Below are positions 1-57,269 of a DNA stretch of 57,269 nucleotides, one piece after another. This DNA is from a virus. Position 1 is the first letter of the stretch. The number at the start of each line of letters is the position of its first letter. The stretch spans positions 1-57,269 of the IMG/VR virus record IMGVR_UViG_3300025120_000060, one strand, 5' to 3'. A program made the translations under genes and the position numbers. The notes under the pieces are model-generated. The model searched no databases. It saw only the letters and a list, made by a program, of their open reading frames with translations, and was not told the DNA's origin.

Positions 1-274
1 AATGAAAGTGGCAGCAGTAAGTTTGTTGTGTCAGGACCATCGTGTCTGGACGAGTATGAAAAATGCCGGGACCCCGTGCCCTGTAGACGGTCTCATCGGC
101 GCCGAGGCCGCTGCTTACTGGCAAGACAATCCTGAAAAAATTCCAGAGGGATCACCTTACAGAGATGATTATTTACAAGTGAAAAAAGATGAAACAAAGG
201 AGTTTAGTGATGCTAGTTCTATTGCACTTTATAAGGCTTTCTTCCTTATTACTACTGGTCTCCTCTTATTCTAA
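1..274 (+). CDS. 3' part of conserved phage membrane/exported protein (gene split by the window edge)
   Basis: This is the C-terminal part of the gene that begins at 56992. Joining base 57269 to base 1 completes a GGA codon and the frame stays open to the stop at 272-274, giving a 183-residue protein. This part carries the motif MKVAAVSLLCQD, a cysteine pair (CQD, TPCP) and a hydrophobic C-terminus (ALYKAFFLITTGLLLF) that could be a membrane segment. From memory, the GMKVAAVSLLCQD...AGTPCP...IG pattern recurs in marine phages without a known role. A lysis or virion function is possible but not shown. The 3' end overlaps the next gene, which begins at 210. Confidence 0.8.
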   Translation, partial: MKVAAVSLLCQDHRVWTSMKNAGTPCPVDGLIGAEAAAYWQDNPEKIPEGSPYRDDYLQVKKDETKEFSDASSIALYKAFFLITTGLLLF

Positions 275-1907
275 AGCAGACTGCTTACCTGATACTGAAG
301 GACTCTGTACTCCTGGTGTAACCATCACGGAAGATACACAAATTGACATTACTGAAGAAGATCTTGGTACAGAAATTGTTACAACTACTGTAACCACAGA
401 GACTACAACAACCACTACTGTAACTAATGAAAACTCAGATAATATACTTGATGGCTCAAACGGATATGTAGGCACAAGTAACGAAGGAGACATGGATATT
501 GATTGGGGTGGTCAAGGTCCTGCTAGTATGCCAACAGGTAATGCTTGTTATGGATTAGGTTCTGATAAATGTGCAACTATTACAGGATCAGGTAACTCTA
601 CTTCGACAATGGGGGTTGATGGTATGGGCACCACGTTTATACAGACTGTTGATTTCTCTGAATTGAATATTAGTAATGGTGGCGAAGTTAAATACTCTAT
701 AGAGGTAGACAAACAGGATGATCAAGATCGAATATACATGCACATTACAGGACTTAATGGAACTAGTCAGGTCTTTTCAGGCACTGACATCTTGTCTGAG
801 TCTGGAGTATCAACAGGGTATCAATCTTATAACGGGTCTTTCGATTTCAGTGGTATATTAAACAAAGTTACTATTGAGATAGGTGGTAGAGATATTAATC
901 TCGCAGTGGGTCCGGTCTTTGATGATGTGAGCGTTGACGTATTCTATAATGTAATCAATACAATTATTACTCAACAAATAACTACAGTAGAAGAAATTTA
1001 TTACCTGAATCTTTTAGATACAGAGATTAACTTTGCAGAAGAAGTATTTGAATTTAATGACATAGCTACAAATGATATGGGTGAAATAGATTTTATGCCT
1101 TTTGAACCTGAGTATGAAGAAGTAACCTATGAGTCTGTTGAAATTGAAATGGCTGAAATAGAATTAGAATTTGAATATGTAGAAATTTCTTACGATGTTA
1201 CTTTTGATGCCCCTCCTCCGATGGAATTATTACCCCCGCCTGATATGAACATGGACTTTGAAATGCCCGTCAATATAGAGACTGTTACATTAGAGATCGA
1301 AATGGAAATGGATCTACCTCCCCCAGATATGGTAGCTTCAGTAGAGGAAATAGCACCTCCAATTGAAATTGAACCCGAGATAGTAGAAACAGAAGTAGAA
1401 GAAACAAAACCACAAATCGAAGAAGTTCAAGAGGAGCCTAAGATGATTGAACCCGAGCCTGAGGAAACTGTCGAAGAAGCACCTGAAGAAGTAGAGGAAA
1501 TTGAAGAGGTAGAAGATGTAAAAGAACCAGAGGAAGAAGCACCTGAGGAAATAGAAGAAGCTGAAGAAGAAGTAAAAGAGGAGCCGAAGAAAGAGGAAAA
1601 AAAGGAAGAACCTAAAAAGGAAGAAAAAAAAGAATCTTCAGCTAAAGAAAAAGCAGCAACTAAGATAGTAAAAAAGATTGACGATAAAGCTCGTTATGAT
1701 GATGCAGCTCAAACTAAAACTTTAATTGTTATGCAGATTCTTGGTAATACAAAAACATTCTTTGATACACAGTCTTATATTCAAGATACAAACGTTACAG
1801 AATATTTAAACAAGACAATAGATGACCAGTATGGTATGTTGTTTGATATGGCACAAGGACAGATAATGGATGATATGGTGAACTCACAATGGCAGAAGTC
1901 TCAGTAG
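210..1907 (+). CDS. Exported acidic repeat-rich protein
   Basis: 565 residues. I chose the ATG at 210 because AAAGGAG sits 7 bases upstream; an in-frame ATG at 189 lacks such a site. The N-terminus (MLVLLHFIRLSSLLLLVSSYSKADC) looks like a signal peptide. Next come a threonine-rich stretch (VTTTVTTETTTTTT), a glycine/serine-rich beta-looking region (about residues 85-260), and a very acidic region with repeated Glu-Ile, Glu-Val and Pro blocks. After that is a Lys/Glu tract (EEPKKEEKKEEPKKEEKK). The last 70 residues look globular and helical. I recognise no family with certainty. A virion or cell-envelope protein is the best inference. It overlaps the next gene by 19 bases, suggesting translational coupling. 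Confidence 0.75.
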   Translation: MLVLLHFIRLSSLLLLVSSYSKADCLPDTEGLCTPGVTITEDTQIDITEEDLGTEIVTTTVTTETTTTTTVTNENSDNILDGSNGYVGTSNEGDMDIDWGGQGPASMPTGNACYGLGSDKCATITGSGNSTSTMGVDGMGTTFIQTVDFSELNISNGGEVKYSIEVDKQDDQDRIYMHITGLNGTSQVFSGTDILSESGVSTGYQSYNGSFDFSGILNKVTIEIGGRDINLAVGPVFDDVSVDVFYNVINTIITQQITTVEEIYYLNLLDTEINFAEEVFEFNDIATNDMGEIDFMPFEPEYEEVTYESVEIEMAEIELEFEYVEISYDVTFDAPPPMELLPPPDMNMDFEMPVNIETVTLEIEMEMDLPPPDMVASVEEIAPPIEIEPEIVETEVEETKPQIEEVQEEPKMIEPEPEETVEEAPEEVEEIEEVEDVKEPEEEAPEEIEEAEEEVKEEPKKEEKKEEPKKEEKKESSAKEKAATKIVKKIDDKARYDDAAQTKTLIVMQILGNTKTFFDTQSYIQDTNVTEYLNKTIDDQYGMLFDMAQGQIMDDMVNSQWQKSQ

Positions 1908-2404
1908 GCGGCGTTTCTTTTAAAGGTGGACGCATGATGGCAGTCATCCTAGCATTAAGTAGTGCTGTAGGAGTTTTATATGGCGGGTTCGAGGCTTTCA
2001 AAAAATTTCAAGATATGTCAGAAAAAATTGAGTCCTATACTGCGCCGGATTTAAGCGGATTTGATAAGAAGATTGCTCTTGTGGAAACACAAACAAAAGC
2101 ACAAGTTGAACTTGTATCACAACAATTAGACGCTTTGAAAAGCGAGTTAGAAATTATACTGGGTGAAATAGACCTAATAAGTCAGGTTAGTCGGGAACTT
2201 AAAGATGACCTTAAAACGGATTTGCGCAACGTTGAGCAAGACGTACGACACATAACCGAGATTGTAAATGACGTGGAAGATAGACAAAAAGAAGATTCAA
2301 GAGAGCTTATAGAAGAGATGAAGTTAATGGAAGAAAGCCTTGACTTGAAGATTAATAAGGCTTTAAATAACCCTTTAAGTGGAATGTCCGCAAAAACAAA
2401 ATAG
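1889..2404 (+). CDS. Membrane-anchored coiled-coil protein
   Basis: 171 residues. One hydrophobic segment near the N-terminus (about residues 15-34, MMAVILALSSAVGVLYGGF) is followed by a long charged helical region with heptad-like spacing (about 60-160). That is the pattern of a membrane-anchored rod, as in spanins or tail-lysis accessory proteins. No lipobox or other defining motif is present, so no function is assigned. Its neighbour at 2447 has the same design (one membrane segment, then a coiled coil), so the two may act together. Confidence 0.75.
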   Translation: MAEVSVGGVSFKGGRMMAVILALSSAVGVLYGGFEAFKKFQDMSEKIESYTAPDLSGFDKKIALVETQTKAQVELVSQQLDALKSELEIILGEIDLISQVSRELKDDLKTDLRNVEQDVRHITEIVNDVEDRQKEDSRELIEEMKLMEESLDLKINKALNNPLSGMSAKTK

Positions 2405-2414
2405 GAGTATAACT

Positions 2415-2462
2415 ATGTGCAATTGTAAAACAGATTTGGACTGTACATGTCGTTTAAGATAG
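2415..2462 (+). CDS. Possible 15-residue cysteine-rich micro-ORF
   Basis: MCNCKTDLDCTCRLR: four cysteines in 15 codons, with GGAG about 8 bases upstream of the ATG. It overlaps the start of the 2447 gene in another frame and may only serve translational coupling. It is listed because cysteine-dense micro-ORFs also occur at 2699 and 25607. Too short for certainty. Confidence 0.3.
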   Translation: MCNCKTDLDCTCRLR

Positions 2463-2650
2463 AGCTAAAAACTCTACTACCATATGTAGTTTTGATTGGC
2501 ACTTTAGGAATGACTTGGGGCATGTGGAGCGAACGACTCAATGCCGTGGAACAAAAGGCAGATAGTGTTGCAGAAATGCAACAGGACTTAGCAATAGTTA
2601 AAGAAAAGATTATGTGGATAGAGGAATATTTAATTAACGATGGAAAATGA
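2447..2650 (+). CDS. Small membrane protein with coiled coil
   Basis: 67 residues. A hydrophobic segment (about residues 9-27, TLLPYVVLIGTLGMTWGMW) is followed by an amphipathic helix (about 30-62) rich in Glu, Gln and Lys. It resembles the preceding 1889-2404 product in layout but is shorter. The pair could be inner-membrane components of the lysis system, but nothing in the sequence proves this. Confidence 0.65.
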   Translation: MSFKIELKTLLPYVVLIGTLGMTWGMWSERLNAVEQKADSVAEMQQDLAIVKEKIMWIEEYLINDGK

Positions 2651-2699
2651 AGTTGATATTATTTGGGAACCTGATTTTGAAATTGGCACAGTTCATTAA
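2640..2699 (+). CDS. Possible 19-residue linker ORF
   Basis: MENEVDIIWEPDFEIGTVH, an acidic peptide. Its start overlaps the end of the 2447 gene, and its stop (TAATG) overlaps the start codon of the 2699 gene. The end-to-end chaining (ATG in the previous stop region, stop sharing a base with the next ATG) is what translated genes in this phage do. It is too short to support further. Confidence 0.35.
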   Translation: MENEVDIIWEPDFEIGTVH

Positions 2700-2833
2700 T
2701 GAAACAATGCCAAATATGTGGTTGTCTCTGTCACTGTTCTTTAGGGACTCCTTGCATGTGCGAGTGTCCAAGGTGTGTTCATGATCAGCCGAGCTCAGAT
2801 GAGCAAACAAATAATGAAACCGGGAAGGGGTAA
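2699..2833 (+). CDS. Cysteine-rich 44-residue protein
   Basis: Nine cysteines fall within the first 26 residues (MKQCQICGCLCHCSLGTPCM, then CECPRC), in CxxC, CxC and CHC spacing. A short acidic/polar tail follows (HDQPSSDEQTNNETGKG). The density suggests metal binding (zinc or a metallothionein-like cluster) or a disulfide-rich fold. It is chained to the preceding ORF by TAATG and is 6 bases from the next gene. I do not recognise the family. Confidence 0.6.
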   Translation: MKQCQICGCLCHCSLGTPCMCECPRCVHDQPSSDEQTNNETGKG

Positions 2834-2838
2834 GAAAA

Positions 2839-3156
2839 ATGGCAAAATTGTGCGCAAAAGGAAAAGCCGCCGCAAAGCGAAAGTTTAAAGTATATCCTTC
2901 AGCATACGCAAACATGTACGCGGGTGCAGTATGCTCAGGTAAAGTTACACCTGGAGGAAAGAAAAAAGTTCAAAAGAAAGCTATGGGTGGTAGATTGACA
3001 ACAACAGTTCCACCGGAAAGAGGTCCTAATCCAGAAGGTACTTTAAACAAATTATCACAATCAAGAAAAATGATTTCAAGTTACGACCAAGGTGGTATCG
3101 CTAGAGGATGTGGTGCTGTTATGAAAAATCGTAGAAAAGTTACAAAGAGAGCCTAA
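2839..3156 (+). CDS. Small basic phage protein with PSAYAN motif
   Basis: 105 residues, strongly basic. It has an N-terminal block MAKLCAKGKAAAKRKFKVYPSAYAN... and a second part with SGKVTPGGKKKVQKKAMGG. AKGKAAAKRKF-KVYPSAYANMYAG is, from memory, a recurrent signature of short proteins in marine phages and some algal viruses. Function is unknown; binding to packaged DNA would fit the charge. It lies in a run of five basic proteins (2839, 3156, 3262, 3500, 4080) directly upstream of the connector genes. GGGGTAAG upstream provides the ribosome-binding site. Confidence 0.75.
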   Translation: MAKLCAKGKAAAKRKFKVYPSAYANMYAGAVCSGKVTPGGKKKVQKKAMGGRLTTTVPPERGPNPEGTLNKLSQSRKMISSYDQGGIARGCGAVMKNRRKVTKRA

Positions 3157-3281
3157 TGAAACAAGCTAAAAGAAAAATTAAAAAAGTCATTAAAGGACTT
3201 AACAAAGCCTCTAAGCTTCATGCAAAACAAGCTAAAACTTTAAGTGGAGTTATTAAAAAAAATGGCAAAAAAAGGTCTTAA
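3156..3281 (+). CDS. Short lysine-rich protein
   Basis: 41 residues (MKQAKRKIKKVIKGLNKASK...), 15 of them Lys or Arg. The start codon overlaps the stop of the previous gene (TAATG) and the 3' end overlaps the next gene by 20 bases. An amphipathic basic helix is likely. It could bind nucleic acid or acidic lipid. No family recognised. Confidence 0.5.
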   Translation: MKQAKRKIKKVIKGLNKASKLHAKQAKTLSGVIKKNGKKRS

Positions 3282-3531
3282 AGCTTGGGTTAAAGAAAAT
3301 TGGGTAGACATAGCCAATAAAAAAGCCGACGGGTCTTATCCTAAATGTGGCCGAAGCGGTAAAGAGAAAAGAAAAAATTATCCTAAATGTGTCCCGGCTG
3401 CAAAAGCAGCGTCTATGTCTAGGGGACAAAAAGCTAGTGCGGTCAGCAGAAAACAAAAGGCAGGTAATCCAGGTGGTAAACCCACAATGGTAAAAACAAT
3501 TGTCAAGAAGAAAACAAGCAGAAAAAATTAA
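3262..3531 (+). CDS. DUF5872-like basic protein
   Basis: 89 residues. The ATG at 3262 (MAKKGLKAWVKENWVDIANK) is preferred over a GTG at 3244. It contains WVDI, PKCGR, YPKCVPAAKAA and the tail KQKAGNPGGKPTMVKT. I associate this order of motifs, from memory, with the DUF5872 family of short proteins in phages and large algal viruses. Two Cys in PKC contexts are conserved in that pattern. Function unknown. It overlaps the 3500 gene by 32 bases. Confidence 0.7.
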   Translation: MAKKGLKAWVKENWVDIANKKADGSYPKCGRSGKEKRKNYPKCVPAAKAASMSRGQKASAVSRKQKAGNPGGKPTMVKTIVKKKTSRKN

Positions 3532-4090
3532 AGAAGACGTAGTTGAATGGTCTAAGCAAGTCTTAGAACCAATGAACAAACACATAGGTTTTCCTGCATG
3601 TCCTTTTGCAGCTAAATGGAGAAAAGATAATAAACTACGAATTGAAGTTCGTATGGATAAATCTAAGTATGAAAAACAACTTACAGATGTAATTAAATCT
3701 TGGAATAAAAAACAACACGACATTATCATTTATTGCGATCCTTTTTTTGATCAATATTCTTTTGAACAGTTCAATGATAAAGTTAATTTTTACAATAAAC
3801 TGTATAACAAAAAAGATGTGTATTTTATGGGCTTTCATCCAGACGTGCCTGCTACAGTAGAGGGACAAGAATTTTTAGTAGATCCCACAGATAATTGCGC
3901 ATATGAAGGAGATCTTGAGTATTCTATGATGTTGATACAAAAATTTAAACAGCTCTATGATGCAAGTTGCAAACTACATAAGATAGGTTATTATAAAAAA
4001 TGGCCGGCTGAGTATTACGACGAGGTCGTAAAAACTAGGCAAGATAAGTACGAAAAACTTTTTAAAAAGGAGAAAAAAAATGCGAGGTAA
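3500..4090 (+). CDS. Conserved phage protein with CPFA motif (DUF1415-like?)
   Basis: 196 residues from a TTG start inside the 3' end of the preceding gene; no ATG nearby gives a similar length. The segment VVEWSKQVLEPMNKHIGFPACPFAAKW resembles the 'W...V....LCPFA' signature of DUF1415 proteins. A mixed alpha/beta domain follows. A positively charged C-terminus (KLFKKEKKNAR) precedes the overlapping start of the next gene. Role unknown. The TTG start is inferred and could be wrong. Confidence 0.65.
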   Translation: MSRRKQAEKIKEDVVEWSKQVLEPMNKHIGFPACPFAAKWRKDNKLRIEVRMDKSKYEKQLTDVIKSWNKKQHDIIIYCDPFFDQYSFEQFNDKVNFYNKLYNKKDVYFMGFHPDVPATVEGQEFLVDPTDNCAYEGDLEYSMMLIQKFKQLYDASCKLHKIGYYKKWPAEYYDEVVKTRQDKYEKLFKKEKKNAR

Positions 4091-4211
4091 GACAAAAAAC
4101 GTAGTGGGAAGAAAAATGCGCGGTGGCGGTAAGGTTATGCCTATGATGAAGGGTGGCGGTAAAGTCACTAAAAAAGGCAAGAAAAAATCTGTCGTTAAAA
4201 AAAGAGGATAA
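4080..4211 (+). CDS. 43-residue Lys/Gly/Met-rich basic protein
   Basis: MRGKTKNVVGRKMRGGGKVM..., with two RGGGKVM/KGGGKVT repeats, ending in KKRG. AAAAGGAG precedes the ATG by about 8 bases. It overlaps the end of the 3500 gene by 11 bases and stops 5 bases before the connector gene. The GGGKVMP-type motif resembles other small Lys-rich virion-cluster proteins here (the 50537 product has GGQMKKKK). Nucleic-acid binding is a guess. Confidence 0.55.
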   Translation: MRGKTKNVVGRKMRGGGKVMPMMKGGGKVTKKGKKKSVVKKRG

Positions 4212-4216
4212 TTTAG

Positions 4217-4888
4217 ATGGCCACGTCTGGAACAACAACTTTTAATTTAGAGCTTGATGATATTATTCAAGATGCTTATGAAAGATGTGGCTTATCTGGA
4301 AGTAGAACAGGTTATCAACTACAGTCTGCTAGAAGAAGTTTAAACCTTCTGTTATCCGAATGGGGTAACAGAGGAGTTCATATTTGGAAAGTAGAAAACC
4401 ATACTCAAAATCTTACAGCAGGTACAACTACCTACACAGCACCTTCAGATGCTAGTGACGTATTAGAAATGGTTTTTAGAAATGGTAGCACAGATACTAC
4501 AATGACAAAAGTTTCAAGATCAGAGTATCAAGCAATACCTAATAAAAGTTCTCAAGGACAACCAACTCAATATTTTATTCAACGAAATTTATCTAATGTA
4601 ACAATTACATTGTACTTAACTCCTAATACTACAGATACTCAAATTAATTATTATTATTTAGGAAGAATAGAAGACGCGGGTGCTTACACAAACAATCCAG
4701 ATGCACCTTATAGATTTTTACCTTGCATGGTTTCAGGCCTTGCGTATTTTTTATCACAAAAAATTTCTCCAGAAAGAACTCAGTCTTTAAAATTATACTA
4801 TGAAGACGAAATGCAAAGAGCGTTAACTGAAGACAGTCAATCAACTTCTGTTCACATAGTTCCACAAAATTATTTCGTAGGTAGCTAA
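4217..4888 (+). CDS. Head-tail connector / tail adaptor protein (P22 gp4-like)
   Basis: 223 residues. The N-terminal helices (DDIIQDAYERCGLSGSRTGYQLQSARRSLNLLLSEWGNRGVHIWKVE) and the alternating beta/helix body (TAGTTTYTAPSDASDVLEMVF...) fit the family of podovirus adaptors that dock below the portal and seal packaged DNA. The C-terminal part (PYRFLPCMVSGLAYFLSQKIS) is also typical. It sits beside a second adaptor-like gene (5219) and starts the structural operon. The fold assignment is by pattern only. Confidence 0.7.
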   Translation: MATSGTTTFNLELDDIIQDAYERCGLSGSRTGYQLQSARRSLNLLLSEWGNRGVHIWKVENHTQNLTAGTTTYTAPSDASDVLEMVFRNGSTDTTMTKVSRSEYQAIPNKSSQGQPTQYFIQRNLSNVTITLYLTPNTTDTQINYYYLGRIEDAGAYTNNPDAPYRFLPCMVSGLAYFLSQKISPERTQSLKLYYEDEMQRALTEDSQSTSVHIVPQNYFVGS

Positions 4889-4889
4889 C

Positions 4890-5222
4890 ATGGGTGCTTT
4901 TGCTAATGGTAAATACGCCATAGCGTTATGTGATCGTTGCGGTCAACAATATGATTTTCACAGGCTTAGAGAAGAATGGAATGGTTTAATGACTTGTCCG
5001 GAATGCTTTGAAACAAAGCATCCACAATTAGACCCGCCTCATCACAATGCAGATCCTCAAGCTCTTCCCTGGACAAGACCCGCTAGACAAGAACCTATGA
5101 CTGTATTTGTTTCTGCACCGGGAGACACTTCGTTTGAGTCAAACGGTATGATGCCGTCTACTCCAAGTAGATCGTTGATTATTGGTTCAAGTGTTGGTAA
5201 AGTGACTGTGGTAATATCATGA
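4890..5222 (+). CDS. Zinc-ribbon-like structural-cluster protein
   Basis: 110 residues. It has two CxxC pairs (CDRCGQQYDF and MTCPECFETKHPQ, residues about 14-17 and 36-39), typical of a zinc ribbon. A proline-rich linker (PQLDPPHHNADPQALPW) and a short beta-rich tail follow. This small CxxC protein sits between the two adaptor genes, which suggests a head-tail joining or assembly role. It overlaps the next gene by 4 bases. Confidence 0.7.
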   Translation: MGAFANGKYAIALCDRCGQQYDFHRLREEWNGLMTCPECFETKHPQLDPPHHNADPQALPWTRPARQEPMTVFVSAPGDTSFESNGMMPSTPSRSLIIGSSVGKVTVVIS

Positions 5223-5914
5223 ATTATTCTGAACTTTTAGACAATGTAAGAAACTACACAGAAGTAACAAGTGACGTTCTATCTAACAGTGTCATCAATG
5301 TTTTTCTTACTAACATTGAAAATAAAATAGATAGAGCAATTGACGGTGATTATCAAAGAAGATTTGCAACATCTACCTTTGAGGCAAACAATGCTTTTTT
5401 AGACGTATCTGGGCCCGAAGGCGGATTCAGATTTGCTAGAGCTCTACAGTTAGTTGAAACAGACGGAACAAGAACTTGGCTTGAACAAAAAGACACAACT
5501 TTTATGGATGAATACTCTCCTGAGAGATCTACCACAGATACAAATTTTACAGGTAAACCTAAATATTGGGGTAATTGGGATGCTACCACTTTAATTGTAG
5601 CTCCTACTCCAAACGCAGCTTACACAGTTGAGATGTGGTATCAAGAAACTCCTGAAAGATTGGGCAACGGCACTGGCTCTACTAGTACAACAACTTTTAT
5701 ATCCAATAAAGCACCTGAGGTACTTTTGTACGGAACTTTAGCAGAAACGTTTTCTTACTTGAAAAACACACAGGATATGCAAGTATACGATCAGAAGTTT
5801 CAAGCTGCCTTAAGCGAGTTTGCTCAAGAGCAGATGGGACGTAAACGTAGAGATGAGTATGTAGACGGTGTCTTAAGACTCCCTCTAAGATCAGTAGACC
5901 CAGGAGGTAAATAA
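5219..5914 (+). CDS. Phage adaptor / head completion protein
   Basis: 231 residues. It starts with helices (MNYSELLDNVRNYTEVTSDVLSNSVINVFLTNIENKIDRAIDGDYQRR), followed by a beta-rich middle (FATSTFEANNAFLDVSGPEGGFRFARALQLV; GKPKYWGNWDATTLIVAPTPNAAYTVEMWYQ). The end is helical (EVLLYGTLAETFSYLKNTQDMQVYDQKFQAALSEF). This layout matches phage adaptor proteins that join connector to tail. The start overlaps the preceding stop, ATGA-style, implying coupled translation. Confidence 0.7.
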   Translation: MNYSELLDNVRNYTEVTSDVLSNSVINVFLTNIENKIDRAIDGDYQRRFATSTFEANNAFLDVSGPEGGFRFARALQLVETDGTRTWLEQKDTTFMDEYSPERSTTDTNFTGKPKYWGNWDATTLIVAPTPNAAYTVEMWYQETPERLGNGTGSTSTTTFISNKAPEVLLYGTLAETFSYLKNTQDMQVYDQKFQAALSEFAQEQMGRKRRDEYVDGVLRLPLRSVDPGGK

Positions 5915-5916
5915 AC

Positions 5917-6360
5917 ATGGCAATAAATCAAGCAGTCTGTGCTTCATTTAAAAAAGAGCTGTTAGCGGGCGATCATGATATTGATAATGATACAATTAAT
6001 CTCGCTCTGTATACAAACTCTGTAACTTTAAATGGAAACACAACAGCCTATTCCGCAACAAACGAAGTAGGTAATTCAGGAACATACGCAGCAGGTGGTA
6101 TAACTTTAACAAGTCCAACCATTGGCTTAACAGCAACAAGTGCTACAGCTTCTACAGCATTTGTTGATTTTGCAAACGCAAGTTTTACATCAGCAACAAT
6201 TTCTGCACAAGCAGCTTTGATCTATAACAGATCTTCAGCTAACACAAATGCAGCTATTGCAGTTCTTGATTTTGGTGCAGTAAAGACATCAACAAACGGT
6301 ACATTCACAATCGCATTCCCAACTAATGATGCTTCAAGTGCTATATTAAGATTATCTTAA
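5917..6360 (+). CDS. Virion structural protein, Ala/Thr-rich
   Basis: 147 residues, low in charge, rich in Ala, Thr and Ser with many short beta strands. The opening MAINQAVCASFKKELLAGDHDIDNDTINLALYTNS is a pattern I remember from structural proteins near phage tails (tail or decoration component). It lies between the adaptor and the repeat-rich protein. Exact position in the particle is unknown. Confidence 0.65.
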   Translation: MAINQAVCASFKKELLAGDHDIDNDTINLALYTNSVTLNGNTTAYSATNEVGNSGTYAAGGITLTSPTIGLTATSATASTAFVDFANASFTSATISAQAALIYNRSSANTNAAIAVLDFGAVKTSTNGTFTIAFPTNDASSAILRLS

Positions 6361-6377
6361 TATAAGGTAGCATTACC

Positions 6378-7364
6378 ATGGCAGATGCTTGGGGTGAAAA
6401 TAATTGGGGCGAAGGCGCATGGGGCCAACAAAGCTCAATTACAGTATCTGTTACTGGACTATCGACAACAACAGCTATAGGAACTGAGTCTGTTGTTGCA
6501 GATGCAATAGTATCCGTTTCAACTTTATCTATGACCAGTGCGTTAGGCACTGCAGTAGGTGAACCTGAACACGTAGTATCTCCCACAGGTGTTTCATTCG
6601 AAACACAACTCTCTGGAGGATTAGTAATTAACGAAGGCGCAGGCGTAGTGCTTGGTAGCCTTTCTATGGCTTTCACTGCAGGTGATGAAACAGGTTCAGG
6701 TACAGTAGATGCAGGTTGGGGAAGAAACACCTGGGGATCTTTTGCTTGGAACGAAAACATAACACAAGAGGTTAGTGTCACAGGTGTGGCTATGACCACA
6801 ACACTTGGAACAACTACTCAAGAAGTTGGAACAGGTGTCATTGTAAGTCCAACAGGATTAGCGATGACAAGTGCTCTTGGCACAACATCTCAAACAGGAA
6901 CGGCAGTAGAAACTTTAGATAGTTTAACTGTTGGCGTAGCTTTATCGGGAGCCACTGTTTCTGGTGAAGGAAGTGCTGCAGTAATAGCACCTTCCGATCA
7001 ATTAGACTTTGCTATAGGAACTCCTACTATTGAAATATTCACACAAGTAGATCCTTCAGCAGTTACGATGACCTCAGCTTTAGGCACTGCTGTTGCAGAA
7101 GCTGACGCTCTGGTAACTCTGGGCAGTTTAAGCATGAGTTCTGCGCTAGGCACTGAAACTGTAGAGGTAGGTACAGGAGTTATTGTAAGTGTTTCAACAG
7201 TAGCCTTATCTTTTGCAGAAGGCACAGCTACAGTGGGAGCAGGAGCCACAGTCAATGTGACAGGTCTTGATCTATCAATAATCACAGGAAACCCTTTTGC
7301 AACTCCTTGGGCAAATGTAGTAACAGGTGCAAGCAATACATGGACACAGGTGGATGCAGCATAA
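6378..7364 (+). CDS. Tandem beta-repeat virion/tail protein
   Basis: 328 residues made of degenerate repeats of about 25-30 residues centred on (L/V)xMTSALGT, for example SMTSALGTAVG, AMTSALGTTSQ, TMTSALGTAVA and SMSSALGTETV. Two tryptophan-rich inserts of similar form interrupt them: WGENNWGEGAWGQ near the N-terminus and WGRNTWGSFAWNE near residues 114-126. Repeats like these build extended beta structures such as tail fibres or capsid spikes. Repeat number could vary by recombination. It sits directly before the tail-collar gene. Confidence 0.7.
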   Translation: MADAWGENNWGEGAWGQQSSITVSVTGLSTTTAIGTESVVADAIVSVSTLSMTSALGTAVGEPEHVVSPTGVSFETQLSGGLVINEGAGVVLGSLSMAFTAGDETGSGTVDAGWGRNTWGSFAWNENITQEVSVTGVAMTTTLGTTTQEVGTGVIVSPTGLAMTSALGTTSQTGTAVETLDSLTVGVALSGATVSGEGSAAVIAPSDQLDFAIGTPTIEIFTQVDPSAVTMTSALGTAVAEADALVTLGSLSMSSALGTETVEVGTGVIVSVSTVALSFAEGTATVGAGATVNVTGLDLSIITGNPFATPWANVVTGASNTWTQVDAA

Positions 7365-7414
7365 AAAGTGTTGCTTGAATAACAAAAAAAGATATATTTT
7401 AGAGAGGTAAAAAC

Positions 7415-16682: not shown

Positions 16683-16934
16683 ATGGCAAAGATTTTAGAC
16701 GAACCTGTTTTATTACGTTATGATGAAATAGGTGGTCAAAGAATACCTGTTTATAGCGCTAAAGTTGAAACTACTGTAACTAACTTAAAAACAGGGCACG
16801 AATACAGTTCACACGAAGAATGTCAGGCCGATATTGACAATTCAGAAACAGACACAACAGAGGCAGATATTAGAAGAGATGTCCACGTAACAGCTCCGAA
16901 TGTATTTGCGGGGGCACACACACTGCCGGAATAG
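16683..16934 (+). CDS. Small conserved phage protein
   Basis: 83 residues: MAKILDEPVLLRYDEIGGQR...VYSAKVETTVTNLKTGHEYSSHEECQADI and RRDVHVTAPNVFAG. I remember the 'VTNLKTGxEYxSxxE..ADI' pattern as a short conserved protein in marine phages, without a known function. It stops 3 bases before the next gene and has a good length for a beta-rich virion accessory protein. Confidence 0.65.
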   Translation: MAKILDEPVLLRYDEIGGQRIPVYSAKVETTVTNLKTGHEYSSHEECQADIDNSETDTTEADIRRDVHVTAPNVFAGAHTLPE

Positions 16935-16937
16935 AAA

Positions 16938-18242
16938 ATGTTAAAAAATTTTATTGAAGGAATCAAAGATGTTCTACCGGCGGTTGCCGGAACAATTGGA
17001 TACGCGGTTGCAGGACCGGCGGGAGCTGCAATTGGTTCAGGAATAGGTTCTTTAGTCAGAGGCGATGAAGGTCAAGAAGCTTTAAACAATGCGTTAATTG
17101 CAGGAGCTGTCGGTTATGGTGGTCAAAGATTCCTATCCGGAGGTTCAGGACCTTTAGGAAAGTTTTTCTCTCAAGGAAATATACCAGGTATCGTTGGCGG
17201 TGAATCGGGTATACTAAAATCATTTGGTCAACGTAGTTTCTCTCCAGGCATGACTCAAATGGGCTTTGGTGGTAAGTATTTACCGAGTCAAGCAGCAGAA
17301 GCTTCAAGAATGATAGGTGGAAAACCAATATATGATCCTTTACAAGGTGGAATGAGAACCGGCATAGGATCAGGCACAGAGATTAGTGGTGCAACCTTAA
17401 AAGAATTTGATGCATTAAAAGCTTTAGGAACTGGTTCATCGGACGCAGATCTTCTAGCTAGAGCACAAGAAACTGTTTTAAGTGGAAACGCAGGCACAGA
17501 TGCTACAGGGGGAATTCTTTCTAAGTTTACAGAATTTGCAAAAACTAATCCTGAACTTCTTATAGGTGCTCTTGGTTTAGCCGGAACTTCAGGTTTCTTT
17601 GATGAAAGCGATATAGAAAATTTGCCAAGTGGTCCTGAGGTAGGAAGTCAAGGTGCTTTACCAACTGGTATGGCCTCTCTTATTAACCCGGTTGCAGGTC
17701 AAGGCGGACTTTATTCTTATAACATGGCCAAAGATGGTGGTATCATGCACGCTAAAAAAGGTGAGCAGGCCGACGATGGTTTTAGTCAGGCAGATAAAGA
17801 CATGCTTGAAATGTTAAGAGAACAACGTAGGCAAGAGATACTTCAACAGATGCAAGAAGAAAAATTTAAATTTGATCAATATGAAAACCCTAAGATTTTT
17901 CAAACTGGTCCAGGAAAAGGTGTTCTAACAATAGGAGCCGCAGAGGGTATGATGATGGACGGCAATATAGATAATTTTAAAATGAACAGTCCAAGAAGAG
18001 ATTTATTTTTAGAGAGAGAAGGTCCAATATCCGATGACCGCGGATCACCGAACAAGGACACTGTGTATGCTAAACTAGCTGACGGAGAGTTTGTCGTTAA
18101 TGCTAAGACAGTAGCTGATATAGGTTACGGCATGGGTGCAGAAGATTTAGATCAAGCGAAAGAAATGGGCGGTTCTTTCTTTTATGGCTTACAAGACGCA
18201 CAGAAAAAAGGTATATTAGGTAACATGGTAGGGACAGCATAA
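16938..18242 (+). CDS. Virion protein with glycine-zipper N-terminus
   Basis: 434 residues. The N-terminal region (VAGTIGYAVAGPAGAAIGSGIGSLV) is a glycine-zipper-like membrane-interacting segment, common in proteins ejected with phage DNA. The C-terminal region has DTVYAKLADGEFVVNAKTVADIGYGMG, a motif I recognise from marine phage structural proteins (PAxLSDGEFVM-A-AV type). The stop overlaps the next ATG. It is probably an internal or ejection protein, the first of five large ones. Confidence 0.65.
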   Translation: MLKNFIEGIKDVLPAVAGTIGYAVAGPAGAAIGSGIGSLVRGDEGQEALNNALIAGAVGYGGQRFLSGGSGPLGKFFSQGNIPGIVGGESGILKSFGQRSFSPGMTQMGFGGKYLPSQAAEASRMIGGKPIYDPLQGGMRTGIGSGTEISGATLKEFDALKALGTGSSDADLLARAQETVLSGNAGTDATGGILSKFTEFAKTNPELLIGALGLAGTSGFFDESDIENLPSGPEVGSQGALPTGMASLINPVAGQGGLYSYNMAKDGGIMHAKKGEQADDGFSQADKDMLEMLREQRRQEILQQMQEEKFKFDQYENPKIFQTGPGKGVLTIGAAEGMMMDGNIDNFKMNSPRRDLFLEREGPISDDRGSPNKDTVYAKLADGEFVVNAKTVADIGYGMGAEDLDQAKEMGGSFFYGLQDAQKKGILGNMVGTA

Positions 18243-19201
18243 TGGCAGTTAACGAACAAATTATTAGACAACCGGAGTTTATTGAGAAAAGAGCAGAACA
18301 ATTACTTGAATCTGTTTTTGGAGCTAACGGTGTAGCTAACGTTGCTCAAACTATTCCTGCTGCCTCTGTAGCACAGTTTCAACCTTTTCAAAATGCAGCT
18401 ATGTCTGCAGCAAACACTGATATTACAGGCAATACCTTTTCTTCTGGTATCGGAGCTTATCAACCTTATCTAGGTGCAGCTTCTCAACAACTAGGTGCAG
18501 CGGGTACTACTTTAGGAGCGGGTATTGGTACTATAGGACAGGGTGTAAACATGGTAGGTCCTTCTGGAGTTGCACAGTTTATGGATCCGTATCAATCACA
18601 AGTTACACAAAATGTTTTAGCTGAAATTGATCGTCAAGGCGCTATGGCTCAGAATCAAGCTTCGGCACAAGCAATAGGAGCAAATGCTTTTGGTGGTGGT
18701 CGTGAAGGTGTGCAAAGAGCAGAATTAGCTAGAAACTTACAAGACATCAAATCAAGAAGAATTGCTGAAGACGTACAAAGAAATTTTTTACAAGCTCAAC
18801 AACAACAGTTACGATCTGCTGCAACACTAGGTCAGTTAGGTCAACAGACATTAGCAGGAGGCATAGCGCAACAAGGTATAGCTGAACAAACAGCAGGCTT
18901 AGGTGCTATGGCCCAAAGAAGTGGTTTTCAAGACATAGGTCAGCTATTGGGTCTTGGAGGACTACAACAACAACAAGATCAAATGCAACGTGATGTAGCT
19001 CGTCAAAATACTTTAGAAGCTCAAAGAGAACCTTTTGGTAGAATACAATTTGCTTCAGATATTTTACGAGGTGTTCCTTCTGGTCAACAGGTATTTACAA
19101 CACAACCTTCACCCTCTCCATTTAGTCAATTACTTGGTGCAGGAGTAGGCTTAGCAGGTATTAGTTCTTTGTTAGGTGATTCAGGGTTTAGTTTCTCATA
19201 G
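18242..19201 (+). CDS. Gln/Gly-rich virion protein
   Basis: 319 residues, rich in Gln, Ala and Gly. The central motif FMDPYQSQVTQNVLAEIDRQG, followed by a helical QASAQAIGANAFGGGREGVQRAELARN segment, is typical of a marine podovirus structural protein family. The C-terminus is hydrophobic and glycine-rich (LLGAGVGLAGISSLLG). It is likely an internal core or ejection component acting with the neighbours at 16938 and 19210. Confidence 0.65.
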   Translation: MAVNEQIIRQPEFIEKRAEQLLESVFGANGVANVAQTIPAASVAQFQPFQNAAMSAANTDITGNTFSSGIGAYQPYLGAASQQLGAAGTTLGAGIGTIGQGVNMVGPSGVAQFMDPYQSQVTQNVLAEIDRQGAMAQNQASAQAIGANAFGGGREGVQRAELARNLQDIKSRRIAEDVQRNFLQAQQQQLRSAATLGQLGQQTLAGGIAQQGIAEQTAGLGAMAQRSGFQDIGQLLGLGGLQQQQDQMQRDVARQNTLEAQREPFGRIQFASDILRGVPSGQQVFTTQPSPSPFSQLLGAGVGLAGISSLLGDSGFSFS

Positions 19202-19209
19202 GATAGTGA

Positions 19210-21915
19210 ATGTCAAATGTACTTAATAGACAAATGTTTGTTAAAGGTTACCGGGGAGGGTCTTCGGTAAGAGGCGAACCTCGTGGTGCTCGTCCGGAAA
19301 GTGTCTACGACTCAGGTCTTTTTAAACCCATTTTAGGTTTTGACTTTTTAAGCGGCATAGCCAAAGGTATTGAAACTTCTAAAAGAGAGAAAGAGACAGG
19401 CACAAGTGCTTATTTTACAAAAGGAATTGTAGATAATCTTAAAGAAACTTTTAGAGCTACTCCTGATTACTATGGAGATATGTTTAATTACATATTAGCT
19501 CCTGTCGAAGATTTAAATAGAGGTTTAGTTCAAGAACTAGGAACTGCTGTTTTTGGTTTAGATAGAGGATCAATTAATACAGGCGAGGGTTCTGGCTTTA
19601 GAGCTAAAACGGAAAGAAATCCATATGGTTTTCCCGATCAACTGAACCAAAACCCAATGACTTACTTTAGTGAGAACTTTCCAGTAGGATCAAAGAAAAG
19701 ATTAAACTTTTTAATAGACGCAGTTAGACAACCTAACTTTGCATTTGATTTAGCAAAGATTGGTGTTGGAGCAAGTGAGATAAGACAAGCTGAAAAAGCC
19801 TTGGTTGAAGGATTTAGACAAGGTAGAGAAAGAGGGTTAAAAGATGACCAGGCAGCAGGTGTCTATGACTTTCCTCAAGATGAAGAATTAGTTCAACAAG
19901 CAGAGGCCATAGGTGGTCCTATTGCGCCTTTCAAAGATGTTAAAACTGGCGACCTGTCTTTAATGGAAGACTTAGCTAAGGAAGGTCCTTTCCCTCAACC
20001 ACAAACAGATTTAACAAGAGGTGGTGAGAGTCCAATTAAAATAGACAAAAGAGCAAAAGATTTAATTAATTTATTAGGTGGCGGGGAAGAGAAGCCTAAC
20101 GATGACATAGTAAATGAGAAAAAAGATGAAGTTATAAATGAAAGCAGTGGTGGTGAAGAAGGCTTTGCTAACAAAGATGCAGCTCAAAACGATCTTGCAA
20201 ATAGAGAAGCAGGTACTTTTGATTTTGAAAGAGAAACTGAACGTTTTAAAGGTTTACTTAGAGATGCTACTGAAACAAAAGACTCAACCACTCCTGCTCT
20301 TCTTTTATTACAACTAGCTTCTAACTTAGTATCAGGTAAGACTAATGAAAAAGGTGTTGCAGGTTTCTTAGATGTATTAGGTCAGGCTAGTGGTCCTGTT
20401 CTTGATGGTGCTATCAAACTTGCTCAAGAAAGAAAAGCATATGATAGAGAACTTGGTGCAAGTGCCGTATCTATGGCTTTTCAAAAAGAACAAGACATGT
20501 TAGATAGAGCAGCGTCAATCGCTGCGGATTCAGCAAAGCTTAATCAACCTTTTGACAAAGCAATGTTTTTAAGAGGAGTTGAGTATGCACCCGACGGAAG
20601 TTTTCTTAGATTTACAAGTGCAGTCACTCAAGTAAATAGTCCACTAGAAGCAGAGCAACTCAATCCTATAACAGATATAACAACATCTGATGGAACAGTT
20701 ATTAGAAATCGTAATTTCGTTCTTGTCGATAGTAGAGAAGATGCTACCTATTACAAAGGTCTTCGTGATCCAACTTCCTTCTTTAAAGAGGGCAATGAAA
20801 GAATGAATCAATTGTTGGGTTCCATAAACTTTGTTACTGCTATTGCAGGAGAAGATTTAGTTAACGAACGTGGTGAAGCAATTGTTGGTCCGAAAGCATT
20901 GTTAAGTTTATTTCTTGGTAAAACCGCCGATATTGCAGGTGCTTTAACAAATAATGTAGACACCGCACAGCTATATAACGCGAAGGAAGCTCAAGACATA
21001 GAATTGGCTTTTTCAGAAATTGAAAATTTTGATACAGGTTTAACAGGAGACGCTGACAAAGAATTAAAAGCAAGAATGAGACAAAACTTAATCCTTAAAA
21101 CACAAGGAATAGATTACAATCAACAGTTTGTAGATCTTTTAAATGAAGAAATTTATCAAAACAAAGCTTTTGGTGACTTTACTATAAACGACATATTACA
21201 GAATCCTGATGCTGTTGATGAATTTATGAAAGCAAAAGGATACAACGAAAACAGTACGATACCTGTTGCAAATGAAATGGGTGAAACTACTTTAATGGCG
21301 ATCGGTGATGTTAAACAAGACGCTCAAGATACTTTTAATTTTCTTGTAGATACAGCTGCAGAAGAAGGAATTCAGTTTATAGATGGTAAGTTTATAAGAC
21401 CTGAAGCTACTTCTAAAGAAAGATACAACTTTAGTTTTGCAGGCAAGCAATTAAGTATTGATCCTAAAGTATTTCAATTAGGCTTAAAGGGTAAGATTTT
21501 AGGTATTCAGTTTGCACGTTTTCAACAACCTCAACAAAGATTATTAAAAGACACAATTGAATCTTCTATAGGTGAGTTTAAAATGGATAGTGTTACTCAA
21601 GGTCCTATAGAGTTAAGTAATAAGCTTGGAGGTTTTAAAGAGTCAATGATAAAAAGATACGACACGCTTGTTCAACAGAACTTTCAAACAGAAGAGCCGG
21701 GTATTTATGACCTTTACAAATGGCAACCAAACAAAGTTTCAGTTTTTCAAATGCCTACATCATCAACTCAAGGCAATTATGTTAAACCTACAGAACAAGT
21801 GCCGATAGAAAAACTTAATCAAAACGCTTTACAATCAACTGGTCAGAACAATACTCAAAAATCAGATTATTTTAACTTAAAAGGTATATTAGAAGAATAT
21901 GGAATGACATTATAA
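19210..21915 (+). CDS. Large virion protein (internal/ejection candidate), 901 residues
   Basis: Mostly helical and polar. The N-terminal 80 residues are basic (FVKGYRGGSSVRGEPRGARP). An acidic linker lies at about residues 285-330 (GGGEEKPNDDIVNEKKDEVINESSGGEE). A glycine-poor helical body ends in EYGMTL. No enzyme motif is evident. The position between other long virion genes, the size and the lack of membrane segments fit an internal virion protein. I cannot name the family. Confidence 0.6.
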   Translation: MSNVLNRQMFVKGYRGGSSVRGEPRGARPESVYDSGLFKPILGFDFLSGIAKGIETSKREKETGTSAYFTKGIVDNLKETFRATPDYYGDMFNYILAPVEDLNRGLVQELGTAVFGLDRGSINTGEGSGFRAKTERNPYGFPDQLNQNPMTYFSENFPVGSKKRLNFLIDAVRQPNFAFDLAKIGVGASEIRQAEKALVEGFRQGRERGLKDDQAAGVYDFPQDEELVQQAEAIGGPIAPFKDVKTGDLSLMEDLAKEGPFPQPQTDLTRGGESPIKIDKRAKDLINLLGGGEEKPNDDIVNEKKDEVINESSGGEEGFANKDAAQNDLANREAGTFDFERETERFKGLLRDATETKDSTTPALLLLQLASNLVSGKTNEKGVAGFLDVLGQASGPVLDGAIKLAQERKAYDRELGASAVSMAFQKEQDMLDRAASIAADSAKLNQPFDKAMFLRGVEYAPDGSFLRFTSAVTQVNSPLEAEQLNPITDITTSDGTVIRNRNFVLVDSREDATYYKGLRDPTSFFKEGNERMNQLLGSINFVTAIAGEDLVNERGEAIVGPKALLSLFLGKTADIAGALTNNVDTAQLYNAKEAQDIELAFSEIENFDTGLTGDADKELKARMRQNLILKTQGIDYNQQFVDLLNEEIYQNKAFGDFTINDILQNPDAVDEFMKAKGYNENSTIPVANEMGETTLMAIGDVKQDAQDTFNFLVDTAAEEGIQFIDGKFIRPEATSKERYNFSFAGKQLSIDPKVFQLGLKGKILGIQFARFQQPQQRLLKDTIESSIGEFKMDSVTQGPIELSNKLGGFKESMIKRYDTLVQQNFQTEEPGIYDLYKWQPNKVSVFQMPTSSTQGNYVKPTEQVPIEKLNQNALQSTGQNNTQKSDYFNLKGILEEYGMTL

Positions 21916-24726
21916 ATGAAAAATTATTTAACACTTGATGATCTTTACTTAGCTAGACTTCAGTTTCAACAAAGCACTGACAATCCTGAAGTAATGGATG
22001 GAATTACTTTACAAGATGTAAAAGAATTTGCTGAGGGAGATTTAGTCGAGGGAGAAGACGATAAGACTTTAGAACCAGGGGCAGAGCTACCTACAGTATT
22101 AGGTTTTAAACAAGCTGCATCAAAGTATGAGACAGCAGGTAAATTTGCTTCAGCTAAAATTCCTTTAGAAGGAATGAAAAAAATAATTTCACAAGTTTCA
22201 ACAGTAGGAATGCAAAAAGGATTACCTGAACAAGAAATAATTAAAAACATTGAGTATTTTATGAATCAATACGGATACACAGATAGAATGATGCATCCTG
22301 AAACATATGATTTGAATGAGCTTGATGACAAGTTTCAATATTTTACAGACAGACCTAATCCATTACCTGGCTTAAAACTATTAACAAGTCTTTCCTCATC
22401 TTTGGGAGGAACAGTAGCGGGAGCTAAGCTAGGAGCTAACATTGGTAAATTTTTTGGTTTACCTGGAGCAGCCGTAGGCGCTGTATTGGGTGGAACCGCA
22501 GCTTATATATCTTCTTTAGCAGGCTACGAAGGTTTGATGACTCATCTAAATTCAAAAGGAGTTTTATACAGTCCTACTTTTGATGAGTACGGAGAAATGA
22601 TTGGTTATGAAACAGGTATCAATAGACCAACTCGAGATCAGTTAGTTGATTATTTAAAAAAAGAAACACAGTTTGACTTAATGTTAGGTGGTGGTTTAAC
22701 AGCAGTTAGACCAGTCATGAGCTTATTCAAAGCAGGTGGAACAAGATTACTTTCTCCTAATCCAACTGTTTATAATAGATTAAAAAACATAGGAGTAGAA
22801 CCAGGCAGAGCAGAGGTTTCAAATATTCCTATTGTAAGTTCTTTACCTAACGTTTTAGGTAGAGTTCCTTTCTTTGGTCCTGAGTTTGAAAAAGCCTATG
22901 CTAAAAACGTAGGTGGTTTTATTAAAAAAGGTGAAGGCACGGTTCCTGGATTTAAACAACTCGTTGACGCTGCAAAAGGAGGACCTTCTAGCGTAATGGC
23001 TAAAATGGGATACAACGTTCGAGAAGCTTTTTTATCTGGTGATAAAAAAATGATGAGTGATATTTTAGACAAGTACAGACTTCGCGACGAGTCTGGAAGA
23101 CTTCTCAACAAAGCTTTTGACATTGAAAGTTTAAGAACCTACTCAAAAGAAATGTTAGACAGGCTAGGTGCCGGAACTGACTTTGGTAAGGCATCAGGAG
23201 ATCTTAAAATGGTTTCTGATATATTTAAAGAAATAGTTGAACCAAAAAATGTAAACAATGTTGGTCGTTTTGTGGACTATGACAGAATTAAATACACTAG
23301 AGATGTAATAGCAACTACTCTTGGAGAGTTATCTGAGAGAGGCACAAGCAGAGTGGGTAAGGCATCCGTTGATGATTTAATGGGAGCTCAAGACTTTCTT
23401 GAAAGAATTTTAGGTAACCCTATCAAACCTGCAAACGTTACTGACGAAGCTTTTGACAAATTAAAAAAAGCATACTTAGATAATTTAAACGTAGCCGATA
23501 AAGAGTATGCTCAGTATGCGATACTCATGGGAGATCAAAAGAAAAACTTTAAAGGAGCAGGTAATTTTTATTTTCAAGATAAAGTTTTAATGGGTGGTAG
23601 TTTTTTAGATACTTTATTTGACAAAGCTTTTACCTTATCTAACCCACAGGGTGTTAGAACAATTCATAAGATTTTTAAAAATGCAAAAGTAGAAGACTTA
23701 AGAGCGGCCGGTATTCAAGGAACAGGTGAAGATGCTTTTAAAGAAGCTATGACTTTTAAATTAGGAAGAGCTTTTCAAGAAGCTTTTACAACAACAAATA
23801 AGGGTAGTGCAGGACTTGCAGATGACCTGGGCAAGATGACCTTCGATGTTCAAAAATATAAAATGAATTTAGGACTAGATCAATTTGGCAGGTTAGATGA
23901 TGGAGGCTTACGTGGTCTTAGTGAAGGTTTAAACTTAGCTAAATTAAAAGACGCTGATGGAAAAGCATTAACAGTGGATACCTTAAGAGAGTTTGCGGAT
24001 GCTTCTGCTATTTTCTTTAATAATAAAAACTTTAACCTTTCTACCTTCTTGGCCAGAAGAGCTCAGATCGGTGGTGTACGTTCTTTCTTAAGAGGTATAA
24101 CTGGTGCAGGTTTAGTGGGTGCTTCTACTTTAACAGTAGGTCCTATAGGAACTATTGCTGCTGTTTTATTATCTAAGTATTCTGCTCGTCTCATGGCTCA
24201 ACCTTTTGTTTTAAGACCTATGACAGAGGCTATGAAAGATTTATCAACTGGTAAGTATTTAAAGAACCCAAGTAGTTTAGTCAGCTTAGGAAGAGCATTA
24301 GAAAGATTCTTTGACAACGATCAAGCTTTAGAAGATTCATTAGAGAATGATTTCACTAAACTTGGTTTAATAGAGTCTGCTGAGGATTCATATAGTCGAT
24401 TTGGTGGATTAAAAGAGGTAACTATGGCAAACAATCTTAACACATCAAAGTTCATAGATAGTGTAAAGCAGAAACTTATACCTGATACAAGGCAAGACGA
24501 AGCTGTACGACCAGAAACTGTTATCTCAACTTCAGACGCAGCTCAACAACCAGAAACCGCGGTCAAGGTTCCTGATGCCAATCAGGTAAGTAGACCGTCA
24601 AGCGTTCCAAACATTAACGAAGTTATCAATCAGCCTTTAACTACCGGAACACCTGATGTACAAACGGCAGAGGCTTTATTCCCACAAGATGGATTACTAC
24701 AGGCATCTTTAAGGAGAAGAGTATAA
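21916..24726 (+). CDS. Large virion protein with glycine-zipper segment, 936 residues
   Basis: It starts immediately after the stop of the previous gene. At about residues 155-200 there is a long Gly/Ala hydrophobic stretch (LGGTVAGAKLGANIGKFFGLPGAAVGAVLGGTAAYISSLAGY), and at about 720-755 a second one (GAGLVGASTLTVGPIGTIAAVLL). Such segments let ejected proteins insert into host membranes. The rest is helical. The final 100 residues are polar and proline-containing. Best read as a DNA-ejection protein. No lytic domain is visible. Confidence 0.6.
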   Translation: MKNYLTLDDLYLARLQFQQSTDNPEVMDGITLQDVKEFAEGDLVEGEDDKTLEPGAELPTVLGFKQAASKYETAGKFASAKIPLEGMKKIISQVSTVGMQKGLPEQEIIKNIEYFMNQYGYTDRMMHPETYDLNELDDKFQYFTDRPNPLPGLKLLTSLSSSLGGTVAGAKLGANIGKFFGLPGAAVGAVLGGTAAYISSLAGYEGLMTHLNSKGVLYSPTFDEYGEMIGYETGINRPTRDQLVDYLKKETQFDLMLGGGLTAVRPVMSLFKAGGTRLLSPNPTVYNRLKNIGVEPGRAEVSNIPIVSSLPNVLGRVPFFGPEFEKAYAKNVGGFIKKGEGTVPGFKQLVDAAKGGPSSVMAKMGYNVREAFLSGDKKMMSDILDKYRLRDESGRLLNKAFDIESLRTYSKEMLDRLGAGTDFGKASGDLKMVSDIFKEIVEPKNVNNVGRFVDYDRIKYTRDVIATTLGELSERGTSRVGKASVDDLMGAQDFLERILGNPIKPANVTDEAFDKLKKAYLDNLNVADKEYAQYAILMGDQKKNFKGAGNFYFQDKVLMGGSFLDTLFDKAFTLSNPQGVRTIHKIFKNAKVEDLRAAGIQGTGEDAFKEAMTFKLGRAFQEAFTTTNKGSAGLADDLGKMTFDVQKYKMNLGLDQFGRLDDGGLRGLSEGLNLAKLKDADGKALTVDTLREFADASAIFFNNKNFNLSTFLARRAQIGGVRSFLRGITGAGLVGASTLTVGPIGTIAAVLLSKYSARLMAQPFVLRPMTEAMKDLSTGKYLKNPSSLVSLGRALERFFDNDQALEDSLENDFTKLGLIESAEDSYSRFGGLKEVTMANNLNTSKFIDSVKQKLIPDTRQDEAVRPETVISTSDAAQQPETAVKVPDANQVSRPSSVPNINEVINQPLTTGTPDVQTAEALFPQDGLLQASLRRRV

Positions 24727-25544
24727 TGTCAAGATTCGACTCAGGTATGGCTCTTTCTCCAGGCACAACTGCTAAGGGAAAATTTAGAGTAAACCCTGTA
24801 GTTCAAGCACAAGCAGATGCTATCGAAAAAGAATATGGAAGACCTGCTAATTTAAAAGATTATTTTGAAAAAACTAGGGTGTACAACCAAGGTAGGAGAT
24901 TGGGTGGAACTGAAGCAACAGATGCCTCCGGTATCACTAGATTAAATACTGTTAATTTAGGTCTTAAAGATCCTAATACAGGAGGAACCATACTATCTTT
25001 AACTAAACCTCAAGTAAATGCTATTGGACCACGAAACTTTGGAGAGTTTGCGGGTGACTTTACTAGAGCAGCAGGCGATACGTTGGGTAAAGTTGGTGAA
25101 AGAGTACTGAGTGGTGGAGTCACTGCTGATCTACTGAACTTTGTAAAAGAAAAGTATGAAGGTGGCAAACAAAAGGTAGATAGATTTTTAAACCCTCCAG
25201 GTGAACAGTTAAATCAAAACTTAGAAGGTATATTGGAAGGTGCAGGGGCTTCTAACAATCCTTTGTTCAGAAATATGTCTTTCGATCCCATAAAAGTTAG
25301 CGACATGGATACTTCAAACATGTTAGCAGACAACACAGGTGTTCAAGCTATATATGATAGGATTGAACAACTTAAAAATTTAGGAACAAGTTATGGATTA
25401 GATAATTTTGACATCAATCCTTTCAACCTTAACCAAGGAATAGGATACAATAATAGCTTTATGTTTAACGATACTCCCATTGATTATAATTTAAGAGCCA
25501 CTCCTTCAGGAGATTTTAATTTTGGCTTAGGCTTTCAGTATTAG
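24726..25544 (+). CDS. Virion-cluster protein, 272 residues
   Basis: The start overlaps the preceding stop (TAATG), with GGAG upstream. The N-terminal part is polar (MSRFDSGMALSPGTTAKGKFRVNPVV), with a short helical middle. The C-terminal part is rich in Asn, Asp, Phe and Gly (LDNFDINPFNLNQGIGYNNSFMFND) and ends in repeated aromatic residues. It is the last gene of the long virion block. No family recognised. A tail-tip or minor virion role is inferred from position only. Confidence 0.6.
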   Translation: MSRFDSGMALSPGTTAKGKFRVNPVVQAQADAIEKEYGRPANLKDYFEKTRVYNQGRRLGGTEATDASGITRLNTVNLGLKDPNTGGTILSLTKPQVNAIGPRNFGEFAGDFTRAAGDTLGKVGERVLSGGVTADLLNFVKEKYEGGKQKVDRFLNPPGEQLNQNLEGILEGAGASNNPLFRNMSFDPIKVSDMDTSNMLADNTGVQAIYDRIEQLKNLGTSYGLDNFDINPFNLNQGIGYNNSFMFNDTPIDYNLRATPSGDFNFGLGFQY

Positions 25545-25606
25545 TATGTTATTGAAAATTAAAACGTTATTTAGTAAAATACTTTTTTTTAAAAGAAAGG
25601 AAGTAG

Positions 25607-25693
25607 ATGAACATGAAAGACATTGGGGAATCGGTAGTTGAAATCTGCCCTGTTTGTGAACTCGATGTTGAGGATTGTGATTGTTTGGAATGA
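25607..25693 (+). CDS. 28-residue peptide with CPxC and CDC motifs
   Basis: MNMKDIGESVVEICPVCELDVEDCDCLE. AAAGGAAG lies about 5 bases upstream, and the TGA overlaps the ATG of the lysozyme gene, so translation may be coupled. Four cysteines (CPVC, CDC) could form one zinc site. An overlapping ORF in another frame from 25546 has a poorer start. This is the third cysteine-dense micro-ORF in the window. Confidence 0.5.
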   Translation: MNMKDIGESVVEICPVCELDVEDCDCLE

Positions 25694-26139
25694 TAAAAAT
25701 AACTGATGAGCTGAAAGCTCGAGTGCAGGACCATGAAGGCCTAAGGACTTCTGTATACTTGGACAGCTTAGGCAAAAAAACTGTGGGTATAGGCCACCTT
25801 GTGCAGGCACATGAACTTGAAAAGTTTGCTGAAGGAGTAGAGATACCTTTAGAAGACATCATGGAAATATTTGAAATGGATTTAAACAGAGCTGCAGCAG
25901 GAGCCGACATGTTAATAGAAGATAAGATTGGTCACGATGTACCGCAACACATAGGTGAGGTAATTTTGGAAATGGTTTTTCAGTTGGGAACCACAGGCGT
26001 TGGAAAGTTTCTCAAGTTTTTTAAAGCTTTAAGAGTTAAAGATTATAAGACAGCCGCAGCTGAAATGCAGGATTCTAGGTGGCATTCACAGACACCAAGG
26101 CGCTGTGAACATCTTGCCGAAATTGTAGCTAAGACCTAG
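25690..26139 (+). CDS. T4-type lysozyme (GH24 muramidase)
   Basis: 149 residues. It hydrolyses the MurNAc-GlcNAc bond of peptidoglycan. The catalytic triad spacing is exact for T4 lysozyme: E16, D25 and T31 in HEGLRTSVYLDSLGKKTVGIGHL (T4: E11, D20, T26). The C-terminal RWHSQTPRRCEHLAEIVA matches the WxxQTPxR signature. No signal peptide, so as an endolysin it would need a holin (candidate at 51408). It could also be virion-borne. ATG 25690 is preferred to the TTG at 25681. Confidence 0.9.
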   Translation: MIKITDELKARVQDHEGLRTSVYLDSLGKKTVGIGHLVQAHELEKFAEGVEIPLEDIMEIFEMDLNRAAAGADMLIEDKIGHDVPQHIGEVILEMVFQLGTTGVGKFLKFFKALRVKDYKTAAAEMQDSRWHSQTPRRCEHLAEIVAKT

Positions 26140-26341
26140 CGTGTTCTTCTAAGGCTTCCCAGACTTCAACTTTAGACCAGTGTTGCATGACGGCTTTATT
26201 AATGTCTTCGTGCAACACTTTTAAATTACCTAAATCTAATCGTATAGGTGTTCCATTATTTTCTGAAACGTTTTTAACTTCTGCTTTGGTTAGACTTAGA
26301 TATAAATCACCGTCTTGATAGACTATCCTCATACTCCGCAC
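26129..26341 (-). CDS. Small protein, last gene of the minus-strand operon
   Basis: 70 residues: MRSMRIVYQDGDLYLSLTKAEVKNVSENNGTPIRLDLGNLKVLHEDINKAVMQHWSKVEVWEALEEHARS. Its start overlaps the end of the PAPS-reductase-like gene by 13 bases, consistent with one transcript from the promoter at 28.65 kb. It overlaps the convergent lysozyme gene by 11 bases. A short strand-rich half and an amphipathic helix are visible. Function unknown. Confidence 0.6.
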   Translation of the reverse strand: MRSMRIVYQDGDLYLSLTKAEVKNVSENNGTPIRLDLGNLKVLHEDINKAVMQHWSKVEVWEALEEHARS

Positions 26342-27186
26342 ATCCCATCACAATCATTGATTGCAACACCACCTAGTTCATCAAACATGGACATCTGACC
26401 ATTGTCTTTTGCTTTTTCATCAATATCAATTTCGCTCAGCGGTTTACCTTCTTTAGTAACAAAGACCGTGTAGCCTTCTCTCATACCTTTGAAGCCACCA
26501 TTAATTTTCTTTTCAAACTCAATAACATGTTGAAATTCCTCTGGTGAATTATCTTTTAAATTTTTCCATTCTTTCCAGGTTTTATAAGGACAGAAAGTAC
26601 ATGCTGATCTTGGAGGCTTTGGCATAGCATGATCTTCAAACCATTTCTTGCACATGGCTCTAGTAATATTTCTCTCTACCAAAGGATACATGTTTTTGAT
26701 CCAAGGCTTTCTAGCTTCTTTTACACGATAAGTTTCATCACGAGATATACCCATGATCATTTCTACAACAGTTCCTTTTTTAACACGTTGTCCTTTTTGA
26801 TAACCCATATATTGTCTACAAAACTTGTGAATAGGTTCGATCTTGTAGTGCCCGGTACACTGACGGGTTAAGATACCCATGCTGTGTTTCTTTGGGTCTT
26901 TAGTAAAAAAAGGTGGGGTTCTTGAAGTATGCAAACCTTCTGCTGCTTCAATGGAATCTCGTTCTATGTCTCCTGCACTAATAACATGAATAGGATAATT
27001 TTTAATCTTAGTCTTCATCCATTCAAACCATTCGTAAACTTCTTTGGGTTCTGCCATTGTATCTGCAAAAACAGCGAAGTCAGGCATAGGGCCTATCTCA
27101 CCATACTCGTACATAAATGCTAAAGTGCTAGACTGCACTCCTGCGCCTAAAGATAATACTCTAGGACCTTTAATTAAATCAGCCAT
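26329..27186 (-). CDS. PAPS-reductase-like PP-loop protein
   Basis: 285 residues. LSLGAGVQSSTLAFM (residues 11-25) is the PP-loop of adenine-nucleotide alpha-hydrolases such as PAPS reductase and DndC-like enzymes. RQCTGHYKIEPIH (108-120) and SACTFCPYKTWKEW (Cys196, Cys199) are typical of the phage subgroup and could hold a metal or Fe-S cluster. It may act in sulfur or nucleotide (DNA or tRNA) modification; the reaction cannot be read from sequence. It lies between the SNF2 helicase and a small gene, overlapping both. Confidence 0.8.
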   Translation of the reverse strand: MADLIKGPRVLSLGAGVQSSTLAFMYEYGEIGPMPDFAVFADTMAEPKEVYEWFEWMKTKIKNYPIHVISAGDIERDSIEAAEGLHTSRTPPFFTKDPKKHSMGILTRQCTGHYKIEPIHKFCRQYMGYQKGQRVKKGTVVEMIMGISRDETYRVKEARKPWIKNMYPLVERNITRAMCKKWFEDHAMPKPPRSACTFCPYKTWKEWKNLKDNSPEEFQHVIEFEKKINGGFKGMREGYTVFVTKEGKPLSEIDIDEKAKDNGQMSMFDELGGVAINDCDGMCGV

Positions 27187-28616
27187 TGTTTTAACTCCTC
27201 TCCCATGACTTGCGTCGCTATGTTAATCTTATTTCTTAAACTTTGTACAATCTTTTCATCCACAGTGCCTTCGGTTACTAGGTCAACATAAGTGACCTTT
27301 GATGTTTGTCCTATGCGGTGCACCCTATCCTCAGATTGTAATCGGACTTCTAAGTCATAAGAGTTACTATAATATATCACAGTGTGACTTCTAGTTAAAG
27401 TCAAACCATAACCGCCTGTTTTAGGATTACCTACGAAATATCTTAACTCTTCTTCGTTTTGAAACCTATCTACAATGCTTTGTCTCTCTTCACTGTGAGT
27501 GTCTCCATAAAAAGTAGCAACGGAACCTGGACCATGAACCTTGGCAATTTCTTTTGCAATCGTTTGTATGTCGTGTCTATAGTTTGCCCAGATAAGAACT
27601 TTGCCGGATGTTTCACCAAGTATGTTCATGAGTTCTTTTATCCTGTTGTTTTCAACTTCCTTTACTTCACCGTTGTCAAGCTTTACGTGTCCACATACTA
27701 TTTGATGTAGTCTTAAAATTTGTGTTAGAGCTGACAGTGCAGTTAATCTCTCTCCTTCAATGTTGGCGATAGCCATCCTCTTCATAGAAACATAAGCTTC
27801 CATTTGTTTTGGAGTCATTGATACATGACGCACTTGATATATCTTTTCAGGTAGATCAAGACAATCATCTTTAAGCACGCGGTAGCTAAAATGTTCAATC
27901 TTTTCTGCAAGCTCTTCGAGTCTTTGATACCTTACAATCATGTTAAAGTTATGAGTAGGCATGTTTCTTCTAACCATTACACAGTATCTGTTTTTAAAAG
28001 CCCAGAAAGAACTAAAGCCCAATAAATCTTCGTCCAAAAAAGCACACTGAGAATAAAGATCTATAGGTGATCGAGTAACAGGAGAACCTGTCATGATTCT
28101 TTTGTACTTAATCAGAGGTGACATCTTTAAAATATTTTTAGTTCGAGCAGCTGTAGGGTTTTTTATAGTTGTGCTTTCATCAATGGCCACCATACATCTG
28201 TGAGAAAGAAAAAACTTCTTAGCGAAGTCAACTCCCTTTTTTGTACTGAACGCTTCTATGTTCATAAGAAAAATTTTAAACTTATCGTTAGGTAAAAAAA
28301 TCTTATCTAATTTTTTTCTATCTTCTGCTTTGTTATCAGAGCCCCATATAAAAATGTCAGGCACAATGTGTTCCGGTAAATGATTATTAAGTTCTCTTAT
28401 CCAGTTTTTGTAAACTGTTTTAGGAGCTATAACACATAGGCTTTCAATATGTCCATTGTCATAAAGATAGCTAGAGTTATAAATAGCTACAAGAGTTTTA
28501 CCTGTACCCATTTCCATAAACCAGGCAAAATTATCTTTTTCTAAAGCTGCACCTAATGCAGCTAGCTGATGAGCAAAAGGCTCAGTCTTAAACGGATAGT
28601 CCTGTATTTTATTCAT
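27174..28616 (-). CDS. SNF2-family DNA helicase/translocase
   Basis: 480 residues. MEMGTGKTLVAIY (Walker A, residues 37-41), APKTVYKNW (motif Ia), VAIDEST (motif II, DEST at 146-149), MTGSPV (motif III), and a C-terminal RecA lobe with VGNPKTGGYGLTLTRSHTVIYYS and RVHRIGQTSKV (motifs V and VI). It is an ATP-driven double-stranded DNA translocase, compact for the SNF2 group and typical of phage members used in replication or recombination. It is the first gene of a minus-strand operon diverging from the replication operon. Confidence 0.9.
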   Translation of the reverse strand: MNKIQDYPFKTEPFAHQLAALGAALEKDNFAWFMEMGTGKTLVAIYNSSYLYDNGHIESLCVIAPKTVYKNWIRELNNHLPEHIVPDIFIWGSDNKAEDRKKLDKIFLPNDKFKIFLMNIEAFSTKKGVDFAKKFFLSHRCMVAIDESTTIKNPTAARTKNILKMSPLIKYKRIMTGSPVTRSPIDLYSQCAFLDEDLLGFSSFWAFKNRYCVMVRRNMPTHNFNMIVRYQRLEELAEKIEHFSYRVLKDDCLDLPEKIYQVRHVSMTPKQMEAYVSMKRMAIANIEGERLTALSALTQILRLHQIVCGHVKLDNGEVKEVENNRIKELMNILGETSGKVLIWANYRHDIQTIAKEIAKVHGPGSVATFYGDTHSEERQSIVDRFQNEEELRYFVGNPKTGGYGLTLTRSHTVIYYSNSYDLEVRLQSEDRVHRIGQTSKVTYVDLVTEGTVDEKIVQSLRNKINIATQVMGEELKQWLI

Positions 28617-28630
28617 TCTTTCTAATTATA

Positions 28631-28670
28631 AATATAGTGCTTGTAATTGGGATTGCAACTACTATATAAT
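28631..28670. promoter_or_regulatory. Overlapping divergent promoters with TTGGGAT element
   Basis: Plus strand: TTGTAA (28641-28646), 18 bases, TATAAT (28665-28670), reading into the replication operon. Minus strand: TTGCAA (28658-28653), 16 bases, TATATT (28636-28631), reading into the SNF2 helicase. TTGGGAT at 28647-28653 lies in the plus-strand spacer and touches the minus-strand -35. A protein bound here could control both operons. Confidence 0.65.
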
Positions 28671-28692
28671 ACGCAACGAGAAAGAAGGAAAT

Positions 28693-29010
28693 ATGAGCAT
28701 AGTATATATTGTACAAGAAATGCCTGGTAGGGACATCTTATCTGCCGATAAGTATGGTAAGTTAGTTCCAGTCATGCCCCCTGGTTTTCAGGTAGTTTTA
28801 TCACCTGGACCTGCAGTTGCCAAAATTAAGAAGGTAATCAAAGAGTATACTGACGATGATTACATTCTTTGTCTTGGTGATCCTTCACTCATAGGCATAG
28901 TGTGTGCGCATTGCTCAGATATTAACAGGGGTAGATTTAATCTATTGAAGTGGGATAAAAGACATCAAAAGTATTATCCAATTGAAGTAGATATGAATAG
29001 GAGAACGTAA
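28693..29010 (+). CDS. Conserved early phage protein
   Basis: 105 residues. The pattern is DILSADKYGKLVPVMPPGFQVVLSPGPAVAKIKKVIKEYTDDDYILCLGDPSLIGIVCAHCSDIN, then LLKWDKRHQKYYPIEVD. From memory, the 'DYLLxxGDPxxI...LKWDR' signature is a frequent early gene in marine phages with unknown function. It is the first gene after the divergent promoter, with GAAGGAAAT upstream. Its stop overlaps the next ATG (TAATG). Confidence 0.7.
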   Translation: MSIVYIVQEMPGRDILSADKYGKLVPVMPPGFQVVLSPGPAVAKIKKVIKEYTDDDYILCLGDPSLIGIVCAHCSDINRGRFNLLKWDKRHQKYYPIEVDMNRRT

Positions 29011-29576
29011 TGAACAACGCATCAGTGCTGAGTTCTTTAGAACAATCATCTAAAGATCTTAGTAAGTTAGATGATGGATCTTTGTCCTCTTTGGGGTCAA
29101 AATGTCAAGATATCGAATCAACTATGGCTGAAATTAGTAATATTGAGTTACATAAAAAAGACTTAAATATTAAACTTCAGAAGTTGTACGACGAGACAGC
29201 TGATCTTTTAAGATCAAAGAATCTAACATCGTTAACACTCGCGAATGGATCAAAAGTGACTGCATCCGAAAGAGTAGTGGCGCACATCAAGAAGGACTTA
29301 CAAGAGTCTGCCTTTGAGGTGTTACGCGAAAAAGGATTTGGTGACTTAATCAAACGTGAAGTAAAAGCAAGCTTCGCTAAAGGCGAAGACTCTCAAGCGC
29401 AACAATTCATTCATGCGATCGAAGAGCAAGGATTACAGCCTGTGGACAATGCCTCAGTACATCCAAGCACTCTTAAAGCTTTCTTTAAAGAGCAGCTAGA
29501 TAAAGGCAACCCGACTGAAATACCTTTAGATCTTTTCGGGGTACATGTTTTGAACGAAATAAAGATAAGGAGATAA
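29010..29576 (+). CDS. Early coiled-coil protein next to SSB-like gene
   Basis: 188 residues. The N-terminal half is helical (about residues 1-75, with Leu-rich heptads), followed by a small mixed domain (SLTLANGSKVTASERVVAHIKKDLQESAFEVLREKGFGDLIKREVKASF). It ends 1 base before the SSB-like gene, so the two are probably made together. It may be a partner of DNA replication or recombination. No family recognised with confidence. Confidence 0.65.
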   Translation: MNNASVLSSLEQSSKDLSKLDDGSLSSLGSKCQDIESTMAEISNIELHKKDLNIKLQKLYDETADLLRSKNLTSLTLANGSKVTASERVVAHIKKDLQESAFEVLREKGFGDLIKREVKASFAKGEDSQAQQFIHAIEEQGLQPVDNASVHPSTLKAFFKEQLDKGNPTEIPLDLFGVHVLNEIKIRR

Positions 29577-29577
29577 C

Positions 29578-30414
29578 ATGCGTAAAACTAAAAAAACGAA
29601 AAGTACGAAGAAGCTGTCTACAGGTAAGGCAGTTGAGACTAAGAAAAACTCTGAGGTTGCTGCGGTAACCTTGTCGAGTCTCGAAGCATTGTCAGGTAGA
29701 GGTTTACAAAACGTATCTACTGACACAATGGCTACACCAAGAATTAAAATCTTGATGCAGCTTTCGCCTGAACTGGAAGAAATTGAAGGTGCGAAAGCAG
29801 GAATGATTTACAATACTGTAACTCAAGAACTGTTTAAGTCAGAAGAAGGTATCAAAATTATACCTTGTTACTTTCAATTACAGTACGTTGAATGGACTGA
29901 TAGAGGACAGGGCAGTAGTGCGCCTATCAATGTTTATGATGCTAGTTCTGACATTCTCATGAAGACTAAAAGAGATGAGCAGAACAAAGATAGACTTGAG
30001 AGTGGCAACTACATCGACACTTGTCACAATCACTTTGTTCTAGTCATGGAAAAGAATGGTGTACCTTCGCCCGCTGTAATTACGTTTAAGTCAACACAGC
30101 TTAAGCATAGTAAGCGTTGGAACACTATGATGAAAAGACAGTTCTTGAAAAACGAAAACGGTACTTTATTTGCCGCTCCTTCTTTTGCTCACGTTTACAA
30201 GTGGTCAACTATGAAAGAGTCAAATGATAAAGGCACCTGGTATGGTTGGAACGGCCCCATAAAAGATGCCGTGATAACTGAGTTAGATAATAGTTCTGAG
30301 ATTTTACAGATGGCAAAAGACTTTGAAGAAAGCTGTCGTAAAGGTGAGAGAAACGTTTCATACGAGGAAAGTGAAACATCTTCTACTAAACTCGACGAGA
30401 ACATACCATTTTAA
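29578..30414 (+). CDS. Single-stranded-DNA-binding-like protein
   Basis: 278 residues. The core has a beta-rich domain (GIKIIPCYFQLQYVEWTDRGQ; NHFVLVMEKNGVPSPAVITFKSTQLKHSKRWNTMM; GTWYGWNGPIKDAVI). The protein ends in DENIPF, like the acidic tip by which bacterial SSB recruits partner enzymes. The N-terminus is Lys/Thr-rich. The family is common in phage replication operons. A terminator at 30421 follows, so it may be made in excess. SSB role is inferred, not proven. Confidence 0.65.
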   Translation: MRKTKKTKSTKKLSTGKAVETKKNSEVAAVTLSSLEALSGRGLQNVSTDTMATPRIKILMQLSPELEEIEGAKAGMIYNTVTQELFKSEEGIKIIPCYFQLQYVEWTDRGQGSSAPINVYDASSDILMKTKRDEQNKDRLESGNYIDTCHNHFVLVMEKNGVPSPAVITFKSTQLKHSKRWNTMMKRQFLKNENGTLFAAPSFAHVYKWSTMKESNDKGTWYGWNGPIKDAVITELDNSSEILQMAKDFEESCRKGERNVSYEESETSSTKLDENIPF

Positions 30415-30420
30415 CTTTAG

Positions 30421-30443
30421 AGGGGGCTTCGGCCCCCTTTTTT
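30421..30443 (+). terminator. Rho-independent terminator
   Basis: Perfect 7-bp stem AGGGGGC/GCCCCCT closed by a TTCG tetraloop and followed by six T. It lies 7 bases after the SSB-like stop codon. Read-through would set the ratio of SSB to the primase, helicase and polymerase downstream. Confidence 0.95.
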
Positions 30444-30457
30444 AATCAGGAGATGTT

Positions 30458-31960
30458 TTGGATTATAAGAAATTTAGAGAGATATTTAGGGGTTTAGATA
30501 GAGCCTATGGTGTTTACTACAAAGGAGAGACTAAAGAGAATGGTAAATTATCAGGTAAAGCTTATATCAAAAAAGAGCCTTTATTAGAGGAATACTATAG
30601 AAATCACTTGCTAGGACAGGACCCTTCGTTGGGTGTTGTTCCTATCATGGATAATTCCAATTGTTTTTGGGGTTGCTGTGATATCGATAAGTATCCGCTT
30701 GATTTTAAATCAATAATAAAAAAGCTTAGACTAAAGAAAATTCCTATGAGTGTTTGTCGTTCTAAGAGCGGCGGGGCACACCTGTTTCTATTTACAAAGC
30801 AAGCAGTATCAGCAACTGTAATGAGAAACAAGTTGTATGAAATAGCTGCCTTTCTTGGTTACGCTGATTGTGAAATATTTCCTAAGCAGACTGAGATCAA
30901 AGCAGATAGAGGTGACACAGGTAATTTTTTGAATCTGCCTTATCACGGCGGTAATGAAAGTATGCGTTATGCTATGGATGATGAGGGTCAGTCCTTATCA
31001 GTAGAAGAATTTTATAAGCATTATGACAACATAGTGTTAACACCAAAAGAATTAAAAGAGATTAGTGTGGTTGACGAGTCTCGTGAGCTTAAAGACGGAC
31101 CACCTTGTTTAGAAACTTTAATGGCCGAAGGTTTTCCTGAAGGCACAAGAGATAATGCTTTATATCAATATGCTGTTTATGCTAAGAAAGCTTTTCCTGA
31201 TCTCTGGCAGGATAAAATATCAGAGTTTAATCACAAGTACATGGACCCTTCTTTGTCTATTGCGCAAGTCAACAAGACTATTAAGCAACATGAGAAAAAA
31301 GAATATGCATACAAGTGTAAGGATCAACCAATGTGTTCACATTGTAATTCAAACCTATGTAGACAAAGAGTCTATGGGGTTGGTCCTGACTACGAACATA
31401 AGTTTGGTGACTTGACTAAGTATCAGTCAGATGAATCTGTTTGGTTTTTAAATGTAGATGGACAAAGACTCGAGCTCACAACAGACTCTCTCTTTGATCA
31501 GTCAAAGTTTAGAAAAGCGTGTATGGATAACTTAAACGTTTTACCTAACCCTATGAATACAAGGGACTGGACCGCAAGAATTCAACAGTTATTACAGGGT
31601 GTAGAGATCATTGAGATGCCTAAAGAAGTTAGAAAAGAAGGTCGCTTTGAACAGCACCTTGATAACTTTATTAATGATCAAGGTAAAGCAATGAACATAG
31701 AAGAAATATTAATTGGTAAGGCCTGGGCTGAGGAAGGTAAAATATTTTTTAAGATGTCTTCTTTAGAAGAGTACCTACAGAAAAAAAGATTCTTTGAGTT
31801 TACTACAACACAGATGGGTGCAAGGATAAAACAGTTAGGTGGTGGTGACACACGAAAAAGAGTGAGAGGTAAAGTAGTTTACATGTGGTATGTTCCTGAT
31901 CAAAGTGGTGAGGAAGTTAATTTAGATCTACCAAGTATGAAGGAGACAATACCTTTCTAA
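30458..31960 (+). CDS. TOTE-type archaeo-eukaryotic primase
   Basis: 500 residues from a TTG start with AGGAGA upstream. Residues 8-165 match the AEP domain of TOTE primases: EIFRGLDRAYGVYY, CDIDK (DxD metal site at 75-77), CRSKSGGAHLFLF (100-112), EIFPKQ (139-144) and GDTGNFLNLPY. A PriCT-like helical region follows (about 211-285), then a four-cysteine cluster (Cys287, 293, 296, 301). The last residues, KETIPF, resemble the SSB tip. It makes primers for the PolA downstream. It overlaps the helicase start by one base. Confidence 0.85.
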   Translation: MDYKKFREIFRGLDRAYGVYYKGETKENGKLSGKAYIKKEPLLEEYYRNHLLGQDPSLGVVPIMDNSNCFWGCCDIDKYPLDFKSIIKKLRLKKIPMSVCRSKSGGAHLFLFTKQAVSATVMRNKLYEIAAFLGYADCEIFPKQTEIKADRGDTGNFLNLPYHGGNESMRYAMDDEGQSLSVEEFYKHYDNIVLTPKELKEISVVDESRELKDGPPCLETLMAEGFPEGTRDNALYQYAVYAKKAFPDLWQDKISEFNHKYMDPSLSIAQVNKTIKQHEKKEYAYKCKDQPMCSHCNSNLCRQRVYGVGPDYEHKFGDLTKYQSDESVWFLNVDGQRLELTTDSLFDQSKFRKACMDNLNVLPNPMNTRDWTARIQQLLQGVEIIEMPKEVRKEGRFEQHLDNFINDQGKAMNIEEILIGKAWAEEGKIFFKMSSLEEYLQKKRFFEFTTTQMGARIKQLGGGDTRKRVRGKVVYMWYVPDQSGEEVNLDLPSMKETIPF

Positions 31961-33480
31961 TGGATAACACAACAATTATATTTGGGCCTCCAGGCACTGG
32001 CAAGACGACAAAGTTATTGAACATAGTAGAACAAGAATTGGAACGCGGAACACCACCCGACCGCATAGGATACTTTGCGTTTACTCGTAAGGCTTCACAA
32101 GAAGCTGTCGCTAGAGCTTGTTCTAAGTTTAATATAGAGAGAAAACAATTTTCTAATTTTAGAACATTACATAGTCTTGCTTACAGGTCTTTGAAACTAG
32201 ACAAAACAAATGTTATGAAGGACGAACACTACAAGGATTTAGAAAGTATACTGCAGGTCAGGCTTACAAACCCTGACTCTACTATCAATACCTTTGGAGC
32301 TTTTGTTGCAGACGACATTTATATGCAGTTGATAAACCTGGCTAAGGTAAAAAATGAGCCGTTAGAAAAAGTATTTCATCAGTTTGGTCATGTGCCAGGG
32401 GGTTGGTTAAAGTTAGAATATGTTGACAGGGCTTTAAAAGCTTACAAAAAAGAAAGAAACTTATTTGATTATACTGACATGATTATTGAATATAACGAGC
32501 AAACGCCTAATCCTAATTTAGATGTTCTTATTGTAGACGAGGCTCAAGACTTGTCTTTTATACAGTGGGAAATGGTAAAGCATATGCAAAGTCTTGTAGC
32601 AAGGGTTTATATTGCAGGGGACGATGACCAAGCTATTTTTAAATGGTCAGGAGCTCAACCGGAGTTCTTGATTGATTTACCAGGTAAGAGAGAAATATTA
32701 AATCAGTCTTATCGTGTGCCTATTGCAGTGCATGGTGTAGCTAATAAGTTAGTAAACAGGATAGAGAACAGGGTGCCTAAAGACTATAGGCCTAAAACTG
32801 CATCTGGGTTTCTTGAAAAACATATACATCGCTTTGACTCTGTAAACTTGAAACACGGATCATGGCTCTTACTAGGTAGAACTAACTACGTTGCAGAACA
32901 GTTAGTTGATGAGCTAAGAAGCATGGGTGTTTACTATGAAAAGTTTGACAACCCTTCTGTATCACAGAAATTAGTTGAGGGCATAAGAACCTGGGAGGCC
33001 TTACAAAGAGGTGAGCAAGTAAACTTTAATCAAGTAAAGAATTTTTATTCTTATTTAAAATTAGATAAGGATGTAGCACGCGGGCATAAAGGATTGTCAG
33101 GAGTTGATGAAAAGAAGATGTTTAACATTGCAACATTAGGAGTTGAACATGGTCTTAAGATAGAACAAAGAACCCCCTGGCACTATGCTTTGACACAAGT
33201 ATCTGAAACAATGAAAGTTTATGTTTTATCTTTGTTAAGAAATAATGAAGAGATAGATTTAAAACCTAGAATAAAAGTTTCAACAATACATGGTGCTAAA
33301 GGTGGAGAGGCTGACAATGTAATGTTGCTTACTGATCTTACAAAGAGAGTTGAGCAAGGTTACTTAGCTAACCCCGACGACGAGAGAAGAGTATTTTACG
33401 TTGGAGCTACGAGAGCAAAACAGTCCTTGCATCTTGTTGCTAGTCAAAGTAATTTAGAATTCTCAGAAATTTTTAGATGA
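31960..33480 (+). CDS. UvrD/Rep-like superfamily 1 helicase
   Basis: 506 residues. GPPGTGKTTKLL (Walker A, residues 9-20), FRTLHSLAYR (motif Ib region), VLIVDEAQDLSFIQW (Walker B), IAGDDDQAIFKWSGA (motif III), LNQSYRVP (motif IV), VSTIHGAKGGEADNVMLL (motif V) and VFYVGATRAKQSLHLV (motif VI). It unwinds DNA for replication or recombination. No DnaB-type hexameric helicase is visible, so this may be the replicative helicase. ATGA overlap with the polymerase gene. Confidence 0.93.
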   Translation: MDNTTIIFGPPGTGKTTKLLNIVEQELERGTPPDRIGYFAFTRKASQEAVARACSKFNIERKQFSNFRTLHSLAYRSLKLDKTNVMKDEHYKDLESILQVRLTNPDSTINTFGAFVADDIYMQLINLAKVKNEPLEKVFHQFGHVPGGWLKLEYVDRALKAYKKERNLFDYTDMIIEYNEQTPNPNLDVLIVDEAQDLSFIQWEMVKHMQSLVARVYIAGDDDQAIFKWSGAQPEFLIDLPGKREILNQSYRVPIAVHGVANKLVNRIENRVPKDYRPKTASGFLEKHIHRFDSVNLKHGSWLLLGRTNYVAEQLVDELRSMGVYYEKFDNPSVSQKLVEGIRTWEALQRGEQVNFNQVKNFYSYLKLDKDVARGHKGLSGVDEKKMFNIATLGVEHGLKIEQRTPWHYALTQVSETMKVYVLSLLRNNEEIDLKPRIKVSTIHGAKGGEADNVMLLTDLTKRVEQGYLANPDDERRVFYVGATRAKQSLHLVASQSNLEFSEIFR

Positions 33481-35393
33481 AAGAACATAATTGGATACTA
33501 CCAGAGTATAAGGAAGGAAAGATAGAATCTTACATGAGTAATCAAATACCTATGTTTCAACCACCAAGCGAGTGGTTGCCGCCAGAAAACATTCCTAATT
33601 TAGATGACGCTAAAGAAATAGCTGTTGATTTAGAAACAATGGACCCTGACATAAAAACAAAAGGCCCTGGTTGGGCTACCGGGAACGGTGCAATCATTGG
33701 TGTAGCCATGGCAGTAGAAGGTTGGAAGGGTTACTTTCCTTTACGACATCCTGGTGGTGGTAACTTTGATGAGAAAATATTTTTTAGAAATTTTAAAAAG
33801 ATGATGTCTTTACCCAATAGAAAGATTTTTCATAATGCTATGTATGATGTTGGTTGGCTTAAACATCAAGAGATACCTGTCAACGGCACGTTGATTGATA
33901 CAATGATAGCAGCTCAAATCATAGACGAGAATCGTATGGGTTACTCTCTTAACGCTGTTGCTAAAGACTATTTGGGTGAAAAGAAATCAGAAGCTTTACT
34001 TTATGAGGCTGCAAAAGAGTGGGGTGTAGACCCTAAAGGCGAGATGTATAAGCTCCCCGCACAGTTTGTAGGACCTTATGCTGAACAGGATGCCGAGCTC
34101 ACACTGAAGTTGTGGGGTCGCCTGGAGTCAGAAATATATAAACAAGATTTAGTTTCCATATTCTCATTAGAGACGAACATTCTTCCGGCTTTAATTGAGA
34201 TGAAGTGGAGAGGTGTCCGTGTTGACACCAGTCGTGCTGCTCAGATAAAAGAGAAACTCCTTCAAGAAGAGAATCTTCTTCTTTCCTCTATCCAAAACAT
34301 CTCAGGGGTTTCTGTTGATTTGTGGGCAGCACGTTCAGTTGCGAAAGCATTTGACTCTATGGACATACCTTACGAAAAGACTGCAAAGTCGAAGGAACCT
34401 AAGTTCGATAAGAATTTTTTAGGAACTCACCCAAGTAAGTTGGCTAACTTAATTGTTCAGGCTCGTGAGATAAATAAAGCCAGGACAACTTTTATTGACA
34501 CAATTATGAAGCATCAACACAAAGGTAGAATACACGCTGAGATACATCAAATGAGATCTGACCAGGGCGGAACTGTTACAGGTAGGTTCTCAATGAGTAA
34601 CCCTAACCTTCAACAGATACCTGCAAGAAACGCAAAGATTGGACCAATGATAAGAAGTTTATTTATACCTGAAGAAGGAGCGAAGTGGGGTTGCTTTGAT
34701 TACAACCAACAAGAACCACGGCTCGTGGCTCACTACGCTGCTATAACCAGGAATGGTTTAGAAGGTGCTGATAAAGTTATTGACGGATATAATAGTGACC
34801 TGGACTTCCATGGCACTGTTGCAGAGATGGCTAACATTGATCGTAAAACTGCAAAGACAATTAACCTGGGGCTGTTCTATGGAATGGGTAAAGGTAAATT
34901 AAAAAGTCAGCTTGGGTTAAACGATGAACAGGCCGATGCTTTGTTTAAAACTTATCACAGTCGTGTGCCTTTTGTTAAACAGCTCACGGAACAGGCCTCT
35001 AAGTCTGCACAAGAGAATGGTTTTGTTAGAACTTTACTGGGACGTAAGTGTCGTTTTGATTTATGGGAGCCCGCAAGCTTCGGTATTCATAAGCCATTGC
35101 AACGTGAACAAGCGACCAGGGAACATGGAAAAAATATTAAACGTGCGTTTACATACAAAGCTTTGAATAGATTGATACAAGGTTCAGCAGCTGACATGAC
35201 AAAGAAAGCAATTTTAGATTTATATAAAGAAGGAATAGTTCCACACATACAAGTGCATGATGAATTAGATTGTTCGTTTGAATCAGAAATACATGCAAAG
35301 AAAATTGAAAAGCAAATGGTAGAGTGTGTTGAGTTAAAGGTACCTGTTAAAGTTGATTGTGAAGTTGGCTCTAGTTGGGGCGATATTAAATAA
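33477..35393 (+). CDS. Family A DNA polymerase with 3'-5' exonuclease
   Basis: 638 residues. Exonuclease domain: DLETMD (51-56), FHNAMYDVGWL (118-128), YAEQDAELT (201-209). Polymerase: GRFSMSNPNLQQIP, motif A with FDYNQQEPRLVAHY (Asp408; the usual Ser-Gln-Ile is Asn-Gln-Gln), motif B RKTAKTINLGLFYGMG (456-471) and motif C VHDELD (593-598). Leu464 occupies the place of E. coli Phe762. There is no 5' nuclease domain. A second ATG at residue 20 is possible. It replicates the phage genome; primase and helicase are directly upstream. Confidence 0.95.
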   Translation: MKEHNWILPEYKEGKIESYMSNQIPMFQPPSEWLPPENIPNLDDAKEIAVDLETMDPDIKTKGPGWATGNGAIIGVAMAVEGWKGYFPLRHPGGGNFDEKIFFRNFKKMMSLPNRKIFHNAMYDVGWLKHQEIPVNGTLIDTMIAAQIIDENRMGYSLNAVAKDYLGEKKSEALLYEAAKEWGVDPKGEMYKLPAQFVGPYAEQDAELTLKLWGRLESEIYKQDLVSIFSLETNILPALIEMKWRGVRVDTSRAAQIKEKLLQEENLLLSSIQNISGVSVDLWAARSVAKAFDSMDIPYEKTAKSKEPKFDKNFLGTHPSKLANLIVQAREINKARTTFIDTIMKHQHKGRIHAEIHQMRSDQGGTVTGRFSMSNPNLQQIPARNAKIGPMIRSLFIPEEGAKWGCFDYNQQEPRLVAHYAAITRNGLEGADKVIDGYNSDLDFHGTVAEMANIDRKTAKTINLGLFYGMGKGKLKSQLGLNDEQADALFKTYHSRVPFVKQLTEQASKSAQENGFVRTLLGRKCRFDLWEPASFGIHKPLQREQATREHGKNIKRAFTYKALNRLIQGSAADMTKKAILDLYKEGIVPHIQVHDELDCSFESEIHAKKIEKQMVECVELKVPVKVDCEVGSSWGDIK

Positions 35394-35432
35394 ACCGCGT
35401 AAAATAACGAAAATAAAACAGCTTTTAAGAGC

Positions 35433-35465
35433 CATACAGGGGTGTCTTTTATATGCTCCTGTATG
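35433..35465 (+). other. Inverted repeat after the polymerase gene
   Basis: CATACAGG (35433-35440) and CCTGTATG (35458-35465) form a perfect 8-bp stem with a 17-base loop. No T-run follows, so it is not a standard terminator. It could be an mRNA 3' stabilising hairpin or a protein site. The rest of the 173-base gap holds the promoter at 35508. Confidence 0.5.
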
Positions 35466-35507
35466 ATTGCATTCAGGTAAAAATAACAATTAATATCTTT
35501 TTAGGAG

Positions 35508-35537
35508 TTGACATAATTAGTTGAGATATTATATACT
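35508..35537 (+). promoter_or_regulatory. Sigma70-like promoter for the 35.6-37 kb operon
   Basis: TTGACA (35508-35513), 18-base spacer, TATACT (35532-35537). The spacer contains AATTAGTTGAGAT, which on the other strand reads ATCTCAACTAATT, one mismatch from the ATCCCAAC element at other promoters here. It is followed by GAAAGGAG and the first micro-ORF. Confidence 0.75.
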
Positions 35538-35566
35538 TACCATAGAAATAAAGAAAGGAGTTCAAC

Positions 35567-35638
35567 ATGGAATATACAATACCAAGTTGGGTAGAACTTA
35601 TATTAATAGACAGCGAAGGGAGCGACGATGATGATTAG
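35567..35638 (+). CDS. 23-residue micro-ORF
   Basis: MEYTIPSWVELILIDSEGSDDDD, with a strong AAAGGAG 6 bases upstream and a sigma70-like promoter just before it. It overlaps the next micro-ORF by 11 bases. It may be a leader peptide or a true small protein; the Asp-rich end is unusual. Confidence 0.45.
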   Translation: MEYTIPSWVELILIDSEGSDDDD

Positions 35639-35696
35639 TATTATTATCGGATGCGTTATAGCCATTCTAATTGTAAATCATTTGGGGTGGATATAA
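35628..35696 (+). CDS. 22-residue single-membrane-span peptide
   Basis: MMISIIIGCVIAILIVNHLGWI, almost wholly hydrophobic, and therefore a candidate membrane micropeptide. AAGGGAG lies 6 bases upstream. TAATG chaining joins it to the ribbon-helix-helix gene at 35696. Such a short product could be real or a coupling device. Confidence 0.45.
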   Translation: MMISIIIGCVIAILIVNHLGWI

Positions 35697-35848
35697 TGAC
35701 AGACATATCAAGGTACAAGTCTGTAGCTATTAAAAAAGATAGTTACAAAAAACTAAAAGGCATGGCAGATCAAGATTACAGATCAGTGGCAGGCTTTATA
35801 GAATACTTAATAGACAAAGAAATAGAGGAGAGAAGAAATGCCAAGTAA
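35696..35848 (+). CDS. Ribbon-helix-helix-like small DNA-binding protein
   Basis: 50 residues from ATG 35696, chosen because GGGGTGG lies 5-6 bases upstream and the ATG overlaps the previous stop; a start at 35651 would bury the domain. SRYKSVAIKKDSYKKLKGMADQDYRSVAGFIEYLIDKEIEERR has the short strand plus two helices of Arc/MetJ-type repressors. It is the only obvious small regulator in the window and a candidate for binding the ATCCCAAC-type operators. It overlaps the next gene by 11 bases. Confidence 0.65.
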   Translation: MTDISRYKSVAIKKDSYKKLKGMADQDYRSVAGFIEYLIDKEIEERRNAK

Positions 35849-36464
35849 GAAAGAACCAGAAAACATTACAGTCCCAGGCGTGGTGCTACAAGACTGTGTA
35901 ATAACACTCAAAGGTGATTCACCTTTAATATGCAACAAATGGTCAGAGAAGGCCAAACAAGAAATAAGAGATAAGCAGATGAAGATAGCTAAAGCTGCGG
36001 GTAGACAAGCTAAGGATCCTGAAAAATGTTTTAGAGATTCTTTATATCAAATGCCAAATGGTAAAGATTACGGCTTCCCGGCTATTGCTTTTAAAGCTGC
36101 TGCTGTGAATGCTTGTTCTCACATTGATGGTCTTACAAAGGTCTCGGCTCGTGGATCATTTCACATTCCGTGTGACTTAATTAAGATCATTGGTAAACCA
36201 GTCATGAGAGAAGACATGGTGCGTGTTGGTATGGGTGCCGCTGATCTTAGATACAGAGGTGAGTTTACTAAATGGGAAGCTGAAGTTCCTGTAAGATACA
36301 ACGGAAATGCCTGGTCAATTGAACAATTGATTAACGTTTTTAACGTAGCGGGGTTTGCGTCTGGTGTTGGTGAATGGAGACCGCAAAAGAACGGTAACTT
36401 TGGAATGTTCAAAGTAACTAATGTAACAAAAATCGAAAGAAAGAAAGAGGTAAAAGTTGCGTAG
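35838..36464 (+). CDS. Conserved phage protein with GVGEWRP loop
   Basis: 208 residues. Motifs: LKGDSPLICNKWSEKAKQEI, CFRDSLYQMPNGKDYGFPAIAFKAAAVNAC, REDMVRVGMGAADLRYRGEFTKWEAEVPV and GFASGVGEWRPQKNGNFGMFKV. I recognise this as a widespread phage/prophage protein usually paired with the type of gene that follows at 36457. Function not established to my knowledge. The glycine loop GVGEWRPxxxGxFG is reminiscent of RAMP (Cas7/Cas5-type) RNA-binding proteins, but that is a pattern impression only. It overlaps the next gene by 8 bases. Confidence 0.75.
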   Translation: MPSKKEPENITVPGVVLQDCVITLKGDSPLICNKWSEKAKQEIRDKQMKIAKAAGRQAKDPEKCFRDSLYQMPNGKDYGFPAIAFKAAAVNACSHIDGLTKVSARGSFHIPCDLIKIIGKPVMREDMVRVGMGAADLRYRGEFTKWEAEVPVRYNGNAWSIEQLINVFNVAGFASGVGEWRPQKNGNFGMFKVTNVTKIERKKEVKVA

Positions 36465-36966
36465 AAAAATAATACAGTCCTATCAATTTAGGGGCAGCAA
36501 GACAACAAAGTATTCAGTGGACGCTCAAGTTGTTGGAGAAGAACTTGAAGCGATAACTAACAAGCACGGGACACTCAATCCACACGTTGTGGTGAAGGCG
36601 GCAGAAAGAAAGAGTTCGCCGCTTCACAAGTGCTTCACGTGGGATGATGCTTCTGCTGCAGATAAGCATCGGTTGCACGAAGCAAGGATGCTCATTGGTT
36701 CTGTCATGGTCGTCACGCAGCATGTAGACGAACCGGTGCGTGCTTTCCATAGTGTAAAGGTGACTACGTCGAACGGAGATGACGACACATCTGAGCGTAG
36801 TTACGTTCCATTGGATATTGCGTTGAGCGATGATGATTATCGAAGGCAGATCTTAGAACAGGCTGCCAGAGATCTTCATACTTGGAGAAGAAAATATGGG
36901 GAACTAAGAGAACTTCATAAATTTTTCTCTGAGGCTCAGCGTATCATTGATAAGTATGCAGCTTAA
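36457..36966 (+). CDS. Conserved phage protein paired with the 35838 gene
   Basis: 169 residues from a TTG start with AGAGG 6-7 bases upstream. The middle segment NPHVVVKAAERKSSPLHKCFTWDDASAADKHRLHEARMLIGSVMVV matches a frequent phage/prophage pattern (SPLHxxFxWDDxxAAxxxRxxxAR). The C-terminal helix is acidic/basic (RRQILEQAARDLHTWRRKYGELRELHKFF). It typically sits after the 35838-type gene in other phages, as far as I remember. Function unknown. A 10-bp hairpin follows. Confidence 0.7.
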   Translation: MRRKIIQSYQFRGSKTTKYSVDAQVVGEELEAITNKHGTLNPHVVVKAAERKSSPLHKCFTWDDASAADKHRLHEARMLIGSVMVVTQHVDEPVRAFHSVKVTTSNGDDDTSERSYVPLDIALSDDDYRRQILEQAARDLHTWRRKYGELRELHKFFSEAQRIIDKYAA

Positions 36967-36983
36967 CAGGCATACTAGATGTA

Positions 36984-37009
36984 GTGGTGTTGCAAAAACG
37001 CAACACCAC
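36984..37009 (+). terminator. Perfect 10-bp hairpin without T-run
   Basis: GTGGTGTTGC and GCAACACCAC flank the loop AAAAAC, 18 bases after the 36457 gene. The following bases are ACATATAGAGG, so a classic intrinsic terminator is not complete. It may be a processing or 3'-protection stem, or a weak terminator before the array region. Confidence 0.5.
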
Positions 37010-37033
37010 ATATAGAGGAAGGATTAATTAATT

Positions 37034-37138
37034 ATGAAAAAATATACTTATAAACATATCATAGAAATTTTATTAAAAAAAGAGGGTTGGATTAGAGTTC
37101 CTCTTTATTTACCTACGAGGGTTATCGATGGCAAGTAG
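37034..37138 (+). CDS. 34-residue basic protein
   Basis: MKKYTYKHIIEILLKKEGWIRVPLYLPTRVIDGK. AGGAAGG lies 12 bases upstream. The end overlaps the start of the 37128 gene by 11 bases. It looks like one helix plus a short strand. Small size limits confidence. Confidence 0.4.
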   Translation: MKKYTYKHIIEILLKKEGWIRVPLYLPTRVIDGK

Positions 37139-37334
37139 TGATGAATACTATGAAGAGAAGGTAAACGAGTTACGTGAATTGTATGACCATCTCGAAAATG
37201 CTTTGATAGCAGTCAGTAATGCTTCTCGATGTAAAGGTCGATTGCATTTACAGAAAGATCAACAAGATGAAATGAATACCATGATATTGGACCTTGAAGA
37301 TCTGTTGGCTACAGTCGATGACATAGAACCTTAG
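37128..37334 (+). CDS. 68-residue coiled-coil protein, gene immediately before the array
   Basis: MASSDEYYEEKVNELRELYDHLENALIAVSNASRCKGRLHLQKDQQDEMNTMILDLEDLLATVDDIEP: acidic, almost fully helical with heptads. The last base of its TAG stop is the first base of the pentamer array, so the array would be the 3' end of this gene's transcript. Function unknown. Confidence 0.6.
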   Translation: MASSDEYYEEKVNELRELYDHLENALIAVSNASRCKGRLHLQKDQQDEMNTMILDLEDLLATVDDIEP

Positions 37335-37798
37335 GCAGGCTTAGCGAGGCTAGTTATGGCCCGGTGAGGTGAGTTTTTGGTGAGGCAGGCAAGGTCAGGT
37401 TTTGCGGGGTAAGGTGCGGTGTGGAGCGGTGTGTCAAGGCAGGATAGGTAAGGCGAGCATTGTTCAGGATCGGTTTGATTGCGGCAGGCGTGGTAAGTTA
37501 GGGACAGGACAGGTAGGGCCTGGATTGGTGTGGATTGGCGAGGCAGGCGAGGTGAGGTTTGTTGCGTTTTGATATGTTGAGTTTAGTTGAGGCAGGCGTG
37601 TTGAGGTCGGGTACGTTCTGGTGGTGTAAGGTGTGGTGATACAGGAGTGGTAAGTTTGAGTGAGGTATGGTCGGGTTTGTTGCGGCAGGCGGGGTGAGGT
37701 GCGTTCAGGTGAGGAGTGTTATTGGTATGTTGAGGCAGGCCAGGTATGTCCAGGTTTGGTATGATCCGGACGGGTAAGGCAAGTTAAGGTAAGGCCGG
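37334..37798 (+). repeat. G-rich pentamer array: nine degenerate units of about 50 bases
   Basis: About 465 bases that parse into 5-base words, nearly all with G at position 5 and most with G at position 1, so GG recurs every 5 bases separated by 3 variable bases. GGCAG opens units at 37334, 37384, 37438, 37483, 37542, 37591, 37684 and 37734; a variant TACAG opens one at 37640. Unit lengths are 50, 54, 45, 59, 49, 49, 44, 50 and about 65. The first eight close with a 4-base word (GTGA, TCAA, TTGC, GCGA or TTGA). Occasional 6-base words (TTTTTG, TTATTG) keep the phase. C is scarce outside GGCAGGC. All reading frames contain stops and the period is 5, so it is not coding. It starts at the 37128 stop and ends just before the AAAGGAG of the 37811 gene. 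Likely transcribed as G/U-rich RNA. Function unknown. Confidence 0.9.
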
Positions 37799-37810
37799 AA
37801 AGGAGATAGC

Positions 37811-37951
37811 ATGGAAAAACTCATGACTGGTAGCCGGGCAATGAAAATTGTCAAGGATTACATAATTAAGGATATTGCCGACGAGGACGTTACAGTAGCG
37901 GTTCTTGCGTTGGAGAAATATATAAAAAGTTTGGAAAAGAGTGTTAAGTGA
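37811..37951 (+). CDS. 46-residue protein directly downstream of the array
   Basis: MEKLMTGSRAMKIVKDYIIKDIADEDVTVAVLALEKYIKSLEKSVK. AAAGGAG lies 5-6 bases before the ATG, right where the array ends, so the array forms its 5' leader. The protein looks like a helical bundle or dimeric helix pair. No family recognised. If the array is regulatory, this is its nearest target. Confidence 0.6.
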   Translation: MEKLMTGSRAMKIVKDYIIKDIADEDVTVAVLALEKYIKSLEKSVK

Positions 37952-37966
37952 GATAGTCTATCACTC

Positions 37967-38048
37967 GGATTATCAATCCCACCCTAATCCAAAGGGTCGA
38001 CACCTGGTCTTTAGCCTCTTAACCCAGGTACGTGGTGTGACTGATGGA
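37967..38048 (+). other. Structured intergenic segment with two hairpins
   Basis: GGATTA (37967-37972) pairs with TAATCC (37985-37990). ACCTGG (38002-38007) pairs with CCAGGT (38034-38039), and ACACC at 38000 can also pair with GGTGT near 38044. No tRNA T-loop consensus or polymerase III-like box is visible. It could be a leader structure for the 38075 gene or a small RNA. Confidence 0.4.
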
Positions 38049-38074
38049 GAGACATCAACCAAGAAAGGAAAGAG

Positions 38075-38242
38075 ATGAACAAGACTATAGACAAACTCGT
38101 TAAGACAAAAAGATCAAAAGAAGTAGACAAGATAGAAGAGATGAAGTTAAAAAATATTATTGAAGTTGCTGTAAGAAAACGAGCTCCAGAGTGGTTAAAA
38201 GAACTTATCAAGGCCGACGACGCACGGATCACGAAACATTAA
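38075..38242 (+). CDS. 55-residue basic helical protein
   Basis: MNKTIDKLVKTKRSKEVDKIEEMKLKNIIEVAVRKRAPEWLKELIKADDARITKH. GAAAGGAAAGAG precedes the ATG. The sequence alternates Lys/Arg and Glu in amphipathic helices. No family recognised; a small DNA- or RNA-binding or host-interaction protein is possible. Confidence 0.55.
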   Translation: MNKTIDKLVKTKRSKEVDKIEEMKLKNIIEVAVRKRAPEWLKELIKADDARITKH

Positions 38243-38263
38243 AATGTCAATAGTAAAGAGTAT

Positions 38264-38292
38264 TTGCTGTTGGGATTCTAATTTTATATATT
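38264..38292 (+). promoter_or_regulatory. Promoter with TTGGGAT element
   Basis: TTGCTG (38264-38269), 17 bases, TATATT (38287-38292). The spacer begins with TTGGGAT (38270-38276), and the whole TTGCTGTTGGGAT resembles the element at 42343. It reads towards the 43-residue gene at 38320. Confidence 0.6.
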
Positions 38293-38319
38293 GATCGTTC
38301 GCGCAAAATGGAGGTCAAA

Positions 38320-38451
38320 ATGGAAGAACTACAGGAAAAATATGAAGGTGCTTTGGAGGCGATAGCCTACCTGCACAATGAACTACTGGCTGTAAAGCAT
38401 TGTCAATGTGATGATGAAACAGTCGAAACTGAAGAGGATAGCGGGGCCTAG
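38320..38451 (+). CDS. 43-residue acidic protein
   Basis: MEELQEKYEGALEAIAYLHNELLAVKHCQCDDETVETEEDSGA. ATG 38320 is preferred over ATG 38308 because GGAGG lies 5 bases upstream. It is a helix followed by a CQC motif and an acidic tail. It lies downstream of its own promoter and ends at a hairpin. It may be a host-takeover peptide, but this is a guess. Confidence 0.55.
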   Translation: MEELQEKYEGALEAIAYLHNELLAVKHCQCDDETVETEEDSGA

Positions 38452-38460
38452 TTATAGGCC
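38445..38460. terminator. Short hairpin between convergent genes
   Basis: GGCCTA, loop GTTA, TAGGCC. It spans the stop codons of the convergent genes ending at 38451 (+) and 38452 (-). There is no T-run on either side, so at best it is a weak bidirectional terminator. Confidence 0.4.
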
Positions 38461-38667
38461 TTCGTGTCCTTGCTCAAAGTACTTATTCTTTAAGTGCCTC
38501 TCCCAAAAATCTTTGCCGTTGGCAACAATAGTATTCCATTCACGATGATTAAATCGTTCTGTAGAACCATTCTTGTACTCAACCTCGTAAACCATTTCAT
38601 GGCCCACTGAAGAATCTGTTTGTAGCTCATACACTTTAAGGTTTTTAATTATATCTTTTAGCTTCAT
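38452..38667 (-). CDS. 71-residue protein of unknown function
   Basis: MKLKDIIKNLKVYELQTDSSVGHEMVYEVEYKNGSTERFNHREWNTIVANGKDFWERHLKN...: a short helix, a beta hairpin (MVYEVEYKNGSTERF) and a helix. Its start overlaps the end of the upstream minus-strand gene by 23 bases. It is the last gene of a three-gene minus-strand unit with the methyltransferase. No family recognised. Confidence 0.6.
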   Translation of the reverse strand: MKLKDIIKNLKVYELQTDSSVGHEMVYEVEYKNGSTERFNHREWNTIVANGKDFWERHLKNKYFEQGHEGL

Positions 38668-38926
38668 TGTAAGTTAAATACCTTACTTCTTTTACCATAC
38701 CTTTGGGAATAATTGCAACCCTTCCTCCCTCGTCAAAACCATCATCACACCAGTCAGCCATCAGGGACATTTCTTCTTCGTCGTCTTTTACTAGCCAACC
38801 TATAGAAAAACAGCCGGCAGCGGTCTTTTTAATTATATCTTTGTATGCTGCCCAACCGGAAAAAGGTTCAGTCGCATCTTTCCATCGGACTATCACAATC
38901 GGACAAGTCTTCAGGTTAAATTTCAT
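38645..38926 (-). CDS. 93-residue conserved phage protein
   Basis: MKFNLKTCPIVIVRWKDATEPFSGWAAYKDIIKKTAAGCFSIGWLVKDDEEEMSLMADWCDDGF... and IPKGMVKEVRYL. The pattern 'VIVxWxDA...GW...C.SVGWLxxDDxxxxxL' recurs in phages, as I remember, with no known role; an SH3-like beta fold is plausible. It overlaps the methyltransferase gene by 4 bases. Confidence 0.65.
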   Translation of the reverse strand: MKFNLKTCPIVIVRWKDATEPFSGWAAYKDIIKKTAAGCFSIGWLVKDDEEEMSLMADWCDDGFDEGGRVAIIPKGMVKEVRYLTYNEAKRYN

Positions 38927-39555
38927 TTGATTAATATATTTTGTCCCGGGACTAGTTTGCTACAAATAGGCACTTCTGTTTTTTTTGAGACACTAAACCA
39001 TTGTTCACGACCGACGATATAATCTGTTGCACTAGCGTCGACGCATTTTTTTGAGCCTATGGTATCAGTCACGGCTTGTTGTACAGAAGCCAGGGACATG
39101 TCATCACCGACCATGGACCCGCCGTCTTTAAGCTTGGGCCACCAGTTCATTATGTCATCCATGACTGCTTCGTATTCATGGGCTCCATCAATAATGATAC
39201 CTTGAAAGTGTTTATCATTGAATCTTGCCAGGGTGTTTACATCATCTGATCTACATTTAAGCGGTGTAAGAACGCCTTTGTCTATGTATTCTTGACAGTT
39301 TTTTAGAAAAATATCGTAGTAAGTTGTGCCTGTATCTAAGTCAGCATGTTCAGAGCTACCTTCAAAAGTGTCTAGTGCGTATAGGTGAACTTTTTTTCCA
39401 GAGTTGATAATGTTTGTTGATATGTAGGATGTGGATCGACCCATGAAAGGACCTATCTCTAAAATTTCATCACCATCTTCACAGTGATCAAGTATCTGGT
39501 CATATGCTTCGTGCATATTGAACCAACCCGGTATCGTAAAATATTTGTGTTTCAT
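38923..39555 (-). CDS. Class I SAM-dependent methyltransferase (Methyltransf_24-like)
   Basis: 210 residues from ATG 39555; a longer frame to 39639 lacks a good start. DGDEILEIGPFMGRSTSYIS is motif I for SAM binding. LYALDTFEGSSEH is the acidic end of the second strand, and GIIIDGAHEYEAVMDDIMNWWPKLKDGGSMVGDD is the catalytic region. The layout matches the TylF-related / Methyltransf_24 group that methylates sugars or small molecules. With the two glycosyltransferase-like genes it may serve a glycan. Overlapping palindromes lie just upstream. Confidence 0.8.
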   Translation of the reverse strand: MKHKYFTIPGWFNMHEAYDQILDHCEDGDEILEIGPFMGRSTSYISTNIINSGKKVHLYALDTFEGSSEHADLDTGTTYYDIFLKNCQEYIDKGVLTPLKCRSDDVNTLARFNDKHFQGIIIDGAHEYEAVMDDIMNWWPKLKDGGSMVGDDMSLASVQQAVTDTIGSKKCVDASATDYIVGREQWFSVSKKTEVPICSKLVPGQNILIK

Positions 39556-39572
39556 TTTCTCTCTTTTTTCTG

Positions 39573-39591
39573 AGACTCGTGAGTCTAGACT
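39573..39591. promoter_or_regulatory. Overlapping palindromes upstream of the methyltransferase
   Basis: AGACTC-GT-GAGTCT (39573-39586) overlaps the perfect palindrome AGTCTAGACT (39582-39591). Together they place three AGTCT/AGACT half-sites 20-35 bases upstream of the minus-strand start. Likely operator or leader hairpin; the divergent + gene begins at 39683. Confidence 0.45.
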
Positions 39592-39682
39592 GATCTTGCG
39601 GAGACAAGTTTTAATTGTTACAAAGGAGGAACACCTCACGAATCTCGTTGCAATAATATCTGATTAATAGCATATTGAAAGC

Positions 39683-39886
39683 ATGAAATACTTCCTAATT
39701 ATATGGTTGTGTGTCAATGATCCTAATGTTTCTTTGAAAAATACCTGTGAACAGGTGATCTTGGACAATGAATCATACAATACCATGTACGAGTGTGCGA
39801 AAGATGGGGCTGATTTATATAAACAATTAGAACCAATGGGTAATGTATATTTGACAACCTTTTGTTCATTAAAGCCTGCAGTGTAA
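39683..39886 (+). CDS. Small exported protein with conserved cysteines
   Basis: 67 residues. MKYFLIIWLCVNDPNVSLKNTCEQVILDNESYNTMYECAKDGADLYKQLEPMGNVYLTTFCSLKPAV. It has a short hydrophobic N-terminus and four Cys. From memory, short proteins opening MKYxLxxWLC with a SYxxxxECxxxG motif are frequent in marine phages. It may be membrane- or periplasm-directed. Function unknown. Confidence 0.6.
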   Translation: MKYFLIIWLCVNDPNVSLKNTCEQVILDNESYNTMYECAKDGADLYKQLEPMGNVYLTTFCSLKPAV

Positions 39887-39944
39887 CTTGTGCATATAGT
39901 ATTAAATATATAAATACAAAAATAAAAAAATAAATTAGCCGAAA

Positions 39945-40124
39945 TGTTACGTAACACTATAAATATACTACTATTAGTATTGAGTATAAACAATTTGAGG
40001 GTGTTACGTGGGTGTAACGTGAGGGTCAATTGTAACGTTACGTTGGGATATATTGGGTATTGATATAGCTTATTTTTACCTTAAAGTGTATCTACATGAC
40101 AGAAAACCACGTTACAGACGTTAC
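39945..40124. promoter_or_regulatory. GTTAC/GTAAC half-site cluster upstream of terS (candidate pac or operator)
   Basis: Eight copies in 180 bases: TGTTACGTAACA, a perfect 12-bp palindrome (39945-39956), single sites at 40003 (GTTAC) and 40014 (GTAAC), GTAACGTTAC, a perfect 10-bp palindrome (40032-40041), and two GTTAC at 40111 and 40120 inside the start of the small terminase gene. The surrounding 209-base gap (39887-40095) holds no gene. Small-terminase binding sites are often in or near terS in headful-packaging phages, which makes a pac site plausible. Repressor binding is the alternative. Confidence 0.6.
40038..40066 (+). promoter_or_regulatory. Possible terS promoter with TTGGGAT
   Basis: TTACGT (40038-40043), 17 bases, TGATAT (40061-40066). 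TTGGGAT occupies 40043-40049, and one GTTAC site overlaps the -35. Weak match on its own; supported by the shared element. Confidence 0.4.
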
Positions 40125-40635
40125 AACCACTTTACAGGAACGCTTTGATCATTTTCCTGGACTAACCCCAAAACAAGCTAAATTTGCACAATTGATTGTA
40201 TTGTATGAAGGTAGAAAAACAGCCACTCAAATAGCTATAGAGTGTGGTTTTTCAGAGAAGACCGCAAGACAACAAGCAAGTAATATGCAAAACACTAAAA
40301 GTTTTCCCAAAGTAGTTGAAGCAATTAATCATTATAGAGTACAGTTTTATAGAAAGTATGAAGTCAGTTATGACAAACACTTAAAGAGAATGTATGAGCT
40401 GTCTGCAAAAGCTGAGGAAGCAGGCAATTGGAATGCTGCTGTTGTTGCTGAAAAGAACAGAGGTCAGGTAGCAGGTTTATACATTGATAAGAAAGAAATT
40501 AAATATGGAACTATTGATAGTATGAGCATGGAGGAAGTGGATGCTAAAATTAATGAATTGGAAAATAGATTATCAGGAGACTTGGCAAAGCCAGTGGTAA
40601 TCGATGGTGACGAACGACAAACATCTCAAGGGTAA
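40096..40635 (+). CDS. terS: Terminase small subunit
   Basis: 179 residues. GLTPKQAKFAQLIVLYEGRKTATQIAIECGFSEKTARQQASNM is the helix-turn-helix region typical of small terminases (compare terminase_2 type 'LTxKQxxFxxxY...AAxxAGYS...A...A..L'). A helical middle and the acidic end VVIDGDERQTSQG follow. It recognises phage DNA for packaging and recruits TerL, which lies 2.8 kb downstream with eight other genes between. Two GTTAC sites are inside its first 30 bases. Confidence 0.7.
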   Translation: MTENHVTDVTTTLQERFDHFPGLTPKQAKFAQLIVLYEGRKTATQIAIECGFSEKTARQQASNMQNTKSFPKVVEAINHYRVQFYRKYEVSYDKHLKRMYELSAKAEEAGNWNAAVVAEKNRGQVAGLYIDKKEIKYGTIDSMSMEEVDAKINELENRLSGDLAKPVVIDGDERQTSQG

Positions 40636-40984
40636 TTGGGCACATCAAAGAGCTATATTGTGGTTATCCGAAAAAGGTTATTACGTTTTTACTAATGTAT
40701 TTGGGACAGGTCCTATTGATCTTATCGCTATTGATGATCTCGGACACGTTGAGCTATTTGATGTGAAGTTAGCAGGGTTCAGAAGTAACAAAGATACGTT
40801 GAGTTCTAAACAAATGATCAATAGAGTTTTAACATCAGAACAAAAAGAGTTGGGAGTTAAGTTATTGTATGTATTTGATAACGGAGAGTGTCGTGTTCAA
40901 TTGAGCAGAGCGAGTTGGTTGAAAAAACAACATCAAGGTAGAGATAAGAAAGGCAGATTTAAAGGTACAGATGAGAAAACCTGA
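40604..40984 (+). CDS. PD-(D/E)XK nuclease-like protein 1
   Basis: 126 residues, overlapping terS by 32 bases. GNWAHQRAILWLSEKGYYVFTNVFGTGPIDLIAIDDLGHVELFDVKLAG has the nuclease order: helix, Asp in GPID, then the DVK triad end. This fits Holliday-junction resolvase or small phage endonuclease folds. The C-terminus is basic (KKQHQGRDKKGRFKG). It may trim recombination or packaging intermediates. Confidence 0.7.
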   Translation: MVTNDKHLKGNWAHQRAILWLSEKGYYVFTNVFGTGPIDLIAIDDLGHVELFDVKLAGFRSNKDTLSSKQMINRVLTSEQKELGVKLLYVFDNGECRVQLSRASWLKKQHQGRDKKGRFKGTDEKT

Positions 40985-41438
40985 GGGTAGGTTTAGCAAC
41001 ACACTAAGATCGAACTGTAACAAAATACACTTCTTAAAAATAGACTCCTGGTCCACTCCGGGAATGCCTGATTTGTATGGTTTATATGAGCACCCAGATA
41101 ATAGATTGCCTGGCACTTTTTGGGCAGAATTGAAGTGTACATCAATTAACAAGATTGGACTGTCTCCACAGCAAGTTGCTATAAATCTCAAGCTATCCGA
41201 GTACAACGTACCCAATTATATACTTGTGAGAAGCCTCTCTAAGAGAGCCCTTAAGATATTTCCAGGACACCTGGTTGCTGATGCATCAACCGATGGCTTT
41301 AAATCCAAGAGCCATGTTGCATGCTTCGAAGACCCTCTCCCTTGGTCCGAGATTCAGAAATCCCTGATGGTGGACCCCCAAATTATTTTTGAGGGTTATG
41401 GTAAGATCTTTACCGGGCGCAGCGTCCAGGCAGGATAA
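40971..41438 (+). CDS. PD-(D/E)XK nuclease-like protein 2 (VRR-NUC-like)
   Basis: 155 residues. TPGMPDLYGLYEHPDNRLPGTFWAELKCTSINKIGLSPQQVAINLKL matches the VRR-NUC arrangement: G-PD, ExK (AELK) and LSxxQ. The N-terminus is basic (MRKPEGRFSNTLRSNCNK). It overlaps the preceding nuclease gene by 14 bases. Two unrelated-looking nucleases side by side after terS suggest roles in DNA maturation or host DNA breakdown. The first promoter repeat (R1) begins 10 bases after the stop. Confidence 0.75.
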   Translation: MRKPEGRFSNTLRSNCNKIHFLKIDSWSTPGMPDLYGLYEHPDNRLPGTFWAELKCTSINKIGLSPQQVAINLKLSEYNVPNYILVRSLSKRALKIFPGHLVADASTDGFKSKSHVACFEDPLPWSEIQKSLMVDPQIIFEGYGKIFTGRSVQAG

Positions 41439-41447
41439 ATCCCTCGT

Positions 41448-41493
41448 AAATCCCTGGGCTTCAACCCCACGTTTCGTTGGTTCTATAATATAA
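41448..41493 (+). promoter_or_regulatory. Promoter-like repeat R1 (AAATCC-N10-ACCCC-N15-TATAAT)
   Basis: AAATCC 41448-41453, ACCCC 41464-41468, TATAAT 41484-41489 followed by ATAA. A further AAATCC lies 11 bases upstream (41437). GC-rich CGGCGCGCTC follows about 15 bases downstream. Same spacing as R2-R4. No normal -35 is present, which suggests an activator-dependent promoter. Confidence 0.7.
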
Positions 41494-41557
41494 AAGAAGT
41501 TCCCCGGCGCGCTCACGCTTCTGGCGAAAGACCAGTGCATAAATTTTTTTTAAGGGG

Positions 41558-41586
41558 TTGACATCCCAACAATTAGCAACTATATA
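41558..41586 (+). promoter_or_regulatory. Strong sigma70-like promoter with operator for the 41611 gene
   Basis: TTGACA (41558-41563), 17 bases, TATATA (41581-41586). The spacer is filled by ATCCCAACAATTAGCAAC (41563-41580), which matches 17 of 18 bases of the inverted element at 42343-42360. GAAAGG and the ATG follow within 25 bases. Confidence 0.8.
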
Positions 41587-41610
41587 TATAAGTAGAAAGG
41601 TAGAATAAAC

Positions 41611-41841
41611 ATGTCAAAATTTTATGGAACTATCAACGAATCCGCAAGGAGAACGGTGCCCACTGCCAGAGGTCATCATAGCATCGGAACAACTGCAGCC
41701 AGTTGGGAAGGGTGCATCAAGGTTCGCCTATGGGAGGATCATGCAACAGGAGATATTTGCTTTAGGGTGGAACAAGAGCCCTGGCACGGGAACGGAGTCC
41801 GGCAGGTCATTGCCGATGGCATCGTGGGCCGTGAATGTTAA
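41611..41841 (+). CDS. Small conserved beta-rich phage protein
   Basis: 76 residues: MSKFYGTINESARRTVPTARGHHSIGTTAASWEGCIKVRLWEDHATGDICFRVEQEPWHGNGVRQVIADGIVGREC. The pattern YGTI-xxAR+T-PTxRGH--I-T-AASW-G-I+V-L--------VE--PW-G-G----I--G is one I remember from many phage genomes, without a known role. Size and strand content are similar to those of TRAP-type ring proteins. It has its own strong operator-bearing promoter and is flanked by R1 and R2-R4. Overlaps the next ORF by 7 bases. Confidence 0.75.
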   Translation: MSKFYGTINESARRTVPTARGHHSIGTTAASWEGCIKVRLWEDHATGDICFRVEQEPWHGNGVRQVIADGIVGREC

Positions 41842-42011
41842 TACAAGCATTTCTGTTCACTGCAATTTTTTGGTTGCTTGGGGCTACACGGCCCCAGGCC
41901 ATCACCGTTTTTGTTTTGTTCTGTGTCTTCTACATCGGCAACGAGGCTGCCGACGCTGTCAAATCCTTAGAAATCCCTGACGAGATACCCCTAGCTTCAA
42001 CATACTTCTAA
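41835..42011 (+). CDS. 58-residue membrane protein overlapping repeat R2
   Basis: MLIQAFLFTAIFWLLGATRP, then QAITVFVLFCVFYIGNEAAD, then AVKSLEIPDEIPLASTYF: two hydrophobic segments joined by GATRPQ and a soluble tail. The start overlaps the previous stop. The last 17 codons are the R2 promoter repeat, so coding and promoter signals share sequence. It could be a small holin-like or signalling membrane protein; no family recognised. Confidence 0.65.
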   Translation: MLIQAFLFTAIFWLLGATRPQAITVFVLFCVFYIGNEAADAVKSLEIPDEIPLASTYF

Positions 42012-42016
42012 TATAA
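41961..42016 (+). promoter_or_regulatory. Promoter-like repeat R2, inside the 58-residue gene
   Basis: AAATCC at 41961 and again at 41971, ACCCC 41987-41991, TCTAAT 42007-42012 followed by ATAA. Spacings N10 and N15 are kept. One mismatch in the -10 provides the stop codon TAA of the overlapping gene. GCCCGCTCGCGCC follows. Confidence 0.6.
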
Positions 42017-42050
42017 AGTTCGCAGCCCGCTCGCGCCAGGAGTTGGTAGA

Positions 42051-42096
42051 AAATCCCAGATGTTCGACCCCAAGCTTTTCACATCTTATAATATAA
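42051..42096 (+). promoter_or_regulatory. Promoter-like repeat R3
   Basis: AAATCC 42051-42056, ACCCC 42067-42071, TATAAT 42087-42092 followed by ATAA. It starts 80 bases after R2 and lies in the 400-base gap 42012-42411, which holds no gene I can support. Confidence 0.7.
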
Positions 42097-42139
42097 AGTT
42101 GGAGCTACCGGGACGCTAGTTGGCAGATGAATCCTTACA

Positions 42140-42185
42140 AAATCCGAGAAGGTCGACCCCCTTTGTTTCGATTCGTATAATATAA
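42140..42185 (+). promoter_or_regulatory. Promoter-like repeat R4
   Basis: AATCC 42130, AAATCC 42140-42145, ACCCC 42156-42160, TATAAT 42176-42181 followed by ATAA. It starts 89 bases after R3. The GC-rich CCCGCCCGCTCGCGCC follows at 42193. Same spacing as R1-R3. Confidence 0.7.
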
Positions 42186-42342
42186 GACTTCGTCCCGCCC
42201 GCTCGCGCCGAGAAAAAAAAAACAAAGAAAAAAATTTTCGGTGCTACGCACAACTTGGTTTAAAGATTGCAGACTTGATTATAATGTCATAACGAGGTTG
42301 TGGATAAGTCAGAAAAAAAGATTAATTTTTTTTAATTTAGGT

Positions 42343-42373
42343 GTTGCTATTTGTTGGGATAAGTAGATACTTT
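42343..42373 (+). promoter_or_regulatory. Promoter with inverted ATCCCAAC operator for the 42412 operon
   Basis: TTGCTA (42344-42349), 18 bases, TACTTT (42368-42373). GTTGCTATTTGTTGGGAT (42343-42360) covers the -35 and spacer; its complement differs at one base from the 41563 element. Confidence 0.6.
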
Positions 42374-42411
42374 AATCTGTCTTATATGACAAGAAAGAGA
42401 GAAATGCTAAT

Positions 42412-42816
42412 ATGCAAAATATCAGTAAAGAAGATAGAGCAAAAATTGACGATTACGCAAGGTTGTCAATTCTTAAGTCTATCTTTGTAAAAGAATGGCA
42501 AGAAACTTGCCGAAAAGAACTTGCCTTTATGAGTGGCAAGTATCTTGGTTTCTTATTGGGTGAGGAATTTCAGTTTTCCCATAAGAAAAGACAAGGTGGT
42601 TTATCTCAAAGTAAGATGACTACTTTTATTAAAGAGAAGTTTGGTTTCTCAGATGACCAAATGAAAGAGATGTTTGGTAGTGAAACTACTATTAATGTAT
42701 TCACACCTAAGCCATTAATCTCTAGTATTCAGCAACAAAAGAAATGTAAAGATAGTATCTTACGTTCTAATGTTATGAATTTAATTCCTAACTATCAAGA
42801 TAAGGTGGTCTTATAA
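42412..42816 (+). CDS. Protein of unknown function, 134 residues
   Basis: MQNISKEDRAKIDDYARLSILKSIFVKEWQETCRKELAFMSGKYLGFLLGEEFQ...: mostly helical and basic, with a mid-region KKRQGGLSQSKMTTFIKEKFGFSDDQMKEMF. No family recognised. It and the next gene form a two-gene unit between an operator-bearing promoter and a strong terminator, so expression is likely independent of the terminase genes. Confidence 0.65.
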   Translation: MQNISKEDRAKIDDYARLSILKSIFVKEWQETCRKELAFMSGKYLGFLLGEEFQFSHKKRQGGLSQSKMTTFIKEKFGFSDDQMKEMFGSETTINVFTPKPLISSIQQQKKCKDSILRSNVMNLIPNYQDKVVL

Positions 42817-43106
42817 TGCCTAATGATTTATTAAGACTTTTAAACTTACCTACTCAAAACACTAATACAGAAATGGATAATCAAAATGATAACACTAGTG
42901 TTAATTGGCAAGGTGATCTTTTGGGTTGGGTTTATTCTAATACTTTGGAAAGTATTCTCTTAACTTGGTTGACTAATAACTCAATGTCAAAGCAAGACTT
43001 GGCAAGAACTTTGGTTTCAGTCATTAGCAATAAACCAAATGGTCAAGGCACAGATGCCACCAGTCAAGTATTAGAAAAACTAACTAGACTTATAAACCAG
43101 TCCTAA
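42816..43106 (+). CDS. Protein of unknown function, 96 residues
   Basis: Start overlaps the previous stop (TAATG). MPNDLLRLLNLPTQNTNTEMDNQND is polar, followed by a helical part NWQGDLLGWVYSNTLESILLTWLTNNSMSKQDLARTLVSVISN. It has no transmembrane segment and no motif I know. It is probably a partner of the 42412 product, given the coupling. Confidence 0.6.
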   Translation: MPNDLLRLLNLPTQNTNTEMDNQNDNTSVNWQGDLLGWVYSNTLESILLTWLTNNSMSKQDLARTLVSVISNKPNGQGTDATSQVLEKLTRLINQS

Positions 43107-43124
43107 TACTGGATACGATACTAA

Positions 43125-43157
43125 CCCCCATCTCTTTTTTGAGATGGGGGTTTTTTT
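43125..43157 (+). terminator. Strong rho-independent terminator
   Basis: Perfect 10-bp stem CCCCCATCTC/GAGATGGGGG with loop TTTTTT and a run of seven T. It closes the early/regulatory block before the terminase gene. Confidence 0.97.
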
Positions 43158-43395
43158 ATGCCTGATCCATTTCCATCTTGTTCAGATCCCCCAAAATCTA
43201 GTACACCTCACCACGTTCACCTACTATATCTAGTAGTCCCATTTCTCACGAAAACTCGAAACGTTTTTTCTGGCACCCCCACACCCCCCTTGTTTTGCGG
43301 GCTTGTTATAATCTAGACTGAAAGTCAAGTTTTACTCATACAGAGTCCCCAGAAAATACTTTTGAAAAGGGGACCCAATTTGATATAAGAAGTCA
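43158..43395 (+). other. Intergenic region before the large terminase
   Basis: No gene I can support. It is C-rich on the + strand around 43245-43290 (CACCCCCACACCCCCC). TATAAT at 43307-43312 has no good -35 at 16-18 bases, so the promoter for the late block is uncertain. Confidence 0.4.
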
Positions 43396-44862
43396 ATGGG
43401 AATGCAAATCGAGGGCCTGACCCCTTTTGAACAAGAAGAAGCCTTAAAGAAACTCGTACTTCGAAAAAAAATTTTAGAATTACAAGGCAAACAGAAAGAT
43501 GATTTTTTATTGTTTGTCAGGTCTGTTTGGCCAGAGTTTATTGCAGGCAATCACCATAAACTTATCGCAAAAAAATTCGAGGCTATCGCCAACAAGAATA
43601 TTAAAAGACTTATTGTTAATATGCCACCACGACACACGAAATCTGAGTTTGCGTCTTTTCTTTTCCCTGCATGGATGATGGGCCGTGAACCACGGCTAAA
43701 GATAATTCAAACATCTCACACGGCAGAATTAGCACAACGCTTTGGTCGTAAGGTAAGAAACTTAATCGACACACAAGATTATCAAAATATTTTTCCGGGC
43801 ATGGAATTATCGGCGGACTCTAAAGCTGCGGGTCGTTGGGAAACAAATGCCGGGGGTGAATATTTTTCTGCCGGTGTCGGCGGTGCTATTACAGGTCGTG
43901 GTGCTGATCTATTAATTATCGACGATCCCCATTCCGAACAAGATGCTTTGAGTGCTACAGCTCTAGAAAATGCGTGGGAGTGGTATTCTTCTGGTCCTCG
44001 TCAGCGTCTGCAGCCAGGGGGTTCTATTGTGATTGTTATGACTCGTTGGAATACAAAAGATATTACCGGAGAACTAATCAAGTCCCAAGGACAACCGAAA
44101 GCGGATCAATGGGACGTAATTGAGTTTCCTGCTATCTTGCCGAATGAAAAACCGGTCTGGCCAGAGTATTGGGAAAAAGAAGAATTAGAATCTGTTAAGG
44201 CATCTATATCAATTGCAAAATGGAATGCGCAGTGGCAACAGAATCCTACAGCAGAAGAAGGAGCTATCATCAAACGTGAATGGTGGCAGCCGTGGGAAAA
44301 ATCTGACATGCCTGGTCTGATGCACGTGATACAATCTTATGATACTGCTTTCAGTAAAAAAGAAACGGCGGACTATTCCGCTATCACTACATGGGGTATA
44401 TTCATGCCTGACGAAAAAACACCTAATATAATTTTGCTTGATGTGAAAAAAGGTAGGTGGGACTTTCCTGAGATGAAAGAGATCGCTTATGATAGCTTCA
44501 AGTATTGGGAACCGGAGTCCGTGGTCATTGAAGCAAAAGCATCAGGTACGCCGCTAACGCAAGAACTTCGTATGCGTGGTATTCCTGTTATCAACTTTAC
44601 ACCTTCTAAAGGCAATGATAAGTTGAGCAGAGTTAACGCCGTAGCGCCTTTGTTTCAATCAGGTGTTGTTTGGTATCCTGAAGGTGAAGTATGGGCCGAA
44701 GAACTAATTGAAGAGTGTGCAGCCTTTCCTTACGGAGAGTATGATGACTTGGTGGATTCTACGACACAAGCGTTGATGCGATTTAGACAAGGTCACTGGG
44801 TAAATCTTGAAGATGATTTTGAAGACGAGCCAGGAGACTATGGGAAAAAGGAATATTATTAA
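43396..44862 (+). CDS. terL: Terminase large subunit
   Basis: 488 residues. ATPase domain: NMPPRHTKSEFAS (Walker A-like, residues 75-87), IIQTSHTAELAQRFGRKVRN, LLIIDDPHSEQD (Walker B, 172-183), VIVMTRWNTKD (coupling motif). Nuclease domain: QSYDTAFSKKETADYSAITTW (Asp315, Asp326) and VVIEAKASG (Glu379). It drives ATP-dependent packaging and cuts the concatemer. The length is normal for the family. Its stop overlaps the next start (TAATG), so it is coupled to the large protein that precedes the portal. Confidence 0.93.
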   Translation: MGMQIEGLTPFEQEEALKKLVLRKKILELQGKQKDDFLLFVRSVWPEFIAGNHHKLIAKKFEAIANKNIKRLIVNMPPRHTKSEFASFLFPAWMMGREPRLKIIQTSHTAELAQRFGRKVRNLIDTQDYQNIFPGMELSADSKAAGRWETNAGGEYFSAGVGGAITGRGADLLIIDDPHSEQDALSATALENAWEWYSSGPRQRLQPGGSIVIVMTRWNTKDITGELIKSQGQPKADQWDVIEFPAILPNEKPVWPEYWEKEELESVKASISIAKWNAQWQQNPTAEEGAIIKREWWQPWEKSDMPGLMHVIQSYDTAFSKKETADYSAITTWGIFMPDEKTPNIILLDVKKGRWDFPEMKEIAYDSFKYWEPESVVIEAKASGTPLTQELRMRGIPVINFTPSKGNDKLSRVNAVAPLFQSGVVWYPEGEVWAEELIEECAAFPYGEYDDLVDSTTQALMRFRQGHWVNLEDDFEDEPGDYGKKEYY

Positions 44863-47603
44863 TGTCAATTTTTGACAGATTTAGAGACATAGCAAGTTTT
44901 TTAAACACCAGACCTGAATCACGGACACAGGAACAGGAGAAGGTGGGAGAGGAACTTGAGGGTGCAGCCAAGACAACTCAAGAGATAGCGGAGTCCCGAT
45001 TACAGGGAACCTCAGATGAAGAAGCAAGAGGATTAGCAGACCTTGTTCGTGATTTCTTTAGCTCTGATGAAAAAGGCATAAAAAAATTTCGAGAAAAAAA
45101 TAAAGATCAGATAGCTCAAGATAAAAAATTTGTAAATAGTATTTTAAAAAAAACACCTGCAGGAGCGGTTAAGGACTTTGTTGTTAAACAAGTAATTCAA
45201 AGATACGGCCCACAGGTAGCTGAGTTGAGCACTGATTTTTTTAATCAAATTATGGAGCCCGAGACTCCTAAAGCAGGAGGTCAGTTTGACTTCATGGGAA
45301 CTATCTACAGTGACCAAGATTATTTTGATGCAGGAAAGATAAAACCTAACGAAAGTGGTCTTTATAAGATTGATCAAGGAAGAGGAGGTGTCAGCAACAT
45401 AAAAGCTTTTATTAATTTATTACCTGATGACTATTCTAAACTACCCACACAAGTTTATAATGATTTTAGACAAGTTAAAAAAAATTATCCTAATACACCT
45501 TTTGCAGATTTCTATGATCCGTCTTCTTTAAAAACTTCAGGGCTTGAATATAATTTGTTAGTAGCAAATCAAGAAAGACCAGATCTTCCAATTACTAAAG
45601 CAAATCTTTTAGATTTAATTGAAGAAGGAGGCGATCTAGATTCCTCAGTTACAAAGACTCGATACAACAGAGGAGAGAGTGGTTCAACTGAAATTTCAGC
45701 AACTCAAAAACGAGTGCAGGAAGCAATCGATCAGCTAGCCGGTTATTCCGCTAATCAATATGTTGGCAAATATTTTCCAGATCTTAATCAATATCTATTA
45801 GATGTTCGAGATGCCTTGGTCACAGAACAAGATAGGTTACGTGCCGGGGAACGTGAGGACTTTTCTGAAACAGAGAAACAACAATACAGTGAGGCTTTAT
45901 CACTAGAGTTTGGAAACAGACTTAACAAAGTTATAGAGTCGTTAAAAACTGAGCGTCCTGGTTTCGTTGATCCCTTAGTCACTACGCTGAACTTTGACAA
46001 CTTACCTGGATCAGAAGCAAGAAACGCTATAATAGAAAAAGCTCGTGTCACTGCTGAAACAAATTATTTTAACGTCATTGACGAATTAGTTTCGGGTCTT
46101 AACAATAACGTTCGAAGTGCTCTTGCTCCACCTTCCGACGATGGTGTTACACCTACCGGAGATAGAATACCTACATACGGAAACATGGCTGTTATGGGAA
46201 CTGGCAACTATGACGTGCAAGGTATCACTGTAAAAGAAAGAGAAGCTTTGAGTGAAAGATTAAACACAGGCTCTCATTACTCTGGTGATTATAAAGGACC
46301 CAATAGAGTGGATTCTTTTCACTTTCGCACAGGACAACTTAACGGAGACGCAGGTCCTATTAACTATTTAATTGAGGTTCAATCTGATCTTGAAGAGAGT
46401 ATGAGAAAAAGCAACAAGTCATACGATCCTTCTGAGGGAATAAAGTTATACAACTTAGCTGAAAAAAATATTAAGTATGCAGCTGAAAAACTTCCTGAGA
46501 TAGAAAACTTTTATAAGATTACAGAAGGTGAGAAAGAATCTTTGAATACGATTCAAAACTTTATGCGTTACGATCCAGATTCAAGTCGAACTATTTTTGC
46601 TTATCAAAGTTTAGAAGATCCAACAAACGTTTACGTTAGAGCAGGTCCTTTAGGAACTTTTCAAAATGCAAATGGAGATGCCTTAGATGATATGAATGCG
46701 ACCGCTGCAGATTTTAAAGTATATAGAAACTCACCGGATCAAGAGTTTATTCCTGCGGGTAGTGAAGTTATGAAGACTTTTTTAGAAGTTTATTTTGGTG
46801 ATGACAATGCAGTGATGACAGATAGGATTCCTGCTGCCAACTTAAATAATTATTTAGCGAAAAACGATAGAAATGATGAGCTCCTTAAATACATGAAAAA
46901 ATTAAATGTGTTTAGAGAAGATATTTTTAAACAAGATAAAATAGGAAGGGAAAACCAAGAAGGTGCTTATAGTAAGACAATACCTTATGCTACTAGCCCT
47001 CAAGCTTACGCTGAAAAAGCGGTGTACGAATTTATAAACGATTCTGTAAGACAAGGAGTTGATAAAGTTTCTTGGGTGCCTGGTGAAGTTAGTACACAAA
47101 TTCAATTTGCAAGGGAATCAGACCCTTCCGGTTTCACAGATCATGACACTACTTTAAGCACACATCACAGTAATACACAATCACGAGGTATGTTTGATTT
47201 TTATGGAAGTTCAAAACAAACTAAAGATAATCATATGTATCGTGCAGCGGAAGTAGTTGTTGATAAGATATCTAAAATAGGAACTAGAATTTATGGAGAA
47301 GATTTTGTTGCACCTAAGGTATATGAGCAAGGAGCCACGAACGAAGCGGGTCAATTCATAAATCCAATTGATGCAACTTATTTTACTAATGACAGAATTA
47401 ATCAATATAACAAAGGAGAGGTTATGCCAGGTATAACACAAGGATGGGGTTTTATTGATCTTAAGCCTATGCTTGATTCTATTAAGGGCGAAAACAAAGC
47501 TGAGATAGTTCAACAGATTTTAGGAAACTACGTTGAACGTAAAAGAGGTGGACAAATAGAAAGTCCTAGTTTACTTTCCTTAGATGAGGTCATAAATGGT
47601 TGA
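44862..47603 (+). CDS. Large polyvalent-like protein between terminase and portal, 913 residues
   Basis: Mostly helical. Two segments match the large polyvalent protein-associated pattern: HYSGDYKGPNRVDSFHFRTGQLNGDAGPINYLIEVQSDLEES (about residues 471-512; compare 'H....NVL.H.R........L.IEE.QSDW') and YAEKAVYEFINDSVRQGVDKVSWVPGEVSTQIQF (about 715-750; compare 'L.LK.......G.D.I.WT.GE.Q..R'). These occur in multi-domain proteins injected with mobile-element or phage DNA. The C-terminus has KRGGQIESPSLLSLDEV. It is probably packaged in the virion. Overlaps the portal gene by 8 bases. Confidence 0.65.
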   Translation: MSIFDRFRDIASFLNTRPESRTQEQEKVGEELEGAAKTTQEIAESRLQGTSDEEARGLADLVRDFFSSDEKGIKKFREKNKDQIAQDKKFVNSILKKTPAGAVKDFVVKQVIQRYGPQVAELSTDFFNQIMEPETPKAGGQFDFMGTIYSDQDYFDAGKIKPNESGLYKIDQGRGGVSNIKAFINLLPDDYSKLPTQVYNDFRQVKKNYPNTPFADFYDPSSLKTSGLEYNLLVANQERPDLPITKANLLDLIEEGGDLDSSVTKTRYNRGESGSTEISATQKRVQEAIDQLAGYSANQYVGKYFPDLNQYLLDVRDALVTEQDRLRAGEREDFSETEKQQYSEALSLEFGNRLNKVIESLKTERPGFVDPLVTTLNFDNLPGSEARNAIIEKARVTAETNYFNVIDELVSGLNNNVRSALAPPSDDGVTPTGDRIPTYGNMAVMGTGNYDVQGITVKEREALSERLNTGSHYSGDYKGPNRVDSFHFRTGQLNGDAGPINYLIEVQSDLEESMRKSNKSYDPSEGIKLYNLAEKNIKYAAEKLPEIENFYKITEGEKESLNTIQNFMRYDPDSSRTIFAYQSLEDPTNVYVRAGPLGTFQNANGDALDDMNATAADFKVYRNSPDQEFIPAGSEVMKTFLEVYFGDDNAVMTDRIPAANLNNYLAKNDRNDELLKYMKKLNVFREDIFKQDKIGRENQEGAYSKTIPYATSPQAYAEKAVYEFINDSVRQGVDKVSWVPGEVSTQIQFARESDPSGFTDHDTTLSTHHSNTQSRGMFDFYGSSKQTKDNHMYRAAEVVVDKISKIGTRIYGEDFVAPKVYEQGATNEAGQFINPIDATYFTNDRINQYNKGEVMPGITQGWGFIDLKPMLDSIKGENKAEIVQQILGNYVERKRGGQIESPSLLSLDEVING

Positions 47604-49968
47604 TAATGTAGATAAAGCAATAAACCCTGCTGAAATAATTGAAATTGAAAAAGTAGGACAAGAAATTACTTTAGAAGGTAAACAAGACGAAGGACAATTT
47701 TTAGAACAAGAAGACGGTTCTGTAATAGTTAATCCAGAAGAAAAAAAAGAAGAAGGAATTCCTTTCGGGGCAAACTTAGCAGATTTTATCGAAGACGATA
47801 CTTTAGATGAGTTGTCTAACGAACTTCAAGCAGAGTATGCATCAGACCGTAGCTCTAGAGAAGAATGGGAACAAGGATATACCAAAGGTTTAGATTTACT
47901 TGGTTTTAAGTACGAAGAAAGATCTCGACCTTTTTCAGGTGCAAGTGGAGTGTATCACCCGCTACTCTCAGAGTCTGTTGTCCAGTTTCAAGCTCAGTCA
48001 TACAAAGAATTATTGCCTGCAGGAGGACCTGTTAAAACTCAGATTTTAGGAACGTCAACTCCTGAAATAGAATCTCAATCTGAAAGAGTTAAAGATTTTA
48101 TGAACTATTACATTTCAGATGTGATGGAAGAGTACGATCCTGAAATGGATCAAATGTTATTTCACTTACCTCTAGCAGGAAGTGCATTTAAAAAAGTTTA
48201 TTATGATGGCGGCATGGGTAGAGCTGTGTCTAAATTTATCGCAGCAGAAGATTTGATAGTTCCTTACATGACTTCTGATTTAGAATCTGCAGAGCGTGTA
48301 ACTCACGTTGTTAAAATGACAGAGAACGAAATCAAGAAGCAACAAGTTTCTGGTTTCTATCGTGATGTAAAAATTAGTCCTTATGATGTAGATGATGACA
48401 TTCAAGAAAAGTACGATGAGATGGAAGGTGTTAGAAAAGAACAGACCTATCAAGATTTTACTTTATTGGAAATGCATATCTTGTTGGACCTAAAAGGTTT
48501 CGAAGAAGATAACGGACTTAAAGTACCTTACATTGTTACTATTGATGAAGGGTCTGGTAAGATACTTTCTATTTACAGAAACTTTAACAAACAAGACAAT
48601 AAAAAAATTCAATACTTTGTTCACTACAAGTTCTTACCTGGTCTAGGTTTTTACGGCTTTGGTCTCATCCACATGTTGGGTGGTCTAAGTAGAACTGCAA
48701 CAGCAGCTCTTCGTCAATTACTTGATGCCGGAACTTTGTCTAACTTACCTGCGGGATTCAAGTCGCGTGGTTTTAGAATAAGAGATGATGATCAACCTCT
48801 ACAGCCTGGAGAATTTAGAGACGTTGATGCACCTAACGGAGTCCTACGAGATTCTTTAATGCCACTACCTTACAAAGAACCATCAGCTACTTTATTTAAT
48901 CTTCTAGGTTTTTGTGTGGACGCAGGTAGAAGATTTGCTTCCATAGCTGATCAGAAACTTGCAGAGGGAGGCAGTCAAGAAATGCCAGTTGGCACAACTA
49001 TGGCGTTGCTCGAAAGAGGAACAAAAGTTATGTCAGCGATTCACAAGAGATTACACTACGCACAGAAAATTGAATTCAAGTTATTAGCAAAAGTATTTTC
49101 AACATACCTACCTCCAATGTATCCTTACAACGTAGCCGGTGGTAATGCCTTTGTTAAAGCTCAAGACTTTGATCAAAGAGTTGATGTTGTACCTGTTTCA
49201 GATCCAAACGTTTTTTCAATTTCACAAAGAGTGACAATGGCACAAATGCAATTACAACTGGCACAATCCAATCCGCAATTACATAATTTGTATGAGGCAT
49301 ACAATAGAATGTATCAAGCCTTGGGTGTTCAACAAATTGAAAATATTTTACCACCTCCTCAACAACCCGTTCCTACCGATCCAGGAATGGAAAATGCACA
49401 AGCATTAAAGGGTGCACAATTACAAGCTTTCATTCAACAAAATCATGATGCTCACATTGAAGCTCATAGATCTTTTATGTCTTCTCAATTGGTTAAGGGA
49501 CAGATTGCTATTCTTGCTATTTTACAAGGACATGTATCGGAGCATATCTCTTTGGCTGCTAGAGCACAGATTCAAGCAGTTGTACAACAACAGTTAATGC
49601 AAATAGCTCAGCAAATGGGTGGACAAGTTCCTCCTCAAGTTGCTCAACAGATTCAAGCAGAAGGTGAAAATCAAATTTCTCAAATTATTGCAGTTGTAAC
49701 TAACAAAATGGTTCAAGAAGAACAACAAGGTTTGATGCAACAGGGCCAAGATCCAATAGTAGAGCTTAAAAATAAAGAGTTAGAGCTTCGCGGTGCGGAC
49801 ATTGAGCGTAGAGCAAAGGAATCTATGATGCAGTTCCAGATGGATCAACAAAGATTAGAGCAAGATAGAGATATAGCTGAAAAGAAACTTCAAACTCAAG
49901 AGGATTTGACAGAGTATAGACAAGAAATGGCTCTAAGAAGAGACGAATTAAAGAGGAGTAGTAAGTAA
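47596..49968 (+). CDS. Portal protein
   Basis: 790 residues. After an acidic N-terminus, the body SREEWEQGYTKGLDLLGFKYEERSRPFSGASGVYHPLLSESVVQFQAQSYKELLPAGGPVKTQI and VHYKFLPGLGFYGFGLIHMLGGLSRTATAALRQLLDAGTLSNLPAGFKSRG is typical of large podovirus portals. The C-terminal 150 residues are Gln-rich and helical (barrel-like region: MQLQLAQSNPQLHNLYEAY; QQNHDAHIEAHRSFM). It forms the dodecameric DNA channel at one capsid vertex. Starts inside the previous gene. Confidence 0.88.
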   Translation: MVDNVDKAINPAEIIEIEKVGQEITLEGKQDEGQFLEQEDGSVIVNPEEKKEEGIPFGANLADFIEDDTLDELSNELQAEYASDRSSREEWEQGYTKGLDLLGFKYEERSRPFSGASGVYHPLLSESVVQFQAQSYKELLPAGGPVKTQILGTSTPEIESQSERVKDFMNYYISDVMEEYDPEMDQMLFHLPLAGSAFKKVYYDGGMGRAVSKFIAAEDLIVPYMTSDLESAERVTHVVKMTENEIKKQQVSGFYRDVKISPYDVDDDIQEKYDEMEGVRKEQTYQDFTLLEMHILLDLKGFEEDNGLKVPYIVTIDEGSGKILSIYRNFNKQDNKKIQYFVHYKFLPGLGFYGFGLIHMLGGLSRTATAALRQLLDAGTLSNLPAGFKSRGFRIRDDDQPLQPGEFRDVDAPNGVLRDSLMPLPYKEPSATLFNLLGFCVDAGRRFASIADQKLAEGGSQEMPVGTTMALLERGTKVMSAIHKRLHYAQKIEFKLLAKVFSTYLPPMYPYNVAGGNAFVKAQDFDQRVDVVPVSDPNVFSISQRVTMAQMQLQLAQSNPQLHNLYEAYNRMYQALGVQQIENILPPPQQPVPTDPGMENAQALKGAQLQAFIQQNHDAHIEAHRSFMSSQLVKGQIAILAILQGHVSEHISLAARAQIQAVVQQQLMQIAQQMGGQVPPQVAQQIQAEGENQISQIIAVVTNKMVQEEQQGLMQQGQDPIVELKNKELELRGADIERRAKESMMQFQMDQQRLEQDRDIAEKKLQTQEDLTEYRQEMALRRDELKRSSK

Positions 49969-50267
49969 TGGCCACCCAAAAACTAACAAGATCACAAATT
50001 CAACAGCTACAGCAGCTTGTTAAGAAACAAAGTAGGAATAAAAGGCTTAATCCTACTAATTACATGGCTTCTTTAATGAAAAATGTTGTTCAAACTAGAG
50101 CTAGTGGCGGAAAAATGTCTGTTGATGAGGCTTTTAAGGAAGTAAAAAAGAATCCACCTAAGATTCTAAAGAAAACAGCGAAAAAACATGGCAAAAAAAG
50201 AGCAGAAAAACAAAAAGTTGCAATCGCCCTCTCAAAAGCAGGAAAGTCTCGTCCCAAAAGGGCTTAG
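49968..50267 (+). CDS. Small basic virion-cluster protein, 99 residues
   Basis: MATQKLTRSQIQQLQQLVKKQSRNKRLNPTNYMASLMKNVV... ends in KKHGKKRAEKQKVAIALSKAGKSRPKRA. The end 'H-GKxRxxxQxxAIALSxAGKS' is a frequent motif of short basic phage proteins. The start overlaps the portal stop. It overlaps the next gene by 80 bases, an unusually long overlap. Possibly binds packaged DNA. Confidence 0.7.
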   Translation: MATQKLTRSQIQQLQQLVKKQSRNKRLNPTNYMASLMKNVVQTRASGGKMSVDEAFKEVKKNPPKILKKTAKKHGKKRAEKQKVAIALSKAGKSRPKRA

Positions 50268-50511
50268 AGGCACCCTAGCAACAATAACTCCGGAACAATT
50301 AGAGGATTTGCAGACTGTCATTAGAGAACAGACCGCATCTAGCTTAGAATATATCACAAGTGAGTTTGAACCTTTGATTGTTGCAAGTGCTTACCTATCC
50401 ATAGTAAGACAACTTTACATGCTGTACCTAAATAAAGAAGAAGCAGAGGCTTTGTTCGAGTGGGCAAGGTTAAATATGGAGCCTGGCTTTAAATCGGGAC
50501 ACTTGCATTAG
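50188..50511 (+). CDS. Structural-cluster protein, 107 residues
   Basis: MAKKEQKNKKLQSPSQKQESLVPKGLRGTLATITPEQLEDLQTVIREQTASSLEYITSEFEPLIVASAYLSIVRQLYMLYLNKEEAEALFEWARLNMEPG. The N-terminal 25 residues are encoded in the region shared with the previous gene. The helical remainder has no recognised family. A start at an internal codon would shorten the overlap, but no ATG or GTG with a good ribosome site is obvious. Confidence 0.65.
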   Translation: MAKKEQKNKKLQSPSQKQESLVPKGLRGTLATITPEQLEDLQTVIREQTASSLEYITSEFEPLIVASAYLSIVRQLYMLYLNKEEAEALFEWARLNMEPGFKSGHLH

Positions 50512-50536
50512 AAACAAAATAGTATAATTTTTTATT

Positions 50537-50860
50537 ATGGCTGAACCAACAAAACTATCTTCTTCAATAAGACCACTTATTGAATCTATTTTAAAAAAGT
50601 CATTAGATAACAAAAGTCTTTCACAAAAAGGTTACGACGAAGCTATTCGTAAACTAGATTTGACCGATGCCGGTAAAATCGATAATAAGAAAAAAGGTGG
50701 TCAAATGAAAAAGAAGAAGAAAAAGAAAAGTTTTCCAGATATGGATGGTGACGGCAAAGTTACCAAAAAAGATATTCTCATTGGTCGTGGTGTCATTAAA
50801 AAAGCTAAAGTTGGCATGCAAATGAAGGGCACAAGCCCGTTATTAAAAGGAAGAAGATAA
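50537..50860 (+). CDS. Small basic protein with EF-hand-like loop and MKGTSPL tail
   Basis: 107 residues. A helical N-terminal part is followed by KKGGQMKKKKKKKSFPDMDGDGKVTKKDILIGRGVI. DMDGDGKVTKKD fits a calcium-binding EF-hand/dockerin loop. The C-terminus VGMQMKGTSPLLKGRR is nearly the same as that of the next gene's product. The stop overlaps the next ATG (TAATG). Function unknown. Confidence 0.65.
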   Translation: MAEPTKLSSSIRPLIESILKKSLDNKSLSQKGYDEAIRKLDLTDAGKIDNKKKGGQMKKKKKKKSFPDMDGDGKVTKKDILIGRGVIKKAKVGMQMKGTSPLLKGRR

Positions 50861-51159
50861 TGTCACAAACCCTAGCAAAAACACAAGCTGCAAGAGAAAC
50901 TGAAAAAGTTAAAGAAAAGATTAGACTTAAAAAAATAAAAGAAGATAAAGAAAAATCTGATCCTGGCGAAGTAATTCAACCCTTTGGAGAGAACATGGAT
51001 AAGATTAAAGAAAGTCGAAGCAAAGGAACTAACATGAAAAATTTAAAAAAATCTATTGAATTTTTAGAAACTATAGATTTAAAAAGTGGTGGACAGATTA
51101 AATGTGGCGTGCAGATGAAAGGCACGAGCCCACTAATCAAAAAAAGAAAGGGGAAATAG
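50860..51159 (+). CDS. Small charged protein with MKGTSPL tail
   Basis: 99 residues. A long charged helix (KTQAARETEKVKEKIRLKKIKEDKEKSDPG) and a second helix precede the end SGGQIKCGVQMKGTSPLIKKRKGK. The tail motif G(M/V)QMKGTSPL(L/I)K is shared with the upstream gene although the rest is different. It may be a common targeting or packaging tag. Confidence 0.65.
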   Translation: MSQTLAKTQAARETEKVKEKIRLKKIKEDKEKSDPGEVIQPFGENMDKIKESRSKGTNMKNLKKSIEFLETIDLKSGGQIKCGVQMKGTSPLIKKRKGK

Positions 51160-51161
51160 TT

Positions 51162-51305
51162 ATGGATAAAGCTACAGAAAATTTTACAATCATTGATGGT
51201 AAAAAAGTGCCTTACAAAGAGCCAGTTATGGATCCGAAGAAATCAAGCACTGCGGGTCAAAAACCAGTTCAAGTAAAAAAGGTACCGTTTAAAGGAGTAT
51301 TCTAA
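51162..51305 (+). CDS. 47-residue small protein
   Basis: MDKATENFTIIDGKKVPYKEPVMDPKKSSTAGQKPVQVKKVPFKGVF. ATG 51162 has AAAGGGG 8-9 bases upstream; a longer frame from 51102 only shadows the previous gene. Two KVPxK motifs (KKVPYKEP, KKVPFKG) form a small internal repeat. The stop overlaps the next ATG. Unknown function. Confidence 0.55.
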   Translation: MDKATENFTIIDGKKVPYKEPVMDPKKSSTAGQKPVQVKKVPFKGVF

Positions 51306-51415
51306 TGGATATGATTAAATCCCTAAAAACTAAATGGGACAACCTAAATAAGAAGGGCAAGATGTTGATTGGCGTTGCAGTTGTTGTAGTCGTCGTTTTA
51401 ATTATCAATGTTTAA
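51305..51415 (+). CDS. 36-residue single-span membrane peptide
   Basis: MDMIKSLKTKWDNLNKKGKM, then a 16-residue hydrophobic span (LIGVAVVVVVVLIINV). It is a basic amphipathic helix plus one membrane segment, overlapping the holin gene by 8 bases. The layout suggests a lysis accessory or small pore peptide acting with the 3-TM holin, by position only. Confidence 0.6.
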   Translation: MDMIKSLKTKWDNLNKKGKMLIGVAVVVVVVLIINV

Positions 51416-51806
51416 CTTACTTATAGGTCCCCTATCCAACTTGGTTGGCAACGCGGTCAAAGGCTTCGTTGAAACAAAGAAAGCTAAAGCAGAATTAGCT
51501 CTAACAGAAATTAAAGCACAGAAGTCGCTCAAAGAACAGCAGATTGCCGGGACAATTGGGTGGGAGGCCTCGGCGATCGATCAGATGAAGGGCTCCTGGA
51601 AAGACGAACTAATTTTAATATGCCTGTTGGTTCCGGCGGTAGCAGTATTTATTCCCGGATGGACTCCACATATTAAAGCAGGGTTTGAGGCACTTCACTC
51701 ATTACCTGATTACTACAAACATCTTTTATACATAGCTTGTTCTGCAAGCTTTGGAATTAAGGGTGCCAAAGGGGCCATGGGCCTAATTACTAAGAAAGGT
51801 AAATAA
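51408..51806 (+). CDS. Holin, GTA/3-TM type
   Basis: 132 residues. The segment AIDQMKGSWKDELILICLLVPAVAVFIPGWTPHIKAGFEALHSLPDYYKHLLYIACSASFGIK matches the 3-TM holin family seen in gene transfer agents and marine phages (DQMxxSWKDE, FIPG, P.WY..L...). Earlier residues form a charged coiled coil (ETKKAKAELALTEIKAQKSLKEQQ). It would permeabilise the inner membrane for the lysozyme at 25690. It is placed in the head gene block rather than beside the lysozyme. Confidence 0.8.
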   Translation: MFNLLIGPLSNLVGNAVKGFVETKKAKAELALTEIKAQKSLKEQQIAGTIGWEASAIDQMKGSWKDELILICLLVPAVAVFIPGWTPHIKAGFEALHSLPDYYKHLLYIACSASFGIKGAKGAMGLITKKGK

Positions 51807-52153
51807 TGACAATATTAGAAAACGAACTACCTGATAATTTATTAGGCAGCACATCAACTATAAAATTCACTTTAGATGATAGTGGATATGTTAAAATTGA
51901 AAAAGATTTTACTACAGGTGGATGGGATGTAGATGTTACAGGAACGATTACTGATCCAGACGGAACAACCTGGCAAATGGAAGTTAAAACTTCTGCAGGT
52001 TCTGATCACAATAAATCAGGAGTTGCAACAGGACAATCAGAAGAATTTACACTCAAAACTAACTTTGATAAAACAACTGTAACGCTAAAACTTTGGGCTG
52101 AAAATGGCACTGCTTCTGCAGGGGCTGTTGGACATATAAGTCTAAAATATTAG
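51806..52153 (+). CDS. Small beta-rich structural protein
   Basis: 115 residues: MTILENELPDNLLGSTSTIKFTLDDSGYVKIEKDFTTGGWDVDVTGTITDPDGTTWQMEVKTSAGSDHNKSG.... It is dominated by beta strands with DxDG turns, like Ig-like or decoration domains. It is coupled to the neighbours by overlapping start/stop codons. Likely a minor virion protein. No specific family. Confidence 0.6.
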   Translation: MTILENELPDNLLGSTSTIKFTLDDSGYVKIEKDFTTGGWDVDVTGTITDPDGTTWQMEVKTSAGSDHNKSGVATGQSEEFTLKTNFDKTTVTLKLWAENGTASAGAVGHISLKY

Positions 52154-52344
52154 TGGACATATTTCAGTTATTCACGATCTTTAAAAAACGAATTGAAGAA
52201 AGAGAAGAAGACCTTTTAGACTTATTGAGTTCTGGTGTTAAAGACTGGAATGAATATAAGTATTTGACAGGTAAGCTAGAAGCATTAAGATCAACTAAAT
52301 TAGAAATGCAAGAAACAATGAAGAGGTTTGAAGAAAATGAGTAA
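52153..52344 (+). CDS. 63-residue coiled-coil protein
   Basis: GTG start overlapping the previous stop. MDIFQLFTIFKKRIEEREEDLLDLLSSGVKDWNEYKYLTGKLEALRSTKLEMQETMKRFEENE: helical, with the KDWxEYKYLTGKLEAL pattern common in short phage proteins near head genes. Probably an assembly factor or minor head protein. Confidence 0.65.
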   Translation: MDIFQLFTIFKKRIEEREEDLLDLLSSGVKDWNEYKYLTGKLEALRSTKLEMQETMKRFEENE

Positions 52345-52744
52345 ACTAATATTACCTGATTATTTGGGTAAAAAAGAAGAGAAAGCCAAAGAGCTTTCAG
52401 ATATGGAAAAGCTTCCAAAGCCAACTGGTTGGCGAATGTTGATCATGCCACACACAGGCATACGAAAAACAAAGGGAGGCGTGCATCTCACAGACAAGGC
52501 TCAAGAGGAAATTCAACTTACAACTAATGTAGGATTAGTCTTGAAAATTGGTCCAGATGCGTATAAAGATAAAGCAAGGTTTCCTGAAGGCCCTTGGTGC
52601 AAGGAAAGAGATTGGGTTCTTTTTGCTAAGTACGCGGGTTCAAGGATTAAGATAGACGGGGGTGAACTAAGACTTCTGAACGATGATGAAGTTTTAGCAG
52701 TGGTTGAAGATCCGGAAGACATATTGCATGCAACATATAAATAG
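52337..52744 (+). CDS. GroES-like co-chaperonin
   Basis: 135 residues. PTGWRMLIMPHTGIRKTKGGVHLTDKAQEEIQLTTNVGLVLKIGPDAYKD, then KERDWVLFAKYAGSRIKIDGGELRLLNDDEVLAVVE: this is the order of the GroES fold (first strand with P, mobile loop GGVHLTDKAQE at 47-57, GxVxxxGP, VLFxKYAGxxI, LLxxDDxLAVVE). A 25-residue N-terminal extension is present. Phage co-chaperonins such as T4 gp31 redirect host GroEL to fold the capsid protein; the gene sits just before scaffold and capsid genes. ATG 52337 is preferred to TTG 52328. Confidence 0.85.
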   Translation: MSKLILPDYLGKKEEKAKELSDMEKLPKPTGWRMLIMPHTGIRKTKGGVHLTDKAQEEIQLTTNVGLVLKIGPDAYKDKARFPEGPWCKERDWVLFAKYAGSRIKIDGGELRLLNDDEVLAVVEDPEDILHATYK

Positions 52745-52764
52745 ACACATGGAGGTCATGTCCC

Positions 52765-53715
52765 ATGCCGGAAAAAATGGTAGATATAGATACATCAGGC
52801 AATCCTGTTGATGTAGATATAAAAGAAGAACAGAAACAAGACGAAGTCGAAGTTCAAGAACAACAAGAACAGGATTCTTCAGTTCGTGAAGTAAAAACAC
52901 AACAAGACGAACAATCAAACGAAGAAGAACTTAATGAGTATTCTGACGGCGTAAAGAAACGTATTGATAAGTTAACCGCAAAAATGCGGGAGGCTGAGAG
53001 ACGCGAAAAAGCTGCTATTGAATATGCTGATGGTATTAAAAGACAATACACAGATTTAGATAAAAAATATCAAGATCTAGATACTGGTTACTTAAGTGAA
53101 TTCAAAAGCAGAATTGAAATATCAAAAGCAGCCCTTCAAGACAGATACCAAAAAGCTGTTTCAGATAATGATGTCAAAGCTCAGGTTGAAGCACAAGAAG
53201 AACTTACTAAACTAACTATAGACTCAGAGCGTCTAAGAGCTAGTGAAGCAAGAAACAGTGCGAAAGTAGATGAGGCTAAAGACGGCAAACAAGTTGCAAC
53301 ACCTGCAGCTCCTGCTCCGCCACCATCTCCACCTGATCCACGTGCAGAAAGATGGGCATCAGATAATTCATGGTTTGGTAGTGACGAAGCCATGACATAC
53401 ACAGCAATATCAATTCACAAAAAACTTGTGGGACAAGAAGGATTTGACCCGAAGACTGAAGAGTACTATAGTGAGATTGATAAACGCATGAAAAACGAAT
53501 TTCCTCATAAACTCAGTCAAAATGAGGCTGAAGTGAACGATACATCTGCTGATGACAGGCCCGTGCAGGCTGTAGCAAGCGCAAATCGTTCATCTTCTAA
53601 AAATGCACGCAGCAAGACTGTGAGACTCACATCCTCTCAAGTCGCTATTGCCAAGAAACTAGGTGTGCCACTAACAGAGTACGCAAAGTACGTTAAACAA
53701 GGAGGTCAAGCATGA
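52765..53715 (+). CDS. Scaffolding protein
   Basis: 316 residues, acidic and helical. N-terminal acidic region (DIKEEQKQDEVEVQEQQEQDSS), a coiled coil (about residues 60-170), a Pro-rich hinge (ATPAAPAPPPSPPDPRAERW) and a basic C-terminal helix-turn (SKTVRLTSSQVAIAKKLGVPLTEYAKYVKQGG), as in scaffold proteins that bind capsid through the C-terminus. The Val-Pro-Leu-Thr-Glu-Tyr-Ala-Lys end is typical of this marine family. Overlaps the next gene by 4 bases. Confidence 0.75.
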   Translation: MPEKMVDIDTSGNPVDVDIKEEQKQDEVEVQEQQEQDSSVREVKTQQDEQSNEEELNEYSDGVKKRIDKLTAKMREAERREKAAIEYADGIKRQYTDLDKKYQDLDTGYLSEFKSRIEISKAALQDRYQKAVSDNDVKAQVEAQEELTKLTIDSERLRASEARNSAKVDEAKDGKQVATPAAPAPPPSPPDPRAERWASDNSWFGSDEAMTYTAISIHKKLVGQEGFDPKTEEYYSEIDKRMKNEFPHKLSQNEAEVNDTSADDRPVQAVASANRSSSKNARSKTVRLTSSQVAIAKKLGVPLTEYAKYVKQGGQA

Positions 53716-54170
53716 CAACTAAAACTCCAAGAACTGCTGACACGCGAGACAAGTCTCAGCGTAAACGTGTCTGGCAGCGCCCGTCATCACTTGATGCACC
53801 CACTGCGCCCGATGGTTATATCCATCGTTGGATAAGAGCTGAAGTCCAAGGATTTCAAGACACTAAGAACGTTATTAGCCGTCTTCGTGAAGGCTACGAA
53901 CTAGTAAGAGCGGATGAATACCCGGACTGGCAATTACCAACAGTAGACGATGGTAAACACGCAGGGGTCATAGGAGTAGGTGGCTTATTACTGGCTCGCA
54001 TTCCAGAGGAACTTATTGAGCAACGTAATTCTTATTATGATGGTCTCACAAGAGATCAGATAGAAGCAGTTGACAATGATTTACTCAAGGATGCTCACCC
54101 CAGTATGCCAATCAGTAAACCTGATAGGCAAAGTAGGGTAACATTCGGTGGCTCACAAAAGACTGAATAA
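53712..54170 (+). CDS. Conserved head-cluster protein, 152 residues
   Basis: RKRVWQRPSSLDAPTAPDGYIHRWIRAEVQGFQDTKNVISRLREGYELVRADEYPDW, then GVIGVGGLLLARIPEELIEQRNSYYDGLTRDQIEAVDNDLLKD. This RWxRAExxGxxDxxNVxxRxREG pattern lies next to capsid genes in many marine phages. Probably an assembly or minor head protein; no enzyme motif. Confidence 0.75.
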   Translation: MTTKTPRTADTRDKSQRKRVWQRPSSLDAPTAPDGYIHRWIRAEVQGFQDTKNVISRLREGYELVRADEYPDWQLPTVDDGKHAGVIGVGGLLLARIPEELIEQRNSYYDGLTRDQIEAVDNDLLKDAHPSMPISKPDRQSRVTFGGSQKTE

Positions 54171-54228
54171 GTTTTTTACAGGCCATTGTTAGTTACATAA
54201 ATAAACTTTACTTTTAAGGAGTAAAACA

Positions 54229-54807
54229 ATGGCAAATCAACAAGGCAACTTTGGACTTCGTCCGGTGCTTATGCTAGGTTCCGCTTATCAGGGACAAGGT
54301 CAACAGGAAATGAAGATCAATAGCAATGAGACGAACTCCATTTTCATGGGAGATCCCGTTGTGCTAAACGCAAACGGTGCTATCTCTCGTGGATCAAGTA
54401 AGGGTGCTGAGCTAGTTGGTGTTTTCAATGGTTGTTTCTACACAGATCCAACTACATCAAAACCAACTTTCTCAAACCATTACCCTGGTGGCATTGTAGC
54501 GAGTGATATCGTTGCAAACGTCATTAGTGACCCGGATGTAATATTCGCTATCAAAGTGGATGATACAAACGGTGGACGAGCACAAGTGGGTTCAACTGCT
54601 AACATCGCAACATATGCTGCAGGATCTACCAAATCAGGTATTTCAGGCGTATCATTAGATGGTGGTAGCTTCGCAACCAGTAACGGCTCTAACCTCGCTG
54701 TTTATGATCTTTCAACAGATCCTGATAACAGTGACTATACTGCAGCTAACGCTAACATTCTTGTTAGAATTAACTTACACCAGTATAGAGATAGCACAGG
54801 AGTATAG
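54229..54807 (+). CDS. Head decoration/structural protein
   Basis: 192 residues. MANQQGNFGLRPVLMLGSAYQGQGQQEMKINSNETNSIFMGDPVVLNANGAISRG... and ILVRINLHQYRDSTGV. The pattern FGLRPV...G..Y..Q......GDPV is typical of a protein encoded just before the major capsid gene in marine podoviruses. A strong AAGGAG is present upstream. Likely a capsid decoration protein. It is 3 bases from the MCP gene. Confidence 0.75.
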   Translation: MANQQGNFGLRPVLMLGSAYQGQGQQEMKINSNETNSIFMGDPVVLNANGAISRGSSKGAELVGVFNGCFYTDPTTSKPTFSNHYPGGIVASDIVANVISDPDVIFAIKVDDTNGGRAQVGSTANIATYAAGSTKSGISGVSLDGGSFATSNGSNLAVYDLSTDPDNSDYTAANANILVRINLHQYRDSTGV

Positions 54808-54810
54808 ACT

Positions 54811-55734
54811 ATGGCTATATCAAGAAGTCAACTCGTTAAAGAGTTGGAGCCAGGTCTAAACGCACTGTTTGGCTTGGAGTACGGAAGGTACGAGAATGAA
54901 CACGCTCAAGTTTTCGACGAGGAAACATCAGATCGTGCATTCGAAGAAGAAGTAATGTTAGCCGGTTTCGGTTCAGCACCAACTAAAGCAGAAGGTGCCG
55001 GAGTATCTTTTGATACAGCAACCGAAGCGTTCACAGCTCGTTACACACATGAAACAGTTGCATTAGCTTTCGCAATCACAGAAGAAGCTATCGAAGATAA
55101 CCTCTACGATAGACTTGCTGCTAGATACACAAGAGCTCTTGCAAGATCAATGGCAAACACAAAACAAGTTAAAGCCATGGATGTTTTAAACTCAGCTTTC
55201 GCAGGTGCAGGTGCCGCGGGAACTAACCCAGGTGGTGATGGTGTGTCACTTATTAATACACAACATCCATTAGCCCAAGGCGGTGTGTTCTCAAACAGAC
55301 TTGCAACAGACGCTGATCTTAATGAAACTTCATTAGAGCAATCCTTAATTGACATCGCTGCATTCGTAGACGAGCGTGGATTAAAGATAGCCGCTCAAGG
55401 TAGAAAACTTATAATTCCAAAAGAATTACAGTTTACTGCTGACAGACTAATGGCTTCTGCATTAAGAACAAGCACAGCTGATAATGACATTAATGCTATA
55501 AGAAATATGGGTATGATCCCAGAAGGTTATGTAGTTAACCATTTCTTAAATGACATCAATGCATTCTATATCAAAACTGATGTACCGAACGGTTTCAAAA
55601 TGTTTAATCGTTCACCAATCAGAACTTCTATGGAAGGTGATTTTGATACAGGTAACGTAAGATACAAAGCTAGAGAGAGATACTCATTTGGTTTCTCAGA
55701 TCCTAGATGTGTTTTCGGTACTTCTGGTGCATAG
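54811..55734 (+). CDS. Major capsid protein (HK97-type fold)
   Basis: 307 residues. MAISRSQLVKELEPGLNALFGLEYGRYENEHAQVFDEETSDRAFEEEVMLAGFG resembles the N-arm, ETVALAFAITEEAIEDNLYDRLAARYTRALARSMANTKQVKAMDVLN the spine helix. LKIAAQGRKLIIPKELQFTADRLM...NDINAIRNMGMIPEGYVVNHFL and the end RYKARERYSFGFSDPRCVFGTSGA complete the axial domain. The position after scaffold and decoration genes supports the call. A terminator follows immediately. Confidence 0.9.
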   Translation: MAISRSQLVKELEPGLNALFGLEYGRYENEHAQVFDEETSDRAFEEEVMLAGFGSAPTKAEGAGVSFDTATEAFTARYTHETVALAFAITEEAIEDNLYDRLAARYTRALARSMANTKQVKAMDVLNSAFAGAGAAGTNPGGDGVSLINTQHPLAQGGVFSNRLATDADLNETSLEQSLIDIAAFVDERGLKIAAQGRKLIIPKELQFTADRLMASALRTSTADNDINAIRNMGMIPEGYVVNHFLNDINAFYIKTDVPNGFKMFNRSPIRTSMEGDFDTGNVRYKARERYSFGFSDPRCVFGTSGA

Positions 55735-55758
55735 AACTTAACCGTTATAATTAATATT

Positions 55759-55793
55759 AAAGGGGCGTATGTCTTTGACTGCGCCCTTTTTTT
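55759..55793 (+). terminator. Rho-independent terminator after the major capsid gene
   Basis: AAAGGGGCG (55759-55767) pairs with CGCCCTTTT (55782 onward, one G-T pair) and a run of seven T follows. It limits read-through from the capsid gene into the following structural genes. Confidence 0.9.
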
Positions 55794-55820
55794 ATGCCAT
55801 ATTTAAACTCTAGCAAAATA

Positions 55821-55867
55821 GATTACACAAACTGAGCTAGACAGACTTATATAGAGATTGTGTAATC
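55821..55867. repeat. 10-bp inverted repeat between capsid and next structural gene
   Basis: GATTACACAA (55821-55830) and TTGTGTAATC (55858-55867) are perfect complements, separated by 27 bases that contain TTATATAGAGA; TCTATATAACC follows the right arm. It may be a transcript hairpin in the leader of the 55894 gene or a dyad operator with a promoter inside. No gene lies in 55735-55893. Confidence 0.5.
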
Positions 55868-55893
55868 GGTCTATATAACCAAGGAGGTTTAAT

Positions 55894-56439
55894 ATGGCAA
55901 ACACTACATTTGATGGTCCAGTCAGATCCAGAAATGGCTTTCAGGCAATTGGTCCAGGAGCAGTACCTGCTTTAACTTTAGCGACAGATTTAACTGTAAA
56001 AGATCATGCGGGTAGACTATTAACATTTGATCCTGCAGGAACACCAACAGCGATCACAATACCTGCAATCGTAACAGGAGCAGATGCATCAACAGCAGGC
56101 CCTGGTAGCGATCCAAACAATCCAAGCACAATCGGAACCACTTTTGAAATTCTTTTCATAGATGATTTCACAGGTACAATTCAAACAAAAAACACAGCCG
56201 ATAAGTTTGTTGGAATGGTAACACTTGGAATTGATGCTTCCGTATCAGGTAAACAATTTGTACCCGCTACAGCAAACAATGAGATGAATCTCAATGGTGA
56301 AGCAGGTGCATCAGTTGCAACTACAGGTGGATTAAAAGGCACATATGTTAAGTTCACAGCAGTAGCAGCTAATCTTTACTACGTTGAAGGATTGCTTAAC
56401 GCAACAGGATCTATCGCTACACCTTTTGATAGCCAGTAA
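55894..56439 (+). CDS. Structural/decoration protein, 181 residues
   Basis: MANTTFDGPVRSRNGFQAIGPGAVPALTLATDLTVKDHAGRLLTFDPAGTPTAITIPAIVTG...: low charge, beta-rich, and the opening FDGPVRSxNGF resembles marine phage decoration proteins next to capsid genes. AAGGAGG is upstream. It follows the terminator and inverted repeat, so it may have its own promoter. No enzyme motif. Confidence 0.7.
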   Translation: MANTTFDGPVRSRNGFQAIGPGAVPALTLATDLTVKDHAGRLLTFDPAGTPTAITIPAIVTGADASTAGPGSDPNNPSTIGTTFEILFIDDFTGTIQTKNTADKFVGMVTLGIDASVSGKQFVPATANNEMNLNGEAGASVATTGGLKGTYVKFTAVAANLYYVEGLLNATGSIATPFDSQ

Positions 56440-56450
56440 GGAGTTAATAA

Positions 56451-56723
56451 ATGATTAACTATAGATCGGCTAAAGTAACGGCTACAGGAAACGTAGGGTC
56501 AGGCCCTGCAAGACTGATTGCTATTCATGCTGTCTGTGGTGGAACTGCAGGAAGCATCGTTTTAAAAGATAGTAGCACTGGAGCAACTTTGTTAGACATT
56601 GATACTCCTGCTTCTGCTACAGCGGTGATTGAAACTTACATAGGTGATACAGGTATGAGATTTCAAAATGTGATTCATGCTACATTAACTAATGTAACTT
56701 CATTGACTTGCATCTTTGGATAA
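56451..56723 (+). CDS. Small beta-rich structural protein, 90 residues
   Basis: MINYRSAKVTATGNVGSGPARLIAIHAVCGGTAGSIVLKDSSTGATLLDIDTPASATAVIETYIGDTGMRFQNVIHATLTNVTSLTCIFG. A compact beta sandwich is likely (alternating V/I/T, G turns). The stop overlaps the next ATG. I recognise its type from phage structural clusters but not its exact place. Confidence 0.65.
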   Translation: MINYRSAKVTATGNVGSGPARLIAIHAVCGGTAGSIVLKDSSTGATLLDIDTPASATAVIETYIGDTGMRFQNVIHATLTNVTSLTCIFG

Positions 56724-56998
56724 TGGCAGACAAACAGCCGCCAAAAACTAAAAAATATTTCCGCTCCACCAAAAGTGGGGCGGGGATGACTAAAGCGGGC
56801 GTTAAGAAATATAGAGCTGATAACCCAGGTTCCAAATTAAAAACAGCAGTCACAGGTAAAGTCAAACCCGGTAGTAAAGCTGCTAAAAGAAGAAAATCTT
56901 TCTGTGCTAGAAGTGCAGGACAAATGAAAAAATTTCCCAAAGCTGCTAAAGATCCTAACTCAAGGTTAAGGCAAGCTAGAAAAAGATGGAGATGTTAG
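56723..56998 (+). CDS. DUF6321-like basic protein
   Basis: 91 residues: KSGAGMTKAGVKKYRADNPGSKLKTAVTGKVKPGSKAAKRRKSFCARSAGQMKKFPKAAKDPNSRLRQARKRWRC. The core 'GAGMTxxGVxxYRxxNPGSKLxTAVTGKVKxGSKAAxRRKSFCARM' is, as I remember, DUF6321, shared by phages and large algal viruses. The high Lys/Arg content suggests contact with packaged DNA. ATG overlaps the previous stop. Confidence 0.8.
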   Translation: MADKQPPKTKKYFRSTKSGAGMTKAGVKKYRADNPGSKLKTAVTGKVKPGSKAAKRRKSFCARSAGQMKKFPKAAKDPNSRLRQARKRWRC

Positions 56999-57269
56999 TG
57001 AAGCAACTTGCAATCATATTACTTTTATTCACCACTGTAGCTATCGTTACAGACTCAAGAGCAAATACAAATACCGTGTCGTCAACAGTTTTAAACAATG
57101 CACCTGCTACAGCGAACGCACCGACTGTCCTCAACTCAAATTCTGATATTTGCAAAATTGGAATTGGCGGAAGTGTTCAAAATAATATTTTAGGTGTAGC
57201 TACAGGTTACGTCATCACAGACGAATTTTGTGAGCGTGTTCGCACAAGTCGTGCATTATATTCCTACGG
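56992..57269 (+). CDS. 5' part of conserved phage membrane/exported protein, continues at base 1
   Basis: Opens MLVKQLAIILLLFTTVAIVTDSRA, a signal peptide or membrane anchor, then NTNTVSSTVLNNAPATANAPTVLNSNSDICKIG and CERVRTSRALYSY. The last two bases (GG) plus base 1 (A) make Gly, and the frame continues into MKVAAVSLLCQD at 2. The Cys in SDIC, EFC, LLC and PCP are likely paired. The start overlaps the previous gene by 7 bases. Confidence 0.8.
   Translation, partial: MLVKQLAIILLLFTTVAIVTDSRANTNTVSSTVLNNAPATANAPTVLNSNSDICKIGIGGSVQNNILGVATGYVITDEFCERVRTSRALYSY

What the first reader, a model, noticed from the sequence alone, without database searches (positions are those of the whole stretch)
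37334..37798. Nine-unit G-rich pentamer array, unlike any repeat class I know
Seen directly: GG recurs about every 5 bases with 3 variable bases between, over 465 bases. Units open with GGCAG at 37334, 37384, 37438, 37483, 37542, 37591, 37684 and 37734, and with TACAG at 37640. They close with a 4-base word, apart from the last. From the first GGCAG to the last is exactly 400 bases, eight units averaging 50. The words between differ from unit to unit, so the architecture is kept while the content is free. It has stops in all frames, no CRISPR-like identical repeats, and sits between two translated small genes in the same orientation.
Basis: seen in the sequence. Interest (0 to 1): 0.97.

Follow-up and report, generated by a model that had tools for sequence, protein, structure and literature searches.

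The report
Phage VIPR guide-RNA array
The odd G-rich stretch is an array of nine guide RNAs of a VIPR system, a phage-borne RNA-guided gene-silencing machine related to CRISPR and first reported in 2026; some of its guides read, codon by codon, as conserved motifs of genes carried by other phages.

Summary
At 37334-37796 there are nine units, each a 4-base word (GGCA, once TACA) followed by 8-11 five-base words G-G/T-Y-N-N. The 5-base periodicity is far above shuffles (z = 7.6). It is not an unknown repeat class. It matches the vrRNAs of VIPR systems (preprint PMC13142463), which consist of GGY/NN pentamers. The gene at 35838-36464 is a Vipr: same PHROG family as the validated SUSP1 Vipr, profile match to PDB 36pp 'SUSP1 Vipr protein' at E = 1.4e-9, predicted fold like CRISPR Csm3/Cas7 subunits. 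The gene at 36457-36966 is the likely accessory gene, of a different family from SUSP1's. Every relative whose contig spans the place has an array, with guide cassettes gained, lost and reordered. Read by the published 1-nt-skip rule, a relatives' guide spells YKQ[IM]GNAVTV, a C5 DNA methyltransferase motif; guide 9 spells HIHLIPRK[KN], a HIT-family motif; guide 7 spells ANRISQFT, from a putative phage structural protein. Expression and silencing are inferred, not shown here. New member of a known kind.

The parts
35838..36464 (+). vipr gene, 208 aa RAMP (Cas7-like) protein with the C-terminal G-loop GVGEWRP..GNFG
   Evidence: phrog_4652 E=4e-23, the family of SUSP1 Vipr (E=1.4e-96); PDB 36pp_D SUSP1 Vipr protein E=1.4e-9 with the profile and 8e-4 with the single sequence; hhalign against SUSP1 family Prob 97%, E=8.7e-11; model fold hits are Csm3/Cas7 subunits
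36457..36966 (+). candidate vap (accessory) gene, 169 aa, HKCFTWDD motif family phrog_15946
   Evidence: adjacent to vipr in the window, L092, L117 and Mycobacterium phage Saal, nearby in L093-L097; different family from SUSP1 vap1 (phrog_5926); no fold match in PDB
37128..37334 (+). small gene, 68 aa, whose stop codon TAG overlaps the first G of the array
   Evidence: the same TAG|GGCAGG junction in L091, L012, L067
37334..37383 (+). guide unit 1: GGCA + pentamers, NN = TT-GA-TA-AT-CC-GA-GA-..-GA
37384..37437 (+). guide unit 2: NN = AA-CA-TT-GG-AA-GC-GT-GC-GT-AA, reads [KN][HQ][FL]G[KN]AVAV[KN]; variant of the guide family that decodes to the C5 methyltransferase motif YKQ[IM]GNAV
   Evidence: no exact viral match for this window version
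37438..37482 (+). guide unit 3: NN = TA-AA-GA-TT-CA-TC-TT-..
37483..37541 (+). guide unit 4 (11 pentamers): NN = GT-AA-AG-CA-CA-AG-CT-TT-GT-TT-GA
37542..37590 (+). guide unit 5: NN = GA-GA-TT-GC-TT-AT-GA-TA-GA; no relative shares it
37591..37639 (+). guide unit 6: NN = GT-GA-CG-AC-CT-GG-AA-GT-GA (V[DE]RTLG[KN]V[DE]); a cassette family found in nearly all relatives
37640..37683 (+). guide unit 7 (opens with TACA): NN = GT-AA-TG-GA-AT-CG-TT-GC; antisense reads A[KN]R[IM]S[HQ][FL]T = ANRISQFT
37684..37733 (+). guide unit 8: NN = GG-GA-GC-CA-GA-GT-..-AT-GA
37734..37796 (+). guide unit 9 (11 pentamers, closed by GGCC): NN = CA-AT-CA-TT-AT-CC-CG-AA-AA-AA-AA; the first nine read as the HIT-family motif HIHLIPRK[KN]
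37797..37805 (+). GGAAAGGAG, Shine-Dalgarno of the next gene, directly abutting the array
37811..37951 (+). small downstream gene (46 aa, MEKLMTGSRAMKIVKDY..)
   Evidence: read; homologous downstream genes in L091 and L083

Best explanation
This is the vrRNA (guide) array of a VIPR system carried by a marine-type podovirus. The array is copied as RNA from the plus strand. Several Vipr (RAMP) subunits coat it, one per five bases, gripping the GGY (here G-G/T-Y) framework and presenting each NN pair. Nine guides are laid end to end; the 4-base GGCA words shift the register and mark where a guide begins. A loaded complex finds double-stranded DNA whose sequence matches NN-x-NN-x-NN, the skipped base falling on codon wobble positions, and blocks transcription of genes of competing phages, such as a methyltransferase, a HIT-family protein and a structural protein. 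Shown here: array architecture, Vipr identity and fold, conservation of NN over framework, cassette shuffling between relatives, and in-frame matches of guides to motifs of phage genes. Inferred from the published SUSP1 work (PMC13142463): transcription, RNP assembly, DNA binding, silencing. Own inference: the role of GGCA as guide punctuation and the benefit to this phage.
For: Vipr: same PHROG family as SUSP1 Vipr, PDB 36pp match, hhalign, shared GVG[ED]WRP G-loop, fold search with the 50 best hits all from CRISPR type III or VII complexes, E 6e-6 to 2.5e-4. Array: GGYNN profile, 8-11 pentamers per unit against 9-16 in the preprint; SUSP1's own intergenic vrRNAs show the same pentamers. Synteny: arrays beside vipr in every close relative whose contig spans the site and in distant Vipr carriers (L092, L116, L117, Gordonia phage Ecliptus, Mycobacterium phage Saal, Cyanophage Cy-LDV1). 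NN conserved, framework drifting, p=2.8e-7; two methyltransferase guides in different registers have 10 of 18 framework and 0 of 12 NN differences.
Against: No RNA data: transcription, unit processing and binding are untested. Units lack the structured 3' tail of SUSP1 vrRNAs, and the array has no structure beyond shuffles (z = +0.88). The window's own guide 2 had no exact match in viral contigs and only two chance-like matches in genomes. Guides 1, 3, 4, 5 and 8 have no assigned target, and guide 6 hits are mixed. A 14-nt core of guide 9 is mostly noise in bacterial genomes (10 hits, 4 in the reversed control, 1 HIT gene). No target was found in the fetched parts of related pelagiphages.
Confidence: 0.9

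Rival explanations
1. The array is an RNA platform for an oligomeric RNA-binding protein that reads a 5-base period, as TRAP does with its GAG/UAG-NN repeats, and regulates the downstream gene; the NN content carries no target information.
For: 5-base period and units near 50 bases resemble TRAP sites (own knowledge); the array lies between a stop codon and a Shine-Dalgarno in one operon.
Against: NN pairs are conserved while the framework drifts; cassettes are gained, lost and reordered; guides decode to protein motifs; the adjacent gene is a Vipr.
Confidence: 0.04
2. A DNA-level element: G-rich non-template strand forming R-loops or two-tetrad G-quadruplexes, acting as a replication origin or recombination hotspot, with cassette shuffling as by-product.
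For: GC skew up to about 0.66 in the array; GG every five bases; modular rearrangement between relatives.
Against: The period-5 GGYNN frame, the 4-base register words, the NN conservation and the linkage to vipr in phages of unrelated hosts are not predicted by strand composition alone.
Confidence: 0.03
3. A degenerate, non-functional remnant of a VIPR array.
For: Some words have 4 or 6 bases or T/A in place of G; the window's guide 2 lacks an exact match.
Against: vipr and the accessory gene are intact; array present in all spanning relatives and NN under constraint.
Confidence: 0.03

Closest known systems
VIPR system of Escherichia phage SUSP1 (type II; PMC13142463)
   Same: Homologous Vipr; GGY/NN pentamer RNAs next to vipr; two-gene locus in a phage; targets readable by the 1-nt-skip rule with the skip on codon wobble positions.
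   Different: Nine guides fused end to end and punctuated by GGCA instead of about 100-nt vrRNAs with a structured 3' tail; position 2 is often T; accessory gene of another family (phrog_15946 instead of phrog_5926); array inside an operon two genes downstream of the accessory gene.
VIPR-like loci of Mycobacterium phage Saal, Gordonia phage Ecliptus, Cyanophage Cy-LDV1 (annotated 'hypothetical')
   Same: Vipr homologue plus contiguous GGCA-punctuated pentamer arrays; Saal shares the accessory family.
   Different: Framework there is mostly GGC; array upstream or downstream of vipr; guides different.
Class 1 CRISPR-Cas (type III Csm3/Cas7 backbone)
   Same: RAMP backbone fold; multi-guide array; cassette turnover.
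   Different: No identical repeats, no cas1/cas2 or other cas genes seen beside it, guide read in interrupted NN pairs.

Membership tests
VIPR system | Vipr protein: single-RRM RAMP homologue of about 20 kDa with G-loop | tested here: met
VIPR system | Tandem pentamer RNA with GGY alternating with variable NN, 9-16 repeats | tested here: met
   G 95%, G 75%/T 21%, Y 86%, N, N; 8-11 pentamers per unit (slightly short, T allowed at position 2)
VIPR system | Minimal locus: vipr plus one accessory gene with a non-coding array beside them, in a phage | tested here: met
VIPR system | NN pairs specify DNA targets through a 1-nt skip | tested here: met
   at sequence level only; strongest for a guide carried by relatives and for guide 9; most window guides have no assigned target
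VIPR system | vrRNA transcribed and co-purifying with Vipr; silencing of target genes | not testable with these tools
   needs RNA sequencing, pull-down and reporter assays
VIPR type II (SUSP1/P. fulva) | Invariable structured 3' tail after each repeat tract, and vap1 | tested here: not met
   units follow each other directly; fold z = +0.88; accessory gene in phrog_15946, not phrog_5926
CRISPR array | Identical direct repeats separating spacers | tested here: not met
   only the 4-6 bases GGCAGG recur; no tandem repeat reported here
TRAP-type RNA site | GAG/UAG triplets spaced by 2-3 bases | tested here: not met
   consensus is G-K-Y-N-N; positions 4-5 vary between words

The most novel reading that the evidence does not exclude
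Guides of this VIPR clade are aimed at codons of highly conserved protein motifs (C5 methyltransferase YKQ[IM]GNAV, HIT-family HIHLIPR). With the skip on the wobble base, one guide then covers a whole protein family across competing phages, and such cassettes are independently acquired and exchanged between phages as a movable, broad-spectrum silencing repertoire on one GGCA-punctuated RNA.
Probability: 0.5. Interest if true: 0.88.

Novelty: new member of a known kind. Interest (0 to 1): 0.75.

Why it matters
It places the newly reported VIPR mechanism in a podovirus related to pelagiphages, with at least 17 natural variants of one array. That gives a ready evolutionary data set: which bases are framework, which are information, how guides are gained, lost and reordered, and what they hit. 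The decoded guides suggest that phages silence rivals at codons of highly conserved motifs, which is hard to escape by synonymous change, and this can be tested in E. coli reporters. It also explains unannotated G-rich intergenic arrays in other phages, including well-studied mycobacteriophages.

Tried and rejected
Rfam: no match. BLASTN of the array in phage records: only a non-significant hit (E = 2), which happens to fall in the VIPR intergenic region of Escherichia phage SME50. Tandem repeats: none reported at the array. RNA folding: no better than shuffles. Local target search in fetched loci and in parts of HTVC023P, HTVC027P, 023Pt_psg01 and DSL-LC04: nothing above chance at skip 1. Exact 20-nt guide 2: none in viral contigs, two chance-like matches in genomes. 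Guide 6 hits: two in one SPFH-like lipoprotein gene, the rest unrelated; not claimed as a target. 14-nt HIT core and the guide 7 pattern in 296 genomes of one phylum: mostly noise and none, respectively. Accessory protein fold: no PDB match.

Full report
Observation. The array at 37334-37796 is exactly as described. GG dinucleotides recur at lag 5 (36 pairs against 12.5 +/- 3.1 in shuffles, z = 7.6) and at multiples of 5, and no other place in the window comes near. It parses into nine units, each opened by a 4-base word (GGCA eight times, TACA once) and followed by 8-11 words of five bases with the profile G / G or T / C or T / N / N; a few words have six bases. The last unit ends in GGCC and abuts the Shine-Dalgarno GGAAAGGAG of the next small gene. 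The first G of the array is the last base of the TAG stop of the gene at 37128-37334; relatives keep the same junction.

Relatives. The window is a virus record of 57,269 bases. Its terminase is 61-65% identical to those of Pelagibacter phages HTVC023P and HTVC027P, phage 023Pt_psg01 and phage DSL-LC04. Close relatives in IMG/VR (terminase 92-96%, Vipr 84-96% identical) carry an array at the same place wherever the contig spans it. Distant carriers of the 35838 gene also have GGCA-punctuated pentamer arrays next to it: L092, L116, L117, Gordonia phage Ecliptus, Mycobacterium phage Saal and Cyanophage Cy-LDV1.

Identification. A literature search led to the VIPR preprint PMC13142463: a RAMP protein, Vipr, uses RNAs made of GGY/NN pentamers to recognise DNA through the NN pairs with a one-base skip, silencing competing mobile elements. 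The gene at 35838-36464 is a Vipr. It belongs to phrog_4652 (E = 4e-23), as does SUSP1's gene beside the DNA ligase (E = 1.4e-96). The family profile finds PDB 36pp chain D, 'SUSP1 Vipr protein', at E = 1.4e-9, the single sequence at 8e-4, and hhalign gives Prob 97%, E = 8.7e-11. The aligned core is the G-loop region (GVG[ED]WRP...FG). The AlphaFold model (pLDDT 76.5) has as its 50 best PDB matches chains of CRISPR type III and VII complexes, which I take to be Csm3/Cas7-type subunits (TM about 0.5). SUSP1's own intergenic regions show the same pentamers, there followed by a tail. The neighbour at 36457-36966 (phrog_15946, CFTWDD motif) accompanies vipr in distant phages and is the likely accessory gene; its predicted fold (pLDDT 87) has no PDB match.

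What is conserved. Among 25 groups of homologous units from 18 arrays, framework positions 2 and 3 vary in 67 of 484 columns, mostly G/T and C/T, while NN positions vary in 21 of 484 (p = 2.8e-7; column counts are not fully independent). Arrays differ by gain, loss and reordering of whole units: for example window I-G-R-M-a-A-D-B-F, L083 G-D-A-E-F-C, L012 S-A-E-C-F-H-D-B. This is what a guide array predicts and the opposite of 'content is free'.

Targets. Read as NN-x-NN-x, guides can be translated with the skip at the codon wobble position. Guide family G (window unit 2 and relatives) contains CA-AT/TT-GG-AA-GC-GT; the version in L109 and L089 is TA-AA-CA-AT-GG-AA-GC-GT-AC-GT, that is YKQ[IM]GNAVTV, which I recognise as a conserved C-terminal motif of C5 DNA methyltransferases (own knowledge). 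Of 125 matches, 114 lie in sense with the skip on the wobble base; nearly all read YKQ[IM]GNAV in methyltransferase-like ORFs, a few (YNHIGKAV) lie in another gene, and 23 continue with TV as in the full guide. Two guides for this motif sit in different registers and differ at 10 of 18 framework but 0 of 12 NN positions. The window's own version differs (LGNAVAV[KN]) and has no exact viral match. Guide 9 reads HIHLIPRK[KN]; 4 of 5 viral matches are HIT-family active-site-like motifs, in sense with wobble skips, and the guide variants RYK and RKK/N both occur in the matched genes. Guide 7 in antisense reads ANRISQFT, found in a putative structural protein of three related loci and in one unrelated locus. 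Other guides have no assigned target. Gene names for targets rest on motif recognition and were not confirmed with a family library.

How it most likely works. Plus-strand transcription of the operon yields an RNA with nine guides; Vipr subunits coat it, one per pentamer; GGCA words reset the register so each unit acts as a guide; the complex silences genes of competing phages. The middle steps rest on published SUSP1 experiments, not on data from this phage, and whether the RNA is cut at GGCA is unknown.

Type and novelty. The system meets the defining features of VIPR testable here but not the structured tail or accessory gene of type II. The preprint mentions seven types and staggered arrays; its supplement could not be read here, so this may belong to a described type. 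I therefore call it a new member of a known kind. What seems new here is the GGCA punctuation across hosts, the direct evidence that NN is the conserved part, the cassette turnover, and guides that read as highly conserved protein motifs.

Noticed in passing
36983-37008: A perfect hairpin GTGGTGTTGC-AAAAAC-GCAACACCAC follows the accessory gene; relatives L091 and L083 keep a hairpin there with changed sequence on both arms (GTGGTGCTG..CAGCACCAC, GCGGTGCTG..CAGCACCGC), hinting at a conserved RNA structure.
   Followed up: no
L093 3734-5059; L095 4956-6631; L097 3524-5023: More distant Vipr plus CFTWDD accessory genes without an obvious GG-rich pentamer array nearby; they may use another framework consensus.
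   Followed up: partly
L121 3582-3840; L120 4612-4880; L122 4575-4810: Unannotated GGCA-punctuated pentamer arrays beside hypothetical Vipr genes in Mycobacterium phage Saal, Gordonia phage Ecliptus and Cyanophage Cy-LDV1.
   Followed up: partly
L119 4854-4906 and 6120-6161: Escherichia phage tootiki has vrRNA-like stretches annotated only as repeat_region on both sides of its vipr and vap genes.
   Followed up: no
30458-31960: Predicted primase matching the AEP-TOTE domain (PF22548, E=5e-13), next to a UvrD-type helicase and a DNA polymerase.
   Followed up: no
L125 7092-7724; L127 3107-4075: Guide 6 (V[DE]RTLG[KN]V) matches in frame in homologous SPFH-like lipoprotein genes of two viral contigs; could be chance.
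   Followed up: partly
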